Origin: a virus
Reading direction: 5' to 3' (one strand)
DNA length: 27,940 nucleotides
IMG/VR virus record: IMGVR_UViG_3300047666_000477
Span: 1-27,940 of that record
The translations under genes and the position numbers were made by a program. Under the pieces are notes generated by a model, which saw only the letters and a list, made by a program, of their open reading frames with translations, had not been told where the DNA came from and ran no database searches. Shown here piece by piece: positions 1 through 27,940 of the stretch (position 1 is the first letter of the stretch; each line of letters starts with the position of its first letter).

Positions 1-170
1 GTGCCAAGGTCTGACACGTCAATGTTTGCGTGTGTCACACCAAAAGACGGCAACATTTGCGTGCCTTTAAGCTGCACAAAGGTCAATGCTTCCATGCCCG
101 CCTTGTTGTTTGTGGCGGGTGCGCCTGGAACGCCGTAGAGCGTAAGGCCGATTTGATTGTTTGTCGTCAT
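1..170 (-). CDS. Major tail tube protein, N-terminal part (cut by window edge)
   Basis: Only the first 56 codons are present; the gene runs off the left end. It begins MTTNNQIGLTLYGV and includes a segment with TFVQLKGTQ, which resembles the N-terminus of siphoviral tail tube subunits, the protein that polymerises into the tail shaft. An AAAGGA ribosome site lies 8 to 13 bases before the ATG. Position supports the call: it follows, in order, coat, adaptor, head closure, gp10-like neck protein and tail terminator, which is where siphophages place the tail tube gene. The family call is by position and general resemblance; the truncated sequence alone is not decisive. Confidence 0.6.
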   Translation of the reverse strand, partial: MTTNNQIGLTLYGVPGAPATNNKAGMEALTFVQLKGTQMLPSFGVTHANIDVSDLG

Positions 171-197
171 TTGCTTGGTATCCTTTCAAGCGATTTG

Positions 198-229
198 GAC
201 CCCTCTTGGGGGTTGTCATTTGAGGGGTC
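198..229 (-). terminator. Hairpin between small tail ORF and tail tube gene
   Basis: GACCCCTC (198-205) and GAGGGGTC (222-229) are perfect 8-base inverted repeats with a 16-base loop. A second short hairpin (CCCG/CGGG, 251-262) lies just after the stop of the preceding gene. Neither has a T-run on the minus strand, so this is more likely an mRNA-stabilising or processing structure ahead of the highly expressed tail tube gene than a true terminator. Confidence 0.3.
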
Positions 230-270
230 GCCGCTCTGCCGTTATTGGCACCCGCGTGCGGGGGGTATTT

Positions 271-441
271 CTAAACCTTGTACCAGCCGATTGCGGCCCA
301 AGCGTCAAAGTCTGATGCCAAGGGGTTCGCAAACGCGCCCGCCTTGTTTGTCAGAAAGACCAGCTTTGGTGCCTCTGGTTCTGGTGACAGGTCCGTCATC
401 TTTTCGTCGATGCGGGTTGGATAGGTTTGTTTCTTGCTCAT
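271..441 (-). CDS. Hypothetical 56-aa protein between tail terminator and tail tube
   Basis: This small ORF starts MSKKQTYPTRIDEKM. The start at 441 is preferred over an upstream in-frame ATG because it forms an ATGA overlap with the stop of the tail terminator gene and has GGAG 8 bases upstream. The product is short, with a proline/glutamate stretch (SPEPEAP) and an aromatic C-terminus (DAWAAIGWYKV). I do not recognise a family. Tight coupling to the neck and tail genes suggests a virion or assembly role, which is inference from position only. Confidence 0.65.
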   Translation of the reverse strand: MSKKQTYPTRIDEKMTDLSPEPEAPKLVFLTNKAGAFANPLASDFDAWAAIGWYKV

Positions 442-845
442 GTTATGCTCCGATAACTGATGTAGATTGGTGTTTCCCATCGCTGGCCTTCTTGCCGTCC
501 GTTGCGAATGGTTGAGCCTGCGATTGTGACCACGGTGCCGTTGGCGGTGAATCGTTGGGCGCGCAGGAAATAGGCACCAATTGCGCCCGCCTGCTTGCGG
601 GTCACTACGTCGTAAACGTCCAACGGCGAAACCAGCGTCACAATCAAAAAGCCTTGGCGTGTGTAAACTTGATCGGACAGGCCCAAAGGCACGTCGTCGT
701 TGCGTAGGTACTGAATAGTGATGTGTTCGCCCGCGGGCTTGTCTCCGCCCTTACGTGGCCAGATTGCCGTGTAGCCAAGCGCCGCAATCATGACCTCGGC
801 TTGTGTGTTCAGTGCTTGCGTGATGTCGCTGTCAACGTCGCTCAT
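438..845 (-). CDS. Tail terminator protein (DUF4128-like)
   Basis: 135 residues, starting MSDVDSDITQALNTQAEVMI. Size, the N-terminal amphipathic helix followed by an alternating beta pattern (EHITIQYL, QGFLIVTLVSP) and a C-terminal beta strand (TPIYISYRSI) fit the small alpha/beta tail-terminator fold (lambda gpU-like; the DUF4128 group). Such proteins form a hexameric ring that stops tail tube growth and joins tail to head. It overlaps its upstream neighbour by ATGA (842-845) and sits directly after the gp10-like gene, the usual place for a tail terminator. The family assignment is from pattern and synteny, not from an alignment. Confidence 0.65.
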   Translation of the reverse strand: MSDVDSDITQALNTQAEVMIAALGYTAIWPRKGGDKPAGEHITIQYLRNDDVPLGLSDQVYTRQGFLIVTLVSPLDVYDVVTRKQAGAIGAYFLRAQRFTANGTVVTIAGSTIRNGRQEGQRWETPIYISYRSIT

Positions 846-1285
846 TGCATACTTACCTCTAGGCCGATTTGCTTAACTATTGCGGCAAACTCCTGAACCG
901 TTAAGGCAACCATTCCGGCAGGGGCTTGCCGTGAAAATCCGCCGACTGTTTTTGGTCCGTCTGGATATCCGCCTTCTTCTAGCTTGCGAATGTAAGGCAG
1001 ATTGTTTGCCATATAGATCGTGTCGCCTGCGTTGGCACTTGCAAGAACTGCCCTTGCTTTAGCCAAGGTTGCAGCACCAGTCCTGTCTGTTGTGTCAATC
1101 GTCCCTGTTGCTGGTGATCCAGTTGAGGTTTGCCAATTCGCCCGCGCCCCGCCTTTATCTACAGGCGTTTTGTCAATGATGTTTTTGAACATTCGGAAAA
1201 CTACTTTGCGCGGCACCTCGTCCAGTTTGCGCTCTGTCTTAACTTGGAAGGCCCTTAGCTGGTCCTCAAAACTGCCCCTAGCCAC
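842..1285 (-). CDS. HK97 gp10-like neck / tail completion protein
   Basis: 147 residues. The N-terminal half is a charged helix with VVFRMFKNIIDKTPVDKGGARANW, which in the gp10/lambda gpZ family is the 'TPVdTGrLraSW' type segment. A mid-protein NNLPYIRKLEEGGYP matches the 'N..pYa..lE.Gt' element of the same family, followed by SRQAPAGMVALT, the usual 'qaP.gmv' tail. These proteins connect head completion ring and tail. ATGA overlap with the tail terminator and an 8-base overlap with the preceding gene indicate translational coupling in the late operon. This is one of the clearer neck assignments here. Confidence 0.8.
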   Translation of the reverse strand: MARGSFEDQLRAFQVKTERKLDEVPRKVVFRMFKNIIDKTPVDKGGARANWQTSTGSPATGTIDTTDRTGAATLAKARAVLASANAGDTIYMANNLPYIRKLEEGGYPDGPKTVGGFSRQAPAGMVALTVQEFAAIVKQIGLEVSMQ

Positions 1286-1658
1286 GGCACACCAGATCGT
1301 TAAGCGCAGTCACGCCGCCAGGTGCAACGCGGCCAAGCATGGCAATCGTTAGCGTGCCACGGTCGCAGATAATCAGATCGTCAAGCGCTATTTCAATTGA
1401 TGTGGGTTCCACAATAACCTGATAGTCGCCTGCTTGGATGTTAGTGCCGTCAATCCTGCGCTCTGCAATCTCAAACACAGCCATGCGAACAGATACCGGA
1501 TTAGGCGCGGTCCCGATTGTGCCGCCCGTTGGATCGGATGGACCGCCGCCGCTTGCCATTGGTGCGGGCTGTTGAATGGTGCCGGTCTGGATGATGTCGG
1601 GCTGCTTTGCGGCCAACTTATCAAAGGCTTTTGTGACACGGCTGCGAACGGTAGCCAT
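1278..1658 (-). CDS. Putative head closure / connector protein
   Basis: 126 residues, starting MATVRSRVTKAFDKLAAKQP. The first half has a low-complexity linker (about residues 28-52, rich in P, G, S, T); the second half is beta-rich (SVRMAVFEI, GDYQVIVEP, GTLTIAML). A small beta protein between the adaptor and gp10-like genes is expected to be the head-closure (stopper) subunit. I see no residue motif that proves this, so the call is mainly synteny. The start codon overlaps the previous stop by one base (TAATG). Confidence 0.55.
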   Translation of the reverse strand: MATVRSRVTKAFDKLAAKQPDIIQTGTIQQPAPMASGGGPSDPTGGTIGTAPNPVSVRMAVFEIAERRIDGTNIQAGDYQVIVEPTSIEIALDDLIICDRGTLTIAMLGRVAPGGVTALNDLVCRG

Positions 1659-2149
1659 TAGCCGCGCACCATGTTTGCCATGCCAACGCCGCCGCGAATG
1701 TAGCCGCGCAACAGTCCCTCAACCGCAACGATGCGCGGTGTAGATGTCGGCAGCGTTTCTTCATCAAGCGTAATAGGGCCAACTTTTAGCATGTCGCCCG
1801 TGCTGTGTGTTTCGATTGTTGCGAATGGCTCAAGCCCGCCTTGCAAGATGTAGGCAACCTCAAACTGCGCGTGAATGATATCAAGCGGGATTGTGTCGGG
1901 GTCAATCGGCCAATCGTCAACCAAGTCGTTGACAAGTCTAGGCCATGAAAGGGCTTGGTATTGGTACTGCTGCATTCCAATGAAGGAATACTTGCGGTCC
2001 AGATACGTCGCGCCCTTGCGCAGGTTGATTTCGTTTAGCGCGTCTGTAGCCGCAAGCGTCCAGCCCATGCCCAGCGCATACGCTGTATAAGCCGCAAGCG
2101 TGCCGTAGCTGTCTGAGGCCGTGCCGCCGATTGTGGTGTCTAATGCCAT
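1658..2149 (-). CDS. Head-tail adaptor, DnaT-like family
   Basis: 163 residues. N-terminus has GGTASDSYGTLAAYTAYA and then ALNEINLRKGATYLD and ALSWPRL, a pattern (variable N-terminus, helix with 'a.yld..y.f.G', 'l.wPR') seen in phage adaptor proteins annotated as 'putative DnaT-like ssDNA-binding protein' and in gp6-like connectors. The product is expected to bind the portal and start the neck. It is the first gene after the coat gene and is separated from it by a strong hairpin. AGAGGG upstream of the ATG serves as ribosome site. The DnaT name is historical; a replication role is not implied. Confidence 0.7.
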   Translation of the reverse strand: MALDTTIGGTASDSYGTLAAYTAYALGMGWTLAATDALNEINLRKGATYLDRKYSFIGMQQYQYQALSWPRLVNDLVDDWPIDPDTIPLDIIHAQFEVAYILQGGLEPFATIETHSTGDMLKVGPITLDEETLPTSTPRIVAVEGLLRGYIRGGVGMANMVRG

Positions 2150-2161
2150 TGTGCAAACCCT

Positions 2162-2211
2162 CTAAACTTAGTGAGGGGGCGAACCTAAGCCCGCCCCCCT
2201 GCTAAATTTAG
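2162..2211 (-). terminator. Large two-tier hairpin just after the coat gene
   Basis: Outer arms CTAAACTTAG (2162-2171) and CTAAATTTAG (2202-2211) pair at 9 of 10 positions, with the tenth a G-U wobble in the minus-strand RNA. Inner arms GGGGGCG (2175-2181) and CGCCCCC (2192-2198) pair perfectly around a 10-base loop. The coat stop codon lies inside the outer arm. There is no long U-run on the leftward RNA, so it may work as a leaky terminator or as a 3' stabiliser that lifts coat output above that of the neck genes. Confidence 0.55.
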
Positions 2212-3365
2212 CCGAGCAATGTAGCAACGAAATCAGGCTTCCAAACTTTGGCCTGATAATATGTCGAAACGTCAATCATGTTTTTGCCGTAGCCCTGATA
2301 AACCGACACGCGATAAGACAGGCCAGACAGCGGGTCTTGAATGACCTGCGTGAACGTGGCCGCGTCACCGAAAGGAGGCTCTTGTGGCGCACGAGAAACA
2401 AGCTCAACCGCTTGGCGGTGAAATACCGAGTTGCCGGTGTAGGTAGCCCCAACAGTGATTGCGTTATTGTCAGGGATTGCAACGCGCAGACCAGGCCCAG
2501 CGATAGTAATCGTGCCGGAAGTGCCGACAAGGCCAGTTTCGACAACGTACTTATTTACGGTGTCAGCCGCAAATGTGATAACGTCGCCAGCTTTGAATCC
2601 GGTTGCGCCCGCTGTTGCGGTATCGAAAACAATCGCAGTCGCGCCGACAGCCAAGGCACCATTGACAAGCGAACTGACCGCCGTGCCTTTAACATGGCTT
2701 TGAACTTCCGCACTTTCGCGCATAGCAACGCCTTGCAAGTCAAGCAATACGCCTTGACGAAGCAGGCTATCGCCGCCCGCTTCGTTAGCTTTTTGCAACT
2801 GTGCAAGATTGCGCAGTTTTGTGCTTGCGAGGGTGTTCATAACCATTGAAATCTGGCCGTCGGTTGGAGTGCCGTTATCCACAAGGATTTGGCGCGCTTC
2901 AGCAACGGTGTCGAAATTGGAGCCGAATGGCGTGGTACCAGCGGCACCAGTAGCGCGCGATGCGCCTTGATATACGACCGTTGCCACGTGTGCTTCAATG
3001 GCGTTTGTCACAGTACGCATGGCCTGAGTGATCTGGTCGCCATAAATCGACTGGAACCCGACGCCATTATCAAGGCTCCGGACTTCCTCGCCGTTGTAGT
3101 GCATCTTGACGTTTGCAACCTGACTGATTGTCATGGTCTTATTGTCAACGACCTGATCGTCACCTTCTGGAATGGTCATGGAAGGGTTGTAGGCTGTGTT
3201 CAGTGTAGGTTGGCGCGTATAGGCGGCCCGAACCGTATCGCCAAACGCAGCAACTTCCGAGCCACGGTTGATGGTTACTGCGGGGATGAATCCGACCAAT
3301 TCACGCGCGACAATATCTGCCGCGACGTAGATGTCTGATACAAGGTCTGTGAAGGTATTAGCCAT
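2208..3365 (-). CDS. Major capsid protein, P22 coat-like family
   Basis: 385 residues. The N-terminus (MANTFTDLVSDIYVAADIVA, then RELVGFIPAVTIN) and the following NMTISQ/VKMHYN region resemble the P22 gp5 coat family of HK97-fold proteins. Residues about 225-310 form a beta-rich insertion (GATAIVFDTATAG, FKAGDVITFA, GTSGTITIAGPG) that corresponds to the insertion domain seen in P22-type coats. The C-terminus (YRVSVYQGYGKNMI, YYQAKVWKPDF) closes the HK97 fold. Length is a little below P22 coat (430). It follows a separate scaffold gene, as expected for this family, and is preceded by an AAAGAAA ribosome site. Confidence 0.85.
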   Translation of the reverse strand: MANTFTDLVSDIYVAADIVARELVGFIPAVTINRGSEVAAFGDTVRAAYTRQPTLNTAYNPSMTIPEGDDQVVDNKTMTISQVANVKMHYNGEEVRSLDNGVGFQSIYGDQITQAMRTVTNAIEAHVATVVYQGASRATGAAGTTPFGSNFDTVAEARQILVDNGTPTDGQISMVMNTLASTKLRNLAQLQKANEAGGDSLLRQGVLLDLQGVAMRESAEVQSHVKGTAVSSLVNGALAVGATAIVFDTATAGATGFKAGDVITFAADTVNKYVVETGLVGTSGTITIAGPGLRVAIPDNNAITVGATYTGNSVFHRQAVELVSRAPQEPPFGDAATFTQVIQDPLSGLSYRVSVYQGYGKNMIDVSTYYQAKVWKPDFVATLLG

Positions 3366-3391
3366 TGTGTTTCTTTCTTTTTACTGCGGTA

Positions 3392-4096
3392 TCACTCGGT
3401 GATTTTGCCGCCTGATTTTGCGAAATCACGACGCTCAATGTGATCCAATGAATCCCAATTTGCTTTCGTGATGGTTTTCTTGTCAGGCGTCCCGCCCTGT
3501 GATCCGGCTGGCTTCCCGCCGCCGCCCTTGCCTGCATCCCGAACCGCGTACGATTTAGATGTGGCAAGTTCCTTCGCCAGATCGGCTAAGGTCGCACCGT
3601 GGTCGGAACCTGATCCAATCATCGGCTTTCCGTCGGACGTCATCACTTGCGCGGTGCCGTCTTCTGTAAACTTGAGACGGCCCATCGCGCTTGATGCAAT
3701 GTCGTCAATTGATTCTGAGATAAAGCCAGCTTTCGCCAACTCTGCCTTGAGGTCGCTAGATGCGCCGCGCTGCATCATCTTTGAAATGCGGTCGTTAGCG
3801 CCGGTTAACTTGCCCTCGTAGTCTGTTTTCATCGCGTCCAGTTTGGCCTGCGCGTCGTCCGCGCCCTTGCCTGTACCCTTGGCCTTTTCGGCTAGGTCGG
3901 CAAACTTGGCGTCAATATCTTCCGGCGATCCATATTTGCTATAGGCCGCTGCGTTGCCGCGTTCTTTCGATAGGGCGGTTTTAAGCCCCGCCACGTCCTC
4001 TGGCGCAGCAAGTGCGCCAAGGTCCAATGAACCCTCTGATACGTGGCCCTGTAGCCATTCTGGGAGGGTGGTTGCGTCGGTTACTTCGATTTTCAT
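3392..4096 (-). CDS. Capsid scaffolding protein
   Basis: 234 residues, highly charged and predicted mostly helical. The N-terminal part (DLGALAAPEDVAGLKTALS, then KERGNAAAYSKYG) and the central coiled-coil region (LAEKAKGTGKGADDAQAKLD, MKTDYEGKLTGANDRISKMM) are typical of phage scaffolds. A flexible glycine-rich stretch (GKGGGGKPAGSQGG) precedes a basic C-terminus (HIERRDFAKSGGKI), the usual coat-binding end. It lies immediately upstream of the coat gene. GGCGGGAAG precedes the ATG and overlaps a hairpin. No protease motif is seen, so capsid maturation probably does not involve a fused protease. Confidence 0.8.
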   Translation of the reverse strand: MKIEVTDATTLPEWLQGHVSEGSLDLGALAAPEDVAGLKTALSKERGNAAAYSKYGSPEDIDAKFADLAEKAKGTGKGADDAQAKLDAMKTDYEGKLTGANDRISKMMQRGASSDLKAELAKAGFISESIDDIASSAMGRLKFTEDGTAQVMTSDGKPMIGSGSDHGATLADLAKELATSKSYAVRDAGKGGGGKPAGSQGGTPDKKTITKANWDSLDHIERRDFAKSGGKITE

Positions 4097-4118
4097 AGTT
4101 CAGCTTCCCGCCGTTAAG

Positions 4119-4162
4119 GCGCTGGCATCCCGCCAACGCAAAAAGCCCCGCAGATGCAGGGT
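4119..4162 (-). terminator. Rho-independent terminator plus second hairpin upstream of scaffold
   Basis: On the leftward strand a stem CCCUGC/GCGGGG (4147-4162, loop AUCU, one G-U pair) is followed directly by a run of six T (4140-4145 on the complement), a classic intrinsic terminator. Immediately after it a second hairpin, GCGCTGGC/GCCAACGC (4119-4139, one mismatch), precedes the scaffold ribosome site. Placed between a small gene and the scaffold, it probably lowers readthrough from portal-side transcripts or sets the portal-to-coat ratio. Confidence 0.65.
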
Positions 4163-4188
4163 TGTTTGGTTCGATTGTTGTTCGTGTG

Positions 4189-4413
4189 TTAGGGCTTAGT
4201 GATGCCGCCGCGTAGCAAAACAGGCGGACCTTTTTTTAACTCAGTCCAAATCATATCGCTATATGCTGGCACATCGTCAGCTATTACCGTTTTAACTTTT
4301 GGAAACGTATCGCGAACAAGCACGCCAAAAATCCAGTGCCGCACATAGCGCGTTTCAGTGCCGTTGCGGTGGGTTGTTTTGCTCTCATAGCAGAAGTGAG
4401 GTTGCCAGTTCAT
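4189..4413 (-). CDS. Hypothetical 74-aa protein
   Basis: Starts MNWQPHFCYESKTTHRNGTE. A strong GGGAGG lies 7 bases before the ATG. The sequence is rich in aromatic and basic residues with a beta-like middle (RYVRHWIFGVLVRDTFPKV). No family recognised. It is the last gene before the terminator that precedes the scaffold gene and is convergent-side neighbour to the rightward cargo gene, with which it is divergent. It could be part of the same insertion as that cargo gene, which is only an inference. Confidence 0.6.
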   Translation of the reverse strand: MNWQPHFCYESKTTHRNGTETRYVRHWIFGVLVRDTFPKVKTVIADDVPAYSDMIWTELKKGPPVLLRGGITKP

Positions 4414-4515
4414 TGCATAGCCTCCCGCAAGTCACAGTTATTCAAGCACAGAAATACACCACTTTCACGCGGGGTGCAAGGGGTTTGATTGTTTCGGATC
4501 ATTGCGAATTATAGA

Positions 4516-4545
4516 TTGCGGATTAGTTGGAAGTATGTGTATAAG
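4516..4545 (+). promoter_or_regulatory. Candidate promoter for the rightward cargo gene
   Basis: TTGCGG (4516-4521), an 18-base spacer and TATAAG (4540-4545) lie 31 bases ahead of the ATG at 4577 on the plus strand. A rightward gene inside a leftward operon needs its own promoter, which is the main reason for proposing this one. Alternative weaker pairs exist just upstream (TTGATT at 4485). Confidence 0.4.
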
Positions 4546-4576
4546 GGGCAACGGAACCGCAGCAAGGGATAATACC

Positions 4577-4858
4577 ATGGCAATTTGGATTTTACGTCCA
4601 GTGAAGAATCTTAAAAACAACCCTTGGGAGCCTTGGTTTGATAAATCTTTTGGGTTTGTCGTTCGTGCGGACTCTGAGGCTCATGCGCGCTCTCTTGCTC
4701 ATAAAAATGCAGGCAATGAAAATGGGCACGGGAATTGGGGCGGTCACGTTAATGGCTTTACAAAAAAGCCTTGGATTGATCCGCAATACAGCACATGTAA
4801 GCTGCTTATGCAGGAAGGCAGAAATGGCATTGTTATGAAGGATTTTGCCTCGGCTTAA
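4577..4858 (+). CDS. Cargo gene of unknown function, opposite to late operon
   Basis: 93 residues from MAIWILRPVKNLKNNPWEPW. The start at 4577 is chosen over an upstream in-frame ATG at 4502 because AAGGGA lies 8 bases before it and the conserved-looking part begins there. The pattern 'ILRP...NPWEPW.DK.FGFVVRA.SE..AR..A' followed by W(I)DP.YS(T)C and a C-terminal G.V.KDFASA looks like a small family of unknown function found in bacteria and phages, which I recall only by pattern. It is the only rightward gene between 1 and 27 kb. Convergent with the Mu F-like gene (2 bases apart). The arrangement is that of a moron: a self-contained cargo gene with its own promoter. Confidence 0.75.
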   Translation: MAIWILRPVKNLKNNPWEPWFDKSFGFVVRADSEAHARSLAHKNAGNENGHGNWGGHVNGFTKKPWIDPQYSTCKLLMQEGRNGIVMKDFASA

Positions 4859-4860
4859 CC

Positions 4861-5943
4861 CTACACCCGCGCGCGCAATTCCTCAAGCGATAGCGGACGC
4901 CCGTTTGCATCCATCAGGTCGCGGAACGAAATATCACCGTCGCGCCATAGCTTTGCACGGCCAACGCCAAGGTTCTCGTTCTGCTCCTTGACCGTGCGCC
5001 GTGATAGCCAGCCCTCGAATGTGGTGTCCTGCGGAATTTGACCGTCAAGGCTTGCGCGTGTAGATGCTGGCACCTCGTCAATGTCTAGGCCAAGCTCCCT
5101 AAACGATTTCAGAACTGGCGTGGATGTTGACCGGCAACCCCAATGCAGATTGCCAGGCCCGCCAAGCCAAGGCAATGAATGGCCGATAGGTTCATGCGCG
5201 CCAACTGTATATGTTAGCCCGTCGCGCCCCGAACACTCAACCGTTGTGCGCAGGTCAATCGTGCTGACCCATTGCTCGGCTTTGATAATGTCGTCGTTCT
5301 CATTGTAGACCGCTTGCCGCGATGCCTGAGAAACGGCCTGCGTTGCCGATCTAACAAGGCTGTCTGCGTGCGCGCGCGTGATGTCCATGAAGCCCTTGAC
5401 AGCTTCGCCGCCCTGCCGTCCGCCCCGAATGCGCCGGATTAGCTGCCCGTTTGTCTCGCCCTGAGCAATGCCAAGCCGCATGTTGTCTTGGAACCGCTGT
5501 AGCGTATCGCCGCCCTGCCGTGATATCCAATCGGATACGGGTGCGCCCTGCACTAACAGATCGCCCGTGATGGCCACTAGCTGCCCGCGTGTTAGCTCTG
5601 TGGTGATAAGCTGAACGCCCGCGCCTTGGTTGATTGCCGATACCGCAAACCGCGCTTCCATGTCCGCAATCTCGCGCAGTTCGTTCGCAAGGCGTTTGCC
5701 CTCTGTGCGATATGCCGCGGTGATTGTTTCCTTAACCTGCTTGAGTAGCTTTTCCAGCCGCGCCTGTCGCCTTGAGATACTGCCGATCCCCGTCGGATCA
5801 ATCCGCGCAAGCTGCGCCACGATATCGCCTTGCAACTCATTGAGGAACCGCGACACGTCACGCGCTTGCCCCGCCGCAAGCCTTTGCAGGTCAAGCGCGC
5901 GGGTTGTCATGCGGTCAAGGATTTTATCGTTGGCGTTTGTCAT
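4861..5943 (-). CDS. Phage head morphogenesis protein, Mu gpF-like
   Basis: 360 residues. The N-terminal 200 residues are helical and charged; the Mu F-like domain lies about 185-285, with the diagnostic series ITRAHADSLVRSATQAVS, then QWVSTIDLRTTVECSGRDG and, after a PWLGGPGNLHWGCRS segment, TSTPVL. The HWGCRS and 'R T..EC..RDG' elements are the hallmarks of this family, which is a minor capsid protein acting on portal or head assembly, sometimes ejected with DNA. It overlaps the upstream membrane-protein gene by ATGA and lies between portal and scaffold, the normal place. Confidence 0.88.
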   Translation of the reverse strand: MTNANDKILDRMTTRALDLQRLAAGQARDVSRFLNELQGDIVAQLARIDPTGIGSISRRQARLEKLLKQVKETITAAYRTEGKRLANELREIADMEARFAVSAINQGAGVQLITTELTRGQLVAITGDLLVQGAPVSDWISRQGGDTLQRFQDNMRLGIAQGETNGQLIRRIRGGRQGGEAVKGFMDITRAHADSLVRSATQAVSQASRQAVYNENDDIIKAEQWVSTIDLRTTVECSGRDGLTYTVGAHEPIGHSLPWLGGPGNLHWGCRSTSTPVLKSFRELGLDIDEVPASTRASLDGQIPQDTTFEGWLSRRTVKEQNENLGVGRAKLWRDGDISFRDLMDANGRPLSLEELRARV

Positions 5944-6323
5944 TGGTTGGGCTTTATGCGGCGTATGTTGCAGATTTCTGAAATGTAAGTTGCTGTTAAT
6001 ACCAAACCAGCAACAGAAAACAAAAGGAACATTGCGCCCATTGCCGGATACTCAACAATGACCCCAAGTGCGACAAGGCTAGGGGTGGCAAACATTGCCG
6101 CTCCAATTGCGCGCAGAAATACATAAGACAGCAGCTTGGGAAATGTTACACCGTGCCAGTAGGATTTACGTTCGCCCATTTTAACAACGTATGCGATACC
6201 GTCTGGCACTAAGTTGCTTTGGTTGATATCTTGCGATGTCGGCGCGGGCAAACGAAAGCCCGTTAGCTTTTCAAACCAAGATTTTTGAGCAAAACGCGCA
6301 TTTTCAACATATTGTAGCTTCAT
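5940..6323 (-). CDS. Small membrane protein between portal and Mu F-like genes
   Basis: 127 residues. Two hydrophobic segments are visible: about 66-92 (LLSYVFLRAIGAAMFATPSL, VALGVIV) and 95-115 (AMGAMFLLFSVAGLVLTATY). The N-terminal 60 residues are soluble and basic. No family recognised and no holin-like or spanin-like feature beyond the two helices. AAGGAAG precedes the ATG, and the stop overlaps the Mu F-like start (ATGA). A two-helix membrane protein in the middle of a head module is unusual; superinfection exclusion or a holin-like role are possibilities that the sequence does not decide. Confidence 0.7.
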   Translation of the reverse strand: MKLQYVENARFAQKSWFEKLTGFRLPAPTSQDINQSNLVPDGIAYVVKMGERKSYWHGVTFPKLLSYVFLRAIGAAMFATPSLVALGVIVEYPAMGAMFLLFSVAGLVLTATYISEICNIRRIKPNQ

Positions 6324-6352
6324 GGTTCATTCTTCCTTGTTAAGCGTTAACC

Positions 6353-7753
6353 CTACGCCGATCCATCGCCCAAATCAAGGCCTTCGCCTGTCAGGTCGGG
6401 CGGTGCGCTTGCAACGGCGTCCATGTCCGCCTGTGTGTCCAGATCGGGACTGAGGAACCCGCGCCGCTTGCGCTCGGCATAGTACGCCTCTTTGGACAAC
6501 AGCCCCAAGTTAACGTCGGCCTGCATCACTTGGACTTCCTGCGCGGTCAACGGCACGATGCCAAAGTCTTTGTTGACATCAACTTTGATATTCTGCTCTG
6601 GATCGCCCGCATAAAACGCCATCCACTCAAGCGCCTGTTCAAGCGCGTCTTTGAGGTTGTCCGCCATTTGTGACAGGGTGGATGTTTCCTTGGTTGAATC
6701 CAGCACAGCGCCGGTTGCCGTTTCATGGCTGGCCACAAGCAATTGCAAGCCGAGCGCCTGCATTTGGTATTGCAGGTCTTGCAAGTCTGTCCGTCCCGCG
6801 CCGATTGCTGCGCCTGAGTGTTCAACCCATTCTAGTTTGGCGTCGGAATTGCGCGATGTAACGGCTTGGCTTGCGCTGATGACCAGAGGCTCATCCTCGC
6901 CACGTCCAGACGCGAACAGGATTGGCACGCGCGCAAAGTGCAGGATGTGGCGTTGATCCGACTGAGATTGCCAGTGCGCAATGTTAACATCAGCCAAATC
7001 TTCTAAGACAGGCTCGGCCATAAAGAAACCCGTGCGCTGTGCGTAAAACGGAATGACGGTAATTTCTTCGCTGCTGGTGACGTACTCATCCACAACCAAC
7101 CATTCGTCTTTGTCATTCTTGCGATAGATGCGAACCGATACCGTGTTGGCCTCACGCGTAAGCACGCGCACCTGATCCACATTGATTTGCGTGAACTCGT
7201 CTTTCGGATCGTCCTCTGTCACCGATTCCATAATCCGCAACATCGACAACGCCAGAACGTTGTTAAACTGCTCCGTCTTGAAACCAAGGATGTCCTCAAC
7301 CCGCAAATGCACCATATAAGGCCGCAAGCCCAACGACGCCGCGGCCGCGCGGGTTGTTTCACCCTCACGTCGAGGCGCGTCAACCATGATAAACGAGATA
7401 CCAGGCACAAACGCGTCCTTGAACACGTCAGACGCAAACGCGCTTAGGTCTTGGCCCTGCATGTTGATGTCTGTGGCAAAATCCTTGAGGCGTTCGCTGC
7501 CTTCAACAATCTCAATCGGCTTGGTGAACACGCGCCCCGTCATATCCTTGACCGTCTTGCGCATCCCGTTAAACAGCCACGATGAGTCCAGCCGCGCTTG
7601 ATAGTCTGCGTCTAGCTCTGCCTTGAACTTTGGCAGGTACGTCTTGCCCGCCTCGCGCATGGTATCGGTCCCGCCCATAAGCGCGCGGCCCTTTGCAGCG
7701 GCCTCAACCATTTTTGCCATCGCTTTGGATTGCTTGTTTACTGTCTTTGACAT
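6353..7753 (-). CDS. Portal protein, DUF4055 family
   Basis: 466 residues. The N-terminus has TYLPKFKAELDADYQARLDS followed by SWLFNGMRKTVKDMTGRVF and TKPI, the signature of DUF4055 portal proteins ('YLP.f..E....Y..RL....lfN..rktv..l.G.vF.kP'). Helical stretch HWQSQSDQRHILHFARVPIL and the later ETATGAVLDSTKETSTLSQM (residues about 350-370) fit portal stem and wing regions. The product forms the dodecameric DNA gateway at one capsid vertex. TAAGGAAAC precedes the ATG. It is separated from the terminase genes by about 5.5 kb of fibre genes, which is an unusual gene order. Confidence 0.9.
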   Translation of the reverse strand: MSKTVNKQSKAMAKMVEAAAKGRALMGGTDTMREAGKTYLPKFKAELDADYQARLDSSWLFNGMRKTVKDMTGRVFTKPIEIVEGSERLKDFATDINMQGQDLSAFASDVFKDAFVPGISFIMVDAPRREGETTRAAAASLGLRPYMVHLRVEDILGFKTEQFNNVLALSMLRIMESVTEDDPKDEFTQINVDQVRVLTREANTVSVRIYRKNDKDEWLVVDEYVTSSEEITVIPFYAQRTGFFMAEPVLEDLADVNIAHWQSQSDQRHILHFARVPILFASGRGEDEPLVISASQAVTSRNSDAKLEWVEHSGAAIGAGRTDLQDLQYQMQALGLQLLVASHETATGAVLDSTKETSTLSQMADNLKDALEQALEWMAFYAGDPEQNIKVDVNKDFGIVPLTAQEVQVMQADVNLGLLSKEAYYAERKRRGFLSPDLDTQADMDAVASAPPDLTGEGLDLGDGSA

Positions 7754-7786
7754 TTTTGTTTCCTTAGAAATGGCGGGCTGGTTGGA

Positions 7787-8062
7787 TTACTTTTCATTTA
7801 CTTGAATGCTAACCGTGCGGTCGTCGATGCGTCCGTCTGCAGTTGTGATGCGGCACAGAATGTCGTATGACGCGCCTGCTGTACCGCCTGACAGCCATGC
7901 GTAAGCCTTGGCCCCGCTTATGGTTTGTGTCTCAAGGGTCAAGCCTGACGGCACTGTCCAAACGATGCTGTCAATCGTGTCCCCCGTAGTAAGCCACGAT
8001 GTCCAGTCTAGGAAATAATCCAGAACCGCATTAGGGTCTTTTACCGGCCAAGTCAGAGACAT
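7787..8062 (-). CDS. Ig-like phage fibre/adaptor protein
   Basis: 91 residues from MSLTWPVKDPNAVLDYFLDW. The ATG at 8062 is preferred over longer in-frame starts because GAGAGGG lies just upstream and the longer versions would overlap the fibre gene. DWTSWLTTGDTI, VWTVPSGLTLE, AYAWLSGGTAGASYDILCRI and TTADGRIDDRTVSIQV give an Ig/fibronectin-like beta sandwich; this pattern is widespread in phages just beside tail fibre and repeat proteins and is sometimes annotated as fibre-tail adaptor. Together with its upstream repeat protein it is likely part of the receptor-binding apparatus. Confidence 0.75.
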   Translation of the reverse strand: MSLTWPVKDPNAVLDYFLDWTSWLTTGDTIDSIVWTVPSGLTLETQTISGAKAYAWLSGGTAGASYDILCRITTADGRIDDRTVSIQVNEK

Positions 8063-8081
8063 TTGATGCCCTCTCCGTAAG

Positions 8082-9278
8082 TTAAATATATGCGCCGCGC
8101 ACTTCCGTAAGTACACCCGCGCCGTTTGTTCTGATAGCGACAGAAGCCCCGTTATTTCTAGTCGCGACGCCCGCGCCATTGGTGCGCGCTGCAATTGATA
8201 CGCCGCGCAATTCGGCAGGAACTAAGGCTCCGAAATTAGAAAACCCGTTGTATTCGCCAACAAGTGTAATCGTTACGTCGCCCGCCGCTGACGTGTACGC
8301 CTCGCCCGTAAGCGCAAGGATTTGCGTAACCAAGATGTCAACACTGCCAGCCGCGCTCGTTATGCTGTCGCCAGTTAGCGGCAGGACATAGCCCGTGATT
8401 AGATCAAGCGTGCCTGCTGTTGATGTATATGCGGCCCCGTCTAGCCCAATGAGGTAAGACTGAACAAACGCAACATCGCCTGCCGTGCTGGTGTAGCTTG
8501 CCCCCGTTAGTGGAAGCAATTGCGTGATGGTAAAGTTTACGCTTCCCGCCGTGCTGGTGAATGCCTCAGTGGTGATTTCTGTGGTAAAGTCTAGGCTAAG
8601 CGTGCCGTTTGTGCTTGTGAATGCAGCGCCAGTAATCTCAAGGCTTGTGTCTGTGCTGAATACGATATCGCCAGCCGTGGAAGTAAATGACTCGACTGTT
8701 AATGGCGACGTAAAACTTGCGCTGATATCCCCTGCGGCTGATGTAAATGACACGCCCGCCAATGGCAAAGAAAACGCAGTTTCAAGCGAACCCGTCGTGC
8801 TAGTGAATGAGTCGCCTGCAATCGGGGTTTTGATTTGCGCGACTAAAGAACCGACCGAACTGCTAAACGCGACAACGGACAGGGGCGACGTAAATGCAGT
8901 TTCTAACGAACCGGCAACACTTGTTAGGGCATCGCCAGTTAGATTTAGGACCGTAGAGCCAACGAACGAAACCGCGCCGCCCGTGCTTGTGTACGCATTG
9001 CCAGCAATCGGCGTGGTAATCTGCGGAACAACAGAACCAGCCGTGCTAGAAAATGCCTCTGTAGACAATTCCAGCACGAAAGCCCGCTCAACAGTAACGC
9101 TGCCAACCGTTGACGTGTACGCCGCGCCGGACAGGCCAATAGCAAAGGCCGCGACAATCGCGCCCGCCGTTGACGTGAATGACGCAGTTGTTAGCGTGTC
9201 TGTGTACGTTGGCCCGCTCGGCGCGACATCAGTTGACGCGGCAAGAGCATTGGACGCTAGAGGTGAAAAGCCTAGCAT
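8082..9278 (-). CDS. Repeat-rich fibre protein with 15 tandem 20/22-residue units
   Basis: 398 residues. From about residue 30 to 345 it consists of 15 consecutive repeats of the form 'LxGxAFTSTAGSVxxxxxxx', each 20 or 22 residues long (for example LTTASFTSTAGAIVAAFAIG, LSTEAFSSTAGSVVPQITTP, LAGVSFTSAAGDISASFTSP). The C-terminal 45 residues switch to a roughly 9-residue repeat built on 'xNGAGVATR' and end EVRGAYI. Regular glycine turns and alternating hydrophobics suggest a beta-solenoid or beta-spiral shaft. It precedes the Ig-like adaptor gene. Likely a virion fibre or spike; the exact role is inference. Repeat number is probably variable between relatives. Confidence 0.75.
   Translation of the reverse strand: MLGFSPLASNALAASTDVAPSGPTYTDTLTTASFTSTAGAIVAAFAIGLSGAAYTSTVGSVTVERAFVLELSTEAFSSTAGSVVPQITTPIAGNAYTSTGGAVSFVGSTVLNLTGDALTSVAGSLETAFTSPLSVVAFSSSVGSLVAQIKTPIAGDSFTSTTGSLETAFSLPLAGVSFTSAAGDISASFTSPLTVESFTSTAGDIVFSTDTSLEITGAAFTSTNGTLSLDFTTEITTEAFTSTAGSVNFTITQLLPLTGASYTSTAGDVAFVQSYLIGLDGAAYTSTAGTLDLITGYVLPLTGDSITSAAGSVDILVTQILALTGEAYTSAAGDVTITLVGEYNGFSNFGALVPAELRGVSIAARTNGAGVATRNNGASVAIRTNGAGVLTEVRGAYI
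8205..9190 (-). repeat. 15 tandem imperfect 60/66-bp repeats inside fibre gene
   Basis: The DNA repeats every 60 or 66 bases, marked on the plus strand by recurrent forms of 'gccgtgctggtgaatgcctc' with drift in each copy. The units encode the 20/22-residue protein repeats. Divergence between copies is high, so they look old and selected for protein shape rather than recently expanded. Confidence 0.7.
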
Positions 9279-9309
9279 AATTTACCCAAGTTGATCACCC
9301 TTAGTTTTT

Positions 9310-10065
9310 CTAAACAAACGCAGAACCGTTCCAACGCTTCAACGGCTTTGTCTCGAATGCTGATCCAGTCCAGACCTTGACGGGCTTTTGTACAAATGCT
9401 GACCCAGTCCAAACACCAACAGTCCCACCACTTGCCGCCGCCGCTGCCTTTATGACAAGCGTGAAGGTAACTGCTTCTTTAGAGTTCTCAATTGTGTAGC
9501 TAGACGGGTCTTCGGGACTTGATGTTACGTCCTTTTCAGAAATAACATGGCCCGCGTTACCAGCGCTATTGCCGTAGACAACTTGAGTGTATCCGGTGGG
9601 TTGAGTGGTAATAACCTCATTGCCGCGAATTACGAACCCCGCAAGTGCAAGTGTGTCGCCGGACCATCCCCAGGCCCGTGAGGGCGGGTCTGGGTTCACG
9701 GTTCCAGAGCTGCCTGTTGTGGCATAGGCGGCTAGCGGTGGCTCGGATGTGTCCCACCCGCTAACCTCAACGACGTGTGCGGTAGTCTCTTTGTCAGCGT
9801 TAAAAGAGAAAGGCTCACTGGTCCCTTCTGTGCCGTCTACCTCACGATACCAAAGAAGGACGTTTGATTGGTTGTTGCTATTGGCGTTTTGACCACCCAA
9901 AGACAGTAAGGCGCTGCCGGTGTAGCTAACCGGTGAGGCATCATCGACCCATCCGAGAAAGAAAACCACAAGATTACCAGACGTCATTCCTGTTGGATAA
10001 TTGACGTTGACCGTGTTGGCCTTAGCGGTTGTTGTGTCGTGCTGGACGACTACGGGGAATGCCAT
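9310..10065 (-). CDS. Virion structural protein with C-terminal W-x-G repeats
   Basis: 251 residues. The body (about 1-205) is beta-rich (MAFPVVVQHDTTT, SGNLVVFFLGWVDDA, DTLALAGFVIRG, EAVTFTLVIKAAA) like a lectin or carbohydrate-binding jelly roll. The last 40 residues carry three copies of a roughly 13-residue unit, VWTGSAFVQKPVK, VWTGSAFETKPLK and RWNGSAFV, a linker type common in phage fibre and tail proteins. It lies in the fibre block between terminase and portal. The jelly-roll reading is from alternation pattern only. Confidence 0.7.
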   Translation of the reverse strand: MAFPVVVQHDTTTAKANTVNVNYPTGMTSGNLVVFFLGWVDDASPVSYTGSALLSLGGQNANSNNQSNVLLWYREVDGTEGTSEPFSFNADKETTAHVVEVSGWDTSEPPLAAYATTGSSGTVNPDPPSRAWGWSGDTLALAGFVIRGNEVITTQPTGYTQVVYGNSAGNAGHVISEKDVTSSPEDPSSYTIENSKEAVTFTLVIKAAAAASGGTVGVWTGSAFVQKPVKVWTGSAFETKPLKRWNGSAFV

Positions 10066-10073
10066 TGCTGACC

Positions 10074-10382
10074 TTAGTTTGCAGAGTTTGCGGCATCACG
10101 GACGGCCTGCGCCCGAACAACCATAGCCATATAATCACCGATAATCTTATCTTTTCTCACCTTTAGCGACTGCCAGCCTTGGTCGTCGGGGTTTGCCAAC
10201 GCGGTTTCCTCAAGCCATTCTGCGGCAGGGGTCCAAGTTGCCAACATCGCATCCAGTTTGGTGTGGGCTGCTGTCAGTGTTTCAATGCCTCTCGATACGT
10301 CGGCATCGTGTGCCGTGGCGTCGACCACGATCTGCGCAAGCGCGCGCTCTGCTTTGAGATAGCTATCAACCGTAAAAACCAT
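10074..10382 (-). CDS. Hypothetical helical protein in fibre block
   Basis: 102 residues from MVFTVDSYLKAERALAQIVV. It is almost entirely helical with heptad-like spacing (ERALAQIVVDATAHDADV, EWLEETALANP, VVRAQAVRDAANS). GAAGGAAAGAA precedes the ATG. No family recognised. Small helical genes beside fibre genes are often fibre assembly chaperones or are virion components; neither can be chosen here. Confidence 0.65.
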   Translation of the reverse strand: MVFTVDSYLKAERALAQIVVDATAHDADVSRGIETLTAAHTKLDAMLATWTPAAEWLEETALANPDDQGWQSLKVRKDKIIGDYMAMVVRAQAVRDAANSAN

Positions 10383-10441
10383 TTTCTTTCCTTCGCTTTA
10401 GAGCGTTTGCGTTAATAATCGAACCATTAGAGGCGCGGCGT

Positions 10442-10660
10442 TTAGCTAGTATCCACCCACAAATCATTCAATGCGGGCGAAGTGGGTTCTGTGGCTGAAA
10501 TTGTTATCCGCAACGCCGCCGCCTTTACAAAGGCAGTCGTGGCAAGCTGCGTTGTATCTGTTCCAGCCGTTGCCGTTGGTCCAGACGGCACGCCAGTGAA
10601 TGTTGGACCCGCCAAGGTAGCAACACCATTCGGTGTGATTTTATCAGATAGATTTGCCAT
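10442..10660 (-). CDS. Short fibre-end module, paralogue of a segment in the large fibre
   Basis: 72 residues. The segment VATLAGPTFTGVPSGPTATA and the following [17 protein letters not shown] are nearly the same as a stretch of the large fibre encoded just upstream ([30 protein letters not shown]). The C-terminus (EPTSPALNDLWVDTS) is a common ending of phage fibre or collar-linked proteins. It could be a stand-alone fibre tip or the remnant of a duplication of the neighbouring fibre. The start has little purine-rich signal apart from AAGGTGA. Confidence 0.65.
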   Translation of the reverse strand: MANLSDKITPNGVATLAGPTFTGVPSGPTATAGTDTTQLATTAFVKAAALRITISATEPTSPALNDLWVDTS

Positions 10661-10668
10661 TATTCACC

Positions 10669-12879
10669 TTAAATCTTTGTAATCGAAATCATGCAACTGC
10701 CAGCCGGACCTGTGACAGTACCAGACGCGGCTTCCTGCATCGTTTGCAATGTCACTTCCTGCCCACTCGTTACGGACATAAAACTAGTGGCTGCTGATGA
10801 GGATTCATTATGGCCGCTAGAATCACGGATGTAGCCACTTGCGCCTTCTATTGGACTGCCAACCCCGCCAACAGCGGCGCGGACTTTTACGGCGGATCGT
10901 TGGACGTTGCTAGTTTGTAGAATGTGAACGGTGACTTTAATCCGCGCTGTAAATCCACAGATGATACCAGTCGCACCGGCTGTAAATCCAGTGTCCATGA
11001 AATCACTGATGCCAGTTATCGCGACATCTGCAAAACTGGTGGTGCCATTCAAGTCCGATATCGCACTGGTATTTCGCACTTGCGCGATGGCGGTTGAACC
11101 ACCTGCGGCAGCTTGCACAAAGGCAGTCGTGGCAAGCTGTGTCGTGTCCGTGCCAGACGCTGCCGTTGGTGCAGTAGGGACGCCCGTAAATGCAGGAGAT
11201 GCTAGGGTGGCCACGTCGCCACCTTGGCCCCCGACTTGGGCCGTGATTTGCCACGTTGTCCCGTCATATATCAAGTTAACCGCAATGTTGCCGATGTTCA
11301 TCACGAGGTCTGCGGCGTCACCGTCAATGGTTTCGCCATTGCGCGCCACGGTCAGGTTGTTCGCGCTCCAATCCGCGCCGTCTAGCAGTTGGACGTAATC
11401 GCCTGTTGATGGTGACGCTGGAAGTGTTAACGTCCAGTCACCGCCTGATGTGTCCGCAATGATAGACGATGGGGCCCTGGCTGTGTATGTAGTGGTTTCG
11501 CGAAGCCAAGTTGCTGCCGCCACGTCAAGGTTAGACTGAGCCGCACCAACATCTAGCAAATCAGAAAGGTTGTTGCCTCTAAGCAAGCAACCAGCAAAGC
11601 CGCTAGAACTGCCGCCTTGAACGCCAATCGTGTATTCTCGAAACTCTGTTAAGGTCGTGCCGCCTGTGTTGGTTGCTGTCTCGCCGAGTATCCACCAGCC
11701 AAAGAAAGTCGCGTTTAAGAGGCGTTCGTTTAAGATGTAGTCTTCTATCAGCAAGCCAGCGCGGGCTAAGACGATATTGGCGTAGTTGCCTTGTCCATAC
11801 TGGATTGCGAATTGGCCGTTGCTAAAACGGTAGAGCCTATGCGCTACAAAAGTACCAGAACCCAAGGCCGTGATGCTGCCCGCGTTGTCCCAAAACTTTA
11901 CAAGGTCTGTCGCGTTCTCAGTCGCGATGGCTGACCGCTCAAGCAAGTCGTAAGTGGCGTTGGCTACTGCGTCGAGGCTTAGGAGGTTGGGGTTGTTAAT
12001 GTCGCCTGTGCCGCCGTATTCCATAATAGTACCGGCACCCACGTCAAAGCCCAAGTCTCCCGCCCTGCCCGTGATGACTTGGCCGCCCTTGAACGGCACA
12101 CCTTGAGCCAGTAAAGCGGTGAATATGTCTCGGTCACTGTTTGCGTAGTGGCCGATGGGGTTGCCCAGAAACTCAAAACCAAGGATGGTTTCTGCAACCG
12201 TGTCCACCGCGATGCGCATTGTAAACATCTTGCGCGACCAGTCTTGGCGCGTCGGGATGCTGGTTTGCTGCTGTAGGTTTCCCGCGTTGTCAATGTAAAC
12301 GTAGGTTGATGGTGCGGACAAAGTTGCAACCGTGATGCCAGTTGCGCCCGCGTATGCAATCGCAAAATAGCCTTGGTCGCTGTATATCTCTCCGTTGACT
12401 GCCGGTTGCGCAAATGTCGTGCCCCCTGCTGCGGCTGTGGCAGTCGTATAGGAGCTTGTAAAGCCCGTGCCGCGTGCCTTTAACAGGGCGGCGTCTGTCT
12501 TTTCAGCAAAGTCCTGCATGTCAGTAGCAACGGCAACAACAAGGCTTGTATCAACGAGTGATACGTTTGCCGCAGGCGGTAAGAAGTCGGCCGCGGTTGC
12601 ACCCACGAAAACAGTGGCGGACCCTGACAAGTTAATGGCAGAATCCGCGTTGCTGCTTTCGCTTACTGTGCGGGTGAGCGTTGTACCCGACGCGGTATAG
12701 GTCCCCGTGCCGATTTCAAAGGCAGTCGCCCCGTCCTCGATAACATAACGAACCACATTGCCGTCAATTACGCCTGCATCTGCAAACGTCTGAAAGCTAT
12801 CCTCAGCCGCGCCAAGGGTAATGGTCCCCGTGCCTGTGGTTGCAGTGGCTACTTTGGCCCTATTGACTAGCACTACCAT
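10669..12879 (-). CDS. Large tail fibre protein
   Basis: 736 residues. The N-terminal 100 residues ([20 protein letters not shown], then [20 protein letters not shown] and [11 protein letters not shown]) form the widespread phage fibre attachment domain. The middle carries a '[13 protein letters not shown]...[12 protein letters not shown]' module around residues 570-600. The C-terminal 130 residues ([20 protein letters not shown] to [18 protein letters not shown] and CMISITKI) look like a trimeric C1q/TNF-like head. The likely role is host receptor binding. Its stop-to-start neighbours are close (next gene begins one base upstream), so the fibre genes form one unit. Confidence 0.85.
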
Positions 12880-13284
12880 TTAGGTGAACGTCAACGCAGA
12901 ACCGACAAAATCAAGCAACACAGATTCACCGTCGGCCAAGGTGACAGAACTGCCCCGATCTGCGAACGCGACAAGTGGGTCGGCTGCAACTGTCTCATCA
13001 TAGATCACGACGTAACGCCAAGCCTCAACAGACCCGCCCGATGCGGTCAATGTAAGGTCTGCTAGAATAAGGTTAAGCGTGCCGGTCGTTACCGCGCTTG
13101 ATGTGGTGGTAAGGACACGGCTGGAAAGGTTTGTGTACGCAATTTCTGTAATGTCTGCAATTACTGCATCAGTTGCCGCGGTTGGCGCAACGTTTGTGAG
13201 CGCAATTGTAAACGTATCACTGCCCACGTTCGCGGCTTTCGTCGCGTAGCCAATCCACTCCGCAAACTTTGTTAGTGCTGCCAT
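12880..13284 (-). CDS. Phage structural protein, N-terminal fibre-block gene
   Basis: 134 residues from MAALTKFAEWIGYATKAANV. The element GSDTFTIALTNVAPTAATDA followed by ITEIAYTN is a pattern found in many small virion proteins ('Gsdt.kv.LtN.aP....v.aditei'). The rest is beta-rich with a C-terminal GESVLLDFVGSALTFT. GGAGACGG precedes the ATG, and the stop is immediately followed by the large fibre gene. Probably a virion decoration or fibre-associated protein. The match is to a known pattern of uncharacterised function. Confidence 0.75.
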   Translation of the reverse strand: MAALTKFAEWIGYATKAANVGSDTFTIALTNVAPTAATDAVIADITEIAYTNLSSRVLTTTSSAVTTGTLNLILADLTLTASGGSVEAWRYVVIYDETVAADPLVAFADRGSSVTLADGESVLLDFVGSALTFT

Positions 13285-13320
13285 TTTCCGTCTCCTGATT
13301 TATGTTTGTGCGCGCCGATG

Positions 13321-14580
13321 TTAGAAAGGCAAAGCTGTTGATGTCATTGTCGGCTTAACCACTGGCATTTCATAGGCAAGCGGATATCCGAAGGCGTCGT
13401 TTTGGTGGTCAAGGCCCGTTGTCTTTTCGGGTTCGCCTTGCTTGTTGTACGGCTGCTGTTCAAGGCACCGCGCTGTCTCTGGGCATGTGTCGGGGTTGAC
13501 AAACACGCGGCCCCTCTGAAAGCCCATATTGACGGCAAGCACGCGGTCTTTAACGCGCGGGTTGCTTGGCTTGGCCCGTATGGCATAGCCTGCGCCGCGT
13601 AGCAGTCCGATATCTGACAATGATGCGCCCTTGCTTGAGGTGTTCTTGCCGCTTGCGTCTGGATAGATCGTGATGCTGTGGCCTGCGTATCGCTCGGCCA
13701 ATGTGTTAATCATTGACGGGGTGTCAACGCCGCCCTTTATTTCGTCAACGCAATGCCAGTCATTCTCGCGCAGAACAAACGCACACGCGGCCATGTTGCC
13801 TACGTTAAAGTCCATGCCCAGCTTGATCGGCTCCCCTGCGCGCAATGTCTCTTTGCTGCGCTGTGTCTCGCGATTGTATGACGTGTATACCGTCCCCGAT
13901 GTCAGGTTGGTAAACATGCCCTCAATATAGGCATCGATCAATTCGGCGGGGTAAGTGTTCCGCAAGTTCTCAACATAATCGTCAGGCAGCTTGGGGTTGC
14001 TGTATGTAGGCGCTTGGAAGTATTCATATCCAGGTGTCGGTTGCTTTGCCCATCGATCATATACAAACCTAAAGCCCTCTGGCGTTGTGTACGCCGACAC
14101 GCGATTGAAAGGCCGCTTGATGCCCTCCGGTTTTTGCCTGTTACGCGCAACAATCTGATTCCAGACCTTGCGTGCGTTTTCTGACTTGAGCGTGTCTAAT
14201 TCGTCAACGTGCGCCCTGTATGTTTCGTAACCGATGATGCGCTCTGGATTGTCCATTGTGCGCAGAACAAAATCACCGAAGCGGGGCCATGAAGTATATA
14301 CAATGTTTTCTGACTTATTCCACTTGTGAGGCACGCCGATCTTTTCAAGCCTTGCGCACAGTCGAGGGGCAGTGATTAGCCTAATTAGGTCATACGTTGG
14401 GGCGTACATTCCGATAAGGGCCGCCGAACTATGCGCAGCGTCACCAATGGCGGACCAGATCATGATTTCAGTCTTACCAGCACCAAAGCCCGCGACAAAT
14501 GCAGGATGTTTGGCTGTAGACATTATGAAGCGTTCTTGCGGCTCTGTTAGTTCAAGGCGTATCAGGTTTCGCGCGCTCAA
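13321..14580 (-). CDS. terL: Terminase large subunit
   Basis: 419 residues with a TTG start. Walker A GFGAGKT is at about 31-37, Walker B AHVDELD at 123-129, the coupling motif SAYTTPEG at 162-169. The RuvC-like nuclease domain shows acidic residues in LGMDF (about 257), YPDASG (308) and HQNDAFGY (395). This motor pumps DNA into the head and cuts it at packaging ends. The TTG at 14580 is chosen because GAGGGG lies 7 bases upstream; a TTG at 14595 and the downstream ATG are alternatives. It overlaps the small subunit gene by 29 bases, which implies translational coupling. Confidence 0.93.
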   Translation of the reverse strand: MSARNLIRLELTEPQERFIMSTAKHPAFVAGFGAGKTEIMIWSAIGDAAHSSAALIGMYAPTYDLIRLITAPRLCARLEKIGVPHKWNKSENIVYTSWPRFGDFVLRTMDNPERIIGYETYRAHVDELDTLKSENARKVWNQIVARNRQKPEGIKRPFNRVSAYTTPEGFRFVYDRWAKQPTPGYEYFQAPTYSNPKLPDDYVENLRNTYPAELIDAYIEGMFTNLTSGTVYTSYNRETQRSKETLRAGEPIKLGMDFNVGNMAACAFVLRENDWHCVDEIKGGVDTPSMINTLAERYAGHSITIYPDASGKNTSSKGASLSDIGLLRGAGYAIRAKPSNPRVKDRVLAVNMGFQRGRVFVNPDTCPETARCLEQQPYNKQGEPEKTTGLDHQNDAFGYPLAYEMPVVKPTMTSTALPF

Positions 14581-14845
14581 TATCCCACCCCTCAAATATC
14601 TGCGGCACTTTGTCTATAGGCACTTCAACATTGCTTTGAATGGGCTTGCCGTATGCGCGGTCTAAAATCGAGTTGGCCGCTGTGACCCTTGCGGGTTCGC
14701 TCTTGCCTGACTTGGCTATCTTGACCAGCACGCCCAAAGCCAGATCAACATGCTCTTTTGCTAGGGCCGCTAGATCACGCTTGGCTAATGACGTGGCACC
14801 TGGCTTTCTGCCTGAGCTTGCGCGCTTGCCGCCGTGAGTCGTCAT
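14552..14845 (-). CDS. terS: Terminase small subunit
   Basis: 97 residues. GGKRASSGRKPGATSLAKRD followed by LAALAKEHVDLALGVLVKIA and a SEPARVTAANSILDRAYGKP stretch is the typical small-terminase pattern ('GrpkGa.n.....dia.l.rehs..Al..L..ia..g.. ..ar..Aa..iLdRayGkP'). It binds the packaging site and stimulates the large subunit. There is no Shine-Dalgarno sequence directly before the ATG; the stop of a 10-codon ORF overlaps the start (ATGA), so translation may depend on coupling. Confidence 0.85.
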   Translation of the reverse strand: MTTHGGKRASSGRKPGATSLAKRDLAALAKEHVDLALGVLVKIAKSGKSEPARVTAANSILDRAYGKPIQSNVEVPIDKVPQIFEGWDIERAKPDTP

Positions 14846-14874
14846 CTTGAAAAACTTGATTGTTTAGACATCAT
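14842..14874 (-). CDS. Putative 10-codon leader peptide coupled to terS
   Basis: The ORF reads MMSKQSSFSR and stops with a TGA that shares ATGA with the terS start. It has a GGCGGGAAG ribosome site 6 bases upstream, whereas terS itself has none. The simplest reading is that the leader recruits ribosomes for terS, which keeps the level of the small subunit low. An identical GGCGGGAAG site precedes the scaffold gene. Confidence 0.35.
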   Translation of the reverse strand: MMSKQSSFSR

Positions 14875-15173
14875 AGGCTTCCCGCCTTTATGTTGTGAGT
14901 GTGGGCGTCCCGCCCGTTGGTTGCGTCTCTCCCCTTGGGGTTAAGATGCTTAGAATAGGTTGAACGCGTGCCAAGTCTTCCTGCCTACCGCTAACATCAT
15001 TCGGATACAGGCCACAGCACGATGATGCACCTTGGCGGGTGGCCCTTGCCGCGCTCATGAGGTGTGACCGGACGGCGTAAAGCCTGTCCCCGTGGCATAG
15101 CCATAAATCACACCACATCAATGCGGCTCATTAAACGCAATTCTTCGCCTCAACAAATAGCATGTTTTGCGGG
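14875..15173 (-). other. Gene-poor 300-base stretch ahead of the terminase genes
   Basis: No convincing gene is seen. It holds a hairpin GGGCG/CGCCC (14903-14915), a weak candidate leftward promoter (TTGTTG 15151-15156, 17-base spacer, TAATGA 15128-15133) and two competing short open frames: 35 codons at 14997-15104 (beginning MAMPRGQALRRPVTPHERGK) and 77 codons at 14888-15121. Neither has a good ribosome site. The location between the early operon and terS suits a late promoter and the packaging site (pac or cos), neither of which can be recognised by eye. Confidence 0.5.
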
Positions 15174-15362
15174 CTAGTCAAGTGTTGGCGTAGGTTCTTC
15201 ACTCGCCAACTTTACAGCCGCGTTAAGCAGCGTGAGTTCGGCACCGATTAAATGTGTCGCGCTTTTCATTTCTTCAGCCCATTGCGCCAAAGCATCAGAT
15301 AAATTTTTAAAGCCTTCCAAATCTAGGATTTTTAGCTCTATTGTTTCGGTGGTTAGTGCCAT
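15174..15362 (-). CDS. Hypothetical 62-aa helical protein
   Basis: Starts MALTTETIELKILDLEGFKN and continues as a single amphipathic helix-rich unit (NLSDALAQWAEEMKSATHL, IGAELTLLNAAVKLAS). AAAAAAGGAAC precedes the ATG. It is one of three consecutive small genes with the same type of leader (15362, 15613, 15838). No family recognised. Last gene of the early operon. Confidence 0.6.
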   Translation of the reverse strand: MALTTETIELKILDLEGFKNLSDALAQWAEEMKSATHLIGAELTLLNAAVKLASEEPTPTLD

Positions 15363-15385
15363 GTCATGTTCCTTTTTTGGGTTGG

Positions 15386-15613
15386 TTACTTCTGACTTGC
15401 TAAGAATTCGTTGACGTCAAACCGCGCCTCTGGAAATAAGTGCTGGTTGAGGTTGTTGAAAGCCGCCATTAATTCGTTTAGCTTTTCTTGCGTCACCTCT
15501 CCAAGCCCCACTTTAAACCCTCCCTTACTTTCAATGAACAGCATCCCGCGCAACACTGAAACTGTTGCAGTGCCTTTGATGTGAAAATGGGCCTCTGTTG
15601 CGTTATCAATCAT
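15386..15613 (-). CDS. Hypothetical 75-aa protein
   Basis: Starts MIDNATEAHFHIKGTATVSV. The first half is beta-like (ATVSVLRGMLFIESKGGFKV), the second helical (TQEKLNELMAAFNNLNQHLF). ACAACAAAGGACC lies upstream of the ATG. No family recognised; the neighbour at 15641 has a similar alternation of short strands and may be a distant relative. Confidence 0.6.
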   Translation of the reverse strand: MIDNATEAHFHIKGTATVSVLRGMLFIESKGGFKVGLGEVTQEKLNELMAAFNNLNQHLFPEARFDVNEFLASQK

Positions 15614-15640
15614 ATTCTTGGTCCTTTGTTGTTGTGTTGG

Positions 15641-15838
15641 TTATTCGTCAAAATGCAACGCGTCTACTCTACCGTTTACAAAGTTCATAGACAAATTAAG
15701 GGACCCCTTGCCATTCCTAACGTGTTGAGCCCCATTGGTGCTTGAGGTGTCTAAAGTGTCATAAGACAACGAAATAGAAGTCAACTCCCCGATATAAACA
15801 CGCTTTCCGTCTTGGTCTTCAATTGTAATCTTACCCAT
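15641..15838 (-). CDS. Hypothetical 65-aa beta-rich protein
   Basis: Starts MGKITIEDQDGKRVYIGELT. Predicted as a small beta sheet (ITIEDQ, RVYIGELTSISLSY, GSLNLSMNFV, RVDALHF). ACAACAAAGGACC precedes the ATG. Not recognised. Confidence 0.6.
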   Translation of the reverse strand: MGKITIEDQDGKRVYIGELTSISLSYDTLDTSSTNGAQHVRNGKGSLNLSMNFVNGRVDALHFDE

Positions 15839-15860
15839 ATCATGGTCCTTTGTTGTTGTA

Positions 15861-16370
15861 CTACGCCGCTAGACAGTCCAGCGCATTGCGTAAAGCCGAT
15901 AGATTGTGCGGCTTGTCGTCTGCCGCCTTGCTGCATTCCGTTTGCAGTAAAGACGTCTTAACGCGCCCTATCCTGTCCCTCATGGCGTAGTATCGTTTAA
16001 ACACTGCCTCGTTGCCGTCGCTTGGATCAAACCCGCCCGATGATACCGCTAGGCACGATTTGCTTTCTGATATGCCAATCTCCTCACGATATGCAGCGTA
16101 GACCTCCGAGAACGTCCGCGCCTCTTGTGCCTGCTGTTCTGTGATTTGCTTAGAAACAAACAACTGCCCGATCATATCGCACGCCAGGTCAACAAATGCT
16201 CCGCCCTTGCTATCCGGTGCCGTCCAGTGTCCGCGCGCTAGGCGTTCATCTGTAGGCCGTGATGTGGGTTGAGTCGCGACTGATACGCCATCACGCACAG
16301 CGGGCCATTCTTGGGGTGTGGCTTTGTTCTGGGCGCGCTTGTTGCGTCTTGCCTGTGATTTGCTGGTCAT
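15861..16370 (-). CDS. Hypothetical protein, possible late regulator by position
   Basis: 169 residues. The first 45 are basic and disordered (SKSQARRNKRAQNKATPQEW); the rest is helical with a clear pattern RGHWTAPDSKGGAFVDLACD, then EARTFSEVYAAYREEIGISE and SKSCLAVSSGGFDPSDG, YYAMRDRIGRVKTSLL and ALRNALDCLAA. I have the impression of a family common in alphaproteobacterial prophages. It lies three genes before the terminase, where lambdoid phages keep their Q-type antiterminator and Gram-positive phages keep RinA-type activators, so a late-gene regulator is a testable guess only. Confidence 0.6.
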   Translation of the reverse strand: MTSKSQARRNKRAQNKATPQEWPAVRDGVSVATQPTSRPTDERLARGHWTAPDSKGGAFVDLACDMIGQLFVSKQITEQQAQEARTFSEVYAAYREEIGISESKSCLAVSSGGFDPSDGNEAVFKRYYAMRDRIGRVKTSLLQTECSKAADDKPHNLSALRNALDCLAA

Positions 16371-16404
16371 GTCTGTCCCTTGGTTCGGGTCATGGTGTGT
16401 CGTC

Positions 16405-16440
16405 GTGGTCCGCGCAAAACGTAACTAAAACGCGGACCAC
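16405..16440. repeat. Perfect 10-bp inverted repeat between two early genes
   Basis: GTGGTCCGCG (16405-16414) and CGCGGACCAC (16431-16440) are exact inverted repeats around a 16-base AT-richer centre that on the minus strand contains CGTTTT twice, 12 bases apart. There is no T-run on either side, so it does not look like an intrinsic terminator. It could be an operator or an RNA hairpin. Confidence 0.5.
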
Positions 16441-16482
16441 TACCAACAAAGGAGGCCCATGACGACCTGTCCTAAGTATGCG

Positions 16483-16659
16483 TTATTCTTCGGACAGGGT
16501 CAAGTGTTTGCCCTCCGTTGGCTTAAACGGTCGTGGCGGCGTCCAGCGCCTCAGATTACCTTTGGTATCCTCACAATAGAACGTGTGGCCTTGCATTGCG
16601 TCCACGGCGTTCTTCAACCGGTGAAAATCCAGAAAGTCTACTTTCATTTTATGAGCCAT
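16483..16659 (-). CDS. Hypothetical 58-aa protein
   Basis: MAHKMKVDFLDFHRLKNAVD start, with the rest basic and aromatic (HTFYCEDTKGNLRRWTPPRP). The start at 16659 is chosen over a much longer in-frame version because GAGGG lies 8 bases upstream and it falls one base beyond the stop of the DUF551-like gene. No family recognised. Confidence 0.6.
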   Translation of the reverse strand: MAHKMKVDFLDFHRLKNAVDAMQGHTFYCEDTKGNLRRWTPPRPFKPTEGKHLTLSEE

Positions 16660-16660
16660 C

Positions 16661-16945
16661 CTATTCGCCCTCCGTTGGCGCTGCGGGTAGGGGCATCCAG
16701 TGTGTAGGTTTCCAGCCATAATACTGTGAGATGGCAAAATGAGATATCCTAAAATCATATGAGTAACTGGTCTCATCATAAAAACATCCAACTGCCATTG
16801 AATATTTATCAGTAGCCAAAAACTGTGTTCCATCCTTAGGTGCAGTCTCAATCGGTTGCCAGCCCGTCATGCCCTCATCGTAATCCCGCATCGCCACCTC
16901 AACAGGATGCACGTCGTCGCCTCGATGGTCGTTGTCGTCGGTCAT
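16661..16945 (-). CDS. DUF551-like protein
   Basis: 94 residues. WQPIETAPKDGTQFLA (about 29-44) and WKPTHWMPLPAAP (about 78-90) are the two conserved ends of DUF551 proteins, small phage and prophage proteins of unknown function ('W.piet.pkdg..vl.......pThWmplP..P'). ATGA overlap with the upstream gene. Function unknown for the family. Confidence 0.8.
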   Translation of the reverse strand: MTDDNDHRGDDVHPVEVAMRDYDEGMTGWQPIETAPKDGTQFLATDKYSMAVGCFYDETSYSYDFRISHFAISQYYGWKPTHWMPLPAAPTEGE

Positions 16946-17343
16946 GGCTTGCGCCCCTTTACTATCTCATAAACGAAAATCGGGTTCTTTGGGCTGTTGC
17001 CCTTGCCTGGATATCTGCGGACCATGCCCTGCTTGATTGCCTCCATTGCACGCTTGACCGCTGTTTCCCTTGCGCAGCCCAATAGCGCTCCAAGTTGCTT
17101 GCTGCTGAGAGGTGGCTTGCCTTCAAGCGCGGCAACCAGTTCTAGGACCTTCAACCGCCACTTTACCGGATCAACAACAGCCGCGCCAAAATGTGCCGTC
17201 ATGTCTTTCGGCATCTTTGCGACGTGCTTGGCCTTACGCTCTGCCTTGAGGATTGCCGCGCCGACTAGGGCTTCAATGGTTGTGGCGTGGGTTGGTACCT
17301 TGAACGCGTTGGCGATTACATGCGGGATTGTGTCGGCGTTCAT
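16942..17343 (-). CDS. Winged-helix-type DNA-binding protein
   Basis: 133 residues. N-terminal half is basic and helical; the C-terminal half looks like a winged helix: VLELVAALEGKPPLSSKQLG, then ALLGCARETAVKRAMEAIKQ (helix-turn-helix) and a basic wing (GMVRRYPGKGNSPKNPIFVY). Probably a transcription regulator or replication-type DNA-binding protein. It overlaps both neighbours by ATGA. Confidence 0.65.
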   Translation of the reverse strand: MNADTIPHVIANAFKVPTHATTIEALVGAAILKAERKAKHVAKMPKDMTAHFGAAVVDPVKWRLKVLELVAALEGKPPLSSKQLGALLGCARETAVKRAMEAIKQGMVRRYPGKGNSPKNPIFVYEIVKGRKP

Positions 17344-17576
17344 GTTGCGCCCCTGCCCTGTAATTGCTGGCTTGCCATGATGTGGTCAATGCCTGGCCTG
17401 TTTAAAAGGTTGTCTGCGACGTTGCCGTGAACTAGCTTCCAGCCTTTGCTCCTGCACGTAAATGATACGGTGCTATATGGGATTCCAGTTTCGTCTGCAA
17501 TCTCTTGCACGGTGCATTCCCAGTTAACCGACGATCCCGCCCGCCAGATTAGAAAGTCGTTTGCTCGTTGTGTCAT
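17340..17576 (-). CDS. Small helix-turn-helix protein
   Basis: 78 residues. CTVQEIADETGIPYSTVSFT followed by CRSKGWKLVHG is a clear helix-turn-helix (about residues 20-47), resembling small phage regulators that recognise DNA through 'IA...gip..tv...crr.gW'. ATGA overlaps on both sides. Target unknown; its position in the mid early operon suits a middle or late regulator. Confidence 0.65.
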   Translation of the reverse strand: MTQRANDFLIWRAGSSVNWECTVQEIADETGIPYSTVSFTCRSKGWKLVHGNVADNLLNRPGIDHIMASQQLQGRGAT

Positions 17577-17755
17577 GCGTCGTCTCCTTCAATGTCGATC
17601 CGGTCCAGTTCCTTGGCTTCGGCTAGGTATGCCTCGGCTAGTTCGTCCCATGCGTCGCATGCCTCGCTTGCTGTTGCTTCCGCATCTGCGTCTAAGGCTT
17701 CATAGACAATGGTTCTGGCTTTAATGTCTGCCAATATCTTTTCAAGTCGCTTCAT
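17573..17755 (-). CDS. Hypothetical acidic 60-aa protein
   Basis: Starts MKRLEKILADIKARTIVYEA. Very acidic after residue 18 (ALDADAEATASEACDAWDEL), helical. Very acidic small phage proteins include DNA mimics, but nothing specific is visible. ATGA overlaps on both sides. Confidence 0.55.
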   Translation of the reverse strand: MKRLEKILADIKARTIVYEALDADAEATASEACDAWDELAEAYLAEAKELDRIDIEGDDA

Positions 17756-18063
17756 GTCTTGTCTCCCTTTGATGTCTTGCGTGCCTCTAGCATTGCGTCG
17801 GCCACCTCATAGGTTTTCCGTGCAAACATTTCTGGCGTGGTTTCGTTAATCAATCTGGTGTCGCCTTGGCAAGTAACCATAACGCCAGCCAAAGCCTGCC
17901 CTGCAAATTCATCGCGCATGGTCATGTCGCTGGCAAGTCCACCGGCTGCTTCAAGGGCGGCACGCTTGTCTGCGGCTTCCCCCAAGAATTGGTTGGCTTT
18001 GGTCTCGGCGCGGGTTAGGTCTGCGCACTCCTGCATCATTTTGGCTGCTGTCTTAGGTGTCAT
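17752..18063 (-). CDS. Phage protein with RD-x-FAGQALAG motif
   Basis: 103 residues. TMRDEFAGQALAGVMVT (about 47-63) followed by a C-terminal KTYEVADAMLEARK is a pattern recurring in small early-region proteins of many prophages; the role is unknown. The N-terminal half is a coiled coil (MMQECADLTRAETKANQFLG, EAADKRAALEAAG). AAAGGATAAGACC precedes the ATG, the same leader as several neighbours. Confidence 0.65.
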   Translation of the reverse strand: MTPKTAAKMMQECADLTRAETKANQFLGEAADKRAALEAAGGLASDMTMRDEFAGQALAGVMVTCQGDTRLINETTPEMFARKTYEVADAMLEARKTSKGDKT

Positions 18064-18096
18064 GGTCTTATCCTTTGTTGGGGTTGGCTGGCTGGG

Positions 18097-18282
18097 TCAC
18101 ATGTGCAGGCGAAATGCTTCGGTTGCGTCAAATGCGATTGATCTGGTCTCATTAGATATCTGTTTAATTACAGAAAGCGTGATTCCATCAAAAACTTCAC
18201 TTTTTATCAAAAATGCAATCATTCTTTTTTCTGCCTCTTGAGCTGCGTCTTGCGCTGTCTTTAGTTTTGTTGCCGCGTCCAT
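18097..18282 (-). CDS. Hypothetical helical 61-aa protein
   Basis: MDAATKLKTAQDAAQEAEKR start. The start at 18282 is preferred to an in-frame ATG at 18342 because it has the recurrent AAAGGATAAGACC leader; the longer form would overlap the zinc-binding gene. N-terminal coiled coil followed by a hydrophobic amphipathic region (MIAFLIKSEVFDGITLSVIK). Not recognised. Confidence 0.6.
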   Translation of the reverse strand: MDAATKLKTAQDAAQEAEKRMIAFLIKSEVFDGITLSVIKQISNETRSIAFDATEAFRLHM

Positions 18283-18317
18283 GGTCTTATCCTTTGTTGG
18301 GGTTGGTGGGCGAGGCT

Positions 18318-18515
18318 TTACCAGCGGCCTAACGCTTGCCATTCGCCCTCTGTTTGGTAGCTGTCTTTTTTATTTTCCTGTAAATCAAAATCCCGCAAGT
18401 CGGGCAGGTGATAGGTGCATGAATGCTTTTGATGTCCCCTAGTATGGGTTGCTCTTTCGCCGCAATAACTGCACCAAGGGCCGCGCTGCTTTGCCTTTAA
18501 CTTTCTAACGGTCAT
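18318..18515 (-). CDS. Small putative zinc-binding protein
   Basis: 65 residues. WCSYCGERATHTRGHQKHSC contains C15-x2-C18, H24, H28 and C33, with H36 beyond, a likely zinc site in a small finger or treble-clef-like protein. Basic N-terminus (MTVRKLKAKQR). The recurrent AAAGGATAAGGCC leader precedes the ATG. Might bind nucleic acid. It neighbours two nucleases of the same class. Confidence 0.6.
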   Translation of the reverse strand: MTVRKLKAKQRGPWCSYCGERATHTRGHQKHSCTYHLPDLRDFDLQENKKDSYQTEGEWQALGRW

Positions 18516-18602
18516 GGCCTTATCCTTTGTTTGCTTCTATCCTCACACTAAGTCTAGTTGATTCCCATAGCAAGCCCTAATTCGGATATAACAGAATAAT
18601 AA

Positions 18603-18995
18603 TCACGGGGTCAGGGTGGCGAAATGCTCAAACACGACGTATTGCGTCCGGCGTATCGCGTGCAGCAAGTATTGGTTGCTAACTTCATCCTCTCGCGCGT
18701 GGCAATCGCTGCAACCATGATATGCCCACCAGTCGTGCGGCTTTTGATTGGCCCCCGCGCCCGCCCTGCGCCTGACGTGACAGAGAACCGTTGTTTCGTT
18801 GTCGCCATTGCACCAAGGCCCTTGCATCTGGCACGGTTGGCCCTTGGCAAATTTACGTAGTTTTTCTGACACAAACATCTTGCCAGGTTCGCACACGTCT
18901 TTAGGCTTGGTGTTGCGCTTCATTTGCTTGCGGGGTGCCTTAGGTGGTGTCTGGCCTTTTTGGTACGCTGGGCGTCCTGTGTTGATCTGGCTCAT
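18603..18995 (-). CDS. YbcO-type (DUF1364) nuclease
   Basis: 130 residues. From 45 on: LRKFAKGQPCQMQGPWCNG, then ETTVLCHVRRRAGAG, QKPHDWWAYHGCSDCHARED. Cys55 and Cys62, His73 and the C-x2-C-H cluster (Cys95, Cys98, His99) are the DUF1364 hallmark, a lambdoid 'YbcO' nuclease with an HNH-like metal site. Probable role: recombination or DNA branch processing beside NinB and ERF. The N-terminus (residues 1-35) is basic. Its upstream neighbour, an HNH protein, overlaps by ATGA. Confidence 0.85.
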   Translation of the reverse strand: MSQINTGRPAYQKGQTPPKAPRKQMKRNTKPKDVCEPGKMFVSEKLRKFAKGQPCQMQGPWCNGDNETTVLCHVRRRAGAGANQKPHDWWAYHGCSDCHAREDEVSNQYLLHAIRRTQYVVFEHFATLTP

Positions 18996-19414
18996 GTGGT
19001 CTCCTTTGGCACGCCCGCCTTCTCAAAGTAGAAAATCACTGGATCGTCGCTAACCCTTATCACGCCCATTCGAACGCCCGCCCGAAAGATTGGCTTTTCG
19101 CGCGCAACAATTTCCGCAGAACGCTTAAGCAGGTCGCGCCAGCCTTCCAGGCTATAGCCGCCTTTGCTGTTGTTGCATTGTGGGCAAGTCGGCATCATGT
19201 TGCCAACAACATTTCTTTCTGGGTTCATCATGCGGCGTTCGCTGACAGGCAATGGATTGCCACCTACATCATTTATTAATCGGGTCACTGGCGCAATATG
19301 GTCCGCCTGCATTTTCACCAACACCTCGCCGCAATACCCGCAGCGCCCGTCAAATTTATCTCGCAAGGTTGCGCGCTGGGCCTTTGACCCTTTCCAAACT
19401 TCGTTACCGCTCAT
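18992..19414 (-). CDS. HNH endonuclease
   Basis: 140 residues. C25-x2-C28 (GRCGYCGE), QADHIAPVTR (DH at 38-39), NPERNVVGNMMPTCPQCNNS with C77-x2-C80 and the trailing N and K (residues 81-84) give a complete zinc-finger HNH motif. It sits between YbcO-type nuclease and NinB, so a DNA-metabolic role rather than a homing role is likely, but a homing HNH cannot be excluded. ATGA overlaps with both neighbours. Confidence 0.88.
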   Translation of the reverse strand: MSGNEVWKGSKAQRATLRDKFDGRCGYCGEVLVKMQADHIAPVTRLINDVGGNPLPVSERRMMNPERNVVGNMMPTCPQCNNSKGGYSLEGWRDLLKRSAEIVAREKPIFRAGVRMGVIRVSDDPVIFYFEKAGVPKETT

Positions 19415-19839
19415 CTGTTACCCTCTGGGTCTGTCAATCTAAAGCCTTTGCTTCGATATGCTTGGCTCATTGCTTCCATGTATTCCGATAATTCTGGCAC
19501 TGACATGCCGCTCGACACGTAGAACACGCCAGACGTTAGCGCCCTGCATTGCTGCTCATAGTCCAATATCGCGCCGGTTCTAACCCACACCCAAGCCCAT
19601 TGGGGGTCACGCATCTTGATCGCCAGCGCGTATTCGTTATGGCACTCGCCCTTGACCTGCATGGCGGTCCTGTCGCCTTTTTGCTTGGCGATTTCTCCAA
19701 ACCATTTGTGCAGCAATGCGTTTTGGTCAAGCGTGCGCACCTTCCCTTCCTTGAATGTCAGGGTGAAAGGTACCGGCAAGCCCTCCACCCATTCCGCCAA
19801 TCGCCCTGCCTGTTCGGGCGTTACGGCTGATCGCATCAC
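19411..19839 (-). CDS. ninB: NinB/Orf-like recombination mediator
   Basis: 142 residues. RTLDQNALLHKWFGEIA (35-51) is the key NinB element, preceded by LPVPFTLTFKEGKV; the central VKGECHNEYALAIKMRDP and C-terminal EYMEAMSQAYRSKGFRLT fit the family. Lambda NinB (Orf) is a recombination mediator that binds ssDNA and SSB and can replace RecFOR. Here it lies in one operon with an ERF annealing protein and SSB, forming a coherent recombination set. ATGA overlap with the HNH gene. Confidence 0.85.
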   Translation of the reverse strand: MMRSAVTPEQAGRLAEWVEGLPVPFTLTFKEGKVRTLDQNALLHKWFGEIAKQKGDRTAMQVKGECHNEYALAIKMRDPQWAWVWVRTGAILDYEQQCRALTSGVFYVSSGMSVPELSEYMEAMSQAYRSKGFRLTDPEGNR

Positions 19840-20711
19840 GTCATGCCCTCCGCTTCCATAATCGCGCGGCCTATTAGTTCGGGGATTTGCGGGACGACGG
19901 CGTTGCCTAATCCTTTAAGTCGGTCCACCCGCTGGGGAACCCCATTAGCCACTCGACCCACGTCGGGTTCAATGCTCCATTCTCTAGCGACACGGACTGC
20001 CCCAAGGATACTTGCTTGCCTATTGCTAGTCGGCGTTGCACTGACGGGTTGCTCAAGTTTCCCCTGTCCCTGTTGTCGCTGGCTTGCGGCGTCGGCCACA
20101 AACTCCGCGCCACCACGCTTTCCAGATTTGGAAACTTGTCGTTTACTCGGTTGCCTATGTTCTCCGCTGCCATTGCGCTGCAACTGCGTGGGGTAGGCAA
20201 TAATCCAGACCCTTTCGCGACGATGGGGAGCGCCCACGGCTGCCGCAGGTATGTTTTCCCATTCCGCATCATACCCGCACTCGGCCAAGTCTCCGAGAAT
20301 TGAGCCAAACCATCCCCCTCGTTGTTCACTTGGGCCACTAAGCAACGCTGCGACGTTCTCCACGATGACGTAGCGGGGTGCCAATTCGCCAATAAGTCGG
20401 ACGATTTCGGACCAAAGGCCGCTGCGGGTGCCTTCCCCAATGCCTGCTTGCCTTCCAGCAACGCTAATGTCTTGGCACGGGAATCCCCCTGTAATGACAT
20501 CAACGGAAATTCCGTCGCGTCTAAGAATGTCGCCTGTGAGTTTGGTAACGTCTTCATAGCAAGGCACCTCCGGCCAATGTTTTGCAAGCACCTTGCGCGG
20601 GAATGGTTCAATTTCGCAGAACGCCACTGTTTCAAACCCGCCTGCGCGATCAAGGCCAAGGCTAAAGCCCCCGATTCCGCTGAACAGGTCAAGGACTTTT
20701 AGCTTGGTCAT
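19836..20711 (-). CDS. DNA cytosine-5 methyltransferase
   Basis: 291 residues. Motif I DLFSGIGGFS (8-17), catalytic GGFPCQDIS with Cys79, ENV at 118-120, RRERVWI (164-170), and GLGNAVVPQ near 267-275. Residues about 175-265 form the target-recognition region. The start at 20711 is chosen because GGAGGTGAC lies immediately upstream and it overlaps the ERF stop by ATGA; an upstream in-frame ATG is an artefact of the ERF region. No cognate restriction enzyme is seen, so it is a solitary enzyme, probably an anti-restriction or epigenetic modifier of phage DNA. Confidence 0.93.
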   Translation of the reverse strand: MTKLKVLDLFSGIGGFSLGLDRAGGFETVAFCEIEPFPRKVLAKHWPEVPCYEDVTKLTGDILRRDGISVDVITGGFPCQDISVAGRQAGIGEGTRSGLWSEIVRLIGELAPRYVIVENVAALLSGPSEQRGGWFGSILGDLAECGYDAEWENIPAAAVGAPHRRERVWIIAYPTQLQRNGSGEHRQPSKRQVSKSGKRGGAEFVADAASQRQQGQGKLEQPVSATPTSNRQASILGAVRVAREWSIEPDVGRVANGVPQRVDRLKGLGNAVVPQIPELIGRAIMEAEGMT

Positions 20712-21301
20712 GTCACCTCCGCCAGTTCGCCCTTGCGCTTTTCCTTTGCAGCAATGACGCGCTTGTCTGCGCTTACGGCTTTTTCGTTTCTGGCAAGTTC
20801 GCCCCAATATTCTCCAAGACCTCCAAGGGTGGTTTCTGTTTCAATCATGCGGATAGCTGCCGCTGTTGCCGCTTGGTGCAAGGCGGGGTCTACGCGGCTG
20901 TGTTCAATGCTGTCGTGGTCCGCGTCGTCGCCTGTCTCCAAGCCAAGCGCCTTAAGCAGCGCATACTTGACCGCGTAGGATTGCGCTTTTCCTGGCCCCT
21001 TGTCCTGCGTGTCAATGCCATGCCCGCAGCTTTCCACGTCAATGAAGTCTTGCGGGTCGTCAATGTTGGCAAAACGCACAGTCATATTGCATTCGGTCCG
21101 GTTGCCGTTCTGCGCGGTGTCGCATCGGATAGGGTAGTAAATTACGCCATTGGCAAGCAACGCGGGCCGAACCTTGGCAGTTACCTTGTCGTGGGAAACA
21201 ATCTTGTATTGCATCCCCTGTTTGGTTTCCTTCTGAATATAGGTGACTTCGCGCATAACTGCGGCCATGCGCTGGTGCAGGTTCAAAATTGGGTCGTTCA
21301 T
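20708..21301 (-). CDS. erf: ERF family single-strand annealing protein
   Basis: 197 residues. The core is IDTQDKGPGKAQSYAVKY (about 96-113) followed by ALLKALGLETGDDAD (114-128), a close fit to the ERF superfamily signature ('D.DKG.gKA.TYA.KY.Ll..f.i.t.dd.D'). The N-terminal half (MREVTYIQKETKQGMQYKIV, VRPALLANGVIYYP) also fits. It anneals complementary single strands during phage recombination. Together with SSB, NinB and nucleases it makes the phage's recombination module. ATGA overlap with the upstream small gene. Confidence 0.9.
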   Translation of the reverse strand: MNDPILNLHQRMAAVMREVTYIQKETKQGMQYKIVSHDKVTAKVRPALLANGVIYYPIRCDTAQNGNRTECNMTVRFANIDDPQDFIDVESCGHGIDTQDKGPGKAQSYAVKYALLKALGLETGDDADHDSIEHSRVDPALHQAATAAAIRMIETETTLGGLGEYWGELARNEKAVSADKRVIAAKEKRKGELAEVT

Positions 21302-21510
21302 GCCGATACCCCCAAAGATAATGGTTCAAGGCCAGCCGCACGCAGATTGTCACGCGCTACAATCCATCTAGCACCGCACGCCGCAGATGTCCCCGCCGAA
21401 CGTGTCGCCTTGATCCGCTGATCGTGTTCCGAGTCTTTGTTAGATGAATACACGTTGCACCCATGCGCCATAATTCTGGCCGCTAGTTCCGCCTTGCGCA
21501 AACAGTTCAT
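21298..21510 (-). CDS. Hypothetical 70-aa protein upstream of ERF
   Basis: Starts MNCLRKAELAARIMAHGCNV. Residues look like 'ArimahGcnvyssn', then GARWIVARDNLRAAG. It overlaps the ERF gene and its upstream neighbour by ATGA. Not recognised. Confidence 0.6.
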   Translation of the reverse strand: MNCLRKAELAARIMAHGCNVYSSNKDSEHDQRIKATRSAGTSAACGARWIVARDNLRAAGLEPLSLGVSA

Positions 21511-21683
21511 GCCGCTACCCCTTCGCGCAGATCAAAGTCAACGCCAACGGCTGTGAATGCGTCACGTAGCAGCGTCACAGCGTGCTGGGGAATGTTGGGC
21601 GTGTCGGGGTTGTCTATGTCTGCGGCGTATGCGTCTAAGACTGCGCCGAGGTATGTAACGGGGTTTGGGTGTGGGTTTGTCAT
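21507..21683 (-). CDS. Hypothetical 58-aa protein
   Basis: MTNPHPNPVTYLGAVLDAYA start, ending DLREGVAA. It is a small acidic helix-rich protein (DIDNPDTPNIPQHAVTLLRD). CAAAGGAACC lies upstream; a dead-end ATG (ATGACATGA) lies 5 bases before the true start. ATGA overlap with the 70-aa gene. Not recognised. Confidence 0.6.
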   Translation of the reverse strand: MTNPHPNPVTYLGAVLDAYAADIDNPDTPNIPQHAVTLLRDAFTAVGVDFDLREGVAA

Positions 21684-21713
21684 GTCATGGTTCCTTTGGT
21701 GTTGTGGGGGTTA

Positions 21714-21950
21714 CTAGAACAAATCCATTGCGGCTTTAAGAGCGCGAGCGGGCGCTGTTGCAATTTCAATGCAGCTTTGACAAGGCTCTATAAACGTCAC
21801 GCTATCGCCTGTCCCGTGAGGCCGTGTGTCTTTTGATGTCTTCTCTGCCTTTTCTGCTACCTGCACGCCCCGTTTAAGCCGCAACAGGTTGCCGCATTCA
21901 GAGCAGTGCAGACGATGGGAAAAAACGGCGGCTGTAATTAAACCTGTCAT
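21714..21950 (-). CDS. Putative zinc-ribbon protein
   Basis: 78 residues. LHCSECGNLLR (C-x2-C) and EPCQSCIE (C-x2-C) are separated by about 37 residues, which suggests one zinc-ribbon site. The linker is charged and flexible. AAGGGAG precedes the ATG. A nucleic-acid or protein-interaction role is likely; no specific function visible. Confidence 0.6.
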   Translation of the reverse strand: MTGLITAAVFSHRLHCSECGNLLRLKRGVQVAEKAEKTSKDTRPHGTGDSVTFIEPCQSCIEIATAPARALKAAMDLF

Positions 21951-21976
21951 GTTTATGGCTCCCTTGATACGTTAAA

Positions 21977-22010
21977 GGCGGGCGGGGTGATTGTTACACC
22001 GTCGCCCGCC
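21977..22010 (-). terminator. Strong hairpin after ssb
   Basis: GGCGGGCG (21977-21984) pairs with CGCCCGCC (22003-22010), continued inside by GGTG/CACC around a 7-base loop. On the leftward RNA the stem is followed by UUUAAC, so a moderately strong intrinsic terminator. It separates ssb from the zinc-ribbon and ERF genes and could reduce distal early expression. Confidence 0.55.
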
Positions 22011-22056
22011 CTGTTGTTGTATATCATAATTCGGAATTGTCCAAGCGTTAAATTGC

Positions 22057-22470
22057 TTAGAAGGGGATTTCGTCGGAATCAATTCCATCGCTTGGCCCAT
22101 TATAAGACCCGCCCCCAGCGCCCGCAAGTGACTGCCCGCCCGATCCATAGCCGCCCTGGTCGCCTGACTGCCCGCCGCCGTCCGCCTTGCTTTGCAGCGT
22201 CACGTCAGACACGTTGACCGTGAGGTAGGTCTTGCCGTCGTGTTCACGCTTAGACAGTTCACCCGCAACGGTAATCTTGCCGCCCTTCTGGATGTATTGC
22301 GCAACTTTTTCCCCGCGCTGGCCCCACCAATTGCAATCGAACCAGATGGTTGTTTTTTTGTCGCCCCATCCGTCGTCTACTGCGACCGTCCAGCCTGTAA
22401 CCTTGCCTTGACCGGCCGTGCGGACTTCTGCGCTCTTGCCGATGTTTCCGGCGATTGTGATATTTTTCAT
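22057..22470 (-). CDS. ssb: Single-stranded DNA-binding protein
   Basis: 137 residues from MKNITIAGNIGKSAEVRT. The OB-fold begins with 'itiaGniGk..EvR', has DKKTTIWFDCNWWGQRGEKV and VAQYIQKGGKITVAGELSKR, then a glycine-rich linker and the acidic tip DSDEIPF, the segment by which SSB recruits partner proteins. The start is at 22470 (AGGAAAGC upstream); an earlier in-frame start is weaker. Coats ssDNA in replication and with ERF/NinB in recombination. Confidence 0.95.
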   Translation of the reverse strand: MKNITIAGNIGKSAEVRTAGQGKVTGWTVAVDDGWGDKKTTIWFDCNWWGQRGEKVAQYIQKGGKITVAGELSKREHDGKTYLTVNVSDVTLQSKADGGGQSGDQGGYGSGGQSLAGAGGGSYNGPSDGIDSDEIPF

Positions 22471-22471
22471 G

Positions 22472-22645
22472 CTATTTGCTTTCCTGTTTTCTGTTTGGCA
22501 TTGTGTATATTGCGCTCCATGAACCTGCAATCGCGCCTAAAAACATTCCTGAATCAAGCAGGTACGGCTGGCCTACCAACCCCAGTATCAAACTGCCGAA
22601 AATCCAAATTGCCGAAACAATTAGCATCCATGTAAAATGTTTCAT
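22472..22645 (-). CDS. Small two-helix membrane protein
   Basis: 57 residues from MKHFTWMLIVSAIWIFGSLI. Two hydrophobic segments, about 5-23 (TWMLIVSAIWIFGSLILGL) and 32-47 (LLDSGMFLGAIAGSWSA), then a basic C-terminus (MPNRKQESK). The start at 22645 overlaps the GapR-like stop (TAATG). Function unknown; the charge layout does not suggest a specific family. Confidence 0.6.
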   Translation of the reverse strand: MKHFTWMLIVSAIWIFGSLILGLVGQPYLLDSGMFLGAIAGSWSAIYTMPNRKQESK

Positions 22646-22893
22646 TACATACCAAGTGCTTCTTTGTAGGTATCCAAGATACATTCCTCGTTTGCGATGT
22701 CGTCGCTGTCGCGCTTGCGCAGTGCGATAATCTTGCGCATCAGGGCGGTGTCATAGCCACGGCCCTTGGCTTCGGCCATCACTTCTTTGGTTGCGTCTGC
22801 GATGTCGGCCTTTTCAGCATCCAGCCGTTCCACCCGTTCAATGAATTGGCGCAGTTCGTCGGCTGTGACGCGGTATGTTGTGTTGTCTGTCAT
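22645..22893 (-). CDS. gapR: GapR-like DNA-binding protein (DUF2312)
   Basis: 82 residues. ELRQFIERVERLDAEKADIA followed by DATKEVMAEAKGRGYDTALM, then RKIIALRKRDSDDIANEECI and LDTYKEALGM: this is the alphaproteobacterial GapR/DUF2312 pattern almost over its whole length ('lrqfierierLe.eK..ia.dikdvyaEAKg.GfD.k.lrkiirlRk.d......Ee..ldtY..alGm'). Cellular GapR binds overtwisted DNA ahead of forks and stimulates topoisomerases; a phage copy could do the same for phage replication or interfere with the host protein. Not a pseudogene: reading frame is full length. Confidence 0.92.
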   Translation of the reverse strand: MTDNTTYRVTADELRQFIERVERLDAEKADIADATKEVMAEAKGRGYDTALMRKIIALRKRDSDDIANEECILDTYKEALGM

Positions 22894-22911
22894 AGGTTTA
22901 GTCCTTTTATG

Positions 22912-23106
22912 TTATTCGTAGTTTGAGTTGATAATTTCGCCGCCCGCGTGAACAACACCGCACTGAAAAGCGTGCTTCATCACGTTGCGGATTATATCAT
23001 GGAAAAGAACTTCGTTGCCAGCCGCAGCCTTTAAGCCAAGGTGGGTATCCATTGCACGGTCTTTGATAAACTCGTCAAGGCTTTCGTAGTCATATTTTGC
23101 TGTCAT
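22912..23106 (-). CDS. Hypothetical 64-aa protein
   Basis: Starts MTAKYDYESLDEFIKDRAMD. Mostly helical with an aromatic/histidine-rich middle (NEVLFHDIIRNVMKHAFQCG). Recurrent leader GAAGGGCCAAGACC precedes the ATG. It sits between DnaA-IV-like and GapR-like genes. Not recognised. Confidence 0.6.
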   Translation of the reverse strand: MTAKYDYESLDEFIKDRAMDTHLGLKAAAGNEVLFHDIIRNVMKHAFQCGVVHAGGEIINSNYE

Positions 23107-23160
23107 GGTCTTGGCCCTTCATGTTTTCTGTTGGTTGAAGTCTTTTGCAGTTACTAAACG

Positions 23161-23481
23161 TTAGACATAGCGTTCTCCTTGGTTTCTGTTGGTTGTAAAC
23201 GCGATTGCGTTCCAGTCGATGCACGCAACACATTCGATTGCGGCAACTTCCGCACTTATATCATAATGCGCCACCCTTGCAAGAGAAGATGTAACCGTCG
23301 TGTGGTCCCTGCGAATGATGCGCCCTATTTGTGATTTGGAATCGCCCGTCCACTTGTCGGCTAGGAAGCAATACACTTGGCGCGGGCGCACGTCTTCGGG
23401 CAAGCGTGAGTATCCGCCCATAGCCTCTACGGTTGTACCGTAGTGTTCGGCTGTTGCTTCTGCGATGTCTTGGAGATTCAT
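23161..23481 (-). CDS. Stand-alone DnaA domain IV-like protein
   Basis: 106 residues. Around 31-70: VRPRQVYCFLADKWTGDSKS, then QIGRIIRRDHTTVTSSLARV. RRDHTTV at 57-63 is the DnaA signature turn of domain IV, which recognises DnaA boxes, preceded by the helix pattern 'RqvycflA.k....S...IG.i.r'. The AAA+ domain is absent. Known parallels are chromosomal DnaA domain IV and small phage or plasmid proteins with it. It overlaps the 61-aa gene by ATGA. Likely binds DnaA boxes of phage or host origin; competitor or recruiter of host DnaA is open. Confidence 0.85.
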   Translation of the reverse strand: MNLQDIAEATAEHYGTTVEAMGGYSRLPEDVRPRQVYCFLADKWTGDSKSQIGRIIRRDHTTVTSSLARVAHYDISAEVAAIECVACIDWNAIAFTTNRNQGERYV

Positions 23482-23663
23482 GGGGTTTCCTTTCGGGCAA
23501 TCGTGCGCCAGTCTGTATCTGGTGATTTATTAGATGCGGATCTAATTTGAGCGCCAACGCTGCTGTCAATTCTGCGGTCCGCCTCATCGGCTTTACGTTT
23601 TAGCCTTGGGGTTTGAAAGATGTCAGCGATCCACCGCTCTGTTGTTTTGCGCTTTTTTATCAC
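23478..23663 (-). CDS. Hypothetical basic 61-aa protein
   Basis: Starts MIKKRKTTERWIADIFQTPR. Basic N-terminal half (PRLKRKADEADRRIDSSVG) and C-terminal DTDWRTIARKETP. It overlaps both neighbours by ATGA, with the DnaA-IV-like gene downstream. Not recognised. Confidence 0.6.
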   Translation of the reverse strand: MIKKRKTTERWIADIFQTPRLKRKADEADRRIDSSVGAQIRSASNKSPDTDWRTIARKETP

Positions 23664-24154
23664 AGCACCTTTCCCGTGTTAAAGCCTGCCATGATAGCGT
23701 CTGCCCGTGCCTTCATATCCGCATCAGGTGCAACGCGCGTGACTGTCTGCGCAGGCAGCTTAGGCAACGGGTTGCGCCTAATTTCAGCCTTGCCCCGTGT
23801 CTCCTTTAAGATTGCCAAGATATGTCCAGGGTTGGGCCGCTTGCTTGGGTTGCCGTCTTGGAACTTGCGCAGTGCGTAAATAATCTGCGGTTGATGCCAA
23901 TCCTCCAATCGGTCAGCCCATTCGGCCAGCGCTGCCGCGTCAATCTCGTCACCTTCCCGCGCATCCCAATAGCCACCATTCGCCATGAACACCTTTACAT
24001 CAAAAGCAATCTTCTGTCGGTGTGCGTCTAGCTGTTCCGGCGAAAGCGACCGCGCGTGCTGTGGCGTCACTGTTGGAAGTGTTGCCGTTAGAATTGCGGG
24101 TAGTTGTGCGTTTCTGTCCAAAATACCAGTCCTCCTTGATTGTCTGCCAGCCAT
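23660..24154 (-). CDS. Replication-organiser-like protein, in-frame overlap with upstream gene
   Basis: 164 residues from ATG 24154, or 153 from TTG 24121. The latter is supported by a perfect AAGGAGG (24131-24137) eight bases ahead, the former only by AAGAG. Core: YALRKFQDGNPSKRPNPGHI followed by LAILKETRGKAE; the earlier AEWADRLEDWHQPQIIYALR fits phage helicase-loader or replication-initiator proteins of alphaproteobacterial prophages ('l..w...l......l..Al..w......+rP.PgdI...l.e.'). About 120-155 bases overlap the 3' end of the gene at 24000-24347 in a different frame. Confidence 0.7.
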   Translation of the reverse strand: MAGRQSRRTGILDRNAQLPAILTATLPTVTPQHARSLSPEQLDAHRQKIAFDVKVFMANGGYWDAREGDEIDAAALAEWADRLEDWHQPQIIYALRKFQDGNPSKRPNPGHILAILKETRGKAEIRRNPLPKLPAQTVTRVAPDADMKARADAIMAGFNTGKVL

Positions 24155-24347
24155 GCTCTTGAGCCATGTCTAGCGCTTCTGTGGCGTCACCGCCGTTCTC
24201 ATTGATGCTGCGCAGTGTCTTTGCAATCATCAGCGCCCCACGCTCTGACAGTGGCGCTCGTTTGTGCTTCTTGCGGTATGCGATGAAGCTGTCAACGGCG
24301 TCACTGTCTGCGTGGTGGCTTAGAATGTTAGCTGGGGTTTCAATCAT
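24000..24347 (-). CDS. Replication protein C-terminal-like small protein
   Basis: 115 residues. APLSERGALMIAKTLRSINE, then NGGDATEALDMAQEHGWQTI and KEDWYF form the helical C-terminal piece ('aP.t..a...ia+kL..i...GgD...aLd.a.e.gW.ti..dWy') seen at the end of phage replication initiators (lambda O / helicase-loader class). After DWYF the sequence turns low complexity and basic (TTTRNSNGNTSNSDATARAV), in the region overlapping the next gene. TGA/ATG overlap with the upstream small gene. Confidence 0.7.
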   Translation of the reverse strand: MIETPANILSHHADSDAVDSFIAYRKKHKRAPLSERGALMIAKTLRSINENGGDATEALDMAQEHGWQTIKEDWYFGQKRTTTRNSNGNTSNSDATARAVAFAGTARRTPTEDCF

Positions 24348-24507
24348 CCCCAGCCCCTCGTGATGCGTATCGGATCAAACTAGCCGCGTATTGCGGGTCG
24401 CTCATTAGAACCCGCGTTGCTGCCTCCGCCTTGGCCTTTGCTGCCTTGAACTTGTCGTATTCAGCCTCAGACAATGCAATCCGCATGTGTTTCCTATGTT
24501 CAGTCAT
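24340..24507 (-). CDS. Hypothetical 55-aa helical protein
   Basis: MTEHRKHMRIALSEAEYDKF, then KAAKAKAEAATRVLMSDPQY. Strongly helical with a RHH- or toxin-antitoxin-antitoxin-like size, but no specific motif. It overlaps the DGQHR gene by 8 bases and its downstream neighbour by 8 bases. The usual Shine-Dalgarno is weak (GGGGATTTTTAACA), so translation is probably coupled. Confidence 0.6.
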   Translation of the reverse strand: MTEHRKHMRIALSEAEYDKFKAAKAKAEAATRVLMSDPQYAASLIRYASRGAGDD

Positions 24508-25303
24508 TGTTAAAAATCCCCAACTCCCAAGGGTTTTTTCCTACCTTGCGAACCTTTTTCAAATCGTGGCCCGCGCTGTATGCCTTTATAAAGTTCAAAA
24601 CAATGCGATATGCTTCCAGCTTATTGCGCGGCGTCGCCGAAATTTGGCCCTCCATAAGCCAATTCCTAACGCGAATAATCATCATATCCTCTGGGCCGTA
24701 TGGCATACCAGTCACCAAAACACGGCAAAACCTTTGCAATTTAACAACTGGAATTTCGTAAAATGCAACGGCAACCGCACCGCGCACTGCGGCGTTGCCA
24801 ACTCCGCTTTTAGCCGCGCCCGTGTTTTCGGTGGCAAAGTAGATTCCGTCACTCATTTCTGCAATCTTTTCAGCCGTGGCGGTTGCTGTCATTGCCCGAA
24901 TGTCTGCGGTTTCCGCATGGCGCACCATACGCAAGATAGCAACCTGCGCAGAAATGTATTTGCTTGATTCAACCATGCCCCCAATGACAAGCGCATCGGT
25001 TAGCTTGCGGGCGCGGCCCTGATCAATTGCGGCACCGTCTACCCGCGACAAACCAGTCGCAACAAACATTTCAACAGGCTTTTTAGCTTGAACGACGGCG
25101 GATAGGCGGTGCTGCCCATCGGCCAAGATGCCGTCTTCGTAAAACGCGATGCAGTTTTGGTGCGTGTTGCGCCACGTTCCGTCCGTAATCTCGGCGGCGT
25201 ATACGTTGACCTTGCCCCGTGAGATAGAACGGTTATTTTCATTCAGCGTTTCAAGCCAAATTCCAGCCATAGACGGCGTTACGTTTACTCGTGTCATTTC
25301 CAT
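24500..25303 (-). CDS. DGQHR-motif protein, ParB/sulfiredoxin-like fold
   Basis: 267 residues from MEMTRVNVTPSMAGIWLETL. DGQHRL (about 85-90 in the 25303 start) follows TDGTWRNTHQNCIAFYEDG; the full pattern 'y..eM..G.W......i.f...G.l.DGQHRl.A......pv.m.v..gl.......iD.GraR...d.l' is the common phage ParB-like family annotated for plasmid partition relatives. The start at 25303 is chosen because AAGGAC lies upstream and the family begins here; a longer version to 25390 reads through the promoter and dyad. Role in early control or DNA metabolism is inferred. Confidence 0.75.
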   Translation of the reverse strand: MEMTRVNVTPSMAGIWLETLNENNRSISRGKVNVYAAEITDGTWRNTHQNCIAFYEDGILADGQHRLSAVVQAKKPVEMFVATGLSRVDGAAIDQGRARKLTDALVIGGMVESSKYISAQVAILRMVRHAETADIRAMTATATAEKIAEMSDGIYFATENTGAAKSGVGNAAVRGAVAVAFYEIPVVKLQRFCRVLVTGMPYGPEDMMIIRVRNWLMEGQISATPRNKLEAYRIVLNFIKAYSAGHDLKKVRKVGKNPWELGIFNND

Positions 25304-25339
25304 GTTATAAGTCCTTATGGTTTGCGTGGTTGCATGACC

Positions 25340-25368
25340 ATAAAACATCAATGCCGTACCCGTGTCAA
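25340..25368 (-). promoter_or_regulatory. Strong leftward early promoter
   Basis: TTGACA (25363-25368 on the complement), an exact 17-base spacer and TTTTAT (25340-25345). This is the best sigma-70-type promoter in the window. Expected start near 25333, about 30 bases before the DGQHR start codon. It overlaps the 30-bp dyad described separately. Confidence 0.65.
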
Positions 25369-25380
25369 CAGGTGCGGCAT
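25351..25380. promoter_or_regulatory. 30-bp dyad over the early promoter, possible operator or rightward terminator
   Basis: ATGCCGTACC and GGTGCGGCAT, the two outer arms of a 30-base near-palindrome, match at 10 positions per arm (9 exact plus one G-T), and the next pair (GT/AC) also fits. On the rightward strand it is followed by a run of T, so it can also be read as an intrinsic terminator that would stop rightward RNA antisense to the DGQHR gene. As an operator it covers the -35 box and much of the spacer of the leftward promoter. Confidence 0.55.
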
Positions 25381-25401
25381 TTTTTGTCATCAACTCTTTT
25401 G

Positions 25402-25648
25402 TTACAGTTTCCAGTGGTTAGACATAGCCCGACACCCGTTGCTGCCCCCGATATACAGAGCAACACCTAACGCCTCCTGATCTGTTTCCGTGCGATGCCG
25501 TTTGACGATGGCCAGCCGCTGCCCGCTGGGTTTTATCCAGCCCCGCGCCTTAGCGGTCCCCGATCTAGCCGGTGGGTTTGTATTCGCACTTCTCGCGCAG
25601 CCTAGTTAGGACCGGATTGCGCAGGGACGGGTGATGGCCCCAGATCAT
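25402..25648 (-). pseudogene. Frameshifted remnant of a small gene
   Basis: Leftward frame from ATG 25648 reads MIWGHHPSLRNPVLTRLREK, CEYKPTG and stops at 25565-25567. In a different frame downstream, without a start codon, WIKPSGQRLAIVKRHRTETD continues EALGVALYIGGSNGCRAMSN and stops at 25402-25404. Both pieces look coding, so the simplest explanation is one small gene broken by a frameshift near 25540-25570. A real two-gene arrangement or a chance open frame remain possible. No family recognised. Confidence 0.3.
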
Positions 25649-25682
25649 ATCTCATTGCTTAGAGTGCATAGAGCAAAACTAC

Positions 25683-25703
25683 GTCGGTTTGTTGTAAACC
25701 GTC
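25683..25703. promoter_or_regulatory. 17-bp operator-like palindrome
   Basis: CGGTTT (25685-25690) and AAACCG (25696-25701) are perfect inverted repeats with a 5-base centre, flanked by one further matched pair (G25683/C25703). It lies next to TTGACG, a possible -35 on the leftward strand (about 25701-25706), so it may be a repressor or Cro-type site, although a matching -10 box is poor. Confidence 0.4.
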
Positions 25704-25723
25704 AAAAATCAGGAGGGTTCTAG

Positions 25724-25752
25724 TTGCAATATGCCCGCTTGTGCGGTATGTT
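25724..25752 (+). promoter_or_regulatory. Candidate promoter for a rightward small RNA
   Basis: TTGCAA (25724-25729), 17-base spacer and TATGTT (25747-25752). The predicted start, about 25758-25760, coincides with the first base of the first hairpin of the candidate RNA. Each hexamer matches consensus at four of six positions. Confidence 0.4.
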
Positions 25753-25757
25753 TGCGA

Positions 25758-25834
25758 CAGATGCGCGATGACCCTTCCCAAGGTCGTGCATCTCAGGCGG
25801 CGCTTGAGGTTAGTCCCTCGCGTCGCCGCTTTTT
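25758..25834 (+). ncRNA. Candidate ~76-nt small RNA
   Basis: Hairpin 1: AGATGC (25759-25764) pairs with GCATCT (25788-25793), with GACC/GGTC inside. Hairpin 2: GCGGCG (25797-25802) pairs with CGCCGC (25824-25829), with GAGG/CCTC inside, followed by TTTTT (25830-25834). Promoter, two stable hairpins and a U-run in this order is the usual layout of a bacterial small RNA. No open frame in this piece has support. Expression is unproved; the identity of any target is unknown. Confidence 0.4.
25797..25834 (+). terminator. Rho-independent terminator (first of a tandem pair)
   Basis: Stem GCGGCG...GAGG...CCTC...CGCCGC with a loop of six, followed by TTTTT. Acts on rightward transcripts. It forms the 3' end of the candidate small RNA. 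Confidence 0.65.
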
Positions 25835-25862
25835 ACACTGTAGACAATTTTCTAAGCAAAGG

Positions 25863-25896
25863 CAACCCCCAGCGTTAATCTGCTGGGGGTTGTTTG
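25863..25896 (+). terminator. Second terminator, 11-bp perfect stem, probably bidirectional
   Basis: CAACCCCCAGC (25863-25873) and GCTGGGGGTTG (25882-25892) pair exactly around an 8-base loop, with TTTGTT on the rightward side. On the leftward strand the stem follows the stop of the HTH gene and is trailed only by CCTTTGCTT, so it may end both rightward RNA and the operon from 27226. Confidence 0.6.
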
Positions 25897-26100
25897 TTAT
25901 ACGGGGTCCAACGCTTTTCGTTTCAATCTCCGGTTAGAATACACCCGCTCAAACACACCGTCATCAGCAAGCTGGCGCATAAATAAACGCACGTTGTAAA
26001 CAGGAAACCCGTGGATCACCGCAATGTCCTCAACGCCTAATCCCTGAGCAAAGCACTCAAGAGCCTTGATGCGTTCTGCCTTGTCTAAATATCGGGTCAT
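25897..26100 (-). CDS. Small helix-turn-helix protein
   Basis: 67 residues. RIKALECFAQGLGVEDIAVI, then HGFPVYNVRLFMRQLADDGV is a typical helix-turn-helix ('A.e.ia..hgi...nvr..l..L...g.' pattern), followed by a basic C-terminus (SNRRLKRKAL). It overlaps the nuclease gene by ATGA and is the last gene of its operon before the hairpin. A regulator or a phage DNA-binding partner. Confidence 0.6.
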   Translation of the reverse strand: MTRYLDKAERIKALECFAQGLGVEDIAVIHGFPVYNVRLFMRQLADDGVFERVYSNRRLKRKALDPV

Positions 26101-26423
26101 GTGTCACCACCTTGCCCGCGAAACTGCACTGGCGCGTCAAACCCGTCGCGGATCAGTTTGCACCACACCTCGGCCTCCTCAATATCGCAGAGAATGACGT
26201 GTTGCCCCGTCCATTGCGGAATGAACTTCTTCTGGTACTTCGTCAGCGTCGCCTTGGGTCCGTTCTTAACCTCCACGATGTAGTTGCGGCCCCGATAGCC
26301 CGCTATGCAATCCCCTGGCTTGTCTGTCGGCTCTACGTTGAAGCCATACGCCCGAAGGATTGCGAATATCTCCGGCTCGTTTTCGTCGCGGCGCGCTTTC
26401 TGGGGTGCTTTCCATTTAGCCAT
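26097..26423 (-). CDS. PD-(D/E)XK nuclease (VRR-NUC / Hjr-like)
   Basis: 108 residues. Conserved-looking residues: E15/E17 in RRDENEPEIF, G37-D38 in KPGDCIAGYRGR and E51-V52-K53 in YIVEVKNG, followed by the helix TLTKYQKKFIPQW and HVILCDI. Order and spacing are those of the core PD-(D/E)XK catalytic motif of VRR-NUC or archaeal-type Holliday junction resolvases. In phages such enzymes cut branched replication and recombination DNA. Starts with GGAGGAA 10 bases upstream. Confidence 0.8.
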   Translation of the reverse strand: MAKWKAPQKARRDENEPEIFAILRAYGFNVEPTDKPGDCIAGYRGRNYIVEVKNGPKATLTKYQKKFIPQWTGQHVILCDIEEAEVWCKLIRDGFDAPVQFRGQGGDT

Positions 26424-26571
26424 CAGATAATTCCTCCGCCATTACAGCATGATTTGCAGCCCGTAGGCGTGGCAGGTGCTTGCGTGCCTCACCAATGCGC
26501 CCTTGCATCATTAGGGCAATGTAGCGGCCCCGTGCTGCGCTCCAATCGGTTGCGGTTTTTGTTGGGGTCAT
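26416..26571 (-). CDS. Hypothetical 51-aa protein
   Basis: MTPTKTATDWSAARGRYIAL start; the rest (MMQGRIGEARKHLPRLRAAN, then HAVMAEELSDG) is an amphipathic helix. It overlaps the nuclease start by 8 bases and the upstream stop by ATGA, so it is translationally linked to both. Not recognised. Confidence 0.6.
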   Translation of the reverse strand: MTPTKTATDWSAARGRYIALMMQGRIGEARKHLPRLRAANHAVMAEELSDG

Positions 26572-26789
26572 GGCTTGGCCTTTAGGGCGTTGCGTTTTAT
26601 GCTTGCCCCCAATTCAATGATGTTTTCTGCTCTGGTGCAATAATGGCCAGTCCTAGTGCCGATTGTTGCGCCACCAGCAGCAGCGCAGTCAGTGCGGAAC
26701 TCAAAACGCCGCTTTTCTGAGTCAACAAAGACCCAAATGAGAAACGCAAGGATTAAACACACCCAGAATGTAAAATCCCAATTTTTCAT
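26568..26789 (-). CDS. Small single-pass membrane protein
   Basis: 73 residues from MKNWDFTFWVCLILAFLIWV. One N-terminal transmembrane segment (about 5-22), then a short soluble region with two cysteines (CAAAGGATIGTRTGHYCTRA). The ATG at 26789 is preferred because TGAGGTGG lies before it; the ATG at 26801 overlaps the upstream stop. Not recognised. Confidence 0.6.
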   Translation of the reverse strand: MKNWDFTFWVCLILAFLIWVFVDSEKRRFEFRTDCAAAGGATIGTRTGHYCTRAENIIELGASIKRNALKAKP

Positions 26790-26797
26790 GCACCACC

Positions 26798-27004
26798 TCA
26801 TTTCTTCACCTTGTACGTTGCAATGAACGCCTTAATCTTTTCGCGCATTTCGTGGCGCAACTGCCGCCCGCCCTCAAGCTGGCCGATCAGGTTGGCATCG
26901 CCCACGGCGTGCTTGCCGAACATTGTTTTTGCCATGCCGGTGCGCGTGCGAAACTTTGCAATCTGGTCTAGGGCTTTTTGTTCTGCTGGTTGGATAGTTT
27001 TCAT
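26798..27004 (-). CDS. Putative helix-turn-helix protein
   Basis: 68 residues. FRTRTGMAKTMFGKHAVGDA, then NLIGQLEGGRQLRHEMREKI resembles compact XRE-type repressor-like proteins common in alphaproteobacteria ('t.t.FG+.av.d.n.i.qle.Gr...'), with the turn around GKHAVGDANL. It is in the early operon, near its promoter; a Cro-like role is possible. Confidence 0.6.
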   Translation of the reverse strand: MKTIQPAEQKALDQIAKFRTRTGMAKTMFGKHAVGDANLIGQLEGGRQLRHEMREKIKAFIATYKVKK

Positions 27005-27019
27005 GTGTTCGTCCTTTGT

Positions 27020-27226
27020 TTAGTGTTGTTTTGCAGGTGGTGGCGACTTGAGGAACTCGGCTTCCTCTAGTGTCAATTCATTGGCAAACTTTTGCATTAT
27101 AAGCTGGCCGCGCTTTACTGAATGATCGAAAGCGCCGGAGCCGTTTTTGGCGTCCTCATTAGCCTTTAATTTTGCCAGAGTTCGCTTGAACCCCGCTTCT
27201 ATTTCGTCGTCAAAAGGTATGGGCAT
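27020..27226 (-). CDS. Hypothetical 68-aa protein, first gene of the leftward operon
   Basis: MPIPFDDEIEAGFKRTLAKL start; charged and helical, ending with a proline-rich tail (KSPPPAKQH). CAAAGGAAACGAC precedes the ATG. Not recognised. As the first gene after the divergent promoter region it may be expressed early. Confidence 0.6.
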   Translation of the reverse strand: MPIPFDDEIEAGFKRTLAKLKANEDAKNGSGAFDHSVKRGQLIMQKFANELTLEEAEFLKSPPPAKQH

Positions 27227-27261
27227 GTCGTTTCCTTTGTTGTGTTAATCATGTGCTTACC

Positions 27262-27311
27262 TTCGGACATTGCCGCTGGATTGTCAACGTGATAATTCTG
27301 CATTGTCCGAA
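27262..27311. promoter_or_regulatory. Inverted repeat pair flanking a leftward -35 box
   Basis: TTCGGACATTGC (27262-27273) and GCATTGTCCGAA (27300-27311) are inverted repeats with 11 of 12 matches, 26 bases apart. Between them lies TTGACA (27282-27287 on the complement), a perfect leftward -35; the following -10 region (GAAGGT or AGGTAA) is poor. The layout fits a pair of regulator sites controlling the operon that starts at 27226. Confidence 0.5.
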
Positions 27312-27319
27312 AATAACGC

Positions 27320-27348
27320 TTGCCATGTGAGATTGCCCGCCGTATGGT
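27320..27348 (+). promoter_or_regulatory. Rightward promoter of the divergent operon
   Basis: TTGCCA (27320-27325), 17-base spacer, TATGGT (27343-27348); start about 27355, some 20 bases before the first rightward ATG. Confidence 0.5.
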
Positions 27349-27375
27349 GAGGCATAAGCAACCAAGGATACGACC

Positions 27376-27495
27376 ATGATGGAATTTTTAGAATTTACGT
27401 TTCAGTCCTTTTGGCACTGGGCAGGCGTAGTAATTTTGGCATCGGCATTCGGGTCAGCAATTGGCGCAAGCCTTTTAGCAATCCGAAGCCGTTAA
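27376..27495 (+). CDS. Tiny membrane protein
   Basis: 39 residues from MMEFLEFTFQSFWHWAGVVI. One hydrophobic helix (about 16-36, GVVILASAFGSAIGASLLAI) with a basic end (RSR). AAGGA lies 7 bases before the ATG, with the same ACGACC spacer seen before the next gene. First gene of the rightward operon. Tiny membrane proteins in such early operons are often host-takeover factors, but nothing specific is visible. Confidence 0.6.
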   Translation: MMEFLEFTFQSFWHWAGVVILASAFGSAIGASLLAIRSR

Positions 27496-27514
27496 TCCAA
27501 CCAAGGAGACGACC

Positions 27515-27715
27515 ATGACCGACGCAGAACAAGATGCCGCCGACGACGCACAACAAATCCAATGGGCTAGAGCCGACGACGCAGCACGCAAGGCCGCAAC
27601 AGACGCACACTTCCCAGACTTTGACATATACGCCGAGGAAATGTGTGACCCACGTCACAGCCTCCGAAAATGGCACGACGATGTTGTGCGCATCCCCGCA
27701 GCGAATAAAGGATAA
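27515..27715 (+). CDS. Hypothetical acidic 66-aa protein
   Basis: MTDAEQDAADDAQQIQWARA start. Acidic N-terminal half, then a hydrophilic C-terminus (MCDPRHSLRKWHDDVVRIPA). AAGGAGACGACC precedes the ATG. Not recognised. Confidence 0.65.
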   Translation: MTDAEQDAADDAQQIQWARADDAARKAATDAHFPDFDIYAEEMCDPRHSLRKWHDDVVRIPAANKG

Positions 27716-27719
27716 GACC

Positions 27720-27940
27720 ATGAACAACGACTCAAACAACGACCTGGCCCGATATCACGGGTTCCCGCCAGTTTTATCTTGTGAAGATTATGAAGAAATG
27801 ACAGGTACAGAGCGCAAAAAATGGCAGGATTCAATGATTGAACTTCTTGACGGTATTGATGAAGCGTTTGCGCCACACAAGCCAACGCCAACAATCCCGC
27901 AGATGGAAGACCGGCACCAACAAGCCATACTCAGGGAAAA
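27720..27940 (+). CDS. Hypothetical protein, cut by right window edge
   Basis: First 73 codons present: MNNDSNNDLARYHGFPPVLS, then EDYEEMTGTERKKWQDSMIE. AAAGGATAAGACC precedes the ATG, identical to the leader of several leftward genes. Not recognised; the end lies outside the window. Confidence 0.6.
   Translation, partial: MNNDSNNDLARYHGFPPVLSCEDYEEMTGTERKKWQDSMIELLDGIDEAFAPHKPTPTIPQMEDRHQQAILRE

Follow-up and report, generated by a model that had tools for sequence, protein, structure and literature searches.

The minus-strand gene at 23161..23481 of the window, that is, of the entire 27,940-base stretch of the IMG/VR virus record IMGVR_UViG_3300047666_000477 analyzed here, encodes a lone DnaA domain IV (hereafter DnaA-IV), which, we judge with somewhat better than even confidence, acts as a stand-alone DNA-binding subunit of DnaA type within the machinery that initiates the phage's own replication. 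The 106-aa product, translated from an ATG start, consists of this domain and a short extra tail. Its residues 4-69 align with positions 2-68 of the 69-position Pfam profile Bac_DnaA_C (PF08299), i.e. nearly the full length, at 56.4 bits (cut-off 31.5; E=3e-15), and this is the only match to the profile in the whole record. A phmmer search against the PDB recovered the DnaA DNA-binding domains of M. tuberculosis (3PVP; 6.6e-06) and E. coli (1J1V; 0.0038), and the NCBIfam DnaA model TIGR00362 is matched by its C-terminal part alone (positions 347-418 of 437), far below the full-length cut-off. An AlphaFold2 model built from 16 sequences (mean pLDDT 84) superimposes in VIA-align on 3PVP with a Z-score of 15.5 (1.5 A over 91 residues) and on 1J1V with 14.8 (1.5 A over 88 residues), the first non-DnaA row scoring 6.6. 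Homology search and structural comparison both place the protein in the DnaA family rather than in another HTH family, and the original prediction of a domain IV without the AAA+ ATPase, which had pointed to an RRDHTTV signature (residues 57-63), is borne out.

The main contact residues are kept: seven of the eight compared positions are identical to E. coli DnaA (R399, R407, Q408, D433, H434, T435 and T436), and the eighth, K443, is an R. Among these, R407, Q408, D433, H434 and T436 are DNA contacts in the crystal structure. Equivalents of R399 and D433 are found in all 30 domains compared, cellular and phage; that of H434 is an N in the divergent family member L010 and, by its translation, in L038. 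The DNA contacts named for DnaA in PMC9638019 are R399, S400, T435, R442 and K443, and S400 and R442 are replaced in DnaA-IV by L27 and A68, respectively, in the phmmer alignment. We infer that the protein binds DNA; going by its fold and main contact residues, it would read a DnaA-box-like or a diverged site.

With cellular DnaA the protein thus shares the fold, a Pfam score above the cut-off and the main contact residues, but it lacks domains I-III, carries the extra tail and is only about 32% identical to the domain IV of Rhodobacterales (Paracoccus) DnaA, which for its part has 72% identity to the cellular DnaA of L016. There is no AAA+ domain in the 106 residues, nor room for one, and no AAA+ partner is encoded in the window or listed for OANV2 (Octadecabacter Antarctic DB virus 2), an annotated relative with a complete genome of 39,241 bp. 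The record is probably a fragment of a virus genome, and hence for this virus the absence of a partner is established for the window alone. ATP-driven oligomerization and DnaA-style DNA opening would be impossible for the lone protein.

Its close relatives form a family comprising nine IMG/VR loci, two further loci from an alignment-based search (L037 and L038) and gp52 of OANV2. The latter is 89% identical over 101 residues, lies in a matching gene neighborhood and is annotated as a 'replication initiator protein'. OANV2 belongs to the podoviruses, and its Octadecabacter host is in culture (PMC9239159); in a text search, the main text of that paper contains neither 'DnaA' nor 'replication initiator'. 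The two viruses differ in their late regions: a match in OANV2 was found for one of the 14 window genes tested, and the head and tail genes are largely unrelated. Hence, the replication region is common to otherwise different phages. The DnaA-IV gene is under purifying selection, with dN/dS of about 0.07-0.21 in seven pairs, and is intact in 13/13 family contigs. Its small size and many unconserved neighbors might suggest a decaying or chance ORF devoid of function; the dN/dS values and the intact reading frames make this extremely improbable. Scans of bacterial genome contigs recovered no relative of the family, and the domain tree, in which 5 of 27 inner branches are well supported, does not settle the deep branching and is compatible with a host DnaA origin or another one.

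The gene is embedded in a single-strand cluster, with all genes on the minus strand. Upstream, in order, are a phrog_5931 protein of unknown function (24500..25393; E=2.3e-41), a 55-aa gene, a small protein similar to the C-terminal region of an O-like initiator (24000..24347; phrog_678 E=1.1e-9, positions 221-306 of 346), a 164-aa protein (23660..24154) and a 61-aa gene of no family, which overlaps the start of the DnaA-IV gene (23478..23663). Downstream, a 64-aa gene of no family fills the interval to GapR (22912..23106) and is followed by the GapR (DUF2312) family protein itself (22645..22893; 82 aa, PF10073 E=7e-32), a 70-aa gene and a single-strand DNA-binding protein, SSB (22057..22530; PF00436 E=7e-13, phrog_44); farther on are an ERF single-strand annealing protein (20708..21301; PF04404 E=4.7e-17) and a cytosine methylase. 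The true start of the SSB is probably near 22470, because the ORF opens at a TTG and the match begins at about residue 21. The GapR-like neighbor named in the original prediction is thus confirmed, with a score below the NCBIfam GapR equivalog cut-off and above a subfamily cut-off. The 164-aa protein, 29% identical to the gp50 region of OANV2, is a possible, unproven helicase loader: gp50 weakly resembles SPP1 G39P (PF11417 E=0.11, below the cut-off), and a fold search with the window protein (model pLDDT 64) gave no significant match. The order in OANV2 is comparable: a DUF1376 primosomal protein, the G39P-like protein, a small gene, DnaA-IV, four genes, GapR, a small gene and SSB. An SSB was matched by tblastn in 9/10 family loci.

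The lambda O/P-type and the SPP1 G38P/G39P/G40P initiation systems divide the labor between an origin binder and a helicase loader. A similar division could operate here, with the difference that the DNA-binding domain is of the DnaA type and that the roles are deduced from gene order only: DnaA-IV would recognize the site, the O-like or DUF1376 initiator, the putative loader and SSB would open the DNA and load DnaB, and GapR would act with the host gyrase in phage initiation.

A bare DNA-binding domain can act at promoters, and we consider it rather unlikely, if worth keeping in view, that DnaA-IV is a phage transcription regulator akin to GafA, the R. capsulatus activator of the gene transfer agent (GTA), which has a DnaA-like N-terminal DNA-binding domain. 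GafA requires this domain for GTA promoter activation, and Hyphomicrobiales encode the DnaA-like part in a small gene of its own (PMC9638019; PMC6363796); both are small alphaproteobacterial DnaA-like DNA-binding units like the one reported here. However, Pfam detected no DUF6456 or sigma-like partner, fused or adjacent, among 17 early-region proteins; the R399 and T435 positions, where DnaA-IV keeps R and T, are E and S in GafA (PMC9638019); and the genomic context is one of replication.

This context recurs well beyond the family. tblastn searches of the phage collection recovered lone DnaA-IV genes from isolates whose hosts are Rhizobium, Bradyrhizobium, Pelagibacter, Polaribacter, Tenacibaculum, Leeuwenhoekiella, Microcystis and Pseudanabaena; the annotated phages among them belong to hosts of three phyla, namely Alphaproteobacteria, Bacteroidota and cyanobacteria. 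Like the window gene, those of the pelagiphages and of the Rhizobium, Polaribacter, Tenacibaculum and cyanobacterial phages encode a Bac_DnaA_C-type domain in 78-199 aa (stop-to-stop) and lie mostly in replication clusters; they differ in that their domains are just 17-32% identical to that of the window gene. In 11 of the 13 annotated phages examined, OANV2 included, a replication gene is found within 2 kb: a DUF1376 or O-like initiator, a replisome organiser, a DnaC-like loader or a DNA polymerase I. The remaining two are pelagiphages with no annotated replication gene adjoining DnaA-IV. This sample left out other annotated matches, e.g. RHph_I65, RHph_I72, HTVC100P, P12002S and Mae-JY35. 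Given their spread across phages, and that DnaA is listed among the proteins common to all HTVC010P-related genomes compared (PMC6811365), such lone domains represent a known, if little studied, type of phage protein; no tested function of a lone phage domain IV was found in the literature searched. Five fecal 'phage' records (H2, H5, H6, H8 and H9) were rejected as relatives, as they encode DnaA proteins of 427-479 aa in bacterial-looking DNA, and were kept solely as cellular DnaA samples. Other DnaA-matching records filed as phages (H17-H21, H23-H24, H26-H27 and H37-H38) may likewise hold host bacterial DNA. The phrog_5931 protein also adjoins a lone DnaA-IV in the Microcystis phage Mvi-Yong1342-1 (L026 6344-7213; E=5.7e-57), so that this gene pair spans a Microcystis phage and one of alphaproteobacterial type.

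With replication genes close by both here and in 11/13 phages, the phage's own replication is a simpler target than that of the host. For the same reason the proposal that DnaA-IV and GapR are two genes aimed at host chromosome control finds no support. In its mechanistic form this alternative holds that DnaA-IV occupies or titrates the DnaA boxes of the host oriC, with the result that initiation is blocked or redirected and DnaB and gyrase are freed for the phage. We regard it as unlikely, albeit compatible with several observations: the seven contact residues are kept and K443 is an R; a prophage product, YfdR, can act on DnaA (PMC4776307); and the phage DNA is without box clusters, so that a canonical site, were it read at all, would be one in the host. 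Against it, a self-directed role accounts equally well or better for the position in a replication cluster and the recurrence over three host phyla, and with so low an identity to the Paracoccus domain IV an identical specificity cannot be assumed.

The search for a target in the phage DNA bears on both readings. For the relaxed DnaA box TTWTNCACA, the window has two copies (2.5 expected) and the complete OANV2 has one (3.5 expected), and no convincing cluster was seen in 22 loci. The same scan recovered the E. coli oriC as a cluster of 4 sites in 500 bp, but it found zero exact boxes across the 8 kb surrounding a dnaA gene of Paracoccus; hence, it is weak evidence in this clade, where a clade-specific consensus could be missed. 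To that extent a DnaA-box origin in the phage DNA, and with it the suggested recruitment of host DnaA through canonical boxes, is unsupported. No iteron array above shuffles was detected in OANV2 or in the window early region. Inside the O-like initiator gene of the family members L008 (6808-6960) and L037 (3235-3390), a stretch of 150 bp holds seven AACAC-type repeats, which form two groups with a spacing of mostly about 11 bases and are likely to be the origin iterons of these phages; the array belongs to L008 and L037, and was rejected as one of the window's own. Its location inside a complete O-like initiator gene suggests that in these phages the O-like protein recognizes a site of its own, and DnaA-IV may therefore be dispensable for origin recognition. 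The chance-level, unclustered boxes and the lack of window iterons count, weakly, against a role in the phage's own initiation; also counted against it are the replaced S400 and R442, the loss of H434 in L010 and L038, the two pelagiphages noted above and the many GapR loci devoid of DnaA-IV described next.

Within the family, GapR is encoded on the same strand downstream of DnaA-IV in 13/13 contigs. Two versions occupy this one slot, with 80-100% identity to the window protein in six loci and 43-44% in four (tblastn, 10 loci), which suggests a retained role. Outside the family, the two genes co-occur in about nine locus groups, namely MW202613, ppBjS10J-1, ppBeUSDA76-2, L056, L074, L093, RHph_N28_2 (about 6 kb apart), the L066/L067/L070 group and L089 (about 4.6 kb apart); the terminase and portal genes of L056 are related to those of the window (54% and 57%). 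In raw counts, DnaA-IV is present in 7/70 non-family GapR loci (about 5 lineages) and absent from 63/70, and non-family loci found via DnaA-IV itself have GapR in 4/14, within the stretch examined; no GapR was found in the loci from pelagiphages, Bacteroidota phages or cyanophages. This recurrence of the pairing in other phages, as raw counts with no host-matched background, is suggestive of, and does not prove, a real association. GapR by itself is frequent among phages, occurring in 155 records of the collection, although a 2025 paper reports GapR in a phage genome as a first case (PMC12185513).

The tail of the DnaA-IV gene shows an unusual constraint at codons 71-100 (23182..23271, minus strand). 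Synonymous differences among eight aligned members amount to 0.062 in codons 71-100, compared with 0.145 in codons 1-20 and 0.342 in codons 21-70; in 20,000 codon permutations the tail block never reached so low a value. Between L009 and L010 the tail DNA is almost identical though the proteins are about 60% identical. Two tail patterns searched in IMG/VR are each found in 10 contigs, as far as identified only those of the family and in this gene alone, and contig L045 starts within the tail. RNA structure was rejected as the cause (five folds, z -0.92 to 0.37), as were overlapping reading frames, these being closed in OANV2 and L010 in an alignment judged by eye. It is possible that the tail is an embedded cis-acting DNA element, or that it reflects recombination, with phages exchanging DNA at conserved ends. 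In the own-initiation reading the tail may hold a partner contact, its DNA a cis signal, or both. In a more specific version, a DnaA cut down to its DNA-reading domain would be paired with phage helicase-loading proteins and GapR in a recurrent DnaA-IV/GapR/SSB cassette, its site lying inside the tail of its own gene as the lambda origin lies inside gene O; we accord this split initiator little credence. The tails of L009, L010, L037 and L038 carry an extra diverged copy of a WNxxxF motif, which looks like the addition of a second tail.

The window is of marine phage source, and lone DnaA-IV genes are spread over phages of at least three bacterial phyla. They raise the question of whether the DNA-reading domain of DnaA can alone serve a replication start, and why it should have GapR as a companion. 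Both the role of the domain and the GapR pairing can be tested, as a cultured pair exists, OANV2 and Octadecabacter IceBac 430, whose phage encodes the 89% identical protein.

Upstream of the phrog_5931 gene is a 500-base stretch without a clear gene (25394-25896), which ends in a terminator-like hairpin common to relatives; its part at 25405-25660 gave no signal of structured RNA (z 0.31) and no Rfam match. A start-associated repeat of about CAACAAAGGATAAGACCATGA is found directly before start codons in the window (27359-27379, 27498-27518 and 27703-27723) and also in OANV2 (L011 36337, 36557 and 38393). It resembles the ribosome-site repeats of other phage groups.

Follow-up and report, generated by a model that had tools for sequence, protein, structure and literature searches.

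The window analysed here, an IMG/VR virus record of 27,940 bases (IMGVR_UViG_3300047666_000477), is a roseophage fragment whose relatives are phages of marine Rhodobacteraceae, including Octadecabacter Antarctic DB virus 2 (81% DNA identity across the nuclease gene), the Sulfitobacter phages phiGT1 and pCB2047-C, and several metagenomic contigs. The genes around the locus are all read leftward, in the order nuclease, helix-turn-helix-like (HTH-like) protein, gap, PHROG 5931 protein, O-like protein, ERF recombinase and C5 methylase. The gap between the HTH-like and PHROG 5931 genes comprises ~590 bp without genes and lies beside the replication and recombination genes (O-like, ERF, C5 methylase) that follow downstream. 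Phages infecting many hosts encode distant relatives of the PHROG 5931 protein, with identities <60%. In pCB2047-C the gap after the nuclease gene is absent, and a search for the nuclease in bacteria led to other phage types without the gap. The features of the locus are collected in Table 1.

Table 1. Genes and predicted features at the locus, in window positions unless another record is named.
Feature	Position	Strand	Remarks
Nuclease gene	26097..26423	-	VRR-type by phiGT1 annotation; marks the locus in all relatives
HTH-like protein gene, 67 aa, upstream of gap	25897..26100	-	
Two-way terminator hairpin, 11 bp, CAACCCCCAGC/GCTGGGGGTTG	25863..25892	.	T-rich rightward side TTGTTTGTTA
Leftward promoter TTGCCT-17-TACAGT, facing the small RNA	25865-25837	-	Start predicted near 25830
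Small-RNA gene (very likely), promoter to T-tract	25724-25834	+	Unannotated; antisense to flanking genes
Small RNA, ~77 nt, two hairpins and terminator	25759..25834	+	Both ends predicted (promoter, T-tract)
Hairpin 2 with T5 tail, rightward intrinsic terminator	25797..25834	+	Hairpin to 25831; T-tract 25830-25834
Hairpin 1, AGATGC-gcg-ATGACC / loop CTTCCCAA / GGTCGT-GCATCT	25759..25793	+	
Rightward promoter TTGCAA-17-TATGTT	25724..25752	+	TTGCAA 25724-25729; TATGTT 25747-25752
GGAGGGTT block just 5' of the -35 element	25712..25719	+	Same letters in phiGT1; one exact match in window
Palindrome CGGTTT-gttgt-AAACCG, CGGTTTgttgtAAACCG	25685-25701	.	Identical in L008, absent from phiGT1
Imperfect dyad (32 bp) AATGCCGTACCCGT/ACAGGTGCGGCATT over leftward promoter	25350..25381	.	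12/14 complementary
Leftward promoter TTGACA-17-TTTTAT of the 24500-25303 gene	25340..25368	-	
PHROG 5931 protein gene, 267 aa, DGQHRLSAV motif, downstream of gap	24500..25303	-	
O-like replication protein gene	24000-24347	-	~1 kb downstream of locus
Leaders in seven relatives	L006:4845-4991, L009:4318-4462, L007:4318-4466, L010:2307-2456, L011:4318-4464, L005:4832-4979, L001:9353-9500		

The first-pass annotation had pointed out a rightward TTGCAA-17-TATGTT promoter followed by two hairpins and terminators, and all of these are seen in the sequence. Together they outline a small-RNA gene that is very likely real, because of its conservation in phiGT1, its compensatory base pairs, its folding, a predicted start placed at the foot of hairpin 1, and a further copy at 98% identity in the metagenomic contig L008. 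The predicted start (~25759) lies about 7-8 bases past the -10 element and coincides with the first base pair of hairpin 1, likewise in phiGT1, and folding z-scores reach -4.93 for the window RNA and -4.95 for its phiGT1 counterpart; the locus folds well on both strands. The GGAGGGTT block is a possible activator or UP-type site. A leader peptide at this position (TTG 25723 after GGAGGG, 15 codons) was considered and rejected: substitutions relative to phiGT1, counted by eye, fall 6/6/4 by codon position and reveal no coding constraint, and GGAGGGTT is not a used Shine-Dalgarno sequence.

A BLAST search of the gap against phages returned one roseophage match, to phiGT1 (E 0.2, 75% over 96 bases), and no gene relatives. 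The match sits in an unannotated gap directly beside the phiGT1 nuclease gene, and the doubt left by the weak E-value is settled by direct local alignment of the two gaps, which scored SW 67, whereas 1000 dinucleotide shuffles reached no more than 39. The shared block extends from GGAGGGTT over both promoter boxes, spaced by 17 bases in both phages (TTGCAA-17-TATATT in phiGT1), into the terminator. Arms aligned by hand on the structure, a procedure biased towards that structure, gave 22 alignable pairs, with 16 identical, four changed on both sides, two wobble and none broken. Compensatory changes include G-C to A-U in hairpin 1 and, in hairpin 2, G-C replaced by C-G or by U-A. In phiGT1, hairpin 1 is built alike, with a bulge of 4 nt and CGTCCAAA as its loop, and the upper stem of hairpin 2 is GATC/GATC as against GAGG/CCTC in the window. 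The rightward RNA is favoured because the two wobble pairs would be A-C on the opposite strand. The really different copies of the small RNA number two, window/L008 and phiGT1. Clear conservation with phiGT1 is absent from 25390-25700. Three iteron-like TGCAAAGT repeats lie beside the phiGT1 copy of the element, at L014:5627-5660.

Wider searches were carried out in RNA family, bacterial and viral collections. Rfam release 15 yielded nothing above the gathering cut-off over the window and two sub-threshold matches, neither on the small RNA. Under strict filters and with no positive control genome, the covariance model R1 found no convincing copy in 385 alphaproteobacterial genomes, where its lone weak match (25.9 bits) has broken hairpin pairs and looks unreal; a covariance model applied in the same manner found no copy in 397 Rhodobacteraceae-like genomes, a set picked by SAM/SAH riboswitch, in which family identity rests on one riboswitch match. 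As no convincing copy came from either bacterial set, the small RNA looks phage-borne. Run against viral contigs, the patterns GATGACCCTTCCCAAGGTC and ATCYMAGGCGGCGCTTGA recovered only the L008/L013 copy and matches with non-aligning surroundings, the pattern GGAGGGTT-N4-TTGCAA-N5-CCGCNTG gave zero matches, and CTTGATAGCACGGATAG returned only already known leaders and unrelated sequence.

Scoring all relatives for TTG-N(16-18)-TA pairs revealed a leftward promoter that faces the small RNA, TTGCCT-17-TACAGT, absent from the first-pass annotation. Its predicted start coincides with the T-tract at the small-RNA 3' end; the small RNA thus ends where the leftward RNA would begin, so that its sequence complements the initial ~75 nt of the predicted leftward leader. 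The -35 element of this promoter is supplied by the 3' arm, on the minus strand, of the two-way terminator hairpin, which is identical in L006 and L009. Homologous leftward TTGnnn-17-TAnnnT sites, with spacing always 17, occupy the same position in nine records (window, L008, L001, L005-L007, L009-L011). In phiGT1 the leftward promoter is weak or missing, the best candidate, TTGCTT-18-TAGGAA, being unconvincing, so that read-through from the nuclease gene would have to provide the antisense partner in that phage.

Seven relatives (L001, L005, L006, L007, L009, L010, L011) are without the small RNA and have instead a leftward leader of ~80 nt. The outer pairs of its hairpin change together (GAGTC/GACTT, CAGGTC/GACCTG, CCTA/TAGG), a covariation read by eye because MAFFT shifts the L007/L010 hairpin by one base, and a GCCC/GGGC hairpin lies beside the ribosome site, just ahead of the start codon. 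The genes that follow vary (DUF1376-like, methylase-like, HTH-like and other), their kinds having been judged by eye except for the DUF1376 of L005. A rightward TTGC-N19-TAY is also there in all seven, with a TTG-to-CAA distance of 23 despite differing intervening sequence, and it may represent a promoter or merely a hairpin. The HTH-like gene is upstream of the terminator in the window, and its relative in L005 (L005:4977-5171) is downstream of the L005 leader; this difference in position is gene shuffling across the control locus.

The leftward TTGACA-17-TTTTAT promoter reported under a dyad likewise proved to be in the sequence, as one of only three sites in the 27.9 kb that match at 10/12 positions or better, beneath a dyad that was equalled in 1/60 shuffles. 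The transcript starts suggested in the first-pass annotation, near 25333 for this promoter and near 25758 for the small-RNA promoter, are plausible. The dyad may be an operator or a rightward terminator, as it also scores as a terminator because a T-run comes after it in the rightward direction. The reported CGGTTT/AAACCG palindrome is present too, but is kept only in the 98% copy L008, which is weak evidence. The promoters of the locus score 8-10/12, and a promoter scanner misses them because it requires A at position 2 of the -10 element and 9/12 matches. The facing leftward promoter may matter less because the 24500-25303 gene has this promoter of its own.

Judging from the promoter-like sites, hairpins, conservation, compensatory changes and position, from which transcription, the relevant strand and the regulated target are inferred, the region is on balance probably a control locus that works through RNA and sits midway along the leftward early operon, in which the small RNA, as a cis-antisense RNA, and promoter collision would curb leftward transcription. 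The terminator hairpin after the nuclease and HTH-like genes would set these apart from the downstream genes, and the leftward promoter at its foot would restart transcription into the 24500-25303 gene and the O-like replication and recombination genes. The facing promoter would make the two-hairpin RNA, ending at the start of the leftward RNA, and this RNA would act in cis on the leftward leader, while head-on RNA polymerases would collide, such that leftward transcription is held down and entry into replication paced, comparable to the convergent pO/OOP arrangement of lambda. A broader reading, which we regard as possible but rather doubtful, is that the face-to-face promoter-like sites, which the examined members retain after the nuclease gene, mark an undescribed convergent-promoter, RNA-on-RNA control locus common to an entire group of roseophages. 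Its RNA part would be either a two-hairpin antisense RNA or a leader whose loop has a fixed TTG-to-CAA distance of 23 nt, implying modular exchange of replication-timing RNAs.

A trans-acting small RNA, which would use its single-stranded loop CUUCCCAA / CGUCCAAA on messages of the phage or the host while the leftward overlap is incidental, is an unlikely alternative. It is kept because this loop is rich in C and similar to an anti-Shine-Dalgarno loop; the RNA's own promoter and terminator, its compact two-hairpin form and the unclear leftward promoter of phiGT1 would also suit it. However, 4/30 shuffled RNAs did as well as the small RNA in its best duplex with the starts of phage genes, no host copy was found in the 385 and 397 genomes scanned, and the small RNA exactly opposes the operon start. 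Distinctly unlikely is the view that the RNA under selection is the leftward leader. It would then serve the replication operon as a structured 5' UTR, either an attenuator or an autoregulatory leader bound by a protein, and the rightward promoter-like match would have arisen as a by-product. The seven leaders with their covarying hairpin and GCCC/GGGC hairpin before the start codon, together with the leftward promoter in nine records, argue for it, whereas in the window the region stops ~450 nt short of the next start codon, whose gene has its own promoter, the wobble pairs and T-tract fit the rightward strand, and the phiGT1 leftward promoter is unconvincing.

The control locus with a small RNA proposed in the first-pass annotation is supported, as conservation in relatives, which had been named as a test, was found for the hairpins and the rightward promoter; its accompanying claims fared differently. 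A link to an origin is possible, as the O-like protein is encoded 1 kb away from a gene-free stretch that adjoins replication genes and three repeats accompany the phiGT1 copy, but tandem repeats or iterons, a consensus DnaA box and a skew turn were not found in the window, and lambda oop is considered no primer (PMC3985674). An origin of replication served by a primer or an activating transcript is highly improbable. The suggested genetic switch is not supported: both flanking genes run leftward, the promoters converge, no divergent promoters between a repressor and an opponent gene of the cI/cro type lie at the locus, and phiGT1, which carries the same element, is described as lytic and without an integrase (PMC7427195). 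The supposed coding-like pieces of a broken gene are at null level, the best codon-usage segment scoring 7.8, where shuffles have a median of 7.7 and a 95% point of 12.0, with no gene relatives by BLAST. A non-functional spacer with hairpins formed by chance and the remains of decayed genes is an extremely remote explanation, which would accommodate the unconserved 25390-25700 but is contradicted at 25712-25834 by the shuffle test, the conservation and the compensatory changes there.

Known phage and plasmid systems provide a frame for the favoured cis-antisense reading. The OOP RNA of lambda is ~77 nt long and acts via RNase III cleavage and promoter interference. Its promoter, pO, converges with pR, lowers pR transcription through the origin, and harms replication when lost (PMC3985674), and OOP and sar are both antisense RNAs (PMC12197685). 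Common to lambda pO/OOP (PMC3985674, PMC12197685) and the present locus are a short RNA with its own promoter and terminator, set against an early operon beside replication genes, and convergent promoters, here predicted. However, OOP is antisense to cII, whereas the RNA described here would be intergenic, in a leader, with no cII-like gene adjoining (the neighbours being PHROG 5931, HTH-like and nuclease genes); host and phage group also differ. With cII absent from the locus and no relation found between the sequences, the likeness, drawn by analogy, is one of mechanism, not homology. P22 sar (PMC12197685) is likewise a phage cis-antisense small RNA, as inferred here, but it blocks ant translation, and no start codon lies beneath the present RNA. 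Plasmid counter-transcript RNAs (Rfam ctRNA_pGA1, RF00236) share the plan of a hairpin antisense RNA facing a replication-gene leader, but the ctRNA_pGA1 match in the window (18.8 bits against a cut-off of 45) lies elsewhere (25336-25394, minus strand).

The homolog is the intergenic element of phiGT1 (MT584811, 34437-34574), which has the same promoter, two hairpins, terminator and neighbour gene, and differs in being unannotated, in its loop and upper stems, in the HNH nuclease gene downstream and in its unclear leftward promoter; its predicted RNA would run from about 34522 down to 34440, on the minus strand of that record. The window has every part of this phiGT1-type small RNA, namely TTGCAA-17-TATRTT, two hairpins, a T-tract and a place beside the nuclease gene. 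Literature searches covering small RNAs of roseophages and transcriptomes of Rhodobacteraceae phages turned up no small RNA described for these phages, and published descriptions of phiGT1 do not mention the gap. As phiGT1 is a cultured phage carrying the same element, the proposal is directly testable. Convergent-promoter control of the lambda kind in a phage group unrelated to lambda would suggest that RNA control of the entry into replication has evolved more than once.

Near-identical copies of GTGCGGYATKTTT (11/13) occur in the window at 25372-25384, in the leftward-promoter dyad, and at 25741-25753, in the small-RNA promoter, and represent a possible shared operator half-site.
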